Below are positions 1-64,000 of a stretch of 64,000 nucleotides of DNA, piece by piece. The stretch's first letter is position 1, and each line of letters opens with the position of its first letter. Source of the stretch: Streptomyces griseus subsp. griseus (GTDB lineage: Bacteria; Actinomycetota; Actinomycetes; Streptomycetales; Streptomycetaceae); contig NZ_CP032543.1 of the NCBI RefSeq assembly GCF_003610995.1, forward strand, positions 5,518,001-5,582,000, in the 5' to 3' direction. Position numbers and translations under genes: made by a program. The notes under the pieces were generated by a model. It did no database searches and had not been told where the DNA came from. It saw nothing but the letters and a program-made list of their open reading frames with translations.

Positions 1-935
1 TCATCAGAGAGCTCACGTCCCGGCTCACCACCACTCCGGCGGTACGGCTGGGGCCCGGCGACGACGCCGCGGTCGTGGCCGCTCCCGACCGCAGGGTCGT
101 GGCCAGTACGGACATCCTGCTGGAAGGGCGGCACTTCCGCCGCGACTGGTCGACGGCGTACGACGTCGGTCGCAAGGCGGCGGCGCAGAACCTCGCCGAC
201 ATCGCCGCCATGGGCGCCGTGCCCACCGCGCTGCTCCTCGGCCTCGTCGTCCCCGCCGACCTCCCGGTCACCTGGGCCGCCGAGCTGATGGACGGGCTGC
301 GTGACGAGTGCCAGGTGGCGGGGGCGGCCGTGGTCGGCGGCGACGTGGTCGGCGGCGACACCATCACCGTCGCCATCACCGCCCTCGGCGACCTGCGCAA
401 CCACGAGCCGGTCACCCGCGCCGGCGCCCGGCCCGGCGACGTGGTCGCCGTCACCGGCTGGCTCGGCTGGTCCGCCGCCGGATACGCCGTGCTCTCCCGC
501 GGCTTCCGCTCGCCCCGCGCCTTCGTCGAGGCCCACCGCCGCCCCGAACCGCCGTACCACGCGGGCCCCGCGGCCGCCGGACTCGGCGCCACCGCCATGA
601 CCGACGTCAGCGACGGGCTCGTCGCGGACCTCGGGCACATCGCCGAGGCCAGCAAGGTCCGCATCGACCTGCGCTCCGGTCTCATCGACATCCCCTCGCA
701 GATGTCCGACATCGGCCAGGCCGTCGGCGTCGACCCGCTCCAGTGGGTGCTGACCGGGGGGGAGGACCACGCGATCGTGGCGACCTTCCCGCCGGACGCG
801 AAGCTTCCCGCCCGCTGGAAGGTGATCGGCGAGGTCCTCAACCCCTCCGCCCTGCCCCAGGTCACCGTGGACGGCGCCCCCTGGACCAGCAAGGGCGGCT
901 GGGACCACTTCGGGGCGATCGAGGACACCTACTAG
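1..935 (+). CDS. thiL: Thiamine-monophosphate kinase, 5'-truncated by window edge
   Basis: Phosphorylates thiamine monophosphate to thiamine diphosphate, the last step of cytosolic thiamine cofactor synthesis. The frame is already open at base 3 (IRELTSRL...), so the true start lies left of the window. Visible landmarks are GPGDDAAVV near the start, STDILLEGRHF (ThiL/PurM-type nucleotide and Mg site), QNLADIAAMGA, VGGDVVGGDT and TDVSDGLVADLGHIAE, all in ThiL order. The C-terminus looks complete and ends in TAG. thiD follows 64 nt downstream on the same strand, so two thiamine genes are adjacent and may be co-transcribed. I found no THI-box riboswitch in the short gap. Confidence 0.93.
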   Translation, partial: IRELTSRLTTTPAVRLGPGDDAAVVAAPDRRVVASTDILLEGRHFRRDWSTAYDVGRKAAAQNLADIAAMGAVPTALLLGLVVPADLPVTWAAELMDGLRDECQVAGAAVVGGDVVGGDTITVAITALGDLRNHEPVTRAGARPGDVVAVTGWLGWSAAGYAVLSRGFRSPRAFVEAHRRPEPPYHAGPAAAGLGATAMTDVSDGLVADLGHIAEASKVRIDLRSGLIDIPSQMSDIGQAVGVDPLQWVLTGGEDHAIVATFPPDAKLPARWKVIGEVLNPSALPQVTVDGAPWTSKGGWDHFGAIEDTY

Positions 936-999
936 AGGCCGGGCACCGGGCTCACGCGTGAACCGGTAGCGCACGTGTGCGCGTACTAGATTGCTGCGT

Positions 1000-1809
1000 A
1001 TGCCCATACCTACCGCTGTACCGCCCCGCGTCCTCACCGTCGCCGGATCCGACTCCGGCGGCGGTGCGGGGATCCAGGCCGATCTGAAGACCATGCTCGC
1101 CCTCGGTGTGCACGGCATGAGCGTGCTCACCGCCGTCACCGCACAGAACTCCCTCGGCGTCCAGGGCGCCTGGGAGCTTCCGGTGGATGCCGTACGCGCC
1201 CAGTACCGCAGCGTCGTCGACGACATCGGCGTCCAGGCGGTGAAGACCGGGATGCTCGCCTCGGCCGCGCTCGTCGAGACCGTCGCCGGACTCCTTGCCG
1301 GGACCGGCGCCCCCGTCGTCGTCGACCCGGTCGGGGTCTCCAAGCACGGGGACGCGCTGCTCGCCGCCGAGGCACTCGACTCCGTACGGACGAAGCTGCT
1401 GCCCGTCGCCACGGTGGCCACCCCGAACCTCGACGAAGTGGCCCAGCTCACGGGCGTACAGGTCACCGACGAGAACGGAATGCGCCGGGCCGCCGAGGAG
1501 ATCCTGGCGTTCGGACCGAGCTGGGCGCTCATCAAGGGCGGGCACCTGCCCGGTGACGCGGTGGACCTGCTCACCGACGGGAGCGCGGAACACTGGCTGC
1601 GCGCCCCCCGCTACGACAACCGGCACACCCACGGCACCGGCTGCACCCTCGCCTCCGCCATCGCCTCCGGGCTCGCGCTCGGCCAGGACGTGCCCACGGC
1701 GGTGGAGGGCGCGAAGGCGTACGTCACCGGCGCGATCCGGGCCGGATTCGCGCTCGGCGGCGGCATCGGCCCGGTCGACCACGGCTGGCGGACCCGGGCC
1801 GCTGAGTGA
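1000..1809 (+). CDS. thiD: Hydroxymethylpyrimidine/phosphomethylpyrimidine kinase
   Basis: Performs the two phosphorylations of HMP to HMP-PP for thiamine synthesis. A 269-residue ribokinase-like protein with the signature [17 protein letters not shown] near the N-terminus, VKTGMLAS in the middle and the C-terminal anion-hole motif [15 protein letters not shown] at 1000 is chosen over the in-frame TTG at 991 because homologs begin shortly before the VAGSDS strand. It lies 64 nt after thiL and is closed by a strong hairpin terminator. The length fits standalone ThiD, with no ThiE or TenA fusion. Confidence 0.95.
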
Positions 1810-1828
1810 TCATCCTCCGCGGGACAGC

Positions 1829-1862
1829 AAAAAGCCGGTCCACCGAGGTGGACCGGCTTTTT
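1829..1862. terminator. Bidirectional terminator between thiD and rpmB
   Basis: A perfect 15-bp stem (AAAAAGCCGGTCCAC paired with its complement) around a 4-nt CGAG loop. The A-run on one side and T-run on the other make it a rho-independent terminator in both directions, as expected between convergent thiD (+) and rpmB (-). Confidence 0.9.
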
Positions 1863-1895
1863 GGGCAACCGGAAGGCTGCGCTACGACGGAGACG

Positions 1896-2081
1896 TCAGC
1901 GCGCGACCTTGCCGGCCTTGATGCACGAGGTGCAGACGTTGAGCCGCTTCGGCGTCCGACCGACCACGGCACGCACGCGCTGGATGTTGGGGTTCCAGCG
2001 ACGGGACGTACGGCGGTGCGAGTGCGAAATGCTGTTGCCGAAGCTCGGCCCCTTGCCGCAAACGTCGCAGTTGGCAGCCAC
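1896..2081 (-). CDS. rpmB: 50S ribosomal protein L28 (zinc-binding form)
   Basis: A 61-residue large-subunit ribosomal protein starting with [14 protein letters not shown] at the N-terminus and CTSCIKAGK at the C-terminus supply two CxxC pairs, so this is the C+ zinc-binding paralog type. Streptomyces often also carry a zinc-free copy elsewhere, controlled by Zur. [14 protein letters not shown] is typical L28. It is convergent with thiD and divergent from the DAK2 gene. I could not see a convincing Zur box by eye in the upstream 255 nt. Confidence 0.95.
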
Positions 2082-2336
2082 GGGTCACTCCAAAGACTTC
2101 AGATGCACTTACAGTGAATTCCGGCGCGCCGGAATCATTGGATGAAGTGGCGGTACCGGAGGAATGGCCCGACTCTCATCGGGCAACCGAAGCAGCATAC
2201 AACGCCTGCTTCGGAGATACGAAACTACCACGGGTTGGCCCACCGCCCTCCCGCCCCCTGTCGCTGCCCGGGCCCCGGCGGGCGGGCTAACCTGCGGTGC
2301 AGCCCGTTGCCACGGCCGCTTCAAGGAGGACCATCG

Positions 2337-4079
2337 GTGCCGCAGCTCCCCGACGATCTGGACGCCGTCGCGGTGCGCACCTGGTGCTCACTGGCCCTGG
2401 AGGCCCTGGGCCGGGAGCGCGCGGAGATCGACGCGATCAACGTCTATCCCATCGCCGACGGGGACACCGGCACCAATCTCTATCTGACCGTCGAGTCCGC
2501 CGCGGCGGCCGTCGAAGCGGTCTTCGCCGCCCATGAGACCGGCACCACCGCACCCGCCACCGCCGATGCCGTACGCGCCATGGCGCACGGCGCCCTGATC
2601 GGGGCCCGGGGGAACTCCGGCACGATCCTGGCCCAGCTGCTGCGCGGCATGGCGGGAGTGCTGGCCGACGGTGGCGACGCGGCCCACCTGCGCCTGGCCC
2701 TGACCCGGGCCGCCGCCGCCGCCCGGCAGGCCGTCGCCCACCCGGTGGAGGGCACGGTGCTGACCGTCGCCACGGCGGCCGCCGAGGCCGCGCAGGGCGA
2801 GGAGCGGGAGTTGCGCGCGGTGGTGAGCGCCGCGTACGAGGGGGCGCGCGCCGCCCTGGCGAGGACCCCGGAGCAGCTCGCCGTGCTCGGCCGGGCCGGT
2901 GTGGTGGACGCCGGAGGACGCGGGCTGCTGGCGGTCCTGGGGGCGCTCGTGGAGGCGGTGACCGGGCAGGCGCCGGTACGGGGGCCTCGTACCGCTTCCG
3001 GGAAGGCCGCGGCTCCCGTGGACGGCGGGTCGGTGGTGGGGCTGCCGGTGGGGGGCGTTCCGGTCCCGGCGGGCGGTACCGCGGTGGAGGGGCCGGCGCA
3101 CGGGACCCCCGGCTTGGCGGCTGCGGCCGGCCCGATCGACTGCCCCGAGGACGCGGACGAAGGCGGGCCCGCCTTCGAGGTGATCTACCTCCTGGAGGCC
3201 CGCGACGAGCAGGTGGACCGGTTGCGGACCCGGCTCGACGCGCTCGGTGACTCCCTCGTCGTGGTCGGCGGCGACGGGCTCTGGCACGTCCACGTCCATG
3301 TCGACGACGCCGGGGCCGCCGTGGAGGCGGGCGTCGAGGCCGGGCGGCCGTACCGGATCCGGATCACCCACTTCGCCACCGAGAGCGGCCACGACGTCCG
3401 CGTCCAGTCCGAACCCGCCCAGCGCGCCGTCGTCGTCGTGGTCCCCGGCGACGGTCTGGCCGGGCTCTGCACCGAGGCCGGCGCCACCACCGTGATCGCC
3501 CGCCCCGGCGAACCCCCCGCCAGCGGCGAACTCGTCGACGCCATCCGCCGCGCCCACGCCCGCGAGGTGGTGCTGCTGCCCAACGACGCGGCCCTGCGCC
3601 ACACCGCGGCCGCCGCCGCCGAGCAGGCCAGGACCGAGGGGGTCAGGGTCGCCCTCGTCCCCACCCGCGCCGCCGTCCAGGGCATCGCTGCCCTCGCCGT
3701 CCACGAACCTGACCGGGGCTTCGACGAGGACGTCGTCGCCATGACGGCCGCCGCCGGCGCCACCCGCTACGCCGAACTGGCCGTCGCCGAGCGCCAGTCG
3801 TGGACCATGGCGGGTATCTGCCAGGCCGGGGACATCCTCGGCCTGATCGACGGCGACGTGGCCGTGATCGGCGCCGACGTCCCGGCCACCGCCCGCACCG
3901 TGCTGGACCGGATGCTGGCGGCCGGCGGCGAACTGGTCACCCTCGTCCTCGGCGAGGACGTCCCGGACGCGATGGCGGACGCGCTGGAGGAGCACGTACG
4001 CGAGGGTTATCTCGCCGTCGACACGGTGGTCTACCGGGGCGGCCACCAACGGGCGCCGCTGCTGATCGGCGTCGAGTAG
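2337..4079 (+). CDS. DAK2 domain / FakA-like fatty acid kinase catalytic protein
   Basis: A 580-residue protein with an N-terminal DAK2 (DhaL-like) nucleotide-binding domain: NVYPIADGDTGTNLYLT and GARGNSGTILAQLLRG carry the Mg-ATP-binding aspartates and loop. The C-terminal half (residues about 280-580) resembles the DegV-associated domain of FakA, which with a FakB partner phosphorylates fatty acids in Firmicutes. No FakB gene is visible here. The GTG at 2337 is supported by AAGGAGG about 8 nt upstream. In-frame codons extend further upstream but have no RBS. The two domains are joined by a Gly/Ala/Pro-rich linker near residues 220-270. recG follows and commonly neighbours this family in actinobacteria. 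The substrate in Streptomyces is unproven. Confidence 0.85.
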   Translation: MPQLPDDLDAVAVRTWCSLALEALGRERAEIDAINVYPIADGDTGTNLYLTVESAAAAVEAVFAAHETGTTAPATADAVRAMAHGALIGARGNSGTILAQLLRGMAGVLADGGDAAHLRLALTRAAAAARQAVAHPVEGTVLTVATAAAEAAQGEERELRAVVSAAYEGARAALARTPEQLAVLGRAGVVDAGGRGLLAVLGALVEAVTGQAPVRGPRTASGKAAAPVDGGSVVGLPVGGVPVPAGGTAVEGPAHGTPGLAAAAGPIDCPEDADEGGPAFEVIYLLEARDEQVDRLRTRLDALGDSLVVVGGDGLWHVHVHVDDAGAAVEAGVEAGRPYRIRITHFATESGHDVRVQSEPAQRAVVVVVPGDGLAGLCTEAGATTVIARPGEPPASGELVDAIRRAHAREVVLLPNDAALRHTAAAAAEQARTEGVRVALVPTRAAVQGIAALAVHEPDRGFDEDVVAMTAAAGATRYAELAVAERQSWTMAGICQAGDILGLIDGDVAVIGADVPATARTVLDRMLAAGGELVTLVLGEDVPDAMADALEEHVREGYLAVDTVVYRGGHQRAPLLIGVE

Positions 4080-4128
4080 CCGCCGCACGGCCGTGCCCGG
4101 CGGACAGTTGTCAGTGCCGTGGTGTGCA

Positions 4129-6354
4129 ATGGATCGCGTGTCCTCGTTCGATGAACCTCTCAAGAAGCTGCTCGGCGGAGCCACCGCGAAGGTGATGGCC
4201 GAACACCTCGACCTGCACACGGTCGGTGATCTGCTGCACCACTACCCGCGGCGGTACGAGGAGCGCGGCAAGCTGACCGCGCTGGCCGACCTCCCGCTGG
4301 ACGAGCACGTCACGGTGGTCGCCCAGGTCGCCGACGCCCGCATCCTGATGTTCAACAACGGCCGGGGCAAGCGCCTGGAGGTCACCCTCACCGACGGCAG
4401 CGGCCGCCTCCAGCTCGTCTTCTTCGGCCACGGCGTCCACAAGCCGCACAAGGAGCTGCTCCCGGGCCGCCAGGCGATGTTCGCCGGCAAGGTCTCCGTC
4501 TTCAACCGGAAGATGCAGCTCGCCCACCCCACGTACCAACTCCTCGACGCCTCCGACGCCGACGAGGCGACCGAGGCCGTCGACGCCTTCGCCGGACGGC
4601 TGCTGCCGATCTACCCCGCCTGCAAGCAGCTGGACTCCTGGCGGATCGCCAAGGCCGTGGACGCCGTCCTGCCCAGCGCCCAGGACGCGGTGGACCCGCT
4701 GCCCGCCGCCCTGCGCGAGGGGCGCGGCTTCACCCCGCTGCCCGAGGCCCTGCTGAAGGTGCACCGGCCGCAGACGAGGACGGACATCGAGGACGCGAAG
4801 GCCCGGCTCAAGTGGGACGAGGCCTTCGTCCTCCAGGTGGCCCTGGCCCGTCGCCGCTACGCCGACACCCAGCTCCCCGCCGTCGCCCGCCGCCCGGTCG
4901 CCGACGGCCTGCTGGACGCCTTCGACGCCAAGCTGCCGTTCACCCTCACCGAGGGCCAGGAGAAGGTCAGCAAGGAGATCTTCGACGACCTGGCCACCGA
5001 GCACCCGATGCACCGGCTGCTTCAGGGCGAGGTCGGTTCGGGGAAGACGATGGTGGCCCTGCGCGCCATGCTCACCGTGGTGGACGCCGGGGGCCAGGCC
5101 GCGATGCTCGCCCCCACCGAGGTCCTCGCCCAGCAGCACCACCGTTCCATCACCGAGATGATGGGCGAGCTCGCCGAGGGCGGCATGCTGGGCGGCTCGG
5201 ACCAGGGCACCAAGGTCGTCCTGCTCACCGGCTCCATGGGGACGGCGGCCCGCCGGCAGGCCCTGCTGGACCTGGTCACCGGCGAGGCCGGGATCGTCAT
5301 CGGCACCCACGCCCTGATCGAGGACAAGGTCCAGTTCCACGACCTCGGGCTCGTGGTCGTCGACGAGCAGCACCGCTTCGGCGTCGAACAGCGCGACGCC
5401 CTCCGCTCCAAGGGGAAGCAGCCGCCCCACCTCCTCGTCATGACCGCCACCCCCATCCCCCGTACGGTCGCGATGACCGTCTTCGGCGACCTGGAGACCT
5501 CCGTCCTGGACCAGCTCCCGGCCGGCCGTTCCCCGATCGCCAGCCATGTCGTCCCCGCCAAGGACAAGCCGCACTTCCTCGCCCGCGCCTGGGAGCGCGT
5601 CCGTGAGGAGGTGGAGAACGGCCACCAGGCGTACGTGGTCTGCCCCCGCATCGGCGACGACGCGGAGGAGGCCGAGGGGAAGAAGGGGAAGGCCGCGAAG
5701 AAGGCATCCGCCAAGGCCGCCGAGGAGGACCCGGAGAAGCGGCCGCCGCTCGCCGTCCTGGAGATCGCGGACGAGCTGCGCAAGGGTGCGCTGGCCGGGC
5801 TGAGCGTCGAGGTGCTGCACGGGAGGATGCACCCCGACGAGAAGGATGACGTGATGCGCCGGTTCGCCGCCGGGGACGCCGACGTCCTGGTCGCCACCAC
5901 CGTCATCGAGGTCGGGGTCAACGTTCCCAACGCCACCGCCATGGTGATCATGGACGCCGACCGGTTCGGCGTCTCCCAGCTCCACCAGCTCCGCGGCCGC
6001 GTCGGCCGTGGCTCGGCCCCCGGGCTCTGCCTGCTGGTCAGCGAGGCCCACGAGGCGAGCCCCGCCCGCGCCCGCCTCTCCGCCGTCGCCGCCACCCTCG
6101 ACGGCTTCGAGCTCTCCCGGATCGACCTGGAGCAACGCCGCGAGGGCGATGTGCTCGGCCAGGCCCAGTCCGGGGTGCGCTCCTCACTGCGGATGCTCAC
6201 CGTCATCGACGACGAGGAGGTCATCGCCGCCGCCCGCGAGGAGGCCGTCGCGACCGTCGCCGCCGACCCGGAGCTGGAGCACCTGCCGGAGCTGCGCACG
6301 GTGCTGGCCGCGCTGCTGGACAAGGACCGGGAGGAGTATCTGGACAAGGGGTGA
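4129..6354 (+). CDS. recG: ATP-dependent DNA helicase RecG
   Basis: Superfamily 2 helicase that remodels stalled forks and Holliday junctions. The N-terminal wedge/OB domain begins LHTVGDLLHHYPRRYEERG. The helicase core has Walker A GEVGSGKT, the DEQHRFGVEQR (DEQH) motif, MTATPIPRT and the C-terminal QLRGRVGRG (motif VI). It is about 741 residues, the usual length. A Lys/Ala/Glu-rich insert (EEAEGKKGKAAKKASAK region, near 5665-5740) sits between motifs III and IV and is common in streptomycete RecG. The start could be ATG 4129 or GTG 4138. No clear RBS separates them. Confidence 0.95.
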   Translation: MDRVSSFDEPLKKLLGGATAKVMAEHLDLHTVGDLLHHYPRRYEERGKLTALADLPLDEHVTVVAQVADARILMFNNGRGKRLEVTLTDGSGRLQLVFFGHGVHKPHKELLPGRQAMFAGKVSVFNRKMQLAHPTYQLLDASDADEATEAVDAFAGRLLPIYPACKQLDSWRIAKAVDAVLPSAQDAVDPLPAALREGRGFTPLPEALLKVHRPQTRTDIEDAKARLKWDEAFVLQVALARRRYADTQLPAVARRPVADGLLDAFDAKLPFTLTEGQEKVSKEIFDDLATEHPMHRLLQGEVGSGKTMVALRAMLTVVDAGGQAAMLAPTEVLAQQHHRSITEMMGELAEGGMLGGSDQGTKVVLLTGSMGTAARRQALLDLVTGEAGIVIGTHALIEDKVQFHDLGLVVVDEQHRFGVEQRDALRSKGKQPPHLLVMTATPIPRTVAMTVFGDLETSVLDQLPAGRSPIASHVVPAKDKPHFLARAWERVREEVENGHQAYVVCPRIGDDAEEAEGKKGKAAKKASAKAAEEDPEKRPPLAVLEIADELRKGALAGLSVEVLHGRMHPDEKDDVMRRFAAGDADVLVATTVIEVGVNVPNATAMVIMDADRFGVSQLHQLRGRVGRGSAPGLCLLVSEAHEASPARARLSAVAATLDGFELSRIDLEQRREGDVLGQAQSGVRSSLRMLTVIDDEEVIAAAREEAVATVAADPELEHLPELRTVLAALLDKDREEYLDKG

Positions 6355-6482
6355 GCGCACGGGGCTGCCCAGCCGGTGCGGGCCGCACGCCATATCGTGG
6401 ACGCACAGCCCGTAGACGTACGGACGGCACGCGCCCGCCGTGAGCCCCCGCACCCGCCCCCGACCCCGAGGACCAGACACCC

Positions 6483-7067
6483 ATGACCCGCGTGATCGCC
6501 GGATCGGCCGGCGGACGCCGCCTGGCCGTACCGCCCGGCACCGGCACCCGCCCCACCTCCGACCGTGCGCGCGAGGGCCTCTTCTCCACCTGGGAAGCGC
6601 TGCTCGGCACCCTCGAAGGCGTCCGCGTCGCCGACCTGTACGCCGGATCCGGTGCCGTCGGCCTCGAAGCGCTCTCCCGGGGCGCGGTGCACGCCCTTCT
6701 CGTCGAGGCGGACCAGAAGGCGGTGCGCACCGTCCGGGACAACGTCCGCACCCTCGGGCTGCCCGGCGCCGAGGTCCGTACCGGCAGAGCCGAGCAGATC
6801 GTGACGGGACCGGCGCCCTCCGACCCGTACGACATCGTCTTCCTGGACCCGCCGTACGCCGTCACCGACGACGATCTTCGCGAGATCCTGCTCACACTCC
6901 GTGCTCAGGGGTGGCTCACGGACGATGCGCTCGTCACCGTGGAACGCAGCACCCGGGGCGGAGAATTCGGCTGGCCCGCCGGATTCGAGCCACTGCGGGC
7001 CCGTCGCTACGGCGAGGGAACGCTTTGGTACGGTCGCGCCGCCGCTACGTGCGAAGACGCACGATGA
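6483..7067 (+). CDS. rsmD: 16S rRNA (guanine966-N2)-methyltransferase RsmD
   Basis: SAM-dependent methyltransferase acting on G966 of 16S rRNA during 30S assembly. It is 194 residues, the normal length. N-terminal [12 protein letters not shown] and [16 protein letters not shown] precede the SAM motif [14 protein letters not shown]. The catalytic motif for N2-guanine methylation is DPPY (FLDPPYAV). It overlaps the next ORF region by ATGA at 7064, and coaD follows immediately, the usual bacterial rsmD-coaD pair. Confidence 0.95.
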
Positions 7068-7093
7068 CCGGACCGGAGAGCGAGGGAATCACA

Positions 7094-7573
7094 GTGCGCC
7101 GCGCCGTCTGTCCGGGGTCTTTCGACCCCATCACCAACGGACATCTCGACATCATCGGACGAGCCTCCAAGCTGTACGACGTGGTCCACGTCGCGGTGAT
7201 GATCAACCAGTCCAAGAAGGGGCTGTTCACCGTGGAGGAGCGGATCGACCTGATCCGCGAGGTCACCGCCGACTTCGGCAACGTCGAGGTGGAGTCCTTC
7301 CACGGCCTGCTGGTCGACTTCTGCAAGCAGCGGGAGATCCCGGCGATCGTGAAGGGCCTGCGGGCCGTCAGCGACTTCGACTACGAGCTCCAGATGGCCC
7401 AGATGAACAACGGCCTCTCCGGCGTCGAGACCCTCTTCGTGCCGACCAACCCGACGTACAGCTTCCTGTCGTCCTCGCTGGTCAAGGAGGTCGCGACCTG
7501 GGGCGGCGACGTCTCCCACCTGCTGCCCCCCACCGTCCACGAGGCGCTCACGGAGCGGCTGGGCGAGCGCTGA
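7094..7573 (+). CDS. coaD: Phosphopantetheine adenylyltransferase
   Basis: Transfers AMP from ATP to 4'-phosphopantetheine, the penultimate step of CoA synthesis. A 159-residue nucleotidylyltransferase with the (T/S)xGH-type motif [24 protein letters not shown] and the ISSS-like loop [14 protein letters not shown] 7094 gives the standard family N-terminus [11 protein letters not shown] and has a purine-rich GAGAGCGAGGG stretch upstream. An ATG at 7064 overlapping rsmD would add ten non-conserved residues. Confidence 0.94.
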
Positions 7574-7672
7574 GCGGCTGACGGTCCGTCACCAGGTGTC
7601 GGGCGGCCGCCGACTGGCCTTACAGTCGTCCCGTCCGTCTCCAACAGAGCAGCAGAGAGTGGCGAGCACACG

Positions 7673-8800
7673 GTGGACGTGCAGAAGAAGCTCGACGAGA
7701 TCGTCGAAGCGGTCGGGAACGCCCGCGCCATGCCCATGTCGGCCTCGTGCGTGGTCAACCGCGCCGAGCTGCTCGCCATGCTCGAAGAGGTCCGCGAGGC
7801 CCTGCCCGGCTCGCTCGCCCACGCCCAGGAGCTGATCGGCGGCCAGGAGCAGTTCGCCGAGCAGGCCCGGCAGGAGGCGGAGCGGATCATCCAGTCCGCG
7901 CACGCCCAGCGCTCCTCGCTGATCGCCGAGACCGAGATCGCCCGCCAGTCGCAGAGCGAGGCCGACCGGATCCTCTCCGAGGCCCGCCGCGAGGCCGAGG
8001 AGGTCCGGGCCGAGGCCGACGACTACGTCGACAGCAAGCTCGCCAACTTCGAGGTCGTCCTCACCAAGACCATCGGCTCCGTCGACCGAGGCCGCGAGAA
8101 GCTGCTCGGCCGTGGCCAGGGCCTGGACGAGCAGGGCTACCAGGACCCCGACTTCGCCGAGGCCCCCGAGCGCAGCGCCGACCCCGAGACGCTGAAGCAG
8201 CGGGCCGACGCCTACGTGGACGCCAAGTTCGGCGCCTTCGAGGCGGTGCTCGCCAAGACGCTGGAGGCGGTCGGCCGCGGCCGGCAGAAGCTGCACGGCC
8301 GGGTCGCCTCCGACGACCTGGGGGCCCACATGGCCGCCCAGGACGCGGCGGGCGCCCGGGGCCACACCAGCGACGCCGACTACCTGGCCGGCCTCGCCGA
8401 GCTCGCCACCCCGGCCCCGCAGCAGGCGCCCCAGCAGCCGCTCTATCAGGAGCGTCCGGCTGAGTACCCGGCCCAGCCGCCGCAGGCCGAGCCGGGCTAC
8501 GCGCAGCAGCCGGAGTACGGACAGGCCGAGTACGCGCAGGCGTCGTACGGCTACCAGGAGCAGCAGGGGCAGGATCCGTACGGCTACCAGCAGGTGCCGG
8601 ACCCGTACGCGGCCTACCAGCAGCCCGCCTACGACCCGAACCAGTACCCGCCCCAGCCGCAGGCCCAGCCGGAGTACGGCTGGCAGCAGCAGCCCCAGGC
8701 GCCCGCCCAGCAGAACCAGGGCGCGCTGGACGAGACCAGCCTCTTCGACACCAGCATGATCGACCTGGAGCAGCTGCGCCGCTACGAAGAGGGCCGCTGA
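7673..8800 (+). CDS. Coiled-coil DivIVA/AtpF-like protein with Gln/Tyr-rich tail
   Basis: A 375-residue protein of unknown function conserved at this position in Streptomyces. The first 110 residues form a long Glu/Ala/Gln coiled coil of the DivIVA/ATP-synthase-b-subunit style (EQARQEAERIIQSAHAQ, SEADRILSEARREAEEV). Two copies of a related block follow: YVDSKLANFEVVLTKTIGSV and YVDAKFGAFEAVLAKTLEAV, each ending in GRGR-K-L. From about residue 245 the tail is low-complexity Pro/Gln/Tyr with repeated YGYQ and YGQ units and no hydrophobic core. No membrane segment or signal peptide. A scaffold role in cell envelope or polar growth is inference from the DivIVA-like coil. Confidence 0.75.
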   Translation: MDVQKKLDEIVEAVGNARAMPMSASCVVNRAELLAMLEEVREALPGSLAHAQELIGGQEQFAEQARQEAERIIQSAHAQRSSLIAETEIARQSQSEADRILSEARREAEEVRAEADDYVDSKLANFEVVLTKTIGSVDRGREKLLGRGQGLDEQGYQDPDFAEAPERSADPETLKQRADAYVDAKFGAFEAVLAKTLEAVGRGRQKLHGRVASDDLGAHMAAQDAAGARGHTSDADYLAGLAELATPAPQQAPQQPLYQERPAEYPAQPPQAEPGYAQQPEYGQAEYAQASYGYQEQQGQDPYGYQQVPDPYAAYQQPAYDPNQYPPQPQAQPEYGWQQQPQAPAQQNQGALDETSLFDTSMIDLEQLRRYEEGR

Positions 8801-8988
8801 TCCAGGCCGGGCTGGTCCGATTGGGTGCTGAGCCGTCCGTCCAGTATCCTGAATCCTCGGTCGCACATAGGTCCGCGATTTCGGCTGCCCGTTTCGTCTA
8901 CGAATCGGGACGATTTGACTCCGGACCGTAGACGGCCCCTCCCCTCAGCAGCACGTACGACCCCCATGATTCGAAAGCAGGAAACGCC

Positions 8989-9630
8989 CTGAACGGCAAC
9001 CTCGACCACCGCAACCCTCTCGTGTTCGATACGCGCGAGCTGGGTCGGCGTCCTGGTGCCCTGAAGCGGCTCTCCCGCACGGTGGACGCACCCGGTTCAC
9101 CGGTTCTCGGCATCGACGGCGTCATCGGTGTGCCGGAAGGCGCGCCCCTGGAGCTGGACCTCCGACTCGAATCGGTCATGGAAGGGGTGCTTGTCACAGG
9201 GACCGCCCGTGCGAGCGCCGAGGGGGAGTGCGTAAGGTGTCTGGAGCCGCTGACCGTCGAGGTCGACGCGGATTTCCAGGAGATGTTCTCGTACCCTGAC
9301 GCCGATGACCGGGGCCGCCCTGCGGACCCGGCCGACGACGCCGAGGACGACGAGGACAGGTTCTTCCTCGAGGACGGCTTGTTCGACCTCGAGTCAGTGC
9401 TGCGTGACGCGGTAGTGCTCGCACTGCCCATGCAGCCGGTGTGCAAGGAGACCTGCGCCGGTCTGTGTTCCGAATGCGGAATCAGGCTGGACGAGAACCC
9501 GGGCCACCACCACGACGCCGTCGACATCCGTTGGGCGGCACTGCAAGGACTCGCCGAGACCGTTCAGGACGGCGAGAAGGACAACATGGGCGGCGCCGAA
9601 CCTGGCGTCGACGAGAAGCAGGAGAAGTAG
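8989..9630 (+). CDS. DUF177 (YceD-like) protein upstream of rpmF
   Basis: Member of the YceD/DUF177 family, widely co-encoded with ribosomal protein L32; links to rRNA accumulation come from other bacteria and are not shown here. Cys-rich motifs [10 protein letters not shown] and [13 protein letters not shown] suggest metal binding, and an acidic stretch ([11 protein letters not shown]) lies between them. The start is uncertain. The first GTG in frame is 9022, but the conserved-looking residues [15 protein letters not shown] extend upstream to a CTG at 8989 with AGCAGGA placed correctly before it, and an in-frame TAG at 8929 closes the region. rpmF begins 3 nt after the stop, so translation is probably coupled. 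Confidence 0.85.
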
Positions 9631-9632
9631 CC

Positions 9633-9806
9633 GTGGCTGTTCCGAAGCGGAAGATGTCGCGCAGCAACACGCGCCACCGCCGGTCGCAGTGGAAGGCTGC
9701 GGTCCCCACCCTGGTTTCGTGCGAGCGTTGCCAGGAGCCGAAGCTCCAGCACATTGCGTGCCCGAGCTGCGGCACCTACAACAAGCGCCAGGTCCTCGAG
9801 GTCTGA
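9633..9806 (+). CDS. rpmF: 50S ribosomal protein L32
   Basis: A 57-residue large-subunit protein beginning GTG-GCT-GTT ([17 protein letters not shown]). It has four zinc-ligand cysteines in CERCQEP and CPSCGTY, so it is the zinc-ribbon form. It starts 3 nt after the DUF177 stop and is followed 19 nt later by rnc, giving a DUF177-rpmF-rnc-mutM cluster as in many bacteria. Confidence 0.96.
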
Positions 9807-9825
9807 GCGGCTGGTGAGAGGCCCG

Positions 9826-10650
9826 ATGTCTGAGTTGTCCAGCGCCAAGAAGCAGGCAGACAACGTCAACACAGCCTCGTCCCACACGCTTCTGGAAGGG
9901 CGGCTCGGGTATCACCTCGAGTCCGCCCTTCTGGTGCGTGCGTTGACCCACCGTTCGTACGCATACGAGAACGGCGGTCTGCCCACCAACGAGCGGCTCG
10001 AATTCCTCGGGGATTCGGTGCTCGGCCTGGTGGTCACGGACACGCTGTACCGCACCCACCCCGACCTGCCCGAAGGCCAGCTGGCCAAGTTGCGGGCCGC
10101 GGTGGTCAACTCGCGTGCGCTTGCGGAAGTGGGCCGCGGCCTCGAACTCGGCTCCTTCATCCGGCTCGGCCGCGGTGAAGAGGGTACGGGTGGGCGGGAC
10201 AAGGCTTCCATCCTCGCCGACACACTGGAAGCAGTGATCGGCGCGGTCTATCTCGACCAGGGCCTCGGCGCGGCCTCGGAGCTGGTCCACCGGCTCTTCG
10301 ACCCGCTGATCGACAGGTCCTCGAACCTCGGTGCCGGCCTGGACTGGAAGACCAGTCTCCAGGAGCTCACCGCGAGCGAGAGCCTCGGAGTCCCCGAGTA
10401 CCTCGTCACGGAGACCGGCCCGGACCACGAGAAGACCTTCACTGCTGCTGCTCGCGTCGGTGGTGTCTCGTACGGCACCGGCACCGGCCGTAGCAAGAAG
10501 GAAGCGGAGCAGCAGGCGGCGGAGTCCGCCTGGCGTGAGATCAGCGCCGCCGCAGAGGCACGGCAGGCCGCGGAGAAGTCCGCGGCCGACGGAGGGGCCG
10601 CCGACACCCCTGCCGACCCGTCGCCGGACTCGGACGCCGCTCCGGCCTGA
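9826..10650 (+). CDS. rnc: Ribonuclease III (AbsB)
   Basis: Double-strand-specific endoribonuclease for rRNA and mRNA processing. In S. coelicolor it is known as AbsB because mutants lose antibiotic production. It is 274 residues. The RNase III signature [14 protein letters not shown] carries catalytic acidic residues, and [15 protein letters not shown] carries the second metal-binding Asp/Glu set. The C-terminal dsRBD runs from [11 protein letters not shown] to [14 protein letters not shown]. An Ala/Asp-rich tail follows. ATG 9826 is chosen; an in-frame GTG at 9814 would add four residues. Confidence 0.95.
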
Positions 10651-10660
10651 AGCAGCACCC

Positions 10661-10695
10661 CGAACCCCTCGGTGCCCTGTGCACCGGGGGGTTCG
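10661..10695 (+). terminator. Stem-loop between rnc and mutM
   Basis: A 14-bp stem (CGAACCCCTCGGTG pairing with CACCGGGGGGTTCG, one wobble) with a 7-nt loop begins 10 nt after the rnc stop. No T-run, as is common for Streptomyces terminators. It may end or attenuate the rnc transcript before mutM. Confidence 0.6.
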
Positions 10696-10760
10696 CCCTG
10701 TCCCGGGGGAGCCGGTCCCGTGCTCCCGCACTACGCTCACCGTGTCTGGAGTGGTCCACC

Positions 10761-11621
10761 GTGCCCGAGCTGCCCGAGGTCGAAGTCGTACGCCGGGGCC
10801 TGGAGCGCTGGGTCAGCGGCCGGACCGTCACCGATGTCGAGGTGCTGCACCCGCGCTCGGTCCGCCGGCACCTCGCGGGCGGCGTGGACTTCGCCGCCCG
10901 GCTGCGCGGGGTCCGGTTCGGTACGGCGATGCGGCGCGGCAAATACCTCTGGGTGCCGATCGACGAGGCCGCCTCCTCGCTCCTCGGCCACCTCGGCATG
11001 AGCGGACAGCTGCTGGTGCAGCCCGTGGACGCGCCCGACGAGAAGCACCTGCGGATCCGGCTGCGGTTCGACGACGCTCTCGGCACCGAGCTGCGCTTCG
11101 TCGACCAGCGCACCTTCGGCGGGCTCTCGCTCCACGACACCACCCCCGACGGACTGCCCGACACCATCGCGCACATCGCCCGGGACCCGCTGGACCCGCT
11201 CTTCGACGACGCCGCGTTCCACACGGCCCTGCGCCTGCGCCGTACGACGGTCAAGCGCGCGCTCCTGGACCAGTCGCTGATCAGCGGCGTCGGCAACATC
11301 TACGCGGACGAGGCGCTCTGGCGGTCCAAGCTCCACTACGACCGGCCCACCGCCACCCTCACCCGCCCCAAGTCCGCCGAACTCCTCGGCCACGCCCGGG
11401 ACGTGATGAACGCGGCGCTCGCCCAGGGCGGCACCAGCTTCGACAGCCTGTACGTCAACGTGAACGGCGAGTCCGGCTACTTCGACCGGTCGCTCGACGC
11501 GTACGGCCGGGAGGGCGAGCCGTGCCGCCGCTGCGGGACGCCGATGCGCCGCCGCGCCTGGATGAACCGGTCCAGCTACTTCTGCCCGCGCTGTCAGCGC
11601 CCGCCGCGCGCCTCGTCGTAA
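10761..11621 (+). CDS. mutM: Formamidopyrimidine-DNA glycosylase
   Basis: Base-excision repair glycosylase/AP lyase removing 8-oxoguanine and FaPy lesions. The mature N-terminus PELPEVE supplies the catalytic Pro and Glu. HLGMSGQLL, the H2TH region with [18 protein letters not shown], and the C-terminal zinc finger [24 protein letters not shown] with its conserved Arg are all present. 286 residues, full length. Its last 28 bp overlap the 3' end of the convergent HxlR gene. Confidence 0.96.
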
Positions 11622-11980
11622 CGCGTCCGGGCGGCGAGCACGTCGTCCATCCGCCCTTGGACGAGATGGATCAGCCCCAGAAGCCGCTCCGCGACCTCCC
11701 GGCCGAGCGGGGTGAGCTCGTAATCCACCCGGGGCGGGTTGACGGGCTGCGCCTCGCGCAGGACGAGCCCGTCACGCTCCAGGGCGTGCAGCGTCTGGGA
11801 GAGCATCTTCTCGCTGACCCCGTCGACCCGGCGGCGCAGCTCGTTGAACCGCAGGCTCTCCTCGTACAGCGCGCCCAGCGTCAGACTGCCCCAGCGGCCG
11901 GTGGCGTGCTCCAGCGTGGAGCGTGAGGGGCACTGCCGGGAGAAGACGTCGAAGGCGAGATCGTCCATGTCGCTGGCCAT
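11594..11980 (-). CDS. HxlR-family winged-helix transcriptional regulator
   Basis: A 128-residue MarR/HxlR-like regulator. [19 protein letters not shown] is the typical HxlR N-terminus (a single Cys in a CPSRxxLEHxTGRW context, the redox/effector Cys of the family). [29 protein letters not shown] is the recognition helix and wing. The target is unknown; HxlR regulators usually control a nearby oxidoreductase, and none is adjacent. Convergent with mutM and overlapping it by 28 bp. The ATG lies only 9 nt from a 23-bp perfect hairpin. Confidence 0.88.
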
Positions 11981-11988
11981 TTCACCAG

Positions 11989-12037
11989 CTTACGCCCGTA
12001 CAGCGCCCCCTCAGAGGGGGCGCTGTACGGGCGTAAG
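11989..12037 (-). terminator. Perfect 23-bp hairpin between CAP gene and HxlR gene
   Basis: Arms of 23 bp (11989-12011 and 12015-12037) pair without mismatch around a 3-nt loop. On the minus strand it lies 20 nt after the CAP-protein stop and ends 9 nt before the HxlR start codon. It is probably the CAP terminator, but its closeness to the HxlR start could also mask that gene's ribosome binding site. Confidence 0.75.
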
Positions 12038-12057
12038 CGAAGCCGTCTCCTTCGGGC

Positions 12058-13014
12058 TCAGAAGCCGAAGTTCTGGACCCACCACGGGCCGCCGGAGCCC
12101 TCGTGGATGCCGATGCCGATCGTCTTGTAGTCGCAGTTGAGAATGTTCGCGCGGTGGCCGTCGCTGTTCATCCAGCCGTCCATCACGGCCCGGGCGTCGG
12201 CCTGGCCGCGGGCGATGTTCTCCGCGGCGAGTCCCTGTACGCCGGCCTGGGCGGCGCGGTCCCAGGGGGTGTCGCCGTCCGGGTCGGTGTGGTCGAAGAA
12301 GCCGCGGGCCGCCATGTCCTCGCTGAAGTTCTGGGCCAGCGAGGTCAGCGCGGTGCTGGTGGTCAGCGGGGAGCAGCCGACCTTCGCGCGCTCCTGGTTC
12401 ACCAGGGCCAGCACCTCGGCGCGGGCCGAGGTGTCGGAGGGCGAGGGGGCGGGCCTCTTGCTGGGCGGCGGGGCGGCGGAGGTCTTCGGCGGGGCCGGGG
12501 CCCTGCTCGCCGGGGAGGTGCTCTGCTTCGAGGCCGTGGTGGGCGCCTTCGACCGCTCGGACGGGGCGGCGGCCGGCTTCTTCGAAGGGGTCGTGGAGGG
12601 CGCGGCCGACTTCGACGGGGTCTTCGACGCGCTGCTGGAGGGCGACTTCGACGGCGTCTTGGAGGGGGTCTTCGACGGGGCCTCGGGGCGCTCGGTGCCC
12701 CGGCCGGCGGGGGAGGAGGACCGGTCGGCCGGAGCGCTGGAGCCGCCCTGTTGCGTCAGCAGGTCGGGGGCGCCGCCGGTGCGGACCTGGTCGGCCGCGT
12801 TCCCGCCACCCGTGGTGTAGGTGTCGCCGCCGGGGAGCAGGCCCGAGGCGACGGCGACCGCGCCGACCGCCATCGCGGCCGAGGCACCGAGGAGCCCGGT
12901 GCGCACCGGCACCGTGGACTTCTTCTTCCGGCGCGCGCCCCGATGCCGCGAGGCCGCTCCGGCCGCGGGTTCTTCAGCGGCGGGGCCTGCGGCGGATCGT
13001 CGATGGCGTCCCAT
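12058..13014 (-). CDS. Secreted CAP-domain (SCP/PR-1-like) protein
   Basis: A 318-residue exported protein. An Arg/Lys-rich N-terminus (RRKKKSTVPVRTG) precedes a hydrophobic segment LLGASAAMAVGAVAVASGLL (about residues 39-58), a signal peptide or anchor. Residues about 90-195 are Ser/Thr/Pro/Lys low complexity with tandem KTPS units, likely a cell-wall-spanning linker. The C-terminal 120 residues form the CAP domain: VLALVNQERAKVGCSPL, FFDHTDPDGDTPWDR, AENIARGQ, SDGHRANILNCDYKTIGIG. The His and Glu residues of the CAP cavity are present. The function of bacterial CAP proteins is mostly unproven. A hairpin terminator follows directly. Confidence 0.87.
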   Translation of the reverse strand: MGRHRRSAAGPAAEEPAAGAASRHRGARRKKKSTVPVRTGLLGASAAMAVGAVAVASGLLPGGDTYTTGGGNAADQVRTGGAPDLLTQQGGSSAPADRSSSPAGRGTERPEAPSKTPSKTPSKSPSSSASKTPSKSAAPSTTPSKKPAAAPSERSKAPTTASKQSTSPASRAPAPPKTSAAPPPSKRPAPSPSDTSARAEVLALVNQERAKVGCSPLTTSTALTSLAQNFSEDMAARGFFDHTDPDGDTPWDRAAQAGVQGLAAENIARGQADARAVMDGWMNSDGHRANILNCDYKTIGIGIHEGSGGPWWVQNFGF

Positions 13015-13183
13015 GCGCTGTGCCTTCCTGATGCTCCGGACGTCGCAGCGACGTCACCCGATTACCGGTCGATCGTGGTCCCCGTACTCACCCGAACGAG
13101 TGAGGCTATTGCGACGGGACTGTACGCCATGGCTCAAAGGGGCCGCCGTGCTCTTGACGCAATTGGCCGGTTAGCGTTCGGGC

Positions 13184-13465
13184 ATGAACGAAGAGGCACG
13201 GCTGGTCGCCTGGGTACGCGGCCGAGTACAGCAAGTAGGCTTCCGCTGGTTCACCAGGGCAAATGCTTTGGAGATCGGTGGACTCGTGGGCTTTGCACTC
13301 AATCTCGACGACGGCCGGGTACAGGTCGTCGCCGAAGGATCACGTGACAATTGCCACCGTCTGCTGGATTGGCTGCGGTCCGACGACACACCCGGGCGCG
13401 TGGACGGAGTCACTGAGATCTGGGACACCCCGCGCGGCGGTTACGACGGATTCGCCATCCGCTGA
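13184..13465 (+). CDS. acyP: Acylphosphatase
   Basis: Small hydrolase of acyl phosphates such as acetyl phosphate and carbamoyl phosphate. 93 residues. The family motif [16 protein letters not shown] holds the phosphate-binding loop with catalytic Arg, and [17 protein letters not shown] holds the catalytic Asn region. It stands alone between the divergent CAP gene and a 439-nt non-coding gap. Confidence 0.93.
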
Positions 13466-13904
13466 TACGAGCTCGCGCCGGCGTCCCCGATCCGCTCGGT
13501 GAACGCGCCGGAGCGAACGGTCACGGGCCGGCCTCCTGGACCCCCGGCACCCGAAATGACCTGCGAAAGGACCGCGCGGCGACCGATGGTTGCCAGATGC
13601 GGAATGTCGTGCAAGGCTGCGGCATTGACGAAGATCCCCACACCTGTCGGGGTCCCGCAGGAGAGTCGCGCCGCATGATCGTCCGGCCGCGTACCCCCGG
13701 GACACCCGGCTCCACGCGGTGTGATCGTGTTGACCGTCAAAGTTTTTGGTGAGACGCTGAAAACCCCGCGCACCTTAGCTGTTCGGTAGAGCTGATATGC
13801 AGCAGAACCGCAGTGGTGACAGAGCCCTGCCGAGCACCGCGGGTGCGACCCCCTGACGACCCACACCGCATCGGTCGGTCACTCATTGTGGAGGACCATC
13901 CATC
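13466..13904. other. 439-nt gap between acyP and small coiled-coil gene
   Basis: No ORF here has streptomycete-like codon use. A weak promoter candidate starts at TTGACC (13730-13735) in a slightly AT-richer patch (GTCAAAGTTTTTGG) and would read toward the gene at 13905. The AGGACC-type RBS lies just before that start. I see no repeat or RNA fold I can name. Confidence 0.4.
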
Positions 13905-14117
13905 ATGGCAAAGGCGCTTCTCGGTTACGTCGGCGGTTCCGACCCGCGACTTCTCGCCGAGATGCGACGGCTCCAGCAGCGCGTCCAGGACCTGGAATCC
14001 GAGCTCAACCGGATCCAGGACGAGAACGACGCGCTCAACGCCGCCGCTCAGCACCAGGAGTCGCTGCTCGACAGCATCGACATCGACGTACCCCAGGGCG
14101 AGCCTGCGCTGACCTGA
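13905..14117 (+). CDS. Small coiled-coil protein of unknown function
   Basis: A 70-residue protein I cannot assign. After MAKALLGYVGGSDPRLLAEM comes a heptad-like helix with leucines (RRLQQRVQDLESELNRIQDEND), then an acidic C-terminus. The start has GGAGGACC about 12 nt upstream. Its place just before smc looks conserved in Streptomyces from memory, but a functional link to Smc is inference. Codon usage is GC-rich at third positions, so it is likely real. Confidence 0.75.
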   Translation: MAKALLGYVGGSDPRLLAEMRRLQQRVQDLESELNRIQDENDALNAAAQHQESLLDSIDIDVPQGEPALT

Positions 14118-14347
14118 CCGAAGGCCCCAGCGGGGCCGGTCGGGCTGAGCAGTCTCATCAGCCTAGGAACATCTCCCCATATCTGATCCGTCCTGTGTCA
14201 CGGATCGCCGTCCCCGGACGACCGGGTCCCTGACCGACAGGGGCCCCTGTGTCCGGATCACCGGCAGCGCACTGCCCCGGCTGCCGTGGCGATGCGCCGT
14301 GCGGGACCGCCCAGATCCATGCGACAAGATCACGCACCAAGATCTAC

Positions 14348-14373
14348 AGGGACGCCTCGGCGTCCCTTTTTCT
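14348..14373 (+). terminator. Rho-independent terminator upstream of smc
   Basis: AGGGACGCC / GGCGTCCCT stem with a TC loop followed by a T-rich run (TTTTTCTTT). It sits 231 nt after the small coiled-coil gene and about 105 nt before smc. A textbook T-tailed terminator is uncommon in this GC-rich genome. It may end the upstream mRNA or an independent small RNA from the 14118-14347 stretch, which contains no ORF. Confidence 0.75.
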
Positions 14374-14476
14374 TTGCCCGGACCCCCCGGCCCCCACCCG
14401 ATCCCTCTCGCTTACCGTCTGATGTGCCCTGCACCTTCACGACCGAAACCGAGAGGGAAAGGTAGAGTCCGGCGGC

Positions 14477-17400
14477 GTGCACCTCAAGGCCCTGACCCTG
14501 CGTGGTTTCAAATCGTTCGCGTCCGCCACCACCCTGCGGTTCGAACCGGGGATCACCTGTGTCGTCGGCCCCAATGGATCGGGAAAGTCCAATGTGGTGG
14601 ACGCCCTCTCCTGGGTCATGGGAGAACAGGGCGCCAAATCCCTGCGCGGCGGCAAGATGGAAGACGTGATCTTCGCCGGGACGACCGGGCGGCCCCCGCT
14701 CGGCCGCGCCGAAGTGTCGCTGACCATCGACAATTCCGATGGCGCATTGCCCATCGAGTACGCCGAAGTGACGATCACTCGGATCATGTTCCGCAATGGC
14801 GGCAGCGAATACCAGATCAATGGCGATACCTGCCGGCTGCTGGACATCCAGGAACTCCTCTCCGACTCCGGCATCGGCCGCGAGATGCACGTCATCGTCG
14901 GCCAGGGCCAGTTGGACTCCGTCCTGCACGCCGACCCGATGGGCCGCCGGGCCTTCATCGAGGAGGCCGCGGGCGTCCTCAAGCACCGCAAGCGGAAGGA
15001 GAAGGCGCTCCGGAAGCTGGACGCGATGGGCGCCAACCTCGCCCGCGTCCAGGACCTCACCGACGAGCTGCGCCGCCAGCTCAAGCCGCTCGGCCGGCAG
15101 GCCGCCGTCGCCCGCCGGGCCGCCGTCATCCAGGCCGATCTCCGCGACGCCCGGCTCCGGCTCCTCGCACACGACCTGGTGACCCTGCGGGACGCGCTGC
15201 GCGACGAGATCGCCGACGAGGCCGAGCTGAAGAAGCGGAAGGACGCTGCGGAGGCCGAGCTGAAGGCGGCGCTCACCCGGGAGGCGGAGCTGGAGGGCGA
15301 GGTGCGCCGTCTCGCGCCCCGGCTCCAGCGGGCCCAGCAGACCTGGTACGAGCTGTCGCAGCTGGCCGAACGGGTCCGGGGCACGGTCTCGCTGGCCGAC
15401 GCCCGGGTCAGGAGCGCCACCGAGGCCCCCACCGAGGAGCGCCGGGGCCGCGACCCGGAGGAGCTGGAGCGGGAGGCCGCCCGGATCCGCGAGCAGGAGG
15501 CGGAGCTGACGGCGGCCCTGGAGGCGGCCGAACACGCGCTGGAGGACACCGTCGCCCACCGTGCCGACCTGGAGCGCGAGCTGGCCGCAGAGGAGCGCCG
15601 CCTCAAGGACGCCGCCCGCGCCATCGCCGACCGGCGCGAGGGCCTGGCCCGGCTGAACGGCCAGGTCAACGCCGCCCGCAGCCGGGCCGGTTCGGCACAG
15701 GCCGAGATCGACCGGCTGGCCGCATCCCGCGACGAGGCGCAGGAGCGGGCCGTCACCGCCCAGGAGGAGTACGAGCAGCTCAAGGCCGAGGTCGAGGGCC
15801 TGGACGCGGACGACGAGGAGCTGACCGCCCGCCACGAGGAGGCCAAGCAGGCCCTCGCCGGGGCCCAGGCCGCCCACAGCGCCGCCCGCGAGGAGGCGAC
15901 GGCCGCCGAGCGCAGGCGGGCGGCGGTCGCGGCCCGGCACGAGGCGCTGGCCCTGGGGCTGCGCCGCAAGGACGGTACGGGCGCGCTGCTCGGCGCCCGG
16001 GACCGGCTGGCCGGACTCCTCGGTCCGGCCGCCGAACTGCTCACCGTCCGCGCCGGCTACGAGGTCCCGGTCGCCGCCGCCCTCGGCGCGGCGGCGGACG
16101 CGGTGGCGGTGCGGGACCCGGCCACGGCCGCCGAGGCGATCCGCCTGCTCCGCGCACAGGACGCGGGGCGCGCGGCGATGCTGCTGGGGGGAGGGGCGGC
16201 GGAGGACGCGGAGGTCGCGGGGGCCGGTCATGGACCGGGGCGGCCTGGTGCCATGGACCCGCAAGCCCCTCACGTACCGGGGCAGGGCGGCGGGCACGTA
16301 CAGGACGAGGCCCCCGGGCCGCTGCCCGCACAGGGCGGTGCACCCGGCGTCGCCGGGCCCGCGCACGGCGGCCCCGGCGACGCCGCGTGGACCGGTGCAC
16401 CGGACGGCAGCGCGGAAGGCGGTACGGAGCGGAACGCGCACGGTCGTACGGAGACCGGAGCGCCGGGCCGCGCGGAGGGCGGGGCCCACAGCCGTACGGA
16501 GACCGGGGCCGACGCCCAGGGCCGTACCGAGAGCACCACCACCCTCACCACCCCCGCCGTGGCCGACCTCGTCACCGGCCCCGCCGCCCTCATGACCGCC
16601 GTGCGCCGCCTCGTACGGGACGCCGTCGTCGTCCCCACCCTGGAGGACGCCGAGTCCCTCGTCGCCGCGCACCCCGGGCTCACCGCCGTGACCGGCGAAG
16701 GGGACGTGCTCTCCGCGCACTTCGCGCACGGCGGGTCCGCCGGGGCGCCCAGTCTTCTGGAGGTGCAGGCCTCCGTGGACGAGGCCGCCGCCGAGCTGGC
16801 CGACCTCGCCGTGCGGTGCGAGGAGCTGGCGGAGGCGCAGCGGCTGGCGGGGGAGCGGCGCAAGGAGGGGGCCGCGCTCGTCGAGGAGCTGGGGGAGCGG
16901 CGGCGGGCGGCCGAGCGGGAGAAGTCGGGCGTCGCCCAGCAGCTCGGCCGGCTCTCCGGGCAGGCCCGGGCGGCGGCGGGCGAGGCCGAGCGGATGACCG
17001 CCGCCGCCGCCCGTGCCCAGGAGGCCCTGGAGCGGGCGGTGGAGGAGGCGGAGGAGCTGGCCGAGCGGCTGCTGGTGGCCCAGGAGGCGCCGGTCGAGGA
17101 GGAGCCCGACACCTCCGTGCGGGACCGGCTCGCCGCCGACGGGGCCAACGCCCGCCAGACCGAGATGGAGGCCCGGCTCCAGGCCCGCACCCACGAGGAA
17201 CGCGTCAAGTCGCTGGCCGGACGCGCCGACGGCCTCGACCGGGCCGCCCGCACCGAGCGCGAGGCCCGCGCCCGCGCCGAGCAGCGCCGGGCCCGGCTGC
17301 GCCACGAGGCGGCCGTGGCCTCCGCCGTCGCCTCGGGCGCCCGTCAGCTGCTGGCCCACGTCGAGGTGTCCCTCGTACGGGCCGATCAGGAGCGCACATC

Positions 17401-18349
17401 GGCCGAGGCCGCCAAGGGCGAGCGGGAGCGCGAGCTGGCCGCCGAGCGGGGCCGGGGCCGCGACCTCAAGGGTGAGCTGGACAAGCTCACCGACTCCGTC
17501 CACCGGGGCGAGGTGCTGGGCGCCGAGAAGCGGCTGCGTATCGAACAGCTGGAGACGAAGGCCTTGGAGGAGCTGGGTGTGGAGCCCGCGGGGCTCGTCT
17601 CCGAGTACGGCCCGGACCAGCCGGTGCCGCCGTCGCCGCCCGCCGAGGGCGAGGAGCTGCCGGAGGACCCGGAGCATCCCCGTAACCGGCCGAAGCCGTT
17701 CGCCAGGGCGGAGCAGGAGAAGCGGCTGCGGTCGGCCGAACGGGCGTACCAGCAGCTCGGGAAGGTGAATCCGCTCGCCCTTGAGGAGTTCTCGGCGCTG
17801 GAGGAACGGCACCAGTTCCTCTCCGAGCAGCTTGAAGACCTGAAGAAGACCCGGGCCGATCTGCTCCAGGTGATCAAGGAGGTCGACGAGCGGGTGGAGC
17901 AGGTGTTCACCGAGGCGTACCGGGACACCGCCCGCGAGTTCGAGGGCGTCTTCTCCCGGCTCTTCCCCGGCGGTGAGGGGCGGCTGATCCTGACCGACCC
18001 GGACAACATGCTCGCCACCGGGGTGGACGTCGAGGCCCGTCCGCCGGGCAAGAAGGTGAAGCGGCTCTCCCTGCTCTCGGGCGGTGAACGGTCCCTGACG
18101 GCCGTGGCATTGCTGGTCTCCATCTTCAAGGCCCGCCCCAGCCCCTTCTACGTGATGGACGAGGTCGAGGCGGCACTCGACGACACCAACCTCCAGCGGC
18201 TGATCCGGATCATGGAGGAGCTCCAGGAGAGCTCCCAGCTGATCGTCATCACCCACCAGAAGCGGACGATGGAGGTCGCCGACGCGCTGTACGGCGTCTC
18301 CATGCAGGGTGACGGGGTGTCGAAGGTGATCAGTCAGCGGCTCCGTTGA
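14477..18349 (+). CDS. smc: Chromosome segregation protein SMC
   Basis: Condensin ATPase for chromosome compaction and segregation. 1290 residues, about 100 longer than usual bacterial Smc. Walker A is GPNGSGKSNVVDAL near residue 33. The ABC signature LLSGGERSLTAVALL and Walker B FYVMDEVEAALDD are at the C-terminal head. Long Glu/Ala/Arg coiled coils flank the central hinge (about residues 500-720). The hinge carries an insertion of about 120 residues, Gly/Ala/Thr/His-rich (about residues 570-690, 16185-16545), with imperfect GRTETG/GRAEGG repeats; reading frame and codon use are maintained. GTG 14477 gives the standard MHLKALTLRGFKSFA start. ScpA/ScpB are not in the window. Confidence 0.95.
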   Translation: MHLKALTLRGFKSFASATTLRFEPGITCVVGPNGSGKSNVVDALSWVMGEQGAKSLRGGKMEDVIFAGTTGRPPLGRAEVSLTIDNSDGALPIEYAEVTITRIMFRNGGSEYQINGDTCRLLDIQELLSDSGIGREMHVIVGQGQLDSVLHADPMGRRAFIEEAAGVLKHRKRKEKALRKLDAMGANLARVQDLTDELRRQLKPLGRQAAVARRAAVIQADLRDARLRLLAHDLVTLRDALRDEIADEAELKKRKDAAEAELKAALTREAELEGEVRRLAPRLQRAQQTWYELSQLAERVRGTVSLADARVRSATEAPTEERRGRDPEELEREAARIREQEAELTAALEAAEHALEDTVAHRADLERELAAEERRLKDAARAIADRREGLARLNGQVNAARSRAGSAQAEIDRLAASRDEAQERAVTAQEEYEQLKAEVEGLDADDEELTARHEEAKQALAGAQAAHSAAREEATAAERRRAAVAARHEALALGLRRKDGTGALLGARDRLAGLLGPAAELLTVRAGYEVPVAAALGAAADAVAVRDPATAAEAIRLLRAQDAGRAAMLLGGGAAEDAEVAGAGHGPGRPGAMDPQAPHVPGQGGGHVQDEAPGPLPAQGGAPGVAGPAHGGPGDAAWTGAPDGSAEGGTERNAHGRTETGAPGRAEGGAHSRTETGADAQGRTESTTTLTTPAVADLVTGPAALMTAVRRLVRDAVVVPTLEDAESLVAAHPGLTAVTGEGDVLSAHFAHGGSAGAPSLLEVQASVDEAAAELADLAVRCEELAEAQRLAGERRKEGAALVEELGERRRAAEREKSGVAQQLGRLSGQARAAAGEAERMTAAAARAQEALERAVEEAEELAERLLVAQEAPVEEEPDTSVRDRLAADGANARQTEMEARLQARTHEERVKSLAGRADGLDRAARTEREARARAEQRRARLRHEAAVASAVASGARQLLAHVEVSLVRADQERTSAEAAKGERERELAAERGRGRDLKGELDKLTDSVHRGEVLGAEKRLRIEQLETKALEELGVEPAGLVSEYGPDQPVPPSPPAEGEELPEDPEHPRNRPKPFARAEQEKRLRSAERAYQQLGKVNPLALEEFSALEERHQFLSEQLEDLKKTRADLLQVIKEVDERVEQVFTEAYRDTAREFEGVFSRLFPGGEGRLILTDPDNMLATGVDVEARPPGKKVKRLSLLSGGERSLTAVALLVSIFKARPSPFYVMDEVEAALDDTNLQRLIRIMEELQESSQLIVITHQKRTMEVADALYGVSMQGDGVSKVISQRLR

Positions 18350-18575
18350 CCCGGTCGGCCCAGCCGCCGACTTTTTGCCGAATCATCAGAGGTTCGACGC
18401 ACCATTCGTGCGCTCCTGGGTACACGCGCCTGGACCCACTGTTTGACTTCGATTCTTGAACACATAACCTCTGCAAAGTTGATTTCGCCTTCAAGTGGTG
18501 GCGGGCCGGATGTTGTGCCCCACTGGGAAGGCTCACCCCCCACGTCTGACTTGCGGCCAGGCATCAGGAGTTCAT

Positions 18576-19994
18576 GTGACCAGCGCAGCGAACGGACCGG
18601 AGTCCGGAGCCCGAGTGGCCCATCCGGACCACCTCGGCCATGTCATCTTCATCACGGCGGCCGCGGCGATGGGCGGCTTCCTCTTCGGCTACGACAGCTC
18701 TGTCATCAACGGGGCCGTCGAGGCGATCCGCGACCGGTACGACATCGGCTCCGGGACGCTCGCCCAGGTCATCGCCATCGCGCTGATCGGCTGTGCGATC
18801 GGCGCCGCCACCGCCGGCCGGATCGCGGACCGGATCGGCCGCATCCGCTGCATGCAGATCGCCTCGGTGCTCTTCACCGCCAGCGCCATCGGCTCCGCGC
18901 TGCCGTTCGCGCTCTGGGACCTGGCGATGTGGCGCATCATCGGCGGCTTCGCCATCGGCATGGCCTCCGTGATCGGCCCGGCCTACATCGCCGAGGTCTC
19001 CCCGCCCGCCTACCGCGGCCGGCTCGGCTCCTTCCAGCAGGCCGCGATCGTCATCGGCATCGCCATCTCCCAGCTGGTCAACTACACCCTGCTCCAGATC
19101 GCCGACGGCGACCAGCGCGGCAAGATCCTGGGCCTGGAGGCCTGGCAGTGGATGCTCGGCGTGATGGTCGTCCCGGCCGTCCTCTACGGGCTCCTCTCCT
19201 TCGCCATCCCCGAGTCCCCGCGCTTCCTCATCTCGGTCGGCAAGAAGGCGGAAGCCCGCAAGATCCTCGAAGAGGTCGAGGGCGACAAGATCGACCTCGA
19301 CGCCCGGGTGACCGAGATCGAGACCGCGATGCACCGTGAGCACAAGTCCTCCTTCAAGGACCTGCTCGGCAACCGGTTCTTCTTCCTGCCGATCGTCTGG
19401 GTCGGTATCGGCCTGTCGATGTTCCAGCAGCTCGTAGGCATCAACGTGGCGTTCTACTACTCGGCGACGCTGTGGCAGTCCGTCGGCATCGACCCGACCG
19501 ACTCGTTCTTCTACTCGTTCACCACCTCGATCATCAACATCATCGGCACGGTGATCGCGATGGTGCTGGTGGACCGGGTGGGCCGCAGGCCGCTCGCCCT
19601 GGTCGGCTCCGTCGGTATGGCCATCGCGCTCGCCTTCGAGGCCTGGGCCTTCTCCGCCGACCTGGTCGACGGCAAGCTGCCCACCACCCAGGGCGTCGTG
19701 GCCCTGGTCGCCGCCCACACGTTCGTGCTCTTCTTCGCCCTGTCGTGGGGTGTCGTCGTCTGGGTCTTCCTGGGGGAGATGTTCCCGAACCGGCTGCGGG
19801 CCGCCGCTCTCGGTGTCGCCGTCTTCGCGCAGTGGATGGCCAACTGGGCGATCACCGCCAGCTTCCCGAGCCTGGCCGACTGGAACCTCTCGGGGACGTA
19901 CATCATCTATGCCTGCTTCGCCGTGCTCTCCATCCCCTTCGTGCTCAAGTTCGTGAAGGAGACCAAGGGCAAGACGCTGGAGGAGATGGGCTGA
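18576..19994 (+). CDS. glcP: MFS sugar porter, glucose permease type
   Basis: A 472-residue, 12-TM proton-coupled sugar transporter of the cytoplasmic membrane. Sugar-porter signatures: GFLFGYDSSVINGA in TM1, ADRIGRIR (the RxGRR-type loop 2-3 motif), PAYIAEVSPPAYRGRLGSFQQ, PESPRFLI, the QQLVGINVAFYYS motif of TM7, DRVGRRPL, and the C-terminal KETKGKTLEEMG. It follows smc, as glcP1 (SCO5578) does in S. coelicolor, the main glucose permease. GTG 18576 has CAGGAG 8-9 nt upstream. The specific sugar is inferred from synteny. Confidence 0.88.
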   Translation: MTSAANGPESGARVAHPDHLGHVIFITAAAAMGGFLFGYDSSVINGAVEAIRDRYDIGSGTLAQVIAIALIGCAIGAATAGRIADRIGRIRCMQIASVLFTASAIGSALPFALWDLAMWRIIGGFAIGMASVIGPAYIAEVSPPAYRGRLGSFQQAAIVIGIAISQLVNYTLLQIADGDQRGKILGLEAWQWMLGVMVVPAVLYGLLSFAIPESPRFLISVGKKAEARKILEEVEGDKIDLDARVTEIETAMHREHKSSFKDLLGNRFFFLPIVWVGIGLSMFQQLVGINVAFYYSATLWQSVGIDPTDSFFYSFTTSIINIIGTVIAMVLVDRVGRRPLALVGSVGMAIALAFEAWAFSADLVDGKLPTTQGVVALVAAHTFVLFFALSWGVVVWVFLGEMFPNRLRAAALGVAVFAQWMANWAITASFPSLADWNLSGTYIIYACFAVLSIPFVLKFVKETKGKTLEEMG

Positions 19995-20027
19995 CCACCT
20001 CCCTCCATGTTCACGCGCTGCCCTGGT

Positions 20028-21008
20028 TCATGGCCGAGCCGGGGCAGCCGGCGTTTCCAGTGCCTCGCAGAACAGCCGCAGACTCCGCCACCCCTCCTCC
20101 ACCGGCATCCCGCCGCAGAGCGGATGCAGCACCAGCGAGTCCGCGTCCAGCGCCGTGAGCTCCTCCGGCGTGACGATCCGGTACACCCCCTCCTCGCGCA
20201 GCTCCGCCACCGTCGTGGCCGCCGACCGCACCGCCGAGCGGATGTCCTTGGACTGCCAGGAGGCATACGTCCGCGCCTCGTGCAGCAGGTGCTCCCCGTA
20301 CAGCGCCCACGTCCGCTCCGGGTCCTCCGAGACATGGAGCAGCGGCGTCCGGGCCGCGGGCATCATGCAGAACCCCTCCGTCCCGTACTCCTCCCGCCGC
20401 TGGTGGTAGTACGCCTCCAGCTCCGGCAGATGCGCGCTCGGGAAGAGCGGCAGCCCCAGCCGGGCCGCCCGCCGCGCCGCCGCCCGTGAGCTGCCGCCGA
20501 CCAGGAGCAGCGGATGCGGCCGGGTGTACGGGCGCGGGGTGACGCGTACCGTACGCCCCCGGTACGGGAACGGCTCCCCGGTCCACGCATCCAGCAGCGT
20601 CTCCAGCAGCTCGTCCTGGAGCCTGCCGCGCCGCCCCCACTCCACGCCCGCGCGCTCGTACTCCTCGGCCCGGTAGCCGATCCCCGCGACCGTCACCAGC
20701 CGCCCCGCGCTCAGCAGGTCGAGGACCGCGATGTCCTCCGCGAGCCGCAACGGGTCGTGCAGCGGGCCGATGATCGCCGACACGGTCACCGCGATCCGCC
20801 GGGTGGCGCCGAAGACCGCGCCGGCGAAGGTGAACGGGGAGGGCAGCCAGGAGTCCGCCACCCCGTGGTGCTCCTCGGTCTGCACCGTGTCGACGCCGTG
20901 CCCGTCCGCGTAGGCCGCCATCTCCAGGGCGGCGCGGTAGCGGGCCGAGAGGGCCACGGGGGTGGCTTCGGGATCGACGAGATTGAACCGGACCACGGTG
21001 AAGGCCAT
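20028..21008 (-). CDS. LLM-class flavin-dependent oxidoreductase
   Basis: A luciferase-like monooxygenase of 326 residues that would use F420 or FMNH2. Family marks: TEEHHGVADSWLPSP (the EHH active-site region), GPLHDPLRLAEDIAVLDLLSAGRL and GYRAEEYERAGV. The later PHPLLLVGGSSRAAARRAARLG binds cofactor phosphate. Substrate unknown. Convergent with glcP (33-nt gap) and divergent from ftsY, so it is a single-gene unit. Confidence 0.86.
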   Translation of the reverse strand: MAFTVVRFNLVDPEATPVALSARYRAALEMAAYADGHGVDTVQTEEHHGVADSWLPSPFTFAGAVFGATRRIAVTVSAIIGPLHDPLRLAEDIAVLDLLSAGRLVTVAGIGYRAEEYERAGVEWGRRGRLQDELLETLLDAWTGEPFPYRGRTVRVTPRPYTRPHPLLLVGGSSRAAARRAARLGLPLFPSAHLPELEAYYHQRREEYGTEGFCMMPAARTPLLHVSEDPERTWALYGEHLLHEARTYASWQSKDIRSAVRSAATTVAELREEGVYRIVTPEELTALDADSLVLHPLCGGMPVEEGWRSLRLFCEALETPAAPARP

Positions 21009-21204
21009 GACAGGTGTCCCTTTCGCCGGATGGGCAGCGCCCGATCGACGGGCGGGGCGGGGTGCACCGTAACTGACGTGCCGTCAGAAGTGTAGGGGCG
21101 GGTGTCGCGCATTACCGCCAAAAGGTGCATACGGCTCCGGTGGCTCACCGGGCGGCGTGCGGGGCCGTGCCCGTGCGGCGGCCGTGGCCGATACTGGACG
21201 GGTT

Positions 21205-22416
21205 ATGGAACTCGTCGAAATCGTCATCCTCGCTGTAGTCATCGCCCTGGCCGCCGTCGGCCTGGTCGGCGGGCTCGTGGTCGGCAGCCGCAAGAAGCGG
21301 AAACTGCCGCCCCCGCCCCCGTCCACGCCGACCATCACCCCTCCCGCCGAGCCGAAGGTCGGCGAGGAGGCCGAGACGCCGCGCGACGAAGCGCGGCGCA
21401 CCATCGACGATGTCGGCCTCCCGGACGCCCCCGCGCCCGTCGAGGAGGCCCCGGTCGTCGAGGCTCCGGCGCCGCCCGCGCTGGAGATCCCCGAGCCCAC
21501 CGAGGGCCGGCTCGTCCGGCTGCGGGCCCGGCTCGCCCGCTCGCAGAACTCGCTCGGCAAGGGGCTGCTCACGCTGCTGTCCCGCGACAACCTGGACGAG
21601 GACACCTGGGAGGAGATCGAGGACACCCTCCTCACCGCCGACGTGGGCGTCGCCCCCACCCAGGAACTGGTCGAGAGGCTCCGCGAGCGGGTCCGGGTGC
21701 TCGGCACCCGTACGCCCGAAGACCTCCGCGCCCTGCTGCGCGAAGAGCTGATCACCCTGCTCGGCCCGGACTTCGACCGCGAGGTCAAGACCGAGGGCGG
21801 CGCCGAGACCCCGGGCGTCGTGATGGTCGTCGGCGTCAACGGCACCGGCAAGACCACCACCACCGGCAAGCTGGCCCGGGTGCTCGTCGCCGACGGCCGC
21901 AGCGTGGTCCTCGGCGCGGCCGACACCTTCCGCGCCGCCGCCGCCGACCAGCTCCAGACCTGGGGCGAGCGCGTCGGAGCCCGTACGGTCCGGGGGCCCG
22001 AGGGCGGCGACCCGGCGTCGATCGCCTACGACGCGGTCAAGGAGGGCATCGCCGAGGGGGCCGACGTGGTCCTCATCGACACCGCCGGCCGGCTGCACAC
22101 CAAGACCGGCCTCATGGACGAGCTGGGCAAGGTCAAGCGGGTCGTGGAGAAGCACGGGCCGCTGGACGAGGTCCTGCTCGTCCTGGACGCCACCACCGGG
22201 CAGAACGGCCTGGTGCAGGCCCGGGTCTTCGCCGAGGTCGTGGACATCACCGGCATCGTCCTCACCAAGCTGGACGGCACCGCCAAGGGCGGCATCGTCA
22301 TCGCGGTCCAGCGCGAGCTGGGCGTACCGGTGAAGCTGATCGGGCTCGGCGAGGGAGCGGACGACCTGGCTCCGTTCGAGCCGGGCGCCTTCGTGGACGC
22401 CCTGATCGGCGACTGA
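21205..22416 (+). CDS. ftsY: Signal recognition particle receptor FtsY
   Basis: SRP receptor GTPase that receives ribosome-Ffh complexes at the membrane. 403 residues. An N-terminal membrane anchor (EIVILAVVIALAAVGLVGGL, residues about 5-24), then basic KKRKLPPPPP and a Pro/Ala/Glu-rich linker. The NG domain has GVNGTGKTTTTGKLA (G1), DTFRAAAADQL, DTAGRLHT (G3) and TKLDGTAKGG (G4). Ffh is encoded at 29.9 kb, so both SRP GTPases are in this window. A 15-bp hairpin follows. Confidence 0.96.
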   Translation: MELVEIVILAVVIALAAVGLVGGLVVGSRKKRKLPPPPPSTPTITPPAEPKVGEEAETPRDEARRTIDDVGLPDAPAPVEEAPVVEAPAPPALEIPEPTEGRLVRLRARLARSQNSLGKGLLTLLSRDNLDEDTWEEIEDTLLTADVGVAPTQELVERLRERVRVLGTRTPEDLRALLREELITLLGPDFDREVKTEGGAETPGVVMVVGVNGTGKTTTTGKLARVLVADGRSVVLGAADTFRAAAADQLQTWGERVGARTVRGPEGGDPASIAYDAVKEGIAEGADVVLIDTAGRLHTKTGLMDELGKVKRVVEKHGPLDEVLLVLDATTGQNGLVQARVFAEVVDITGIVLTKLDGTAKGGIVIAVQRELGVPVKLIGLGEGADDLAPFEPGAFVDALIGD

Positions 22417-22432
22417 GGCTCCTCACCCCGTA

Positions 22433-22480
22433 CGGCGGACGGGCGGCGGCTCCCACGAGGAGCCTGCCGCCCGTCCGCCG
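22433..22480. terminator. Terminator between convergent ftsY and Prim-Pol gene
   Basis: A perfect 15-bp stem (CGGCGGACGGGCGGC with its complement) and an 18-nt loop. TTT follows on the plus strand. It lies 17 nt after the ftsY stop and serves either direction between the convergent genes. Confidence 0.8.
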
Positions 22481-22535
22481 TTTCCGTGTGCCTCCGGACC
22501 CCGTCCGGCGTTTCCGTCCGCGGTTTCCCTCTGCC

Positions 22536-23183
22536 CTAGGAGCGGTGGCAGATGTACGCCAGTGTCCCCAGCAGCAGCCGCGCCTGCGGGGGAGCGGCAG
22601 CGGTGTCCAGCACCGGGGGCCGCAGCCAGCGGACCGGGCCCAGGCCTCCGAGGTCGGAGGGCGGGGCGGTGATGTGCGCGCCCTGGCCGAGCGCCCGCAG
22701 GTCCAGGTCCGCGTCGTCCCAGCCCATGCGGTAGAGCAGGCCGGGCAGCTCGGCGGCGGCTCCGGGGGCGACGAAGAACTGCGCCCGGCCGGTCGGGGTC
22801 ACCGCCACCGGCCCCAGCGGCAGCCCCATCCGCTCCAGCCGCACCAGCGCCCGCCGCCCGGCCTGCTCCGCCACGTCCAGGACGTCGAAGCTCCGCCCCA
22901 CCGGCAGCAGCATCGAGGCGCCCGGGGTCTCGGCCCAGGCGTCCGCCGCCCGGTCCAGGCCGGTGCCCGCCGGGACCTCCCGGGCGAAGCCCAGCGGGTG
23001 CGCGCCGGGGGCGGAGCAGGCCCGCTGCCCGCACGAGCAGGCGCCGTCGCGGGCGCGGGTGCCGGGCGCCACGGCCCAGCCCCAGAGTCCGGTGTACTCG
23101 GCCACCGCGGTGGCCTCGGCGTCGCGGCCTCGCCGCCGTACGCCGGAACGTTTCTCGCGGATGCCGCCGATCGTGAAGCCCAT
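22536..23183 (-). CDS. Prim-Pol-domain-like protein divergent from nsdA
   Basis: A 215-residue protein resembling the bifunctional DNA primase/polymerase N-terminal (Prim-Pol) domain: LWGWAVAPGTRARDGACSCG with Cys pairs (CSCGQRACSAPGAHPLG) like the zinc-knuckle start of AICE Prim-Pols, then GPVAVTPTGRAQFFVAPG. The usual catalytic DxD is not obvious; FDVLDV is the nearest match, so catalytic competence is doubtful. It lies head-to-head with nsdA, 416 nt away, an arrangement I recall from S. coelicolor. It may be a regulatory partner rather than a primase, which is inference. Confidence 0.72.
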   Translation of the reverse strand: MGFTIGGIREKRSGVRRRGRDAEATAVAEYTGLWGWAVAPGTRARDGACSCGQRACSAPGAHPLGFAREVPAGTGLDRAADAWAETPGASMLLPVGRSFDVLDVAEQAGRRALVRLERMGLPLGPVAVTPTGRAQFFVAPGAAAELPGLLYRMGWDDADLDLRALGQGAHITAPPSDLGGLGPVRWLRPPVLDTAAAPPQARLLLGTLAYICHRS

Positions 23184-23599
23184 ACCCCCTCCAACGGGTC
23201 CGACTCATCGGTGGTTACGACCCGGAGCGCTCGGGTAACCCTCCGTCGCTGCGACTCCATCGAGTGGCGTGCGCCGTGGTGCGCGAGGTGGTGCGGCGCG
23301 GTGCACGCGCCCCTCGGTGCTTCCGTGCGCCCGCCATCGGTCGTGGTGGCTCAAGTCAAGCGCGCCGGGCGGCAGTCGGGTTCATTCGAAGGGGTGGCGA
23401 ATGGTGGCGTTTCCGCAATCCCCCTCGCGGGAGGGGTGATCGTAGGATTACCGTCGGTACACGAACCCTGGGAGAATGTGCAGCCACGGGTATGCCTCGG
23501 GCAACCCGGTTGCCTGTTCGATGGCGGCCAACTCCCGTACGGACAGCAGCAGTGCACGGCATTCTGATAGTGGTTCGCACGATGAAGGATTCAGCGGGG
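23184..23599. other. 416-nt divergent promoter region of Prim-Pol gene and nsdA
   Basis: No protein-like ORF. The right half is AT-richer than its surroundings (ACACGAACCCTGGGAG, GGCATTCTGATAG), which suits a promoter for nsdA. I cannot define the boxes securely. A short CCCCTC/GAGGGG hairpin lies near 23423-23438. Confidence 0.4.
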
Positions 23600-25099
23600 A
23601 TGACGGGGAATGGGGGCGTTCCGGTGAGCGGCAGCGGCGCAGGCGATACGGATGCCGGTAAGCGTCCCAACGGGCAGTTGGGGTCGTGGTTCGTACGTAG
23701 TGGCTGGTCCAAGGGCGAGCTGGCGCGGCAGGTGAACCGGCGGGCACGCCAGATGGGCGCCCACCACATCAGCACCGACACCTCACGGGTGCGGCGCTGG
23801 CTCGACGGCGAGCAGCCGCGCGAGCCGATCCCGCGCATCCTCTCCGAGCTGTTCTCCGAGCGGTTCGGGGCGGTCGTCGCCGTCGAGGACCTCGGGCTGC
23901 GCACCGCGCACCAGTCACCCTCGGTGGCCGGTGTCGACCTGCCCTGGGCGGGCCCGCAGACCGTGGCCCTGCTCAGCGAGTTCTCCCGCAGCGACCTGAT
24001 GCTCGCCCGGCGGGGCTTCCTCGGCAGCTCCCTCGCGCTGGCCGCCGGGCCTGCCCTGATCGAGCCCATGCAGCGCTGGCTGGTGCCCGTCCCGGTCAAG
24101 GGCCCGGGCGAACCGGAGTCGGAGGCGGCCACCCGCCGGCCCTCCCGGCTCTCCGCCCCCGAGCTGGACCTGTTGGAGTCGACCACCGCGATGTTCCGGC
24201 AGTGGGACGCCCAGTGCGGCGGCGGACTGCGCCGCAAGGCCGTCGTCGGACAACTCCACGAGGTCACCGACCTGTTGCAGGAGCCGCAGCCGGGGGCTAC
24301 CGCCAAGCGCCTCTTCCGCTGCGCCGCCGAACTGGCCGAGCTGGCGGGCTGGATGAGCTACGACGTGGGCCTCCAGCCCACCGCCCAGAAGTATTTCGTG
24401 CTCGCCCTGCACGCCGCCAAGGAAGCCGGGGACAAGCCGCTCGGCAGCTATGTGCTCTCCAGCATGAGCCGCCAGATGATCCACCTGGGCCGCCCCGACG
24501 ACGCCCTGGAGCTGATCCACCTCGCGCAGTACGGCAGCCGTGACTGCGCCACCCCCCGTACCCAGGCCATGCTGTATGCGATGGAGGCCCGCGCCTACGC
24601 CAACATGGGCCAGCCCAGCAAGTGCAAGCGCGCGGTCCGGATGGCCGAGGACACCTTCCTGGACGCCGGACTGGACGGCGAGCCCGAGCCCGACTGGATC
24701 CGCTTCTTCTCCGAGGCCGAGCTCAACGGGGAGAACGCCCACTCCTACCGTGACCTGGCCTACGTCGCCGGCCGCAGCCCCACCTACGCCTCGCTCGCCG
24801 AGCCCGTCATGGCCAAGGCCGTGGAGCTGTTCGGTGAGGACGACGAGCACCAGCGCTCCTACGCGCTCAACCTGATCGGCATGGCCACCGTCCATCTGCT
24901 CCAGCGCGAGCCCGAGCAGTCCACCGTGCTCGCCGGACGGGCCCTGAAGATCGCCAAGAAGGTCCGCTCCGAGCGGGTCAACACCCGGCTGCGCAAGACC
25001 GTCGACACCGCTGCCAGGGACTTCGGCGATGTCGCCGACGTCGCCCGGCTCACCGATCTGCTCAGCGAACAGCTGCCGGAGACCGCCGAAGCGATCTGA
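23600..25099 (+). CDS. nsdA: NsdA, negative regulator of sporulation and antibiotic production
   Basis: A 499-residue cytoplasmic regulator. In S. coelicolor nsdA disruption increases antibiotic output and sporulation (established). The N-terminal region RSGWSKGELARQVNRRA with HHISTDTSRVRRWLDGEQPR is a helix-turn-helix-like domain. The middle and C-terminal parts are TPR-like helical repeats (AKRLFRCAAELAELAGWM, YFVLALHAAKEAGDKPLG, AMEARAYANMGQPSKCKRA). ATG 23600 (MTGNGGVPVSG) has AAGGA about 11 nt upstream; ATG 23582 is an alternative that adds six residues. Binding target unknown. Confidence 0.9.
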   Translation: MTGNGGVPVSGSGAGDTDAGKRPNGQLGSWFVRSGWSKGELARQVNRRARQMGAHHISTDTSRVRRWLDGEQPREPIPRILSELFSERFGAVVAVEDLGLRTAHQSPSVAGVDLPWAGPQTVALLSEFSRSDLMLARRGFLGSSLALAAGPALIEPMQRWLVPVPVKGPGEPESEAATRRPSRLSAPELDLLESTTAMFRQWDAQCGGGLRRKAVVGQLHEVTDLLQEPQPGATAKRLFRCAAELAELAGWMSYDVGLQPTAQKYFVLALHAAKEAGDKPLGSYVLSSMSRQMIHLGRPDDALELIHLAQYGSRDCATPRTQAMLYAMEARAYANMGQPSKCKRAVRMAEDTFLDAGLDGEPEPDWIRFFSEAELNGENAHSYRDLAYVAGRSPTYASLAEPVMAKAVELFGEDDEHQRSYALNLIGMATVHLLQREPEQSTVLAGRALKIAKKVRSERVNTRLRKTVDTAARDFGDVADVARLTDLLSEQLPETAEAI

Positions 25100-25304
25100 C
25101 CCCGGCACCAACGGCCCCGGCCGCGGCACCCCTCCGTACAGCCCGACTCGGCTCCCCCATCGCCTGGTCACCCGGAGGGGAGCCGCGGCCGGTTCTCGTC
25201 GTACCGCCCTCGGAGGGACCCGGCGGCGTTTCAACCCGACCGTATGCGGCGTGGGCTGCATGGTAGGCAGCGCACCGGACCCGCCACCCGGGATTCATTC
25301 CCCC

Positions 25305-25340
25305 GTAACACGCACCACCTCTTCGTCACGCTCGCGAAAC
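25305..25340 (+). promoter_or_regulatory. GlnR-like box upstream of amtB
   Basis: Two half-sites in the GTnAC-n6-GAAAC style: GTAAC-n6-CACCT at 25305-25320 and GTCAC-n6-GAAAC at 25325-25340. Their starts are 20 bp apart, close to the 22-bp spacing of known GlnR operators; the first downstream half is degenerate. GlnR control of amtB-glnK-glnD is established in S. coelicolor, so this is the likely nitrogen-starvation activator site, 160-195 bp before the amtB start. The rest of the 401-nt gap (25100-25500) holds no ORF. Confidence 0.65.
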
Positions 25341-25500
25341 ATCGTGCGGCATCCCCGGAAACGGCGCTCCGCCAATCTCGTGGCGCACAGGCGGTCTCCG
25401 GCCATGATCCGCCGGACCCCCCTGACCGGCCCGCACCTTCCCAGTGGTCCCGCAGCATTCCCCCGCACGCCGCGGCCGCTCCGACGACGAGGAGACGCCG

Positions 25501-27188
<1,688 letters not shown>

Positions 27189-27305
27189 CGGAGGATTCCA
27201 CCGGGCGCCGGACCTCTTCGGCGCCCGGCCGGACACCCCCGACGGACGGCCCGCACACCGGACGGGCGCCCCTGACCGAGGCCCCACCGAACGGAAGGCA
27301 CCTGG

Positions 27306-29764
27306 GTGACGAGCACCGAAGCGATCACCGACAGCGAAGACTCGGGACCCAGCGGCTACGCGGCGGCCCGGCTGCGCCTCCTCCAGCAGGAGGCGCGGTC
27401 CGGGCCGCCGCGCCGTGCGTCCCTCGCCCGCCTCACCGACGACTGGCTCACCGGCCTGTTCACGTCGGCGGCCGAACGGGCCGGGGTCCGGGGCTCCGCC
27501 CTCGTCGCCGTCGGTGGCTACGGCCGCGGCGAACTCTCCCCCGCAGCGACCTCGACCTGCTCCTCCTGCACGACGGCACCGCCGACCCGGCGGCCATCTC
27601 CGCCCTCGCGGACGGCATCTGGTACCCGGTCTGGGACCTGGGCCTGGCCCTCGACCACTCCGTGCGCACCCCCGGCGAGGCCCGGAGGACAGCGAGCGAG
27701 GACCTCAAGGTCCAGCTCGGCCTGCTGGACGCCCGCCCGGTCACCGGCGACCTCGGCCTGGTCGCCTCCCTGCGCACCGCGATCCTCGCCGACTGGCGCA
27801 ACCAGGCGCCCAAACGCCTCCCCGCCCTCCACGAGCTCTGCCAGGAGCGCGCGGAGCGGATGGGCGAGCTCCAGTTCCTTCTGGAACCCGATCTCAAGGA
27901 GGCCCGCGGCGGCCTCCGCGACGCCACCGCCCTGCGTGCCGTCGCCGCCTCCTGGGTCGCCGACGCCCCCCGCGAAGGGCTCAACGAGGCCCGCCGCACC
28001 CTCCTGGACGCCCGCGACGCCCTCCACCTCACCACCGGCCGCGCCACCGACCGCCTCGCCCTCCAGGAACAGGACCAGGTCGCCGAGGAGCTCGGCCTCA
28101 TGGACGCGGACGCGCTGCTGCGCCAGGTGTACGAGGCCGCCAGGACGGTCTCGTACGCCACCGACGTCACCTGGCGCGAGGTCAACCGGGTCCTGCGCGC
28201 CCGCTCGGTCCGTCCGAAGCTCCGCGCCATGCTCAGCGGTGGCCTCGGCTCCAAGGCCGCCCCCGAGCGCGCCCCGCTCGCCGACGGCGTGGTGGAAGCC
28301 GATGGCGAAGTGGTCCTCGCCCGCGCCGCCCGCCCCGACCGCGACCCCGTCCTCACCCTGCGCGCCGCCGCGGCCGCCGCCGAGGCCGGACTGCCGCTCT
28401 CCCGCCACCTCGTACGCCATCTCGCCACCACCGTCCGGCCGCTGCCGGTCCCCTGGCCGCCCGAGGCCCGCGAGGAGCTGGTCACCCTGCTCGGCGCGGG
28501 GGAGTCCACCGTCGGAGTCTGGGAGGCGCTCGAAGCGGAAGGGATCATCACCCGGCTGCTGCCCGACTGGGAACGCGTCCACTGCCGCCCCCAGCGCAAC
28601 CCCGTCCACACCTGGACCGTCGACCGCCACCTGGTGGAGACCGCCGTCCGCGCCTCCTCCCTCACCCGCCGCGTCCACCGCCCCGATCTCCTCCTGGTCG
28701 CCGCCCTCCTCCACGACATCGGCAAGGGCTGGCCCGGCGACCACTCGGTGGCCGGCGAGGTCATCGCCCGGGACATGGCCGCCCGGATCGGCTTCGACCG
28801 GCACGACGTGGGCGTCATCGCCACCCTCGTACGCCACCATCTCCTGCTCGTCGAGACCGCCACCCGGCGCGACCTGGACGACCCCGCCACCGTGCGATCG
28901 GTCGCCGAGGCCGTCTCCAGCGGCTCCACCCTGGAGCTGCTGCACGCCCTCACCGAGGCCGACGCGCTCGCCACCGGGCCCGCCGCCTGGTCCACCTGGC
29001 GGGCCTCGCTCGTCGCGGACCTGGTCAAGCGCGTCGCCGCCGTCCTCGCCGGGGAGGCCCCCGAGGAGCCGGAGGAGGCCGCGCCCAGCGCCGAGCACGA
29101 ACGCCTCGCGATCGAGGCCCTGCGCACCGGCGAACCCGCCCTCGCCCTGCACACCCAGCCCGAGGAGCCCGCCGGGGACGGCGAAGTGGAGCCGGTCGGC
29201 GTCGAGCTGCTCATCGCCCTGCCCGACCGGCCCGGCGTGCTGCCGGCCGCCGCCGGAGTCCTCGCCCTGCACCGCCTCACCGTGCGCGCCGCCGACCTGC
29301 GTGCGGTGGAGCTGCCCAACGAGGTGGGGGAGACGGCGGATCTGCTGCTGCTCAGCTGGCGGGTGGCGGCCGAGTACGGGTCCCTCCCGCAGGCCGGCCG
29401 GCTCCGCGCCGACCTCGTACGCGCGCTGGACGGTTCCCTGGACATCCGGGCCCGGCTCGCGGAGCGGGAGGCGGCCTACCCGCGCCGCAGAGGCGTGAAG
29501 GCCCCGCCGCCCCGGGTCACCGTGGCGGCGGCCGGCTCCCGCCGCGCCACCGTCATCGAGGTCCGCGCCCAGGACGCCCCCGGGCTGCTGCACCGGATCG
29601 GCAACGCCCTGGAGGGATGCGCCGTACGGGTGCGCAGCGCCCATGTCTCCACCCTCGGCGCCAACGCGGTGGACGCCTTCTACGTCACCGGGACCGACGG
29701 CGAACCGCTGCCCGAGATCCGGGCCGCCGAGGTCGCCCGGGAGGTCGAGAAGGCCCTCGGCTGA
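27306..29764 (+). pseudogene. glnD: glnD ([protein-PII] adenylyl/uridylyltransferase) with a one-base frameshift
   Basis: The combined reading matches GlnD, about 819 residues. The N-terminal nucleotidyltransferase motif GGYGRGELSP is read in one frame (27306 to about 27542) and its continuation RSDLDLLLLHDG in the -1 frame (from 27542 to the stop at 29764). The break lies in a run of five C at 27538-27542; a sixth C would restore GELSPRSDLDLL. The rest is intact: LLHDIGKGWPGDHS (HD domain) and two C-terminal ACT-like domains (PDRPGVLPAAAGVLALH, QDAPGLLHRIGNAL). Either a sequencing error in a homopolymer or a true mutation that removes the catalytic domain. GTG 27306 has GGAAGG before it. Confidence 0.85.
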
Positions 29765-29785
29765 CACGTACGACGCTTTTGTCCC

Positions 29786-29817
29786 GCCCTCGCCCGGCAC
29801 CGGATCCGGGCGAGGGC
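29786..29817 (+). terminator. Terminator after amtB-glnK-glnD
   Basis: A 12-bp stem GCCCTCGCCCGG / CCGGGCGAGGGC with an 8-nt loop, 21 nt after the glnD stop, followed by TTGGTG. It separates the nitrogen operon from ffh. Confidence 0.8.
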
Positions 29818-29895
29818 TTGGTGTTCTCCGGGGGACGGATACCCTGGAGGGCGATTGACCTGCCCCGCCCCCGACCCTGAGGACCGACGAGCGCC

Positions 29896-31449
29896 GTGTT
29901 CGATACTCTCTCCGACCGCCTTAGCGCGACTTTCAAGAACCTCAGGGGCAAGGGCCGCTTGTCCGAGGCGGACATCGACGCCACGGCACGCGAGATCCGT
30001 ATCGCCCTGCTGGAAGCCGACGTCGCCCTGCCCGTGGTCCGGGCCTTCATCGCCAACGTGAAGGAGCGGGCGCGCGGCGCCGAGGTCTCCCAGGCGCTGA
30101 ACCCCGCTCAGCAGGTCGTCAAGATCGTCAACGAGGAGCTCGTCGCCATCCTCGGCGGTGAGACCCGGCGGCTGCGGTTCGCCAAGACCGCCCCCACCGT
30201 GATCATGCTCGCGGGTCTCCAGGGTGCCGGTAAGACGACGCTGGCCGGAAAGCTCGGCCTCTGGCTGAAGGGCCAGGGCCACTCCCCACTGCTCGTCGCC
30301 TGCGACCTCCAGCGCCCCAACGCCGTCAACCAGCTCAGCGTCGTCGCCGAGCGCGCCGGTGTCGCGGTCTACGCCCCCGAGCCGGGCAACGGCGTCGGCG
30401 ACCCGGTCCAGGTCGCCAAGGACTCCATCGAGTTCGCCAAGGCCAAGGTGCACGACATCGTCATCGTCGACACCGCCGGCCGCCTCGGCATCGACCAGGA
30501 GCTGATGCGGCAGGCCGCGGACATCCGCGACGCCGTCAGCCCCGACGAGATCCTCTTCGTCGTCGACGCGATGATCGGTCAGGACGCGGTCAACACCGCG
30601 GAGGCCTTCCGCGACGGCGTCGGCTTCGACGGCGTGGTGCTCTCCAAGCTGGACGGTGACGCCCGCGGTGGTGCGGCCCTGTCGATCGCCCATGTCACGG
30701 GCAAGCAGGTCATGTTCGCGTCGAACGGCGAGAAGCTGGAGGACTTCGACGCGTTCCACCCGGACCGGATGGCCTCCCGCATCCTCGACATGGGTGACCT
30801 CCTCACCCTGATCGAGCAGGCGGAGAAGACGTTCAGCCAGGAAGAGGCCGCCAAGATGGCCTCGAAGCTCCAGTCGAGCAAGGGTGGGAAGGACTTCACC
30901 CTCGACGACTTCCTGGCCCAGATGGAGCAGGTCCGCAAGATGGGCTCCATCTCCAAACTGCTCGGGATGCTGCCCGGCATGGGGCAGATCAAGGACCAGA
31001 TCAACAACATCGACGAGCGCGACATCGACCGCACCGCCGCGATCATCAAGTCGATGACGCCCAAGGAGCGCGCCGAGCCGACGATCATCAACGGCTCGCG
31101 CCGGGCCCGTATCGCCAAGGGTTCGGGCGTCGAGGTCTCCGCCGTCAAGAGCCTGGTGGAGCGCTTCTTCGAGGCCCGCAAGATGATGTCGAAGATGGCC
31201 CAGGGTGGCGGCATGCCGGGGATGCCGGGGATGCCCGGCATGGGCGGCGGCCCCGGCCGGCAGAAGAAGCAGGTCAAGCAGGCCAAGGGGAAGCGCAAGA
31301 GCGGCAACCCGATGAAGCGCAAGGCCGAGGAGGCCGCCGCCGCGGAGCGCCGCGAGCAGGCCGCTGCCCAGGGTGGCGCGCTCGGGCTCCCCGCGCAGGA
31401 GGACAAGAACTTCGAGCTGCCGGACGAGTTCAAGAAGTTCATGGGCTGA
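29896..31449 (+). CDS. ffh: Signal recognition particle protein Ffh
   Basis: SRP GTPase that binds signal peptides and 4.5S RNA in the cytosol. 517 residues. N domain MFDTLSDRLSATFKNLRGKGRLSE; G domain GLQGAGKTTLAGKLG, DTAGRLGID and SKLDGDARGG; M domain with GMLPGMGQIKDQ, SRRARIAKGSG, then Met/Gly-rich MPGMPGMPGMGGG and a basic KKQVKQAKGKRK tail. GTG start at 29896. Ends at a strong bidirectional terminator. Confidence 0.97.
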   Translation: MFDTLSDRLSATFKNLRGKGRLSEADIDATAREIRIALLEADVALPVVRAFIANVKERARGAEVSQALNPAQQVVKIVNEELVAILGGETRRLRFAKTAPTVIMLAGLQGAGKTTLAGKLGLWLKGQGHSPLLVACDLQRPNAVNQLSVVAERAGVAVYAPEPGNGVGDPVQVAKDSIEFAKAKVHDIVIVDTAGRLGIDQELMRQAADIRDAVSPDEILFVVDAMIGQDAVNTAEAFRDGVGFDGVVLSKLDGDARGGAALSIAHVTGKQVMFASNGEKLEDFDAFHPDRMASRILDMGDLLTLIEQAEKTFSQEEAAKMASKLQSSKGGKDFTLDDFLAQMEQVRKMGSISKLLGMLPGMGQIKDQINNIDERDIDRTAAIIKSMTPKERAEPTIINGSRRARIAKGSGVEVSAVKSLVERFFEARKMMSKMAQGGGMPGMPGMPGMGGGPGRQKKQVKQAKGKRKSGNPMKRKAEEAAAAERREQAAAQGGALGLPAQEDKNFELPDEFKKFMG

Positions 31450-31465
31450 CCGGCTCGCTGAACCA

Positions 31466-31505
31466 CGCGTAAGGGGCGCCCTTGAGAGGGGGCGCCCCTT
31501 ACGCG
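31466..31505. terminator. Bidirectional terminator between ffh and methyltransferase gene
   Basis: A perfect 16-bp stem (CGCGTAAGGGGCGCCC and complement) around an 8-nt loop, between convergent genes. It lies 17 nt after the ffh stop and 24 nt before the opposing gene's stop codon. Confidence 0.85.
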
Positions 31506-31528
31506 CGTTCGTAGCGGCCTCTCTCAGG

Positions 31529-32380
31529 TCAGGTGGTGCACACCAGATAGCGGAAGACATTCGGCATCCACACCGTGCCGTCCGGACGCCGGTAGGGATG
31601 CAGGGCCTCCGCGACCTCCTTCTCCACCTGGGAGCGGTCGGTGGCCCGTACGGCGCCGTCGAAGAGTCCGGTCGACAGCAGCCCGCGCACCGCGCTGTCC
31701 GGATCCGCGTACCCGAAGGGGCAGGAGACCCGCCCCGAACCGTCCGGCTTCAGCCCCGCTCGCGCGGCCACGTCCTCCAGGTCGTCCCGGAGGGTCGGCC
31801 GCCACCCGCCGGGACGCGGCGGACGCGCGGATTCCGTCAGCCGGGCCGCGACCCGCAGCACCGGCGCCGTGGCACACCGCTCGGGCGGCCCCCAGCCGGT
31901 CAGCACCACCGTCGCACCCCGGGCCGCCAGCGGCAGCGCCGACTCCAGCGCGGGTACCAGCCCCTCGGAGTCACCGGCCGCACAGCCGATCGGCTCGAAC
32001 ACGGTGATCAGGTTGTACGGTGCCCCCTCGCCGCCCGAGGGGGACCCGCTCTCGTGGAGCCGGGCCCGGTGCGCGGGCGCACCTTCCGCGCCCTCGTCGG
32101 GCAGCAGCCGGGCGCGCGCCAGCGCCAGCCGGTCCCGGTCGGAGTCCACACCCGTGACCTGCGCCCCCCGGGCCGCCGCGACGAGCAGGGCGAGCCCGGA
32201 GCCACAGCCGAGCGACAGCATCCGGGTGGCGGGTCCGACTTCGAGCCGGTCGTACACCGCCTCGTAGAGCGGTGCCAGCATGCGTTCCTGGATCTCGGCC
32301 CAGTCGCGGGCACGGGTTCCGGCGTCCGCCGGCGCGGAGGAATCCGCGTCCCGGTGGTTCCGGACGAGCGTTGGTGTCAT
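31529..32380 (-). CDS. Class I SAM-dependent methyltransferase
   Basis: A 283-residue methyltransferase of unknown substrate. SAM motif I is MLSLGCGSGLALLVAAARG with the acidic ribose-binding residue in VTGVDSDRDRL. Later VVLTGWGPPERC sits where motif IV/post-I strands are expected. ATG 32380 is used; codons upstream are open but less protein-like. Monocistronic, divergent from the HExxH gene across a 448-nt gap. No biosynthetic neighbours suggest a substrate. Confidence 0.82.
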   Translation of the reverse strand: MTPTLVRNHRDADSSAPADAGTRARDWAEIQERMLAPLYEAVYDRLEVGPATRMLSLGCGSGLALLVAAARGAQVTGVDSDRDRLALARARLLPDEGAEGAPAHRARLHESGSPSGGEGAPYNLITVFEPIGCAAGDSEGLVPALESALPLAARGATVVLTGWGPPERCATAPVLRVAARLTESARPPRPGGWRPTLRDDLEDVAARAGLKPDGSGRVSCPFGYADPDSAVRGLLSTGLFDGAVRATDRSQVEKEVAEALHPYRRPDGTVWMPNVFRYLVCTT

Positions 32381-32828
32381 GGAAAGCGCCCCAATCCGCC
32401 AAGAGGTCGATCTTGCCCGAGTGGATGGCCCCCGTGTGCGTATGTCCGCACCCCGTATGCCAGGGAACTGCGCATCCGCCGTTACGTCCAGGGGGCGTAG
32501 GGCACTGTTTGCGTGCCCCGGTCGTGCGCCTCCCCGAATCAGTCTTACCCGACACCGGGCACCGGGCACGTCGAACGGTCCGCCGGGTAACCTCTCCGGC
32601 GGGCCTGTAAGTGGCACCGGACGCCGGGGCACCGCACATCCCGCGCGCCGGGCGTACCGCACGCTGTGCACCACCTTGGTGCGAGCTGTGCGCCTTCTCC
32701 GCAGTTCGGCGCACCCGCCCGCCTCCGGACGCATCCAGGGCACATCACGGGCAACTGACTGGTACGTGCAAAATATTTGGGATGCCCCGGAATAGGAACA
32801 CCACGGCACTCGGACTCGTTGTCACGAC
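32381..32828. other. 448-nt divergent intergenic region
   Basis: Reading frames crossing this gap lack normal codon bias and conserved motifs. It should contain promoters for both flanking genes. The stretch GCAAAATATTTGGGATG (32768-32784), just before the GTG at 32829, is strikingly AT-rich for this genome and is the best promoter candidate for the HExxH gene. I see no other repeat or structure. Confidence 0.45.
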
Positions 32829-33422
32829 GTGAGCACGACACCACCTGTACTTGCCGCAGAGCTGGCACAGGCGTGGGCCGACATTCAGCGGTACCACCCC
32901 GAGCTGCCCGATCTAGCCGCGCCCGAGTCCCTGATCGGAGAGTCCTCGTCCGCCTGTGGCGCCGAGCTCTCCTTCGAGCGACTGCTCCACGAGGCAGTCC
33001 ACGGCATCGCCGCCGCGAGAGGAGTCCGTGACACCTCCCGCGCCGGCCGCTACCACAACCGACGCTTCCTCGCGATCGCCGAGGAGCTGGGCCTCGACCA
33101 TGCCGAGGAGCCCCACCCCAGCAGCGGATTCTCGCTGGTCACGCTGAATCCCGAGGCCAAGCGCCGGTACCGCCCGACCACCGAACGGCTCCAGCGCGCC
33201 CTCAAGGCGCACACGGTCGCCACCGCCGCCGACACCAAGCGCTCCTTCAGGGGCCCTGCCGCCCGGCACGGCTCCTCCGGGGGCGGGGTCCGGGTCAAGG
33301 CCGTCTGCGACTGCGGACGCAACGTCCGCGTCGTCCCGTCGGTCCTGGCCCAGGCCCCGATCGTCTGCGGTGGCTGCGGCAAGCCGTTCCAGATTCCGGA
33401 AGCGGCGGTCGCGGTGGGGTGA
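32829..33422 (+). CDS. HExxH putative zinc metallopeptidase with C-terminal zinc ribbon
   Basis: A 197-residue protein of unknown function. LLHEAVHGIAAARGVRDTS contains HEAVH, an HExxH zinc-protease motif, followed by RYHNRRFLAIAEELGL, reminiscent of SprT-like proteins where a third ligand lies downstream. The C-terminus (VKAVCDCGRNVRVV ... IVCGGCGKPFQ) is a CxC/CxxC zinc ribbon. Domain order (HExxH, then zinc ribbon) matches SprT/Spartan-like DNA-protein-crosslink proteases, but overall similarity cannot be tested here. GTG start. rpsP follows 157 nt downstream. Confidence 0.7.
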   Translation: MSTTPPVLAAELAQAWADIQRYHPELPDLAAPESLIGESSSACGAELSFERLLHEAVHGIAAARGVRDTSRAGRYHNRRFLAIAEELGLDHAEEPHPSSGFSLVTLNPEAKRRYRPTTERLQRALKAHTVATAADTKRSFRGPAARHGSSGGGVRVKAVCDCGRNVRVVPSVLAQAPIVCGGCGKPFQIPEAAVAVG

Positions 33423-33579
33423 GCCGAAGTGGTGTGGCACAATGGCTAGCTGTACTCGACAGTCGCACAGGACCCCTCTCTCCTCCGGCTGACGCGTCCA
33501 TCGGGCACTCCGAGTACCGCAACCCCACGTGGCATCTAGTTGTGCCCAACCACGTCAGAGACCAGGAGACACCACTTCC

Positions 33580-34020
33580 GTGGCAGTCAAGATCAAGCTG
33601 AAGCGTCTGGGCAAGATCCGTTCGCCTCACTACCGCATCATCGTCGCCGACTCCCGCACCCGCCGTGACGGCCGGGCCATCGAGGAGATCGGCCTGTACC
33701 ACCCGGTGCAGAACCCCTCGCGCATCGAGGTCAACGCGGAGCGCGCGCAGTACTGGCTGTCCGTCGGCGCCCAGCCGACCGAGCCGGTCCTCGCGATCCT
33801 GAAGCTCACCGGTGACTGGCAGGCCCACAAGGGCCTCCCGGCCCCCGCGCCGCTCCTGCAGCCGGAGCCCAAGGCTGACAAGCGCGCCCTGTTCGAGGCG
33901 CTGTCCTCGGACGGCGACGAGGCCAAGGGTGAGGCCATCACCCCCAAGGCCAAGAAGGCCGACAAGAAGGCGGACGAGGCGGCTGACGCTGCCGCGTCCA
34001 CCGAGTCGACCGAGGCCTGA
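33580..34020 (+). CDS. rpsP: 30S ribosomal protein S16
   Basis: Small-subunit protein, 146 residues. The core [25 protein letters not shown] through [11 protein letters not shown] is standard S16. The long Lys/Ala/Glu C-terminal extension ([17 protein letters not shown]) is typical of actinobacteria. GTG 33580 begins VAVKIKL with CAGGAGAC upstream. First gene of the rpsP-khpA-rimM-trmD-rplS run. Confidence 0.96.
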
Positions 34021-34022
34021 GC

Positions 34023-34262
34023 ATGCTCGAGGAGGCTCTCGAGCACCTCGTGAAGGGCATCGTCGACAACCCCGACGACGTGCAGGTGGCCTCGCGCACC
34101 CTGCGCCGCGGGCGCGTGCTGGAGGTCCGGGTCCACCCCGACGACCTCGGCAAGGTGATCGGCCGTAACGGCCGCACCGCCCGCGCTCTGCGGACCGTCG
34201 TGGGCGCCATCGGCGGCCGTGGGATCCGGGTCGACCTCGTCGACGTGGACCAGGTCCGCTGA
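34023..34262 (+). CDS. khpA: KH-domain RNA-binding protein KhpA
   Basis: A 79-residue single-KH protein (YlqC/KhpA family) that binds RNA, usually with KhpB. The KH GxxG loop is IGRNGRTARALRTVVGAIG. It starts 2 nt after the rpsP stop, so it is coupled. In other bacteria KhpA affects cell division and mRNA stability (established elsewhere). Confidence 0.93.
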   Translation: MLEEALEHLVKGIVDNPDDVQVASRTLRRGRVLEVRVHPDDLGKVIGRNGRTARALRTVVGAIGGRGIRVDLVDVDQVR

Positions 34263-34343
34263 CCGCAGTTGAACACCGGCCAGGGCCGGGGAGGGCTTTC
34301 GAGCCGTCCCCGGCCTTTGTCGTCGGTCATTCCCGTGACAGGC

Positions 34344-34383
34344 CGGGTCCCCACCCCATCAACTCGGGTCCCCACCCCATCAA
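34344..34383 (+). repeat. 19-bp perfect direct repeat just before rimM
   Basis: CGGGTCCCCACCCCATCAA occurs at 34344-34362 and again at 34365-34383, 21 bp apart (two helical turns). The second copy ends 12 nt before the rimM GTG. Could be a recent tandem duplication in the khpA-rimM spacer or a paired protein-binding site. Confidence 0.85.
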
Positions 34384-34395
34384 TCGGAGAACAGC

Positions 34396-34998
34396 GTGGA
34401 GTTGGTAGTTGCGCGGATCGGCCGCGCCCACGGCATCAAGGGCGAGGTCACCGTCGAGGTACGAACGGACGAGCCGGAGCTGCGGCTCGGGCCCGGTGCC
34501 GTCCTGGCCACCGACCCGGCGGCCACCGGTCCGCTGACCATCGAGTCGGGCCGGGTGCACAGCGGCAGGCTGCTGCTGCGCTTCGAGGGCGTGCGTGACC
34601 GCACGGGCGCCGAGGCCCTGCGCAACACCCTGCTGATCGCCGACGTGGACCCGGAGGAGCTCCCGGAGGACGAGGACGAGTTCTACGACCACCAGCTCAT
34701 CGACCTGGACGTCGTCCTCGCCGACGGCACGGAGATCGGCCGGATCACCGAGATCTCCCACCTGCCCTCGCAGGACCTCTTCATCGTGGAGCGCCCCGAC
34801 GGCAGCGAGGTGATGATCCCCTTCGTGGAGGAGATCGTCAGCGAGATCGACCTGGCTGAGCAGCGTGCGGTCATCACCCCGCCGCCCGGCCTGATCGACG
34901 AGAGCGAGGCCGTGGTGGTCTCCTCCCGCGACGAGGAGGCGGAGTCCGACGAGGTGGCGGCCGAGGAGTCCGGCGAGGCGCCGAAGGGCGACGTCTGA
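34396..34998 (+). CDS. rimM: Ribosome maturation factor RimM
   Basis: 16S rRNA processing factor that binds S19 in the 30S head. 200 residues. N-terminal [17 protein letters not shown], then the PRC-barrel part [14 protein letters not shown] and [15 protein letters not shown] with [10 protein letters not shown]. The acidic C-terminal tail is typical of Streptomyces. GTG start with GGAGAACAGC upstream. The stop overlaps the trmD start (TGATG). Confidence 0.95.
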
Positions 34999-35819
34999 TG
35001 CGACTCGACGTCGTCACGATCTTCCCCGAGTACCTGGACCCGCTGAACGTCTCCCTGGTCGGCAAGGCCCGCGCCCGCGGGGTCCTCGACGTCCACGTCC
35101 ATGACCTGCGGGAGTGGACGTACGACCGGCACAACACGGTCGACGACACCCCCTACGGCGGCGGCCCCGGCATGGTCATGAAGACCGAGCCCTGGGGCGA
35201 CGCGCTGGACGAGGCGCTGGCCGACGGGTACGAGTCCGGTGCGCACGCCCCGGTCCTCGTCGTGCCCACCCCCAGCGGCCGCCCCTTCACCCAGGAACTG
35301 GCCGTGGAGCTCTCCGCCAAGCCCTGGCTGGTCTTCACCCCGGCCCGGTACGAGGGCATCGACCGCCGGGTGATCGACGAGTACGCCACCCGCATCCCGG
35401 TCGTCGAGGTCTCCATCGGCGACTACGTGCTGGCCGGCGGGGAAGCCGCCGTCCTGGTGATCACGGAGGCCGTCGCCCGGCTGCTGCCCGGCGTCCTCGG
35501 CAACGCCGAGTCCCACCGCGACGACTCCTTCGCACCGGGCGCGATGGCCAACCTCCTGGAGGGCCCCGTCTACACCAAGCCGCCCGAGTGGCGCGGCCGG
35601 GGCATCCCGGACGTCCTGCTCAGCGGCCACCACGGGAAGATCGCCCGCTGGCGTCGGGACCAGGCCTTCGCCCGGACCGCCCTCAACCGGCCCGATCTGA
35701 TCGAACGGTGCGAGTCCGGCGCCTTCGACAAGAAGGACCGCGAGATCCTCTCCATCCTCGGCTTCGCCCCGGAGCCCGGCGGCCGATTTTGGCGCAGGCC
35801 CACCGCCGTGGAAGAATAG
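34998..35819 (+). CDS. trmD: tRNA (guanine37-N1)-methyltransferase
   Basis: SPOUT-class methyltransferase modifying G37 of tRNA to prevent frameshifting. 273 residues. N-terminal [25 protein letters not shown], then the trefoil-knot SAM site RYEGIDRRVIDEYA and VSIGDYVLAGGEAAVLV, and HRDDSFAPGAM. One base overlaps rimM. Confidence 0.96.
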   Translation: MRLDVVTIFPEYLDPLNVSLVGKARARGVLDVHVHDLREWTYDRHNTVDDTPYGGGPGMVMKTEPWGDALDEALADGYESGAHAPVLVVPTPSGRPFTQELAVELSAKPWLVFTPARYEGIDRRVIDEYATRIPVVEVSIGDYVLAGGEAAVLVITEAVARLLPGVLGNAESHRDDSFAPGAMANLLEGPVYTKPPEWRGRGIPDVLLSGHHGKIARWRRDQAFARTALNRPDLIERCESGAFDKKDREILSILGFAPEPGGRFWRRPTAVEE

Positions 35820-35948
35820 GCCTCTGCTGTACGTCCGGCGTGCGCCCCTGCCACAGGGGGAAAGACGCCCGCCCGACGCGATCAGCACTCCGGACTCCTC
35901 TCGATATCCCGTCGATGACCTGTGGCATCGGCGAAGAAAGCAGAACTC

Positions 35949-36299
35949 ATGTCTTCCCTGCTCGATGGCGTAAACGCCGCCACCCTCCGGTCGGACCTCC
36001 CGGCGTTCCGCCCCGGTGACACCGTCAACGTCCACGTGCGAGTGATCGAGGGCAACCGCTCCCGTATCCAGCAGTTCAAGGGCGTCGTCATCCGCCGCCA
36101 GGGCTCGGGCGTCAGCGAGACCTTCACGGTCCGCAAGGTCTCCTTCAGCGTCGGCGTCGAGCGCACCTTCCCCGTGCACAGCCCGATCTTCGAGAAGATC
36201 GAGCTCGTCAGCCGCGGTGACGTCCGTCGCGCCAAGCTGTACTTCCTCCGTGAGCTCCGCGGCAAGGCCGCGAAGATCAAGGAGAAGCGCGACAACTGA
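35949..36299 (+). CDS. rplS: 50S ribosomal protein L19
   Basis: Large-subunit protein at the subunit interface, 116 residues. [21 protein letters not shown] and [21 protein letters not shown] are diagnostic. ATG 35949 is preferred over upstream in-frame codons because homologs begin close to [15 protein letters not shown]. It ends the rpsP-rplS block; signal peptidases follow. Confidence 0.95.
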
Positions 36300-36370
36300 C
36301 CTGCCTCCAAGGGGTGACCGGCAAGGCGCCCCCTGGTGTCCACAGCGCGGCCGGATAGGATTCGGCCGCG

Positions 36371-37144
36371 ATGGACACGCAAGCAGAGCACTCGGAGCGC
36401 GATCGCTCCTCGGAACCCCGTGCCGGGTCCGAGGAGGGGTCGCGCTTCTCGCGTGTCCGGAGGACTTTCGCCCGTGTACGGCCCTGGCGGCGGCGCGTCC
36501 TCCTCGCCGGGGTGGCGGGCACGGCCGGGCTGCTGCTGTTCAGCGCCTTCGTGGTCCAGCCCTTCCTGATCCCCAGCGGCTCCATGGAGCCCACCCTGCG
36601 GGTCGGGGACCGGGTGCTCGTCAACAAGCTGGCGTACCGCTCCGGCACCGAGCCCCGGCGCGGGGACGTCGTGGTCTTCGACGGGACAGGCTCCTTCGTA
36701 CGGGAGGACCTCGACGCGAACCCGCTGGCCGCGTCGGCGCGCGGGGCGGCCGCCTCCCTGGGCCTCGCCGAGCCCCCCGACACCGACTTCGTGAAGCGCG
36801 TCGTGGGGGTGGGCGGCGACCGGGTCGTCTGCTGCGACGCGCGGGGGAGGCTCCAGGTGAACGGGGTGGTGGTGGACGAGACGTACCTCCACCCCGGCGA
36901 CACCGCCTCCGCGGCCCCGTTCGACATCGTGGTGCCGCGGGGCACGCTCTGGGTGCTGGGCGACCACCGCAGCCGCTCCAGCGACTCCCGCGACCACCTC
37001 GGATCGCCCGGCGGCGGGATGGTCCCCGTCGAGAAGGTGATCGGCCGGGTGGACTGGCTGGGCTGGCCGCCCGCCCGGATCGGCGGTCTGGAGGGGACCG
37101 GCGCCTTCGACGGCGTACGGGCACCCGGCGGGGCGCATGGGTAA
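36371..37144 (+). CDS. sipW: Type I signal peptidase (SipW)
   Basis: Membrane serine/lysine protease that removes signal peptides on the outer face of the membrane. 257 residues. One N-terminal TM (LLAGVAGTAGLLLFSAFVV). Catalytic Ser in PSGSMEPT and Lys in FVKRVVGVGGD, then LGDHRSRSSDSRDH. First of four tandem sip genes, as in S. lividans/S. coelicolor. No C-terminal TM, unlike SipY and SipZ. Overlaps sipX by 8 nt. Confidence 0.92.
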   Translation: MDTQAEHSERDRSSEPRAGSEEGSRFSRVRRTFARVRPWRRRVLLAGVAGTAGLLLFSAFVVQPFLIPSGSMEPTLRVGDRVLVNKLAYRSGTEPRRGDVVVFDGTGSFVREDLDANPLAASARGAAASLGLAEPPDTDFVKRVVGVGGDRVVCCDARGRLQVNGVVVDETYLHPGDTASAAPFDIVVPRGTLWVLGDHRSRSSDSRDHLGSPGGGMVPVEKVIGRVDWLGWPPARIGGLEGTGAFDGVRAPGGAHG

Positions 37145-38237
37145 CCGCGGGCGCCCGCGTGGCGCCCCGGCCCCCGACGTCCCGCTGCCGACCGGGAGCC
37201 GGCCCACCACGCCCCGCTCGCTGCCGACCCGGGCCGAGCGCCGCAAGCTGGCCAAGAAGGTCCGGCGCAAGCGGCGCAGGTCCGCGGTGAAGGAGATACC
37301 GGTCCTCATCGTGCTGGCGCTGCTGATCGCGCTCGTGCTGAAGACCTTCCTCGTCCAGGCGTTCGTGATCCCGTCCGGATCGATGGAGCAGACCATCAAG
37401 ATCGGCGACCGCGTCCTGGTGGACAAGCTGACCCCGAACTTCGGGTCGAAGCCGCAGCGCGGGGACGTCGTCGTCTTCAAGGACCCCGGCGGCTGGCTCC
37501 AGCAGGAGAACGCCGCCGACAAGGAGGATCCGCCCATCGGCGTCAAACAGGCCACCGAGGCGCTGAAGTTCATCGGCCTGCTGCCCTCCGACGACGAGCA
37601 GGACCTGATCAAGCGGGTGGTGGCCGTCGGGGGCGACACCGTGAAGTGCTGCGGCACCGACGGTCGCGTCACCGTCAACGGCGTACCGCTGACCGAGCCC
37701 TATCTGCACCCGGGCGACCGGCCCTCGACCGTCCAGTTCGAGGTGGAGGTCCCGGCGGGACGCCTCTTCATGATGGGCGACCACCGGTCCAACTCCGCCG
37801 ACTCCCGCTTCCATCTCGACGCGCCCGGCAAGGGCACGGTCTCCGAGGACGAGGTGGTGGGGCGGGCCGTCGTGATCGCCTGGCCGTTCTCCAACTGGAC
37901 CACCCTGGAGGAGCGCGAGGCCTTCGCCGCGGTGGCACGCGCGAGCGGCTCGGAGGCTGCTGTTCCGGGGCCGTCGCATAGGGTTGCCACACCGGATCGC
38001 GACGGAATGGTCCGGCTCCCGACCCCTGCGGAACTCCCGCTCGTTATGGGAGTGGTGGGCCTGCGCCGGATGGGGCGCGGGCAGTGGCACGTACTGAGGA
38101 GTGGATGTGGGGGATTTGGCGGTCGGCGCACGATCCGGACACGACGAACCCGAGGACCGGCGGGAGCGCGACGAGTCTCCCGCGGGCGGGGCGACGGTCC
38201 CGCCGGAGGGCGACGGTGGTGGCTCGGGCGGCGGTGA
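37137..38237 (+). CDS. sipX: Type I signal peptidase (SipX)
   Basis: 366-residue signal peptidase. A basic N-terminal cytosolic region (ERRKLAKKVRRKRRR), a single TM (VLIVLALLIALVLKTFLV), catalytic Ser in PSGSMEQT and Lys in LIKRVVAVGGD, then MGDHRSNSADSRFHL. After about residue 310 the frame continues in an Arg/Gly-rich stretch that runs 131 nt into sipY in another frame. This overlap is longer than usual, so the extreme C-terminus may be poorly conserved. Confidence 0.9.
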   Translation: MGNRGRPRGAPAPDVPLPTGSRPTTPRSLPTRAERRKLAKKVRRKRRRSAVKEIPVLIVLALLIALVLKTFLVQAFVIPSGSMEQTIKIGDRVLVDKLTPNFGSKPQRGDVVVFKDPGGWLQQENAADKEDPPIGVKQATEALKFIGLLPSDDEQDLIKRVVAVGGDTVKCCGTDGRVTVNGVPLTEPYLHPGDRPSTVQFEVEVPAGRLFMMGDHRSNSADSRFHLDAPGKGTVSEDEVVGRAVVIAWPFSNWTTLEEREAFAAVARASGSEAAVPGPSHRVATPDRDGMVRLPTPAELPLVMGVVGLRRMGRGQWHVLRSGCGGFGGRRTIRTRRTRGPAGARRVSRGRGDGPAGGRRWWLGRR

Positions 38238-39033
38238 CGGTGACGGTACCCCGGGCGGTGGCAGGCCCTCCAGGAAGCAGCGCTCCTTCTGGATGGAGCT
38301 GCCGCTGCTCATCGGAATCGCGCTGATTCTGGCGCTGCTGATCAAGACGTTCCTGATCCAGGCGTTCTCGATCCCCTCGGACTCGATGCAGAACACCCTC
38401 CAGCGGGGCGACCGGGTGCTGGTCGACAAGCTGACCCCCTGGTTCGGCTCGGAGCCGGAGCGCGGCGAGGTCGTGGTCTTCCACGACCCGGGCGGCTGGC
38501 TGGAGGACACCGCGGCCCCGGAACCCAACGTGGCGCAGAAGTTCCTCAGCTTCATCGGTCTGATGCCCTCGTCCGAGGAGAAGGACCTGATCAAGCGGGT
38601 CATCGCGGTCGGCGGCGACACCGTCGAGTGCAAGGAGAACGGGCCGGTCACGGTCAACGGCAAGGCACTCGACGAGAAGTCGTTCATCTTCCCGGGGAAC
38701 ACCCCGTGCAACGACAAGCCCTTCGGCCCGATCAAGGTCGGGGAGGGCCGGATCTTCGTCATGGGCGACCACCGGCAGAACTCCCTGGACTCCCGCTACC
38801 ACCAGGAGCTGCCCGGTCAGGGCACCGTCTCCAACGACGAGGTCGTCGGCCGGGCGATCGTCGTCGCCTGGCCCGTGGGCCGCTGGGCGACCCTGCCCAT
38901 CCCCAGCACGTTCGACCAGCCCGGTCTGAACGCGGCCGCCGCGATCGCCCCGGCCGCACTGGGAGTGGCCGGAGCGCTGCCCCTCGTGTTCTGGCGGCGC
39001 AGGAGGCTGACCGCCGGGCGTACCGCCGGGTAG
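38107..39033 (+). CDS. sipY: Type I signal peptidase (SipY)
   Basis: 308-residue signal peptidase. A long hydrophilic Gly/Asp/Glu-rich N-terminus, a TM (LPLLIGIALILALLIKTFL), catalytic Ser in PSDSMQNT and Lys in LIKRVIAVGGD, MGDHRQNSLDSRYH, and a C-terminal TM (AAAIAPAALGVAGALPLVF) ending in RRRR. GTG 38107 is chosen over GTG 38101 because GAGGAG is then 6-8 nt upstream. In S. lividans SipY is the major enzyme for secretion (established). Confidence 0.92.
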   Translation: MGDLAVGARSGHDEPEDRRERDESPAGGATVPPEGDGGGSGGGDGDGTPGGGRPSRKQRSFWMELPLLIGIALILALLIKTFLIQAFSIPSDSMQNTLQRGDRVLVDKLTPWFGSEPERGEVVVFHDPGGWLEDTAAPEPNVAQKFLSFIGLMPSSEEKDLIKRVIAVGGDTVECKENGPVTVNGKALDEKSFIFPGNTPCNDKPFGPIKVGEGRIFVMGDHRQNSLDSRYHQELPGQGTVSNDEVVGRAIVVAWPVGRWATLPIPSTFDQPGLNAAAAIAPAALGVAGALPLVFWRRRRLTAGRTAG

Positions 39034-39083
39034 GGTGCCGACTCGGATCAGCGATTGTCGATCTCCGATGGGGGAGCGCTGTG

Positions 39084-39830
39084 ATGAGCCGTACGAAACG
39101 CGAGAACGACGGCCGCGGCCGGACCGGCACCATGGTGTCGGGCCTGGCCGTGGCCGTCGGCTGTGTGCTCTTCCTCGGAGGGTTCCTCTGGGCGGCGGTG
39201 GTCTACAAGCCCTACGCCGTCCCCACCGACTCCATGTCCCCCACGGTCAACGCCGGAGACCGGGTGCTCGCGGAGCGAATAGCGGGCGCCGACGTCCGGC
39301 GCGGTGATGTGGTGGTCTTCACCGACAGCGTCTGGGGCGACACTCCGATGGTGAAGCGCGTGGTCGGCGTCGGCGGGGACACGGTCGCCTGCTGCGACAA
39401 GGACGGCCGGCTCACCGTCGGCGGGACCCCGGTCGAGGAGCCGTACATCCACCGAGGCCCCGCCGCCGCGGGGACGCGGGCGCCCGCCTCGCCGCAGAAC
39501 TTCTCCGCCAAGGTGCCGGAGGGCCAGATCTTCCTCCTCGGCGACGAGCGGTCCACCTCCCTGGACTCCCGGGTCCATCTGGAGGACGCCGGGCAGGGCT
39601 CGGTACCCCTGAGCGCCGTCCAGGCCCGGGTCGACGCGGTGGCCTGGCCGATGAACGGCATGATCGGCCGCCCCGACTCGTTCGCCGCGCTCCCCGGCGG
39701 AGTCTCCGCCGACGGCCCGCTCCCGCTCCAGGTGGGCGCCGTGCTGGTGGGCGTGGTCCTCATCCTCGGCGGAGCGGCGTACGGGCCCCTCGCCGCCCGC
39801 TCCGCACGCCGTCGGCGGACCGCCGCGTGA
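39084..39830 (+). CDS. sipZ: Type I signal peptidase (SipZ)
   Basis: 248-residue signal peptidase. N-terminal TM (LAVAVGCVLFLGGFLWAAVV), catalytic Ser in PTDSMSPT and Lys in MVKRVVGVGGD, LGDERSTSLDSRVH in place of the usual GDHR/N, and a C-terminal TM (VGAVLVGVVLILGGAAYGPL). GDER for GDH/N is a small divergence outside the dyad. The stop overlaps the Nudix start (GTGA). Confidence 0.91.
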   Translation: MSRTKRENDGRGRTGTMVSGLAVAVGCVLFLGGFLWAAVVYKPYAVPTDSMSPTVNAGDRVLAERIAGADVRRGDVVVFTDSVWGDTPMVKRVVGVGGDTVACCDKDGRLTVGGTPVEEPYIHRGPAAAGTRAPASPQNFSAKVPEGQIFLLGDERSTSLDSRVHLEDAGQGSVPLSAVQARVDAVAWPMNGMIGRPDSFAALPGGVSADGPLPLQVGAVLVGVVLILGGAAYGPLAARSARRRRTAA

Positions 39831-40339
39831 CCGGCCCCCTGCGCCCGGTCGCCCGGGTGGTGCTCCTGGACCCCGACGACCGCATCCTGCTGCTGCACGG
39901 CCATGAGCCGGACGACCCCGCCGACAACTGGTGGTTCACGCCCGGCGGCGGCCTGGAGGGCGACGAGACCCATGAGGAGGCGGCCCGCCGCGAGCTGGCC
40001 GAGGAGACCGGCATCACCGACATCGAGCTGGGCCCGGTGCTCTGGAAGCGGATCTGCTCCTTCCCCTTCGACGGACGGCGCTGGGACCAGGACGAGTGGT
40101 ACTTCCTGGCCCGTACGGCACAGACCGCGACCGCCCCCCAGGGGCTCACCGAGCTCGAATTGCGCAGCGTCGCAGGTCTGAGGTGGTGGACTTCCGCCGA
40201 ACTTCTCGCGGCGCGTGAGACGGTGTACCCGACCAGACTCGCCGAGCTGCTGCGCACGCTCCTCGACGAGGGTCCCTCGCGTGTTCCTTTGGTCCTCGCC
40301 CCCGAAATCGTCCGATCGTCCAGGGGCGGCGAAGGCTGA
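39827..40339 (+). CDS. Nudix hydrolase
   Basis: A 170-residue nucleoside-diphosphate-X hydrolase. The full Nudix box GGGLEGDETHEEAARRELAE-ETGI fits Gx5Ex7REUxEExGU. Substrate unknown. Its start overlaps the sipZ stop by 4 nt, so it is in the sip transcription unit. The same neighbour order occurs in S. coelicolor as I recall. Confidence 0.9.
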   Translation: MTGPLRPVARVVLLDPDDRILLLHGHEPDDPADNWWFTPGGGLEGDETHEEAARRELAEETGITDIELGPVLWKRICSFPFDGRRWDQDEWYFLARTAQTATAPQGLTELELRSVAGLRWWTSAELLAARETVYPTRLAELLRTLLDEGPSRVPLVLAPEIVRSSRGGEG

Positions 40340-40379
40340 CGCACAATGGGGGGACGCACGGCTGAAGGGGAAACATGCC

Positions 40380-40688
40380 ATGAGCGCCGAGGACCTCGAG
40401 AAGTACGAGACCGAGATGGAGCTGAAGCTCTACCGGGAGTACCGCGATGTCGTCGGTCTGTTCAAATATGTGATCGAGACCGAACGGCGCTTCTACCTCA
40501 CCAACGACTACGAGATGCAGGTGCACTCCGTCCAGGGTGAGGTTTTCTTCGAGGTGTCCATGGCGGACGCCTGGGTCTGGGACATGTACCGGCCCGCTAG
40601 GTTCGTCAAGCAGGTCCGCGTGCTGACCTTCAAGGACGTCAACATCGAAGAGCTCAACAAGAGCGATCTGGAACTTCCGGGAGGCTGA
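40380..40688 (+). CDS. DUF2469 protein
   Basis: A 102-residue actinobacterial protein of unknown function, highly conserved: MSAEDLEKYETEMELKLYRE, YVIETERRFYLTNDYEMQ and DAWVWDMYRPARFVKQVRVLTF. Mostly acidic and soluble, with no motif pointing to catalysis. ATG 40380 has GAAGGGGAAA upstream. Its neighbours, Nudix and YraN genes, are the usual ones for this family. Confidence 0.92.
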   Translation: MSAEDLEKYETEMELKLYREYRDVVGLFKYVIETERRFYLTNDYEMQVHSVQGEVFFEVSMADAWVWDMYRPARFVKQVRVLTFKDVNIEELNKSDLELPGG

Positions 40689-40853
40689 CCCCGCGCGGCC
40701 CGCGCGTCATGGGGCCGCCGACTCGTGCGACACGCGGCTACGGGCCCGGTCACCCATGTGGGTGGCCGGGTTTTCCACATCGGGGAAGTTATCCACCAAG
40801 ATCCACAACCTTCGTCCGGCCGGGCCAGAGTCGGTGCCGGAGGTGGTGGAGAG

Positions 40854-41213
40854 ATGAACGCACGGGGGGCACTCGGGCGGTACGGCGAGGACCTGGCGGC
40901 ACGGCTGCTGACCGACGCCGGAATGGCCGTGATCACGCGCAACTGGCGGTGTCGCGCCGGAGAGGTCGACATCGTCGCCAGGGACGGCGACGCACTGGTC
41001 TTCTGCGAGGTGAAGACCCGCAGGTCGGGCGGGTTCGAACATCCCATGGCGGCGGTCACGCCGGTCAAGGCGGACCGGCTGCGACGGCTCGCCGAGATCT
41101 GGCTGGAGAAGCATGGGGGACCACCGGCCGGCGGGGTCCGGATCGATCTGGTCGGGGTGATCGTGCCCCGGCGCGGCGCCCCCGTCACCGAGCACGCACG
41201 GGGGGTCTCCTGA
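40854..41213 (+). CDS. YraN/UPF0102 family nuclease-like protein
   Basis: A 119-residue protein with a restriction-endonuclease-like fold signature: [12 protein letters not shown], then [29 protein letters not shown], which provides the E...D...ExK active-site set. Endonuclease activity is inferred from the fold; the cellular role is unclear, but linkage to comM/dprA suggests DNA uptake or recombination. The stop overlaps the yifB start (TGATG). Confidence 0.9.
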
Positions 41214-42835
41214 TGGGGTACGCACGGGCGTGTTCCGTGGCGCTGGTCGGCGTCGAGGGCGTGGTGGTGGAGGTCCAGGCGGACCTGGAGCCCGGGGTGG
41301 CGGCCTTCACACTGGTCGGCCTGCCGGACAAGAGCCTGATCGAGAGCCGGGACCGGGTGCGGGCCGCGGTGGTCAACTCCGGTGCCGAGTGGCCGCAGAA
41401 GAAGCTCACGGTCGGGCTCTCCCCGGCCTCGGTCCCCAAGAGCGGTTCGGGTTTCGACCTCGCCGTCGCGTGTGCGGTCCTCGGCGCGGCGGAGCGGATC
41501 GACCCGGCGATGATCGCGGACGTGGTGATGATCGGCGAGCTGGGCCTGGACGGCCGGGTCCGTCCCGTACGCGGCGTGCTCCCGGCCGTCCTCGCGGCGG
41601 CCGAGGCCGGTTACCAACAGGTGGTCGTCCCCGAGCAGACGGCCGGGGAGGCCGCGCTGGTGCCGGGCGTCTCGGTCCTCGGCGTCCGGAGCCTGCGCCA
41701 GCTCATCGCCGTCCTCTGCGACGAGCCGGTCCCCGAGGAGCCCGTCGACGACGGGGGGCGCCCCGACGCCATGCTCGCCGGACTGATGGTCCCGGGCACC
41801 GGCCTCGGCGCCGGCCTGGCCCCGGCCTCCGCGCGCGGCGAGGGCCACACCCCGGACCTGGCGGACGTGGCGGGACAGCTGCGCCCCCGCAAGGCCCTGG
41901 AGGTGGCGGCGGCCGGGGGACACCATCTGCTGTTCTCGGGCCCGCCGGGCGCGGGCAAGACCATGCTGGCCGAGCGGCTCTCGGCGGTTCTGCCGCCACT
42001 GACCCGGCAGGAATCCCTCGAAGTGACGGCGGTCCACTCCGTGGCGGGCATCCTCCCCCCGGGTGAACCGCTCGTCTCCCGGGCGCCCTACTGCGCCCCC
42101 CACCACTCGGCGACCATGCAGTCGCTGGTGGGCGGGGGCAACGGGATGCCGAGGCCGGGGGCGGTCTCGCTGGCCCACCGGGGGGTGCTCTTCCTGGACG
42201 AGGCCCCGGAGTTCTCGGGCAAGGCTCTGGACGCGCTGCGGCAGCCGCTGGAGTCGGGCCATGTGGTGGTGGCGCGGGCGGCGGGGGTGGTGCGGCTGCC
42301 CGCCCGGTTCCTGATGGTGCTGGCCGCCAACCCGTGCCCCTGCGGGCGGCACACCCTCACCGGCGCGGGCTGCGAGTGCCCGCCCTCGGTGGTCCGCCGC
42401 TACCAGGCCCGCCTGTCCGGCCCGCTCCTGGACCGGGTGGACCTGCGGGTCGAGGTGGAGCCGGTCGACCGCGCGGACCTGCTGGAGCCGGAGGGCCGGG
42501 GGGAGCCTACGGCGGTGGTGGCCGCACGGGTACGGGAGGCCAGGGCCCGGGCGGCGGAGCGGCTGGCCGGGACGCCGTGGACGACCAACAGCGAGGTCCC
42601 CGGCCATGAGCTGCGGACCCGGCTGCTGTCGGCCCCCGGGGCGCTGGCGGCGGCGGAACGGGACCTGGAGCGCGGACTCCTCACGGCCCGGGGGCTGGAC
42701 CGGGTGCTGAGGGTGGCCTGGACGGTGGCCGACCTGAGGGGCGCGCCCCGGCCGGAGCACCATGACGTCGCGGTCGCCCTGGAGCTGCGGACCGGCATCC
42801 AGCGCGGGGCGCCGATGGAGGCAGGGGCGCTGTGA
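41213..42835 (+). CDS. YifB/ComM family Mg-chelatase-like AAA+ ATPase
   Basis: A 540-residue ATPase. ComM in other bacteria is a hexameric branch-migration helicase in natural transformation (established in Vibrio). N-terminal ChlI-like domain (ARACSVALVGVEGVVVEVQ), Walker A GPPGAGKTMLAERLSAVLPPL, Walker B GVLFLDEAPEF, sensor LMVLAANPCPCG and the C-terminal Mg_chelatase_C region. Overlaps dprA by 4 nt (GTGA). Confidence 0.92.
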   Translation: MGYARACSVALVGVEGVVVEVQADLEPGVAAFTLVGLPDKSLIESRDRVRAAVVNSGAEWPQKKLTVGLSPASVPKSGSGFDLAVACAVLGAAERIDPAMIADVVMIGELGLDGRVRPVRGVLPAVLAAAEAGYQQVVVPEQTAGEAALVPGVSVLGVRSLRQLIAVLCDEPVPEEPVDDGGRPDAMLAGLMVPGTGLGAGLAPASARGEGHTPDLADVAGQLRPRKALEVAAAGGHHLLFSGPPGAGKTMLAERLSAVLPPLTRQESLEVTAVHSVAGILPPGEPLVSRAPYCAPHHSATMQSLVGGGNGMPRPGAVSLAHRGVLFLDEAPEFSGKALDALRQPLESGHVVVARAAGVVRLPARFLMVLAANPCPCGRHTLTGAGCECPPSVVRRYQARLSGPLLDRVDLRVEVEPVDRADLLEPEGRGEPTAVVAARVREARARAAERLAGTPWTTNSEVPGHELRTRLLSAPGALAAAERDLERGLLTARGLDRVLRVAWTVADLRGAPRPEHHDVAVALELRTGIQRGAPMEAGAL

Positions 42836-44040
42836 GGGGGGCGGGGCAGGGGGCGCCTTCACGGGGCCCGGTCGCCGAGGGGGTGCGGCCGGAGCCCGAG
42901 CGGGTTGCGCGGGCCGCGTTGACGCGGGTGCTGGAGCCGGGGGACGAGCGTGCCGGGGCGTGGCTGCGGCGGGCCGGGCCCGTCGCGTTGTTACGGGCGC
43001 TCCGCGTCGCGGACGGCTCGGCGGAGGGGCTGCCGGGGATGACCGCCGTACGGCTGGAGGGCTACCGGCTCCGGGCGGCGGCGGCCGAACCCGAGCGGGA
43101 CCTGGCGGCGGTGGACGCCCTGGGCGGGCGCCTGGTCTGCCCGGGGGACCAGGAGTGGCCGAGCCAACTCGACGACCTGGGGGACGCGCGGCCTGTGGCG
43201 CTCTGGGTGCGGGGCAGCCCGGACCTGCGGCTGTGGGCCCTGCGCTCGGTCGCGGTGGTCGGCGCGCGGGCCTGCACACCGTACGGGGCACACATGGCGG
43301 CGACCCTCGGCGCCGGGCTCGCGGAGCGCGGCTGGGTGGTGGTGTCGGGAGCCGCCTTCGGCGTGGACGGGGCGGCGCACCGCGGGGTCCTGGCCGTGGG
43401 CGGCGCGACGGCGGCGGTGCTGGCCTGCGGCGTCGACGTCCCCTATCCGCGGGGCCACGCGGAGTTGATCGGACGGGTGGCCCAACAGGGCTTGGTGGTC
43501 GCGGAGTTGCCGCCGGGCGCACATCCCACCCGCGGCAGGTTCGTCCTGCGCAACCGGGTCATCGCCGCCCTGACCAGGGGAACGGTCGTCGTGGAGGCCG
43601 AGTACCGCAGCGGCTCCCTCGTCACCGCCCGGCAGGCGCAGCGGCTCGGCCGGCTCGTGATGGGCGTGCCGGGGCCCGCCACCAGCGGGCTGTCGGCCGG
43701 TGTCCACGAACTGCTCCGCGGCGAGGGCGTGCTGGTCACCGACGCGTCCGAAGTCGCCGAGCTGATCGGGGACATCGGTGACCTCGCACCGGACCGGCGC
43801 GGCCCGGTGCTGCCCCGGGACGGGCTGGACCCGGCGGCGGCACGGGTCCTCGACGCCCTCCCGTACCACGGTCCGGTCAGCCCCCGTGACCTCGCTCGCG
43901 ACGCGGGCCTCTCCGCCGACGAGACGGTCGGGCGACTGTACGAACTGCACTCACTGGGGTTCGTCGAACGCGAAGGCGACGGCTGGCGGTTGACGCCTCC
44001 GTCACCCCGCAACGGCGACGCACGGCGAGGCGGTTCTTGA
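42832..44040 (+). CDS. dprA: DNA-processing protein DprA
   Basis: A 402-residue single-strand DNA-binding RecA loader. Rossmann-fold core: [67 protein letters not shown] and [13 protein letters not shown]. The C-terminal winged helix runs from [21 protein letters not shown]. In Streptomyces this is unlikely to mean natural competence and may serve recombination. The N-terminal 50 residues are Gly/Arg-rich and less certain. Confidence 0.92.
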
Positions 44041-44293
44041 CCTGGAGCATTCGGGTGAAAAGGTAAGGCCGATGACCTCGCACGATCGATCGGTGACCTG
44101 CCGGGGTCCTCGCCCACGACGACGGCCCCGGCTCCCGGCAGGCGCGGACGGCGTGAACGGCAGAACGCGATCACGCAGCCCGGATCTCCACTCCTGTGCG
44201 GACTGCGACACCGCAGTCACGCTACGCTCACAAGGATTCCGCCCCAGACAGAAGTCCCCCAGCACTTCACGGCAGAACGGCTCAAGGCACCAC

Positions 44294-45130
44294 ATGCCCC
44301 AGCACACCTCCGGGTCTGACCGCGCGGCAGTACCACCGGTTGCGCGTGGCACTGTGCGCCCTCCCGCCCCCTCCTCCCTCGACGAACTGTGGCGCTCGTA
44401 CAAGACCTCCGGCGACGAGCGGCTGCGGGAGCAGCTGATCCTGCACTACTCGCCGCTCGTCAAGTACGTCGCGGGCCGGGTGAGCGTGGGGCTGCCGTCC
44501 AACGTGGAGCAGGCGGACTTCGTCTCCTCCGGAGTCTTCGGACTGATCGACGCCATCGAGAAGTTCGACATCGAACGGGCCATCAAGTTCGAGACGTACG
44601 CGATCACCAGGATCCGCGGCGCGATGATCGACGAACTGCGGGCACTCGACTGGATCCCCCGGTCCGTACGGCAGAAGGCGCGGAACGTGGAGCGCGCCTA
44701 CGCCACGCTGGAGGCGCAGCTGCGGCGTACCCCGTCCGAGTCCGAGGTCGCCTCGGAGATGGGCATCGCCCTGGAGGAACTGCACGCGGTTTTCAGCCAG
44801 TTGTCGCTGGCCAATGTGGTCGCCCTGGAGGAGCTGCTGCACGTCGGCGGCGAGGGCGGCGACCGGCTGAGCCTGATGGACACCCTGGAGGACACCGCCG
44901 CCGACAACCCGGTGGAGGTCGCCGAGGACCGCGAGCTCAGACGGCTGCTCGCGCGCGCCATCAACACGCTCCCGGACCGCGAGAAGACCGTGGTGACCCT
45001 CTACTACTACGAGGGGCTGACCCTCGCGGAGATCGGCAACGTCCTCGGCGTCACGGAGAGCCGGGTCAGCCAGATCCACACCAAATCCGTGCTCCAGCTC
45101 CGGGCCAAACTGGCCGATGCGGGCCGCTGA
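44294..45130 (+). CDS. whiG: RNA polymerase sigma factor WhiG
   Basis: A 278-residue FliA-type sigma factor that starts sporulation in aerial hyphae (established). Region 2 [22 protein letters not shown] and [17 protein letters not shown], region 3 [20 protein letters not shown], region 4 [19 protein letters not shown] with [17 protein letters not shown] 44294 gives [11 protein letters not shown], the usual N-terminus. The anti-sigma RsiG is not in the window. Following dprA directly, there is no island between dprA and whiG here. Confidence 0.96.
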
Positions 45131-45235
45131 AACTCCTCCTTCCGGCCACTCGGGCCGAGGCTGATCCTGTCCCTCCGGCCACCCGGACCGACGCTCTGCC
45201 CTTCCCTCCGGCACCTGCCGCCGTAGAGTGGATAC

Positions 45236-45817
45236 GTGCCCAGGATTCGAGCGGCCTCCGTGGCCGAGCACCGGACCATGCAGCGCGGCGCCCTCCTGGA
45301 CGCCGCGCGCTCCCTGCTGTCCGAGGGCGGTACGGAGGCGCTGACCTTCCCCGCACTCGCCGAGCGCACGGGCCTTGCCCGGTCCTCCGTGTACGAGTAC
45401 TTCCGCTCCCGCGCCGCCGTCGTCGAGGAGCTCTGCGCCGTCGACTTCCCCGTCTGGGCGGCCGAGGTCGAGAACGCGATGGAGCGCGCCGAGACCCCCG
45501 AGGCGAAGATCGAGGCGTATGTGCGCCGCCAACTCGACCTCGTCGGGGACCGCCGCCACCGGGCGGTCGTCGCGATCTCCGCGAGCGAGCTGGACGCCGG
45601 CGCCCGGGAGAAGATCCGGGCCGCGCACGGCGGGCTGATCGCCATGATCGTCGAAGCGCTGGGCGACCTCGGCCACACCCAGCCGAGGCTGGCCGCGATG
45701 CTCCTGCAGGGCTCGGTGGACGCCGCGGTGCGCCGTATCGAGTTGAGCGTGGCGGAGGAGCCGGGTGTCATCGCGGACACCGCCGTCGCGATGATCCTGC
45801 GCGGCGTACGCGGCTGA
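45236..45817 (+). CDS. TetR-family transcriptional regulator
   Basis: A 193-residue regulator with the N-terminal TetR HTH: RGALLDAARSLLSEGGTEALTFPAL ... GLARSSVYEYFRSRAAVVEEL. The C-terminal ligand domain has no identifiable specificity. GTG start. Its last 50 bp overlap the 3' end of the convergent M23 peptidase gene. Target unknown. Confidence 0.88.
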   Translation: MPRIRAASVAEHRTMQRGALLDAARSLLSEGGTEALTFPALAERTGLARSSVYEYFRSRAAVVEELCAVDFPVWAAEVENAMERAETPEAKIEAYVRRQLDLVGDRRHRAVVAISASELDAGAREKIRAAHGGLIAMIVEALGDLGHTQPRLAAMLLQGSVDAAVRRIELSVAEEPGVIADTAVAMILRGVRG

Positions 45818-46709
45818 GCCCGGCGGCTCCTGGTGCCGCTGCCCCTTCCGGCCGGGGCTTCCCGCCTGGTTCGGCCGGCCCTTCCGGTTCCGGCACCTGG
45901 AAGACCGGCAGCAGCCGGGACGGGCCGCGCCGCAGCAGGGCGGGCGGCAGCAGCAGGAGCGGGTTGAGATATACCTCGGCCCGCCGCAGCCCCCAGTGCA
46001 GACAGCCCGGGACGCAGTGGAACGGCCCCGGCTCCAGCACTCCGACCGGCTGCCCCGCGACGAGCTTGTCGCCCTTGTCCACCAGCGCCCGCACCGGCTC
46101 GTACGTCGTGCGCAACGGCGGCGCCCCGCTCCCGGCCAACTCGACGACGAGCACCCCGCGCCCGGCCACCCGCCCCGCGAACGAGACCCTGCCGGTGGCG
46201 GTGGCCAGGACCGCGTCGCCCGGCCGGGCCGCCAGGTCGACGCCGCGGTGGCCGCGCCCGTACGGGGTGGCGGGCGGATCCCACCCCCGTAACACCGAGG
46301 GCCTGCCGACCAGCGGCCAGACAGGCCCCCCGTCCAGCTCCGCGAAGGTGCCGTCGGCGTCCCCGGAGTCCTCGGCGCCTGTGCCGTCCCCGGTGTCGGC
46401 CCCGCCCCCGCCGTCGCCCGCCTCGTCCCCGCTGCTCGCCCCGTCCCCGCCGCCCACGGGGCCCGTGCCGCCCCCGGCGCCCGCCCCGTCCCCGCCGTCC
46501 ACGGAGCCCAAGCCGCCCTCACCCCCGTCGTCCGGCCAGCCCGTCGCCGGAGGCGCCTCCCCGGCTCCGGCCGGCAGCAGCCGCACTCCGGCGGACAGCC
46601 CGCCCGGGGCCGGTGACAACGCCACCGCCAGGGCCATCACCAGCAGGAACATCGGCACGCGCCGCCGGAGCGGGCCGGGCGGACGGAGTGGCAGGCTCAG
46701 GAATCGCAT
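45768..46709 (-). CDS. Secreted M23-family peptidase (LytM domain)
   Basis: A 313-residue exported cell-wall hydrolase-like protein. The signal peptide is MRFLSLPL...RRRVPMFLLVMALAVALSPAPG. A Gly/Asp-rich linker (residues about 60-125) precedes the LytM domain: VLRGWDPPATPYGRGHRGVDLAA (HxxxD zinc ligands), GRVSFAGRVAGRGVLVVE and CLHWGLRR (final HxH-type motif reduced to LHWG). The first zinc His looks present, but the last motif should be checked. The C-terminal tail is Pro/Ala/Arg-rich. Overlaps the tetR gene by 50 bp. Confidence 0.86.
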   Translation of the reverse strand: MRFLSLPLRPPGPLRRRVPMFLLVMALAVALSPAPGGLSAGVRLLPAGAGEAPPATGWPDDGGEGGLGSVDGGDGAGAGGGTGPVGGGDGASSGDEAGDGGGGADTGDGTGAEDSGDADGTFAELDGGPVWPLVGRPSVLRGWDPPATPYGRGHRGVDLAARPGDAVLATATGRVSFAGRVAGRGVLVVELAGSGAPPLRTTYEPVRALVDKGDKLVAGQPVGVLEPGPFHCVPGCLHWGLRRAEVYLNPLLLLPPALLRRGPSRLLPVFQVPEPEGPAEPGGKPRPEGAAAPGAAGLSRVRRAGSSRRRCPR

Positions 46710-46987
46710 GGATCAACGCTCCCCCGGACGGCCGGATTCCGGGGATCATGGTCCGCCCCTGTGGACTACTCCCCGGTTGTGGATATCGCCGTCACCCGGC
46801 ACTCAGCGGGTCCCGTACACTTCTTGTGGCGATCCGGGTCACCGGGTCGACTTCGCACGCCCCGCCACCTCCCTCTTCCGAGGCGGTGGCCGCGCCCCTC
46901 GGTCCCTCGTGGCACGGCGCGTTCGGGGCGTCAGGCGCGAACGCAAACCTGCGGTCGCGATAACCGAGCACCTCAAGGAGTACGGCC

Positions 46988-47914
46988 ATGGCCGTCGTCA
47001 CGATGCGGGAGCTGCTGGAAAGCGGCGTCCACTTCGGTCACCAGACCCGTCGCTGGAACCCGAAGATGAAGCGCTTCATCTTCACCGAGCGCAACGGCAT
47101 TTACATCATCGACCTGCTCCAGTCGCTGTCGTACATCGACCGCGCCTACGAGTTCGTCAAGGAGACCGTCGCCCACGGCGGCTCCATCATGTTCGTGGGT
47201 ACGAAGAAGCAGGCCCAGGAGGCCATCGCCGAGCAGGCGACGCGCGTCGGCATGCCGTACGTCAACCAGCGTTGGCTCGGTGGCATGCTCACCAACTTCT
47301 CCACCGTCTACAAGCGCCTCCAGCGTCTGAAGGAGCTGGAGCTCATCGACTTCGAGGACGTGGCCGCCTCCGGCCTCACCAAGAAGGAGCTCCTGGTCCT
47401 CTCGCGTGAGAAGGCCAAGCTGGAGAAGACCCTCGGTGGTATCCGCGAGATGCAGAAGGTGCCCAGCGCCGTCTGGATCGTCGACACCAAGAAGGAGCAC
47501 ATCGCCGTCGGTGAGGCGCGCAAGCTCCACATCCCGGTCGTCGCGATCCTCGACACCAACTGCGACCCCGACGAGGTCGACTACAAGATTCCGGGCAACG
47601 ACGACGCGATCCGCTCCGTCACCCTGCTCACCCGCGTGATCGCCGACGCCGTCGCCGAGGGCCTCATCGCCCGCTCCGGTGCCGCCACCGGTGACTCGAA
47701 GCCGGGCGAGAAGGCCGCCGGCGAGCCCCTGGCCGAGTGGGAGCGCGACCTGCTCGAGGGCGACAAGAAGGACGAGACCGCGGCCGCCGCCGAGGTCCAG
47801 TCCTCCGCCGAGACCGAGAAGGTCGCCGACGCCGAGAAGCCGGCCGAGGCCGTCGCCGAGGCCGAGGACGCTGCCGAGGCCCCCGCCGCCGACGCGGACG
47901 CCGCGCAGGCCTGA
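46988..47914 (+). CDS. rpsB: 30S ribosomal protein S2
   Basis: Small-subunit protein, 308 residues. [50 protein letters not shown] and [21 protein letters not shown] are diagnostic. An Ala/Glu-rich C-terminal extension (about 70 residues) is typical of Streptomyces. RBS AAGGAG sits 8 nt before ATG. The 278-nt region upstream is non-coding and presumably holds the rpsB-tsf promoter. Confidence 0.97.
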
Positions 47915-47932
47915 CACCCGTCACGGCTGCTG

Positions 47933-47970
47933 ACGGCGGGGGCCGGTGCCACAAGCGCCGCCCCCGCCGT
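47933..47970 (+). terminator. Stem-loop in rpsB-tsf spacer
   Basis: An 11-bp stem ACGGCGGGGGC / GCCCCCGCCGT with a 16-nt loop, starting 18 nt after the rpsB stop. Probably an attenuator that lowers tsf readthrough relative to rpsB. Confidence 0.6.
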
Positions 47971-48013
47971 TCACCCGTAGATCTTTCAGACTTCGAAAGA
48001 GACATACAGACTC

Positions 48014-48850
48014 ATGGCGAACTACACCGCCGCTGACGTCAAGAAGCTCCGCGAGCTCACCGGCGCCGGCATGATGGACTGCAAGAAGGCTCTCGACGAG
48101 GCCGACGGCAGCGTCGACAAGGCCGTCGAGGCGCTCCGTATCAAGGGCCAGAAGGGCGTCGCCAAGCGCGAGGGCCGCTCCGCCGAGAACGGTGCCGTCG
48201 TCTCCCTCATCTCCGAGGACAAGACGTCCGGCGTCCTCCTCGAGCTGAAGTGCGAGACGGACTTCGTCGCCAAGGGCGACAAGTTCCAGGCCGTCGCCAA
48301 CGCGCTGGCCGCGCACGTCGCCGCCACCTCCCCGGCCGACATCGCCGCGCTCCTCGCCTCCGAGATCGAGCCCGGCAAGACCGTCCAGGCGTACGTGGAC
48401 GAGGCCAACGCCAACCTCGGCGAGAAGATCGTCCTGGACCGCTTCGCGCAGTTCACCGGCGACTTCGTCTCCGTGTACATGCACCGCACCATGCCCGACC
48501 TGCCCCCGCAGATCGGTGTCCTGGTCGAGCTGGACAAGGCCGACGCCGACCTGGCCAAGGGCATCGCCCAGCACATCGCCGCCTTCGCGCCGAAGTACCT
48601 CTCCCGTGAGGACGTCCCGGCCGAGGTCGTCGAGGCCGAGCGCCGCGTCGCCGAGGAGACCACCCGCGCCGAGGGCAAGCCCGAGGCCGCCCTCCCGAAG
48701 ATCGTCGAGGGTCGCGTCAACGGCTTCTTCAAGGAGGCCACGCTTCTCGGCCAGCCGTACGCGCTGGACGCCAAGAAGTCCGTCCAGAAGGTCCTGGACG
48801 AGGCCGGTGTCACCCTGAAGCGCTTCTCGCGCATCAAGGTCGGCATCTGA
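48014..48850 (+). CDS. tsf: Elongation factor Ts
   Basis: Nucleotide exchange factor for EF-Tu, 278 residues. [26 protein letters not shown] and the EF-Ts motifs [25 protein letters not shown] are intact, with coiled-coil and C-terminal domains of full length. Follows rpsB as in nearly all bacteria. Confidence 0.97.
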
Positions 48851-48938
48851 GTCCGTCCGGGCGAACAGCGCCGGACCCGATAGGGTCTGGTGCAGTCGAC
48901 GGCCGCACTCACGCCGGACGACCGCAGATCTGACGAGG

Positions 48939-48983
48939 AGGCCATTGCCGCTGTAGGGACACCAGACCCACCGGCAATGGCCT
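48939..48983 (+). terminator. Terminator between tsf and pyrH
   Basis: AGGCCATTGCC pairs with GGCAATGGCCT (11 bp), loop 21-23 nt, followed by TCTTCGT. Lies 29 nt before the pyrH ATG and 88 nt after the tsf stop. Confidence 0.65.
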
Positions 48984-49011
48984 TCTTCGTATGTGCACGA
49001 GGAGAATTTCC

Positions 49012-49788
49012 ATGGACAAGGGCGCGGACGCCACCAAGGCCGACGACAAGCGCGACGACGACAAGGTTTCCGGGCGCTTCATGCTGAAGCTCTCCGGTGA
49101 GGCATTCGCCGGCGGCGGCGGCCTCGGCGTCGACCCCGACGTCGTGCACACCATCGCCCGCGAGATCGCCGCCGTCGTACGCGACGGCGCGGAGATCGCG
49201 GTGGTCATCGGAGGAGGCAACTTCTTCCGCGGTGCCGAGCTCCAGCAGCGCGGCATGGACCGGGCCCGGTCCGACTACATGGGCATGCTCGGCACCGTCA
49301 TGAACTGCCTGGCGCTCCAGGACTTCCTGGAGAAGGAGGGCATCGACTCGCGCGTCCAGACCGCCATCACCATGGGCCAGGTCGCCGAGCCGTACATCCC
49401 GCTCCGCGCCGTACGGCACCTGGAGAAGGGGCGCGTCGTCATCTTCGGCGCGGGCATGGGCATGCCGTACTTCTCCACCGACACCACCGCCGCCCAGCGC
49501 GCCCTGGAGATCGACGCCGAGGCGCTGCTCATGGGGAAGAACGGCGTGGACGGGGTCTACGACTCCGACCCGAAGGCCAACCCCGACGCGGTGAAGTTCG
49601 ACGCGCTGGAGTACGGCGAGGTGATCACGCGCGACCTGAAGGTCGCCGACGCCACCGCCATCGCGCTCTGCCGTGACAACAAGCTTCCGATCCTCGTCTT
49701 CGAGCTGACCGCCGAGGGCAATATCGCCCGTGCGGTCAAGGGTGAGAAGATCGGCACGCTCGTCAGCGACGAGAGCACCCGGGCCTGA
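49012..49788 (+). CDS. pyrH: Uridylate kinase
   Basis: Hexameric UMP kinase for pyrimidine nucleotide synthesis, 258 residues. [54 protein letters not shown], and NPYFST-like [20 protein letters not shown] 49012 has GAGGAGAATTTCC upstream and gives a hydrophilic N-terminus common in Streptomyces. Not an aspartokinase, as the pattern is UMP-kinase type. Confidence 0.96.
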
Positions 49789-49859
49789 CGGCCCCCCAGG
49801 ATGGACAACGGCCTGCCGGTCGGACACCGTGCAGGTGAGGACGCGACGCAGGACCCGTA

Positions 49860-49880
49860 GGGCCCGTCGGTGACGGGCCC
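49860..49880 (+). terminator. Hairpin before frr
   Basis: A 9-bp stem GGGCCCGTC / GACGGGCCC around a GGT loop, ending 24 nt before the frr start. May terminate pyrH messages or tune frr translation. Confidence 0.5.
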
Positions 49881-49904
49881 GCTCAAGACACGCAGGAGCA
49901 CGTG

Positions 49905-50462
49905 GTGATCGAAGAAATCCTCCTCGAGGCCGAGGAGAAGATGGAGAAGGCCGTCGTCGTCGCGAAAGAGGACTTCGCGGCGATCCGTACCGGCCGCGCG
50001 CACCCGGCGATGTTCAACAAGATCGTCGCCGACTACTACGGCGCGCTGACCCCGATCAACCAGCTGGCCTCGTTCTCGGTTCCCGAGCCGCGGATGGCCG
50101 TCGTGACGCCGTTCGACAAGACCGCGCTGCGCAACATCGAGCAGGCGATCCGCGACTCCGACCTCGGCGTCAACCCGAGCAACGACGGCAACATCATCCG
50201 TGTGACGTTCCCCGAGCTCACCCAGGACCGCCGCAAGGAGTACATCAAGGTCGCCAAGACCAAGGCCGAGGACTCCAAGATCTCGATCCGCTCCATCCGC
50301 CGCAAGGCGAAGGAAGCCCTCGACAAGCTGGTCAAGGACAAGGAGTCCGGCGAGGACGAGGTGCGCCGCGCCGAGAAGGAGCTCGACGACACCACCGCGA
50401 AGTACGTCGCACAGGTGGACGAGCTGCTCAAGCACAAGGAAGCCGAGCTGCTCGAAGTCTGA
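49905..50462 (+). CDS. frr: Ribosome recycling factor
   Basis: Splits post-termination ribosomes with EF-G. 185 residues. [39 protein letters not shown] and [21 protein letters not shown] are diagnostic. GTG 49905 is preferred to the adjacent GTG 49902 because AGGAG is then 6 nt away instead of 3. The stop overlaps the cdsA ATG. Confidence 0.96.
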
Positions 50463-51547
50463 TGAACGACTCTTCCTGGGGCGCACCGCAGGGAGCCGGT
50501 TACCGGGGTGCCCCCGAGATGGGGGTCGCCTCGGCGGGTCCCGCCTACGATGTGCGTGAAGCCCAGCAGACTCGGCCCATGCCCAACGTGCCGGACGTTC
50601 CCGACGCAGGTAGAGACGCAGCCAGCCGCGACGGCCGGGACGGGGACGCCGCGCACGTCAGCGGCCCCCTGTTCCGTGACGAGATGCCGCAGGAGCCCAT
50701 GTCCACCCCGCTGCCGTCCCCGCCGCAGAAGAAGCGTGCGGGGCGTGATCTGCGCGCCGCCATAGGGGTCGGTGTGGGGCTCGGCGCCGTCATCGTCGCC
50801 TCGCTGTTCATCGTGAAGGCCGTCTTCGTCGGCGTGGTCGCCCTCGCCGTCGTCGTCGGCCTCTGGGAGCTGACTTCCCGGCTGCAGGAGCGGAAGGGCA
50901 TCAAGGCGCCCTTGATCCCGCTGGCCGTCGGCGGTGCCGCGATGGTCGTCGCCGGCTATGCGCGCGGTGCGGAGGGGGCCTGGGTCGCCATGGCCCTGAC
51001 CGCCCTGGCGGTGCTGGTCTGGCGCATGACCGAGCCGCCCGAGGGATACCTCAAGGACGTCACCGCGGGCGTCTTCGCCGCGTTCTACGTCCCGTTCCTG
51101 GCCACCTTCGTCGCCATGATGCTGACGGCGGACGACGGGCACTGGCGGGTCCTCGTCTTCCTCGTCCTCACCGTCGTCAGCGACACCGGGGCGTACGCGG
51201 TCGGCTGGCGCTTCGGCACCCACAAGCTCGCCCCCCGCATCAGCCCCGGCAAGACCCGCGAGGGCCTGCTCGGCGCCGTCGCCTTCGCGATGGTGGCCGG
51301 TGCCCTGTGCATGGAGTTCCTGATCGACGGCGGCGCCTGGTGGCAGGGGCTGCTCCTCGGTCTGGCGGTCGCCGTCAGCGCCACCCTCGGTGACCTGGGC
51401 GAGTCCATGATCAAGCGGGACCTGGGGATCAAGGACATGGGAACCCTGCTCCCCGGCCACGGCGGCATCATGGACCGGCTGGACTCGCTGCTGCCGACCG
51501 CGCCGGTGGTCTGGCTGCTGCTGGTGGTGTTCGTCGGGTCCGGCTGA
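50462..51547 (+). CDS. cdsA: Phosphatidate cytidylyltransferase
   Basis: Membrane enzyme making CDP-diacylglycerol for phospholipid synthesis. 361 residues: a hydrophilic Pro/Asp-rich N-terminus of about 90 residues, then about eight TM segments. The CDP-DAG synthase signature is SPGKTREGLLGA ... LGDLGESMIKRDLGIKDMGTLLPGHGGIMDRLDS. Last core gene before the integrated element. Confidence 0.95.
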   Translation: MNDSSWGAPQGAGYRGAPEMGVASAGPAYDVREAQQTRPMPNVPDVPDAGRDAASRDGRDGDAAHVSGPLFRDEMPQEPMSTPLPSPPQKKRAGRDLRAAIGVGVGLGAVIVASLFIVKAVFVGVVALAVVVGLWELTSRLQERKGIKAPLIPLAVGGAAMVVAGYARGAEGAWVAMALTALAVLVWRMTEPPEGYLKDVTAGVFAAFYVPFLATFVAMMLTADDGHWRVLVFLVLTVVSDTGAYAVGWRFGTHKLAPRISPGKTREGLLGAVAFAMVAGALCMEFLIDGGAWWQGLLLGLAVAVSATLGDLGESMIKRDLGIKDMGTLLPGHGGIMDRLDSLLPTAPVVWLLLVVFVGSG

Positions 51548-51594
51548 GCTTCCTCATCAGGCCGCGCACCACGCCCCACCTGCACGTTCCACGA

Positions 51595-51631
51595 GTGAGG
51601 GTCCGTCGTCCACAGGGCGGCGGGCCCTCAC
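51595..51631 (+). terminator. Terminator after cdsA
   Basis: GTGAGGGTCCG pairs with CGGGCCCTCAC (11 bp, one wobble) over a 15-nt loop, followed by CCGTCTTTCTG. Ends the frr-cdsA transcript 28 nt before the ATG at 51659. Confidence 0.8.
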
Positions 51632-51658
51632 CCGTCTTTCTGCGACACTGGATGAACC

Positions 51659-51811
51659 ATGCCTAAGCCCGGAGAACTGGCGGCGATCCGGCACCGCACG
51701 GCCCCTGACCAGCACGTTCAGTGCCACTCAGGGGCCGCAAGCGCACCTTTGGGCCGTCTGTGGGCCGTCAATCACCCGAGAGCGTCACTGGCGGAACCCT
51801 CCGAGTCCTAG
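51659..51811 (+). pseudogene. rlmN: 5' fragment of rlmN fused to element DNA
   Basis: The ORF begins MPKPGEL, the start of Streptomyces RlmN (23S rRNA A2503 methyltransferase) as I remember it, at the position after cdsA where rlmN is expected. After codon 7-8 the sequence diverges (AAIRHRTAPDQ...) and stops at TAG 51809, 50 codons in all. The rest of rlmN is not within the window, consistent with integration at its 5' end and displacement of the gene to attR, beyond 64 kb. The residue match is from memory and needs alignment. Confidence 0.6.
51748..51769 (+). repeat. Candidate integrase arm-type direct repeats near attL
   Basis: TGGGCCGTC occurs twice in 51748-51769 (TTTGGGCCGTCTGTGGGCCGTC), 11 bp apart. 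A 10-bp inverted repeat CGGCCCCTGA / TCAGGGGCCG lies beside it at 51699-51737. The placement between the rlmN fragment and int suits attL arm sites for integrase or excisionase. Function is inference. Confidence 0.4.
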
Positions 51812-51985
51812 GCGAGGGTTCTCGTAGGTCAGTAGAAACATCGCGACGAAGCCTGACGCTTCGGTTGGCGACGCAGCGCCGGAGATGATGAGCGCCACGC
51901 CAGCGGTCAGGGAAGATACGTACACAGTGGTCACTGCCCACGCTCTTCGCGGTGAGGGCTGGACGTCCGCCAGGTCTTCTTCCAT
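51785..51985 (-). CDS. Possible small membrane protein between attL and int
   Basis: A 66-residue candidate starting MEEDLADVQPSPRR with GGGAG upstream. It has two hydrophobic stretches (AVTTVYVSSLTAGVALIISG and GFVAMFLLTY). Third-position GC is lower than in neighbours, which fits foreign DNA but also weakens the coding case. It overlaps the tail of the rlmN fragment on the other strand. No family recognised. The rest of the 51812-52228 stretch holds only the hairpin at 52109. Confidence 0.3.
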   Translation of the reverse strand: MEEDLADVQPSPRRAWAVTTVYVSSLTAGVALIISGAASPTEASGFVAMFLLTYENPRLGLGGFRQ

Positions 51986-52108
51986 ACTCGGATTGCTCCC
52001 AGTGCATGCGGGAGTCCCAGCTTCTGTGGAACCTTGCCGGGAGCACACAGAAGCCACAACTCAGTAGTACGGCGCGTGGAGTTACGGCCGCACTATGTAG
52101 CTTGCCAT

Positions 52109-52143
52109 CTGCCCCAGACACCCACAAGGGTGACCTGGGGCAG
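52109..52143. terminator. Terminator downstream of int
   Basis: A nested stem: CTGCCCCAG / CTGGGGCAG outside and CACCC / GGGTG inside, loop ACAA. 86 nt beyond the int stop on the minus strand. Likely ends the int-xis transcript before the chromosome. Confidence 0.75.
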
Positions 52144-52228
52144 ATTCCTTTGATTGTGCCCCTAGATACCCACTTCCGTATTGCATAGCAATACGAGAAG
52201 CGGTACCTAGGTATGAATCGAAGGTCGC

Positions 52229-53485
52229 TCAGGGTTTCCGGAAGCTGGTGCTGTCACCCTGCGCACTCAGAGCGGCGTCAATGGCCCGGCGAGTGCGGTC
52301 ACGGCTGCTCGGCATCAGGTGGGCGTACACCCGCAGGGTCAGCGCGGGGTCGGTGTGACCCAGATACTGGCTGACAGCCTTGATGTTCTCCCCGGCGTCC
52401 AGCAAGACGGACGCATAGAAGTGTCGCAGGGCGTGCATCCCATGTTCCCGCGCCGACGCATACTTGCCGTCCGGCCCAGCTTCCGGGATGAGCCCGGCTA
52501 CTGCCAGCGCCCGCTTCCACTCCTGGATGTTGAAGTTGCTTCGCCACACGATCCCACTCGCGGCATTTGTGAAGAGCAGGCGGACCGACACCTTGGGGCC
52601 GTCGGGCTTGCGCCAAGGCAGGGTCACCGCAACCGGTTTGCAGGCGTCCATGTGTGCTCGCAGCGCTTCGGCCACCGAGGCGGGGAGCGGGACGTCTCGC
52701 TCCTTGCCGCACTTCGGTGGGGCGAACACGGCCTTGCCCTGGATGAGCTTCACCTGCCGAACGACCCGCAGGACGCCAGTCTCCAAATCGATCGCGTCCT
52801 CAGCCAGGCCCACGATTTCCCCTTGCCGGAGCCCGCAGCCAGCACCCGTGTCCACCATGGCCCGGTAGCGTTCGGGAAGGGCTTGGCGGACACCCTGAAC
52901 CTGCGAGGGTAGCCATGGGATGACCCGCCGCCGTTCGACCGATGGTGGGCGCACGGACTTTGCGGAACACGGGTTGCGGGGGAGGAGACCGTCGTCCACG
53001 GCCGCACTCAGCACGGCTCGAACGTCGCCGTAGATGTTGCGCGCGTACGCGCCGCTCACGCCCGGGTTGGCCTCAAGGGCGCTCACCAGGTCGCGAAGGT
53101 GCTCCGGCCGAAAGGAGTCGAGAGGGCGCGATCCGAGGATGGGGAAGGCGTGCAGACGTAGACGCTGCTCGGTGACGATCTGGCTCGACAGGTCCGCGCT
53201 ATGCGCCTTGAGCCACTTCTCGGCGTAGCCCTTGAACGTGACGCGGGCTGCGCGCGGGTCGATGTACTGGCCCCGGGACATGTCGGAAGCGACGTTGGTC
53301 AGCCAGTTCTCAGCGAGTCGCTTCTGTCGGTCAGGGAAGGACTTGGACTTCTCGGTGCCGTCGGGACCGACGTAGCGGGCGCGGTAGCGGAGTCCGATGC
53401 CGCATCGGTCGCTCTTGACCCGGCGAGGCTTCCCGTCAGGTCCGGGCTCGGTTTTGTACCAGCGGTCTTGGATGTGGCCGGCCAT
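52229..53485 (-). CDS. int: Tyrosine site-specific integrase
   Basis: Integrates and excises the element at attB/attP. 418 residues. N-terminal arm-binding and SAM-like core-binding regions (RVTFKGYAEKWLKAHSAD). Catalytic set: Arg220 in CGLRQGE, H351xxR354 in HALRHFYAS, His377 in LGHTDP and the nucleophile Tyr387 in RVYAHL. All are present, so it should be active. The 3' end points to attL, the usual AICE layout. ATG 53485 has GGAGCTCCCC upstream on the minus strand. Confidence 0.95.
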   Translation of the reverse strand: MAGHIQDRWYKTEPGPDGKPRRVKSDRCGIGLRYRARYVGPDGTEKSKSFPDRQKRLAENWLTNVASDMSRGQYIDPRAARVTFKGYAEKWLKAHSADLSSQIVTEQRLRLHAFPILGSRPLDSFRPEHLRDLVSALEANPGVSGAYARNIYGDVRAVLSAAVDDGLLPRNPCSAKSVRPPSVERRRVIPWLPSQVQGVRQALPERYRAMVDTGAGCGLRQGEIVGLAEDAIDLETGVLRVVRQVKLIQGKAVFAPPKCGKERDVPLPASVAEALRAHMDACKPVAVTLPWRKPDGPKVSVRLLFTNAASGIVWRSNFNIQEWKRALAVAGLIPEAGPDGKYASAREHGMHALRHFYASVLLDAGENIKAVSQYLGHTDPALTLRVYAHLMPSSRDRTRRAIDAALSAQGDSTSFRKP

Positions 53486-53561
53486 GGGGAGCTCCTGTTG
53501 CGTACGCGGCAGGGGCACGACCTGGTGGTGGTCGTGCCCCTGCGAGAGGTCGTGATGTAGG

Positions 53562-53795
53562 TCAGGCCGCTTCGCGGTCGACGGTCTTGAGGTGCGTGAC
53601 GTGAGCGAGCACTTCGGCAGGGTCGTAACGGATGTGCTTGCCAATGCGGAAGCCGGGTGGGCCGATCTGCTTCTTGCGCCAGGCGTAGACGGTCTCTTTG
53701 GGAACCTCGAAGATTTCGGCGATGTCGTCGGGGGTGAGGTAGCGGTCCGGGAGGCCGCTCCGAAGGGTGGCGCGGGGGTCGGCTTTCGGTGCCAT
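53562..53795 (-). CDS. xis: Excisionase / MerR-like helix-turn-helix protein
   Basis: A 77-residue DNA-binding protein: YLTPDDIAEIFEVPKETVYAWRKKQIGPPGFRIGKHIRY is the helix-turn-helix-17 (Xis) pattern with wing. Located 76 nt upstream of int on the same strand, as excisionases of AICEs are. Probably bends DNA at att sites and directs Int to excision. Confidence 0.9.
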   Translation of the reverse strand: MAPKADPRATLRSGLPDRYLTPDDIAEIFEVPKETVYAWRKKQIGPPGFRIGKHIRYDPAEVLAHVTHLKTVDREAA

Positions 53796-53849
53796 GGGAT
53801 CTCCATGGGGCGGCGGTGGGCGGCGTGGTTGTCCGAGGTGCGTATTTCT

Positions 53850-54065
53850 GCGTCACCGCGTCACCCGCGTCATCTGGGTCTGTGACCTGCGTGTTTGGGT
53901 GACGCAGCGGATCGGGTGTGCGTCACCCTTGCGTCACCTTCGGCGTCACCGGGTGACGCGGAGGTGACGCGGGTGACGCAGGGGTGACGCAGGATTCGGC
54001 GTCTGCGTCACCCCTTCCGGTGCAGGTGGGGGGCCGTTCTCCGTCCCCGGTGACGCAGGTGACGC
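53850..54065. repeat. 13-copy GGTGACGC/GCGTCACC octamer array, origin candidate
   Basis: The exact octamer occurs 13 times in 216 bp: as GCGTCACC at 53850, 53858, 53920, 53931, 53943 and 54005; as GGTGACGC at 53898, 53952, 53963, 53972, 53983, 54049 and 54058. A one-mismatch copy is at 53867. From 53920 to 53990 seven copies are spaced 9-12 bp apart, on one DNA face, and 53943-53959 is a near-perfect palindrome. The rest of the gap (53796-54238) has no ORF. Its place between xis and the replication helicase suits a replication origin or a multi-site protein target. Confidence 0.85.
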
Positions 54066-54176
54066 AGACCTTCCCTACTTAGGAAAAGAGAGGGGGTGTC
54101 TGTAGTAGTAGCGGTGGTTCTTCAGACGAAGTGAGGGGCCCTTCGGGCACGCCTCTTGGGCGGCGTTCCGCCGAAC

Positions 54177-54214
54177 AGCAAGAGGAGCACCCGGCGCGGC
54201 GTGCTCCTCTTGCT
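54177..54214 (-). terminator. Terminator after replication operon
   Basis: A perfect 14-bp stem AGCAAGAGGAGCAC / GTGCTCCTCTTGCT with a 10-nt loop, 25 nt past the helicase stop on the minus strand. It should insulate the origin array and xis-int from the transfer-replication transcript. Confidence 0.8.
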
Positions 54215-54238
54215 TGTCCCCGGGGGGAACTGGTGCGG

Positions 54239-55723
54239 TCAGAACGCCGCCTCCTGCTCCGGCTGCTCAGGGGGCGGGGATGCGGCCGGGCGGGTCATTT
54301 CGAGATAGCGGCCCGCTTTGGTGCGTCCGCTGTCGATGAGGACGCCCCGGGCCGCGAGGGTGGGCTGGAGGCGCTTGAGCCGGTCGGAGAGCACCTTGCC
54401 CGTCGTCGGCCACCCCTTCGGCAGGGGCCGCAGCTCCTCCCCGCTGTAGAGGCGGCTCAGGACGTTCAGCCACTCCGTGGACGTCATCCGCTGCTCGCCC
54501 CCGGGGTCGAGGCTCTCGGCGTGCTGGAGGACGGTCTGCGCGAGCAGGTCGCCCTCGATGACGTCGTCGTTGAGGTCGTCCAGGCTGGCCCGGTACGCGG
54601 GCAGCGCTCCGAGCCCGGTAGCGGTGTCGAGTTGGGCGCAGAGGTGGGCGAAGTCCGCCATCCGCAGATCCGTGGGCGTCTCCGCCACGGCGGCCCGGAC
54701 CTTGACCGTGAGATCCAGGAGCGACCCGAGGACCACGGGCAGCACCTCCTCGTACTCCGCCCACAACTCCGCCTCGGTCCGCCGGACCGTGGGCCGCTCC
54801 AACCGCAGCGGCAGCAGCCGCTCCGCGAGGTCCGGGCGGATGACCCCGACATCGATCCCGGTCAGCAGGAGCGGGCGGCGGTAGCGGGCCCGGTGGACGT
54901 CCCCGTCGGTGAACAGGGCGCGCTTGACGGATTCGGCTCCGGTGACGATGCAGCACATGGCGTCGGACAGGTCCGGGGTCATGTGGGAGAGGTTGTCGAG
55001 GGCGGTGACCCATCCTGCGGCGACGGCCGCGATCAGGTTCTCCTCGTCTTTCGGGGCCCGGCGCAGGTCCCCGCTCATGCCTTCCACAATCCGTACCAGC
55101 ATCCGCCCGCCGGTCGACTTTCCCGCGCCTTGCGGGCCGGTGAGGAACGGGGCCGGGACGGGCACGCCCGGCCCCAGGCAGCCGATCAGCCACGCGATGG
55201 CGAGGCATTCGGTTTCGGCGTTGGCGAAGTTGCACAGCCGCATCAGCAGGTCGATGCCCTTGCCGTCGGTGTCCTTGGCCGGCAGGGGAAGTTCCCCGGT
55301 GAGCTGGGTACGCCGCCAGCACACCTCACGCGGGTCCGGCACGGTGATCTCCCACCCGTTGGGGTGGATACGTACCGACTGCCCGTCGGCGCGGCCGAGG
55401 TCGAGCCAGGTGGCTCCGTCGAACCCGGGCGCGACGCGGATGTGCACGGCCTGGGTGGTCTCGGTCATCGCCAGCGCCTCGATCAGGTCCAGCGCCTCCT
55501 TCAGGGCGGTGCCGTTGAAGACGCCGACCCCGTCGCGGAACATGCCGACCATGAGTTCCTGCCGGTGGCTGCCCGTCGTGCCCTGCGAGCGGATCGGACG
55601 GGCGACGGGGTGGCCGTTCTTCTGGGCGTAGACGGTGCCGTCGGCGGTACGGAAGTACCGGAAGTGAGACTGCGCGTAGTCGCTGATGACCTCACGCGCC
55701 GGGTTCTTCTCGTCCTCGGACAT
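54239..55723 (-). CDS. AAA+ replication helicase-like ATPase of AICE
   Basis: A 494-residue ATPase. Walker A GPQGAGKS at residues 196-203, Walker B-like WVTALDNLSHM, then LLTGIDVGVIRPDLAERLLPLRLE (arginine-finger/sensor region of phage-type SF3/AAA helicases). The C-terminus (RLQPTLAARGVLIDSGRTKAG) looks like a winged helix. It is encoded 3 nt after the Prim-Pol gene stop, forming a split Rep: primase-polymerase plus helicase. In pSAM2 RepSA is one protein; here the functions are in two genes. Activity is inferred. Confidence 0.82.
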   Translation of the reverse strand: MSEDEKNPAREVISDYAQSHFRYFRTADGTVYAQKNGHPVARPIRSQGTTGSHRQELMVGMFRDGVGVFNGTALKEALDLIEALAMTETTQAVHIRVAPGFDGATWLDLGRADGQSVRIHPNGWEITVPDPREVCWRRTQLTGELPLPAKDTDGKGIDLLMRLCNFANAETECLAIAWLIGCLGPGVPVPAPFLTGPQGAGKSTGGRMLVRIVEGMSGDLRRAPKDEENLIAAVAAGWVTALDNLSHMTPDLSDAMCCIVTGAESVKRALFTDGDVHRARYRRPLLLTGIDVGVIRPDLAERLLPLRLERPTVRRTEAELWAEYEEVLPVVLGSLLDLTVKVRAAVAETPTDLRMADFAHLCAQLDTATGLGALPAYRASLDDLNDDVIEGDLLAQTVLQHAESLDPGGEQRMTSTEWLNVLSRLYSGEELRPLPKGWPTTGKVLSDRLKRLQPTLAARGVLIDSGRTKAGRYLEMTRPAASPPPEQPEQEAAF

Positions 55724-55726
55724 GGC

Positions 55727-56575
55727 TCACATCCCCAGTGCGGTGCGGGCGTTGGACCAGGCATCGGTGCAGTGCCGGGGGCTTTCGCCCTTGGTCTGCG
55801 CGGCGGCGAACAGCCGGGCGGCGTGGGAGTCGGTGAGGCACCCGCACCGGCCGTGTGCGGACAGCACGGCGAGGAACGTCCGGTACACCGTGGCGTGCAC
55901 ACCACTCGTCGCGGCGGTGATCCGCTGCTCGGCCATGGCGATACCGCGCTCCAGGTAGGCGGGGGTTCGGTGCCGGCACTCCCCGCCCCCGGCGGGCACG
56001 GGCGCGGTGACGGGCCGGACGGGCGACGGCTTCTTCACGATCAGGGCCCGCACCGCGTCTGGGAGCACGGTCATGGTGCCGGTGCCGGTGCCGAGCCACC
56101 GGGCGTAGACCATGGTCGACTTGATGTCGACACCGTCGCAGACCGCGTTCGCGGACGGCATCGCCCCCTCGTAGATCCAGTGCTCGCCCCGCGTGGTCGG
56201 CACGGTCCGCGTGGCGGGCAGCGTCCGGCGGGCCCACGCGACCGCGTCGGCGTGGTCCAGGTCGACCACGGTCAGCCCGATACCGCCTGGGTGCCAGGCG
56301 ACGGCCGCCGCCTCCCTCCACACCGGCGCCCACGCGGGCCCGGTGATGATGTCGGGGGCGGTGGTGGCGGCGGCCCATGCATGGCACGGGCGGGGGCACG
56401 CGCAGGGGCCGGGAGTCTTCATGTTCGGCCGGCCGCCGCAGGCGTTGTCCCGGCAGGCGGGGCAGTTCCCGAACGGGACCTTCCCCGCGCGCAGCGGCAG
56501 GACGGGCACGCCCTGGGCCGCAAGGTGTAACGCGATGTGCAGGTGGTCTCGCCGGATGGTGGTGGGTTGGGTCAT
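55727..56575 (-). CDS. Bifunctional DNA primase/polymerase (Prim-Pol)
   Basis: A 282-residue Prim-Pol protein. Cys-rich zinc-knuckle region near residues 38-64 (NCPACRDNAC ... CACPRPCHAW), then IGLTVVDLDHADA with the catalytic DxD (Asp105, Asp107) and GEHWIYEGAM, MVYARWLGTG. The C-terminal part ends in a small helical domain (TAATSGVHATVYRTFLAVL). ATG 56575 is selected; longer starts add non-conserved residues. Coupled with the helicase gene downstream. Likely primes and copies the excised circle. Confidence 0.85.
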   Translation of the reverse strand: MTQPTTIRRDHLHIALHLAAQGVPVLPLRAGKVPFGNCPACRDNACGGRPNMKTPGPCACPRPCHAWAAATTAPDIITGPAWAPVWREAAAVAWHPGGIGLTVVDLDHADAVAWARRTLPATRTVPTTRGEHWIYEGAMPSANAVCDGVDIKSTMVYARWLGTGTGTMTVLPDAVRALIVKKPSPVRPVTAPVPAGGGECRHRTPAYLERGIAMAEQRITAATSGVHATVYRTFLAVLSAHGRCGCLTDSHAARLFAAAQTKGESPRHCTDAWSNARTALGM

Positions 56576-56669
56576 GCTGGGGTCCTCCAGTTCGTTGTGC
56601 TGGATCACAAGGGCGGCCCCAGACTTTGGCGAGGCGGGGGCCGCCCTTGGCGTTGCGTGGTGTGGGTGC

Positions 56670-58511
56670 TCAGGCGGCTTGCTGGCCGGGCAGGATTCGC
56701 CCGTCGGCGGTGCGCTGAAGGGCACCTGACGCGGAGAGTGCTTTGATCTCGCGGGAGACGGTGCCTTTGTTCAGGCCCGTCGCGTCGGCCACTTCCTTGG
56801 CCGTCCGGGCGCCCGCCTGTACGGCGCCCAGCACCTTGTCCCGGTTGGACGCGATCCCGGACGGGGCGGTGTTCTTGACCAGCCGCAACGGTGCCGAGGT
56901 CGCCTGGTCGGTGGTGGGGTTGCCGGGGGTCCAGATGGACTTGGGCAGGGCGCGGACGCCGGTGTCATCCAGGGTCCAGGTGCGCAGCATGCGCGGCCCG
57001 TAGCCCTTGAGGTAGCCGTGTCCCCGGTACTCGCGCCCGTCGGGGATCTGGTGGGGTGCGTAGTGGGCGCAGTCGTCCAGGGCGACCTGGGCCTGAGTCG
57101 TGCCAGCCACCCGCAGGGAGAAGCGGGTCAGCAGGTTCGGGGCGATCAGTTTGTGTACGCCGGGGGCGGCCCCGTCGGTGAGCGGGTACTGCGTGGCCCA
57201 CCACAGCACCACCCCACGTGAGCGGCCCAGCGAGGACAGCTCGATGAGCCGCTGGAGGCGGTCCTTGTCCCGCTGGATCAGGGCGAGGATCACCTGTCCT
57301 TCGTCGATGACGACGGTGAGCTGCCGGCCGTCCCAGACGCTGATGCCGCGCTTCTTCATGTCGTGCTTGCGGCGGGTCATCTCCGCATGCCCGTCGTCCA
57401 CCGTGGCGGTGATCTCGTCGGCCTCCACAGCGACGCGGCAGACGTTCTCCCAGATGTTGGCCTCTTCACCCTTGCCGTCGATCAGGACCACGTCACCGCG
57501 CAGGTGGGCGGTCGCGATCAGCGGGCGGAACGACCACGACTTGCCCGTGCCGGACGCACCGGAGACCAACAGCCGCTCATCGAACGGAACCAGCACCTCG
57601 TCCCCGGTCTCGGTGTCCAGACCCAGACTCATCATCAGCGGGTCGGCGGGGATGCGGTCGGGGGTCCACAGCGAGGAGACGCCCGCGGCTGCCGACCGCG
57701 TCGCCAACGACACCACCGCCCACCCACCACGCGAAGCCGACGTGATCCGGACCCGCAGCGCGGTCCGCGCCCCGAGCAACGCCCGGACGGAGTCGGCCTT
57801 GTCGGAGAGCGTCTTGACGGTCCAGGTGCCATCGAGTCGGATTTCGCAGCGGATTCCGCCCGGCTCCATCGTGGGCGGGGTGGTGACCGTGCCGGACAGG
57901 CCACGGTCCGGGGCGTGCTCCACCCAATACGACGGGTCCAGGCGCTCCATGAGCTGACGCTCCTCCAGCGACAGCGACTCATCCACCACCACCCGCGCCC
58001 GACGACGGCCGAGCCCGAGCGCGGCGGCGTTCGCTCCGATCAGCAGCGCGGACGTGGTGGCAGGCCAGAGCGTGAGGTGCTGGGCGGACATGAGCGCAGT
58101 CGCGATGACGCCGGGCACGGCGTGCACCGAGTGCGCTTGGATCGCGCGGGCCTTGAGCGTGGTCGGGTAGTTCACCCGCGCCTCTTTGAGCTTGGCCCGG
58201 GTGTCCCGCTCATGCGACGACGCAGCCTTCGTCGCGACGCGGGCGGCGCGGCGGGACGCGGCGAACGGGTTGCTCGACGCGGCCCGCGCGGTGAGCTTCT
58301 GCGACTTGGCCGTCGACAGGGTGGAGCGGGCGGCGTTGTGCTCCTTCTGCGCCGCCATGAGCGCCTTCAAGTGCTCCGAGGTGCGGAGCTTGTTGCGGCG
58401 ATCGGCCTCCAGATCCCAGCGCACCGCGAACGGCACGAACACCGGGGAGAGCGAATCGAGTGCCGTGGTGGTGGTGTTGGTGGTGGTCGACCATGCTTGC
58501 TTCCAGTCCAC
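56670..58511 (-). CDS. traB: TraB/TraSA-type FtsK-SpoIIIE DNA translocase
   Basis: A 613-residue conjugation motor that pumps double-stranded DNA between hyphae. An N-terminal Ala/Lys-rich coiled region, hydrophobic segments (VIATALMSAQHLTLWPATTSALLIGANAAALG, two TM helices), Walker A GASGTGKS (318-325) and Walker B LTVVIDEGQ (Asp403-Glu404). C-terminal winged helix from about residue 555 (VLGAVQAGARTAKEVADATGLNKGTVSREI), the domain that recognises TRS repeats in Streptomyces plasmids (established). GTG 58511 has GGAGGA upstream. An alternative longer start is unlikely. Confidence 0.92.
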   Translation of the reverse strand: MDWKQAWSTTTNTTTTALDSLSPVFVPFAVRWDLEADRRNKLRTSEHLKALMAAQKEHNAARSTLSTAKSQKLTARAASSNPFAASRRAARVATKAASSHERDTRAKLKEARVNYPTTLKARAIQAHSVHAVPGVIATALMSAQHLTLWPATTSALLIGANAAALGLGRRRARVVVDESLSLEERQLMERLDPSYWVEHAPDRGLSGTVTTPPTMEPGGIRCEIRLDGTWTVKTLSDKADSVRALLGARTALRVRITSASRGGWAVVSLATRSAAAGVSSLWTPDRIPADPLMMSLGLDTETGDEVLVPFDERLLVSGASGTGKSWSFRPLIATAHLRGDVVLIDGKGEEANIWENVCRVAVEADEITATVDDGHAEMTRRKHDMKKRGISVWDGRQLTVVIDEGQVILALIQRDKDRLQRLIELSSLGRSRGVVLWWATQYPLTDGAAPGVHKLIAPNLLTRFSLRVAGTTQAQVALDDCAHYAPHQIPDGREYRGHGYLKGYGPRMLRTWTLDDTGVRALPKSIWTPGNPTTDQATSAPLRLVKNTAPSGIASNRDKVLGAVQAGARTAKEVADATGLNKGTVSREIKALSASGALQRTADGRILPGQQAA

Positions 58512-58681
58512 GAGAGTCCTCCAAGACCGTGGATAAGGGCCGGTGCGCCGTTGCGTGGCGACACCGGCCCGCCCTAGTTGCACAGGTAGCCACTGCTGGT
58601 TGCGTCAACAGCGGCGGTTGAACCCCCGCAACCGGCCCTGACCTGCGAAGTTGCAGAGTTGAGCCGTCCGGGGGGTGGGGG

Positions 58682-58763
58682 CCCTACGCGCCCGCGCGCG
58701 TAGGGCGGTCGAAATCGGGGCCGTGCAACCCCCTGGGAGGCCGCTGAGCGGCCGTCCAGGGGG
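58682..58763. other. Two strong hairpins in traB upstream region
   Basis: CCCTACGCG / CGCGTAGGG (58682-58705) and a larger CCCCCTGG...GGCCGC / GCGGCC...CCAGGGGG hairpin (58729-58763) lie in the 311-nt gap (58512-58822) between the small Spd-like gene and traB. The gap has no coding signal. They may be transcription attenuators, or part of the cis-acting locus (clt) that is often near traB. Confidence 0.5.
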
Positions 58764-58822
58764 CCGGGGGTCAAACCCCTTTCGCGAGGGGGCCCGATCG
58801 CTCTCTGGGGCGCTGGGCGGTT

Positions 58823-59290
58823 TCAGTGGGTGGAGCGGCCGAACCACCGGTTGTGGACCGTGGTGTTGTGCACCGTCGTGGGCCGCCCGGCACCGAGGAC
58901 GGCGGGGGCGATGCGGGAGGCGACGACGGCGATGGCGGCCCACATCACGAGCGACCCGAGACCGGCGGCGGCGCTCACGAGCTGACCGGCACCGAGCAGG
59001 AGCTGACCGGCACCCCACCCGGCACCACCGGCAAGCAGGCCGCCGGCGGCGATGCGCTGGGCGCGCGGGTCGAACAACGGCAGGGGGGTCAGGTCACGCG
59101 GCTGGTAGACGGCGGGGGCGGTGGGCAGATGCTCACGGAGCACCGCCACCATCGACCCGTCCGGGCCGGGGACGTAGACGACCGTCCCGGTCTGCTCGGC
59201 GTGGAGCCGCACCAGGCCGGTTGTGGGGGTGGCCGGTGCGGTGGGCCAGCCCGGGGGGACCTGTAAGGCGGGACTGGGGCGGTGGTTCAT
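58823..59290 (-). CDS. Small Spd-like membrane protein
   Basis: A 155-residue protein with a Pro/Gly-rich N-terminus (HRPSPALQVPPGWPTAP) and, from residue about 95, two hydrophobic segments ([27 protein letters not shown] and LGSLVMWAAIAVVASRIAPAVLG). Placed just upstream of traB, where spd (spread) genes lie in Streptomyces plasmids, so a role in intramycelial spreading is likely but unproven. ATG 59290 chosen from GGAGAAGGCA upstream. Confidence 0.7.
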   Translation of the reverse strand: MNHRPSPALQVPPGWPTAPATPTTGLVRLHAEQTGTVVYVPGPDGSMVAVLREHLPTAPAVYQPRDLTPLPLFDPRAQRIAAGGLLAGGAGWGAGQLLLGAGQLVSAAAGLGSLVMWAAIAVVASRIAPAVLGAGRPTTVHNTTVHNRWFGRSTH

Positions 59291-59352
59291 TGCCTTCTCC
59301 GATCTGGTCGGTGGGGCGCGGAACAGGTAGGTAATGGCGAGTTGTTCGGGGG

Positions 59353-60168
59353 TCATGTCATGCACCAGCCGGAGTCGCACAGCCCGTCGGTGTCTTCGAA
59401 GCCAGGCAGTACATCGACCCCGTCCGGGATGGCCTGGCGCAGTGGCCGGCCGAACCGGGTGAGGTAGACGTGGTCCTTGCCCAACGTGTCGCGACGCTGG
59501 TTGAGGAGTTCTTCGAGCTGGCAGGACTTCTCGAACAGGTCGGGTTCGTTGCGGCGCATGTCGTGCCAGGTCTCGGGCCGGTGAAACGGGCAGAACCAGC
59601 ACGAGGACTTCGGCGGGACAGGCAGGCCCGCTTCCCGGATGATGCGGGCGCAGTCGATGCGCCGCAGACCGAGTTCGAGGAGCGGGTAGACGATCTCTTC
59701 GTGCGGTTCGCAGCGGCGCTTGTTGGCCCGGTGGATCTCATCCAGGCTGATCCCGATCCCGACCGTCGCCGGGGCCTCCTTGGTGGCGCCCCGGCGCTTC
59801 AACTCACGGCCGATCACCTTGATCTTGAAATCGGCCGTGCAGCTACGCGTCCCGGGGGCCCCGTTGGACATGCGCACCGGGATCGCAAGGGACCGGCTGC
59901 CTTCCTTGGTGAGCTGCCCGTACAGCGTGCGGGTCTCACCGCTGCGGACCATCACCCGGTCCAGCACCGCCAGCTCGATACCGTGCTCGGCCGCGAACGG
60001 GCGGGCGTACTCCTCCAGGTACCGCAGAGTCCCCGGATGCTCACTGTCGTCGCCGACGTTGGCCATCAGGAACGTACGGAAGTCGATCCGCCCCTGCGCG
60101 GCCAGAACCAACAGGGCAGTGGACTGGACGCCCCCGCCGTAGCTGATGGAACGGATCGAAGCCGTCAT
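59353..60168 (-). CDS. PP-loop ATPase, PAPS-reductase-like cysteine protein
   Basis: A 271-residue N-type ATP-pyrophosphatase: SYGGGVQSTALL (PP-loop, residues 9-20), VGDDSEHPGT (residues 38-47). Cysteines at 110 (RSCTADFK), 190 and 193 (SSCWFCPFH), and C-terminal C264/C269 suggest an Fe-S site as in DndC/CysH-like enzymes. The target is unknown: sulfur chemistry on nucleic acid is possible, but no other dnd-like genes are here. Overlaps the DUF2637 gene by ATGA, so it belongs to the transfer operon. Confidence 0.75.
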   Translation of the reverse strand: MTASIRSISYGGGVQSTALLVLAAQGRIDFRTFLMANVGDDSEHPGTLRYLEEYARPFAAEHGIELAVLDRVMVRSGETRTLYGQLTKEGSRSLAIPVRMSNGAPGTRSCTADFKIKVIGRELKRRGATKEAPATVGIGISLDEIHRANKRRCEPHEEIVYPLLELGLRRIDCARIIREAGLPVPPKSSCWFCPFHRPETWHDMRRNEPDLFEKSCQLEELLNQRRDTLGKDHVYLTRFGRPLRQAIPDGVDVLPGFEDTDGLCDSGWCMT

Positions 60169-61166
60169 GAGGACGCTCCTTCCAGGACGAGCCCGGTGCC
60201 GTCGCGGTGTTCCTGGTAGCGGGCGGTGACCCAGCCGGTGGACCAGCCGCACAGCTCGGCGGCCTGCCGGATGGACAGCCCGGCGCCGAACGCGGCCCGG
60301 ACCGTGGCCCGCGCCCGCTCCTCGCCCTGCTTCTCCACAGCAGGCCCGGCGGACAACAGTTCCTGCCGTTCACGCTCGGCCCGCTGCTGTTCACGGTCGC
60401 GCTCACGGCGCTCACGAGCCTCACGCTCCCGAGCCTCCAACTCACGGCGCTGAGCGGCCTCGCGTTCAAGGCGTTCACGCTCGGCCTGCTGCTGTTCACG
60501 CATCTGCTCACGGCGTTCACGGGCCTCACGCTCCGCCCGCTCCCGTGCCTCCGCCCGCTCGCGCTCCTCACGCCGGGCCGCGTCCTCGCGGGCGGTCTGT
60601 TCACGGGCGATCAGCGCTTCATGCTCACGCTGTTCACGCGCCAACATGGCCGCGTGCTCCCGCTCCTCACGAGCCCGCCGCTCCTGCGCCTCACGCCGCT
60701 CGGTGGCGGCCCGCTCGCGCTCGGCGCGCTCGGCCTTGAGCTGGGCTTCACGGGCGCTCTGGGCGGCGGTGATGGCCCGCCGGTAGGCGAGTCCGGTCTC
60801 TGCGGTGACGATCAGCAGGAGCGGTGCGACCGCGTGGACAGCGGCACCGACCAGGTCCTTCTTCAGTGCGGAGTCGGCCACGTTCAGGGCCAGGGTCATG
60901 GCTCCGGTCATCCACCGCAGGGCGATGGGCCACCGGCCACCGTGCCCGCCCAGCGCGGCCAGCACGGCATCCAGGCGGACCACGATGACGACCGCCGCGT
61001 CCACGACGAGCGGCAGGATCGGGGCCGTCCACTCCCACCCCTTCGGGCTGTGCCGCTCCATCAACGGCGTGACCGTGAGGATGGAGAACAGCATCGCCCC
61101 GCCCACGATCAGCCACGTCCCGACCGACAGGGCCTTCTCTGCTGAACGGATCTGAACACTGTTCAC
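60165..61166 (-). CDS. DUF2637 (SpdB-like) membrane protein with coiled coil and C-terminal HTH
   Basis: A 333-residue protein. Four TM segments (residues about 14-33, 48-66, 80-96 and 105-122), then a highly charged Arg/Glu single helix (residues about 130-290: REREERAERE-like repeats), and a C-terminal helix-turn-helix-like end (SIRQAAELCGWSTGWVTARYQEH). SpdB2 of pSVH1 is an oligomeric membrane protein that binds DNA (established). This architecture would tether DNA to the membrane during spread. Overlaps DUF6284 by 4 nt. Confidence 0.8.
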   Translation of the reverse strand: MNSVQIRSAEKALSVGTWLIVGGAMLFSILTVTPLMERHSPKGWEWTAPILPLVVDAAVVIVVRLDAVLAALGGHGGRWPIALRWMTGAMTLALNVADSALKKDLVGAAVHAVAPLLLIVTAETGLAYRRAITAAQSAREAQLKAERAERERAATERREAQERRAREEREHAAMLAREQREHEALIAREQTAREDAARREERERAEARERAEREARERREQMREQQQAERERLEREAAQRRELEAREREARERRERDREQQRAERERQELLSAGPAVEKQGEERARATVRAAFGAGLSIRQAAELCGWSTGWVTARYQEHRDGTGLVLEGASS

Positions 61167-61426
61167 GCCGCACCACCGGCCACCGTCGCGGCCCGGTTGA
61201 TCAGGTCCCGGCGAGCGGCCAGCACCCGCCGGCGGGCCCGCCGGATACGCCGCTCGTCCAGCTCGGTCGGCGTGCGGTCGATGGTCATGATCTGCACGTC
61301 GAGGAGAGCCACCTCCGCCAGGATCAGCGGCATCTCGGTCTCGATAGCGTCCAGCTCGGCGTCCGACGGCTCACCGTCGAACGGGGTGGCCGTAACAACG
61401 GCCTGAAGTGCTGCGATGCTCTTCAT
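61163..61426 (-). CDS. DUF6284 small protein
   Basis: An 87-residue protein found in AICEs: SDAELDAIETEMPLILAEVALLDVQIMTIDRTP followed by an Arg-rich helix (RRIRRARRRVLAARRDL). No catalytic motif. First gene of the leftward transfer operon. ATG 61426 has AGGGAGAACACGACCC upstream (GGGAG about 10 nt away). Confidence 0.78.
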   Translation of the reverse strand: MKSIAALQAVVTATPFDGEPSDAELDAIETEMPLILAEVALLDVQIMTIDRTPTELDERRIRRARRRVLAARRDLINRAATVAGGAA

Positions 61427-61462
61427 GGGTCGTGTTCTCCCTAGCAGGTGCGACGGCCCAGA

Positions 61463-61492
61463 GAGGCCCCGGTGTTTGCCCACCGGGGCCTC
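61463..61492 (-). terminator. Leader hairpin upstream of DUF6284
   Basis: A perfect 12-bp stem GAGGCCCCGGTG / CACCGGGGCCTC with a TTTGCC loop, 37 nt upstream of the DUF6284 start on the minus strand. Could be an attenuator within the long leader, or a stabilising 5' structure. Confidence 0.6.
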
Positions 61493-61897
61493 ACGCCGTC
61501 TAGGTGAAAGTCGTTCGTGGACTACGAGCGACCACGGCAACCCGGCACCATCACTCCGCCGGTAGGGCGGGTGGGGATGCCGGGCACCGTGAGCGCTGGT
61601 GCTTCGGCTCTCGTGTTCGCTCGGCGCTGCTCGGTCTGGGGAGATCCGAAGTCCCGGACGTCTGAGGTGGCAGCTTCAAGGTGTGCCGTAGCGGTTCTTT
61701 CGAGTCGGTGGCGTGTCCCCCCATCTGGGGTGTTGGGCCCCGGTGTGACGGGGGCCCCTTCTCGGCCGACTGGTCTCCACTCGCCTCGCCCGGAACGGTC
61801 ACGGCCGCCGTGCTGCGGTGGATCACGCTGTTGAGTTTTGGCGTGACGGAATTGGCCCTCTCCGGAGCTTCCGGGGCGAGCGATAGCCACAACAAGA

Positions 61898-61925
61898 GAC
61901 TGGACCGGTGGACCGGTCCAGTCAA
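61898..61925 (-). promoter_or_regulatory. Repressor operator A and leftward promoter
   Basis: A 26-bp inverted repeat: GACTGGACCGGT / ACCGGTCCAGTC with a 2-bp centre (61898-61923). On the minus strand TTGACT (61925-61920) overlaps its edge, a good -35 hexamer, so bound repressor would block the promoter. Matches operators B and C. Likely bound by the GntR protein at 62779. Confidence 0.75.
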
Positions 61926-62000
61926 GCGATGGGTGTGCGTGTCACTGCTCGACCGTGGGGGGAGGTGCAGGTGGGGAGGTGTTTTCGGCGGTGAAAATAA

Positions 62001-62025
62001 TTTGGACCGGTGGACCGGTCCAGTC
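62001..62025. promoter_or_regulatory. Repressor operator B
   Basis: TTTGGACCGGTGGACCGGTCCAGTC-type site containing the same core as operator A (62003-62022 is TGGACCGGT-GG-ACCGGTCCA). 103 bp from A, next to AT-rich AAAATAATTT, a likely promoter element. Two operators may permit looping or control opposing promoters. Confidence 0.7.
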
Positions 62026-62196
62026 GCCTCGCTTGCGCGTTTCGAGCCTAGGTGGCCTAGTGCTCACGGAGTTGCGGGCGTAAGCACCACAACGGCTTGC
62101 CGGGCGAAACGGTGATCCAGGTGTTGCCTAGGCGGAGTGCAACAACTGCGGCCCGCCGCGTGGTCTGCGGCGGGCCGGAGCGCTGTGCTCAGGTGG

Positions 62197-62403
62197 TCAG
62201 CGGCGGGTGGCCACCCATGTGATCACTACGGTGGCCAGGCTCCCTCCTGCTTTGTAGGCCGCCCCGCGGAGGGCTTCGTACCCCAGATCGAAGGGGCGCT
62301 GTTCAGCCCTCTTCAGGGAAACCTGCAGGTAGCGCATGGTGCGGCTGAACACACCGTTCAGGGCAACGCTGTACTTGCCGCCGTCATTCGGGTTAGTCTT
62401 CAT
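62197..62403 (-). CDS. Small basic protein of unknown function
   Basis: A 68-residue protein (MKTNPNDGGKYSVALNGVF, RAEQRPFDLGYEALRGAAYK) with a hydrophobic C-terminal segment (GGSLATVVITWVATRR). AAAGGA lies about 11 nt upstream of the ATG. I do not recognise a family. Basic, with one possible membrane helix, and located between the operators and the repressor gene. Confidence 0.55.
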   Translation of the reverse strand: MKTNPNDGGKYSVALNGVFSRTMRYLQVSLKRAEQRPFDLGYEALRGAAYKAGGSLATVVITWVATRR

Positions 62404-62426
62404 GACACCGGAGTTCCTTTCATGTC

Positions 62427-62597
62427 ATGCCGCTTGATGGGATCCCGCGCGGAGAGCCCTTCCGACTGAATGGCCGCAAACCGAGGTCGGAGTACGGGCT
62501 CTCTTTGCGTTCCGTTGAGTCTACGTGCTGGGTGTGCCAAAACCCGACGCTCATCGGCAAGTTGTGTCCGCCGCACTACTCGGCTCAGTGCCCTTGA
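62427..62597 (+). CDS. Possible 56-residue zinc-knuckle microprotein
   Basis: ATG 62427 to TGA 62597 on the plus strand, too short for many gene callers. The C-terminus STCWVCQNPTLIGKLCPP-HYSAQCP has a CxxC ... CxxH pattern suited to zinc binding. GGAG lies 13 nt upstream, a little far. The stop is within the first unit of the 10-bp tandem repeat. No known family. It is only supported by the cysteine pattern. Confidence 0.3.
   Translation: MPLDGIPRGEPFRLNGRKPRSEYGLSLRSVESTCWVCQNPTLIGKLCPPHYSAQCP
62453..62502. other. Imperfect inverted repeat downstream of repressor gene
   Basis: AGAGCCC...CCGAC and GTCGG...GGGCTCT form an interrupted stem, with CTTT after it on the plus strand. Lies between the small gene start (62403) and the repressor stop (62779); either a terminator of the repressor mRNA or part of the plus-strand microprotein ORF. 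Confidence 0.4.
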
Positions 62598-62630
62598 GAT
62601 CCCTTGAGATCCTTTGAGATCCCTTGAGAT
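62591..62630 (+). repeat. Four tandem 10-bp repeats CCCTTGAGAT
   Basis: CCCTTGAGAT is repeated at 62591, 62601, 62611 (one change, CCTTTGAGAT) and 62621. A 10-bp period puts every unit on the same face of the helix. Found in a 375-nt gap (62404-62778) behind the repressor. Could be an iteron, a TraB recognition array or a regulator site. Confidence 0.9.
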
Positions 62631-62778
62631 CCTTCCTTCGCTTCATTGTGGTGGCGCAGATCACATCCGACGGCGGGGGAGGCTCTGGTCTCCCGGCCCC
62701 GTCCTGCCCGCTACCCGAGCCTCACTCTGAGCGCAGAGGTTTACTTGTCACTTCCTCGTAGCTTCGGGCGAGCAGGGC

Positions 62779-63495
62779 CTACATGGCGTAGGTGTCCACC
62801 TGCTCGAAGAGCGAGGAGGGTGTGACGCCCTCCTCGCAGACCAGCGGCTTCCCTTGTTCGTCGTACGCCGTGTGCAGCAGCACGGCTACCGGTGTGCCCT
62901 GCGGCACCCCCAAGCGTTCAGCCTCCGTCTCTGACGCGCCACGCACAGTGGTGACGTCCACGCCTTCGGCCGGAGCCCGCCCGGTCTGGCGCCGGATGTA
63001 GCGCGTCGTGCCTTCGGCGATCGGGTGAGTGTCGGTAAGACGCGGCGACACCTCCGCGACCTCCGGAGGGAACCACGCCTCAACGCAACTGTTCGGCGTT
63101 CCGTCCGGGAGCTGGAGGACCCGAACGCGCCGAAGCGCCGTCGTCCCGGGGGTGAGGCCGAGAGCGGTGGCGACGCGGGCGGGGGGTTCCGCCCAATCAG
63201 GCTCACCGACGCGCAGGAACGGCATCCCTCCCAGGATGCGCGCCGACCCCGCACGGCGAGCCCCGGCGGGGCGTGCAACAGGCGTCTCGGTGACGACGAA
63301 CCCGGTTCCCTGCTTGGCCACGACCACGCCATCGTTTCGCAGCACATCGACGGCCTTGATGGCGGTGGCTCGTGACACATCCCACTGCTCGGCCAGCTCG
63401 CGGCCCGACGGGATTGTGGCCCCGGGGGCAATCTCACCAGCGGCGATGCGGGCGCGCAGGAACTCTGCGATCTCTTCGTACTTCAGGACTGCCAT
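62779..63495 (-). CDS. GntR-family (HutC/UTRA) repressor, KorSA-like
   Basis: A 238-residue regulator. N-terminal GntR winged helix: YEEIAEFLRARIAAGEIAPGATIPSGRELAEQWDVSRATAIKAVDVLRNDGVV. The C-terminal UTRA ligand domain includes LRRVRVLQLPDGTPNS, VEAWFPPEV and the end LHTAYDEQGKPLVCEEGV. KorSA of pSAM2 is the analogous transfer/replication repressor (established). Operator C lies 22-41 bp upstream of its start, so it is probably autoregulated. ATG 63495 has GGGGAAG upstream. Confidence 0.85.
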   Translation of the reverse strand: MAVLKYEEIAEFLRARIAAGEIAPGATIPSGRELAEQWDVSRATAIKAVDVLRNDGVVVAKQGTGFVVTETPVARPAGARRAGSARILGGMPFLRVGEPDWAEPPARVATALGLTPGTTALRRVRVLQLPDGTPNSCVEAWFPPEVAEVSPRLTDTHPIAEGTTRYIRRQTGRAPAEGVDVTTVRGASETEAERLGVPQGTPVAVLLHTAYDEQGKPLVCEEGVTPSSLFEQVDTYAM

Positions 63496-63516
63496 GGCTT
63501 CCCCTATTTCCTGCGC

Positions 63517-63536
63517 TGGACTGGTCCACCGGTACA
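63517..63536. promoter_or_regulatory. Repressor operator C between repressor and methyltransferase
   Basis: On the minus strand this reads TGTACCGGTGGACCAGTCCA, differing at two positions from the core of operators A and B. Lies in the 56-bp gap between divergent genes, so it could control both the repressor and the methyltransferase. Confidence 0.7.
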
Positions 63537-63551
63537 CACGATACTGCGACC

Positions 63552-64000
63552 ATGTCGAATCTCGAATTGGCTCCCTCCGTGATGCGGTTCTATGGCGAGA
63601 CGGTCAACGAGGACAGCCGCCTGCGCAGCTCGGCAGACGGACGGATGGAACTGGTCAGAACTCAGGAACTCCTCCGACGCTTTCTGCCCCCCGCGCCGGC
63701 GCGCGTGCTCGACGTGGGCGGGGGGACTGGGATTCACGCTGAATGGCTGGTGAAAGACGGCTACGACGTCGCTTTGGTGGATCCTGTGCCCCGTCACGTT
63801 GAGGCCGCGTCGGTGGTGTGCCCGGCGGTGGTCGGTGACGCGCGCGACCTGCCCGAGCCGGATGACACATTCGACGTTGTGCAGCTCCTCGGGCCGCTCT
63901 ACCACCTGCCCGACCCGGCCGACCGGCAACGGGCGCTGGCGGAAGCCTCCCGCGTGGCCAAGCCCGGCGGACTGGTCGCCGCCGCCGCGATCAATCGCTA
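63552..64000 (+). CDS. Class I SAM-dependent methyltransferase, 3'-truncated by window edge
   Basis: Starts ATG 63552 (MSNLELAPSVMRFYGET) and stays open to the last base, at least 149 codons. SAM motif I VLDVGGGTGIHAEWL, acidic VALVDPVPRHVE, then DARDLPEPDDTFDVVQLLGPLYHLPDPADRQRAL, as in UbiE/COQ5-like methyltransferases. Substrate unknown. Divergent from the repressor with operator C between them, so it may be a repressed cargo or accessory gene of the element. Confidence 0.85.
   Translation, partial: MSNLELAPSVMRFYGETVNEDSRLRSSADGRMELVRTQELLRRFLPPAPARVLDVGGGTGIHAEWLVKDGYDVALVDPVPRHVEAASVVCPAVVGDARDLPEPDDTFDVVQLLGPLYHLPDPADRQRALAEASRVAKPGGLVAAAAINR

Follow-up and report, generated by a model that had tools for sequence, protein, structure and literature searches.

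A candidate iteron origin beside the helicase gene of an AICE-like Streptomyces element, with repeats that co-vary with a predicted wing residue

Phage satellites of the SaPI/PICI type encode a primase together with a self-loading Rep helicase of D5/SF3 type, and their iterons come immediately after the helicase gene. In the PICI pri-rep-ori, two sets of iterons flank an AT-rich region (PMC6092414; this and the other papers cited by PMC number are drawn on as excerpts). Helicase and primase are separate genes in some PICIs and are fused in SaPI5. Among Streptomyces theta plasmids, pWTY27 encodes RepB (a Prim-Pol) and RepA, and RepA footprints on iterons that lie on a long inverted repeat; RepA of pFP11 also binds iterons (PMC3583192). 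In SLP1, the Prim-Pol gene SCO4617 is followed by SCO4618 within one of two regions important for replication, and the excerpt of PMC3218068 describes no origin repeats. Phage P4 alpha and ORF904 of pRN1 each unite a primase and a helicase with a C-terminal winged helix. P4 alpha, whose primase is of the Toprim type, binds origin repeats, and the proposed origin of pRN1, which lies 3′ of the rep gene, has a stem-loop and no iterons (PMC4234260).

We analyzed a 64-kb stretch of Streptomyces griseus subsp. griseus DNA (the window) in which a dense array of short repeats directly follows the gene of a helicase-like protein, itself preceded by a Prim-Pol gene. Like the SaPI/PICI modules, the locus encodes primase and D5/SF3-type helicase together and has its iterons just past the 3′ end of the helicase gene; the two genes are separate, as in some PICIs, unlike P4 alpha and ORF904, where the domains are fused in a single protein. 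SaPIs and PICIs are phage satellites, whereas the present hosts are Streptomyces conjugative elements and plasmids. With pWTY27 and pFP11 the locus shares a Prim-Pol, a rep gene and adjacent repeats in both orientations, but those two replicate as plasmids, their repeat sequences differ, and RepA of pWTY27 can be likened by description only. pFP11 encodes a 35% homologue of the helicase, with a AGGGACGC array about 0.6 kb further on, and we infer that its characterized RepA is this homologue. The RepPP module of SLP1 has the same AICE order, Prim-Pol and then a replication gene, a likeness of gene layout alone.

The host element and its repeat array

All genes of the element considered here lie on the minus strand, in the order of transcription FtsK-like Tra, Prim-Pol, a 494-residue helicase-like protein, the array, an Xis-like protein and a tyrosine integrase. 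The TraB-like FtsK/SpoIIIE translocase (56670–58583) matches PHROG 17958 at 8e-57, with Pfam FtsK_SpoIIIE under the cut-off, and the Prim-Pol (55727–56725) belongs to PF09250. The protein between Prim-Pol and array (54239–55723) gave no match at 1e-3 to Pfam, NCBIfam or PHROG. Its assignment as an initiator of D5/SF3 helicase fold with a predicted C-terminal winged helix uses matches to PDB structures from VIA-align alone; the codon for Lys469 (54317–54319, minus strand) falls at the tip of the predicted wing. Beyond the array are the Xis-like HTH_17 protein (53562–53795) and the integrase (52229–53500, putative start). An open reading frame at 59353–60252 on the same strand resembles the PP-loop/PAPS-reductase family by eye and had no Pfam match at 1e-3.

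A 40-bp att-like direct repeat at 51639–51678 (plus strand) recurs beyond the window at 64526–64565 (contig positions 5582526–5582565), which gives an element of about 12.9 kb that ends just past the window. Int, Xis, Rep and FtsK-like Tra, the set by which an AICE is recognized, all lie between the att repeats, and the integrated element is AICE-like in layout. The 40-bp repeat contains ATGCCTAAGCCCGGAGAACT, which looks like the start of rlmN. Insertion of an AICE in rlmN has been reported (PMC9513070).

The array (53850–54065) was first pointed out in a sequence-only reading as 13 exact octamers in 216 bp, and our recount of GGTGACGC/GCGTCACC agrees, with six copies on the minus strand and seven on the plus strand. 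One further copy with a single mismatch, GATGACGC, occupies 53867–53874. Seven octamers said to lie 9–12 bp apart have spacings of 11, 12, 9, 11, 9 and 11 bp. The array is non-coding, as had been stated, being overlapped by mechanical open reading frames only, and Rfam gave no match anywhere in the window at gathering thresholds. Two claims held in part. The palindrome GCGTCACCGGGTGACGC at 53943–53959, described as the center of the array, is real (GCGTCACC-G-GGTGACGC), but the mirror center of the whole array is best placed at about 53955–53957. Likewise, GGTGACGC is exact as the repeat unit here, but across relatives NNTGACGCAG describes the unit better, GG being the variant of this element.

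The octamer occurs 18 times in the window against a shuffle mean of 7.4 (sd 2.5), and none of 100 shuffles reached 18. Across the 7.238-Mb genome there are 1113 copies, about one per 6.5 kb, against one per 17 bp in the array. The sequence-only reading would have been abandoned had the octamer been equally frequent elsewhere; the array is about 390 times denser than the genome average. A genome scan for close octamer pairs, covering direct and convergent inverted pairs within 30 bp, found the former at nine places, seven of them in the array, and the latter at three, all in the array.

Conservation and layout beside the helicase gene

A search of 199 genomes gave helicase matches in 51, counting the genome of the window itself. 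We retrieved 60 loci around such matches and then 15 more, leaving out most short partial helicase matches. Where the helicase is at least 81% identical (56 loci, the window included), 54 loci have at least six TGACGC cores within 650 bp past the helicase stop; under a stricter count that allows gaps of up to 80 bp, 52 of the 56 retain at least six and four fall below. The repeats are also present in all 69 of the further distinct elements that were held out (see below), as is a relative of the Prim-Pol. Five of 31 plasmid records were fetched, and all five have repeats after the helicase gene. The GGTGACGC array itself recurs on circular plasmids of S. cellulosae and S. melanogenes, again next to a helicase (68–69% identity), and the array regions of plasmid and window are 72% identical in DNA over 280 bp. 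All these counts come from related elements and cannot be treated as independent; recombination may also have carried the array along with the 3′ end of the helicase gene.

Repeats past the more distant helicases are related to these but not identical: GGGGGACGC in L107 and pFP12, the pFP11 repeat given above, GGGACGCA in pSTS2, ACCGTCC in L111 and L112, and ATGTCCC in L122 and L124. At least seven copies of a 7-mer lie within 1.2 kb past the helicase in 12 of 20 distant loci, compared with 18 of 226 control windows, and all five fetched plasmids reach this number. Fewer than seven are found past the helicase in the other eight (L109, L110, L117, L119, L121, L123, L125 and L126), and seven of the 20 have a denser 7-mer cluster elsewhere in the locus. 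Dense clusters lie away from the helicase near 5797 in L109 and 4079 in L110 (helicase-forward numbering), where 260-bp stretches hold 12 and 13 copies, respectively. In L113, L114 and L115, the repeat array sits within a 3′ extension of the helicase reading frame.

The sequence-only reading also offered the array as a TRS/clt, at which TraB would bind the octamers and pump double-stranded DNA into the recipient. AICEs do employ an FtsK-like Tra, clt sites contain short repeats, and the clt bound by TraA of pWTY27 has four TGACACC repeats (PMC3583192). The co-occurrence with a cognate TraB that this predicts was not seen: tblastn relatives of the window's Tra appeared in four of 60 loci and, with 4-kb flanks, in 11 of 69 held-out loci (three with at least 40% identity), counts that apply within the reach of tblastn and the retrieved stretch, so that a very divergent or outlying Tra would escape, yet the repeats are kept regardless. 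Moreover, L055/L056, L070 and L078 share an 86%-identical Tra and still differ in repeat variant. The array adjoins the helicase gene rather than tra, where the clt of pWTY27 is located according to the same excerpt, and a direct-repeat search of 58560–58900, near tra, returned two-copy families only and no compelling clt. We therefore regard a transfer site as very improbable. Ten large proteins upstream of Prim-Pol in other loci comprise four that reach Pfam FtsK, three with weak AAA-only matches and three without a match. A protein in this position in L077 (7753–10155, plus strand) has FtsK_SpoIIIE and DpdA domains (PF23859, E 6.6e-66), joining a translocase to a DNA-modification-type domain.

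The order of sites is conserved in the arrays that could be aligned (21 of the 56 from close loci), often as <9<46>20<10<9<11>12>11>20<33>9>8>. Outside the array, TGTCCGAGG (53830–53838, plus strand) on the xis side and TTTCCTAAG (54078–54086, minus strand) on the helicase side both point inward and have counterparts in 109 and 115 of 122 elements, respectively. With the pattern T[GT]TCC[TGC]RRG, which was picked after the alignment had been inspected, inward-facing boxes 20–21 bp from the outermost cores are both present in 102 of the 122, and boxes in the opposite orientation in none. Their likeness to the Streptomyces DnaA box TTGTCCACA (PMC3583192) is partial, 6/9 by eye, and we do not claim identity. 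A GACCTGC box (53884–53890, plus strand) occupies the gap between iteron groups; of 122 arrays read in the helicase-forward direction, 68 contain TGACCTGC and 81 contain GCAGGTCA.

The least GC-rich stretch beside the array, a candidate melting region at 54060–54119, has a GC content of 0.50–0.53 per 40 bp, compared with 0.71 window-wide, and contains a conserved pyrimidine tract and TCCTAAG. The lowest-GC 40-mer lies on the helicase side in 42 of the 56 close loci and elsewhere in 14, and GC profiles of these loci show no AT-rich center in the arrays. In place of the two iteron sets that surround an AT-rich site in PICIs, there is a dense array in both orientations with a one-sided AT-richer tract; the inward-facing outer boxes are a further feature that sets it apart from PICI origins. 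Since the array is continuous save for GC-rich gaps and the tract is one-sided, we view it as working like a PICI origin and do not class it as one.

Mirror symmetry pairs 12 of 14 sites in the window and was matched by five of 1000 shuffles. The repeat cores for these shuffles were selected by eye. In five other close loci, 29, 29, 63, 143 and 203 of 1000 shuffles did as well, and among 16 distant or plasmid loci, L112 alone stands out (25 of 1000). Across the six close and 16 distant or plasmid loci, a strict dyad origin did not hold up as a rule for the family.

The array lies immediately upstream of xis, and past the helicase stop is a hairpin, AGCAAGAGGAGCAC..GTGCTCCTCTTGCT (54177–54214), that has similar counterparts in 102 of 122 elements and is probably a terminator. 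The hairpin suggests a xis-int promoter in the same gap, and the array could then be its operator or a binding site for Xis or Int. A sigma-70 pattern scan of 53780–54260 found no promoter-like site. Relatives of int and xis are patchy across the 60 loci, and in the held-out set the repeats are present in 69 of 69 elements, against 25 with an Xis relative and 23 with an Int relative of at least 40% identity; where an Xis relative is present, the fraction of A at the second repeat base (base 2, below) spans 0.08 to 0.92. A main role as a site for Xis or Int, or as the xis-int operator, is accordingly very doubtful. Control of xis-int by an origin-bound helicase is possible as a second role.

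Helicase residue 469 and the first two bases of the repeat

Two bases (1 and 2) precede the TGACGC core; they differ between elements and co-vary with residue 469 of the helicase. In a first set of 53 distinct elements, residue 469 outranked every other helicase column, 127 being compared for base 2 and 121 for base 1. Because it had been picked out by this search, it was re-tested on new elements. The held-out set drew on 80 named loci, the best 80 of 570; removal of 11 with a first-set helicase left 69 new ones from the same broad group. Also excluded were L090 and L097, which have fewer than six sites, and a duplicate in the first set.

In the held-out elements, the fraction of A at base 2 gave an adjusted eta2 of 0.88 for residue 469, compared with 0.30 for the next helicase column. 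GG is the commonest pair in all 16 elements with Lys469, and GA or CA in all 20 with Ser469. The 22 with Arg469 divide into GG (14), CG (seven) and GA (one). CA is commonest in the seven with Phe, Tyr, Met or Ala, with one tie with GA; three with His are mixed, and the single Gly element has GA. Ties for the commonest pair, such as those in L137, L158, L185 and L197, were settled by order. Ser469 was less uniform in the first set, with GA or CA in 11 of 16 elements and GG in the remaining five.

When elements closest over the first 400 helicase residues but differing in residue class were paired, 42 of 44 pairs fit the class rule; H, N and G at 469 (five of 122 elements) were omitted from this test. 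Parsimony on a tree of the same 400 residues gave 25 class changes and 24 motif changes, compared with 35 for shuffled class labels, and several of these changes may be recombination events. The class rule fails in nine of 117 elements, six of which have Ser469, all with Trp465, and four of these have only seven or eight sites. As judged from the sequences compared, the code is dependent on neighboring residues, the Ser469/Trp465 exceptions being the case in point. Adding residues 465 and 474 to 469 raises the fit to 0.91 (all 122 elements, fitted post hoc), and in the predicted fold these two occupy the two strands of the hairpin that forms the wing of 469. L082, L086, L088, L089, L094 and L205 combine Ser469 and Trp465 with an ARYIEM wing and have GG-type or mixed repeats, mostly with fewer sites.

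Simple linkage does not account for the peak at 469. When whole codons were compared, 469 scored 0.73 over the 122 elements and 0.89 over the 69 held-out ones; the runner-up reached 0.35 and 0.44, and codons with synonymous variation only gave 0.15 and 0.13. Intergenic columns reach 0.31, and single nucleotides of codon 469 only 0.35. Whole-domain Mantel tests were flat or negative (r of 0.03–0.06 for the C-terminal and about −0.13 for the N-terminal domain). Binding by Prim-Pol in place of the helicase, or use of the array as a parS-like partition center, is highly unlikely: Prim-Pol accompanies the repeats in all 69 held-out elements, its best first-set column (0.37) exceeds the 95% permutation level of 0.32, and a ParA gene follows the array on three fetched plasmids, but in the held-out set the Prim-Pol columns go no higher than 0.10 and 0.26, where helicase 469 reaches 0.88 and 0.50, and the 10 window proteins scanned against Pfam include no ParA. 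Co-variation and the predicted fold suggest that the wing-tip residue reads the opening letters of each repeat. Among the open-licence papers listed in a limited literature search, none, as judged by title and the beginning of the abstract, reports a wing-residue code, the inward-facing outer boxes or the array.

A proposed origin and its initiator

The computed location, conservation, co-variation and predicted fold lead us to propose, with high confidence, that the array is the iteron origin of the AICE-like element, where the adjacent helicase would bind, load itself and melt the DNA and Prim-Pol would prime, on the pattern of the SaPI/PICI modules and of the RepA-iteron plasmids pFP11 and pWTY27. 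The origin-iteron idea of the sequence-only reading is strongly supported by the conservation beside the helicase gene, the plasmid relatives and the co-variation with residue 469. Helicase subunits would bind the repeats through the winged helix of the C-terminal domain, which spans roughly residues 393–480, and residue 469, helped by 465 and 474, would read the dinucleotide ahead of the TGACGC core. Once bound, the helicase would assemble and load itself, probably forming opposed hexamers on an array that has rough mirror symmetry, and melt nearby DNA, likely the AT-richer tract at 54060–54119. Prim-Pol would then lay the first primers for copying the excised circle, presumably in both directions. 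Such an origin is ordinary in kind, and it is the proposed reader of its repeats that is unusually clear.

A broader reading seems to us somewhat favored. Origin specificity would be set largely by one wing-tip residue (Lys for GG; Ser for GA/CA; Phe, Tyr or Met for CA; Arg for GG, CG or TG) whose class has changed about 25 times on the helicase tree, each change matched by rewriting of the iterons, about a dozen in number, or their recombinational replacement. Incompatibility types would thereby diversify rapidly while the elements exchange Tra and Int, and a pri-rep-ori plan like that of PICIs would be widespread in Streptomyces conjugative elements.

AICEs of the Prim-Pol type gain a concrete candidate origin with a named initiator contact, which makes autonomous replication directly testable. 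These actinomycete elements follow a plan similar, though not identical, to the PICI pri-rep-ori. A reading code with one residue at its center that has often changed along with a dozen sites offers a tractable model of initiator–origin co-evolution, and of how incompatibility groups may split.
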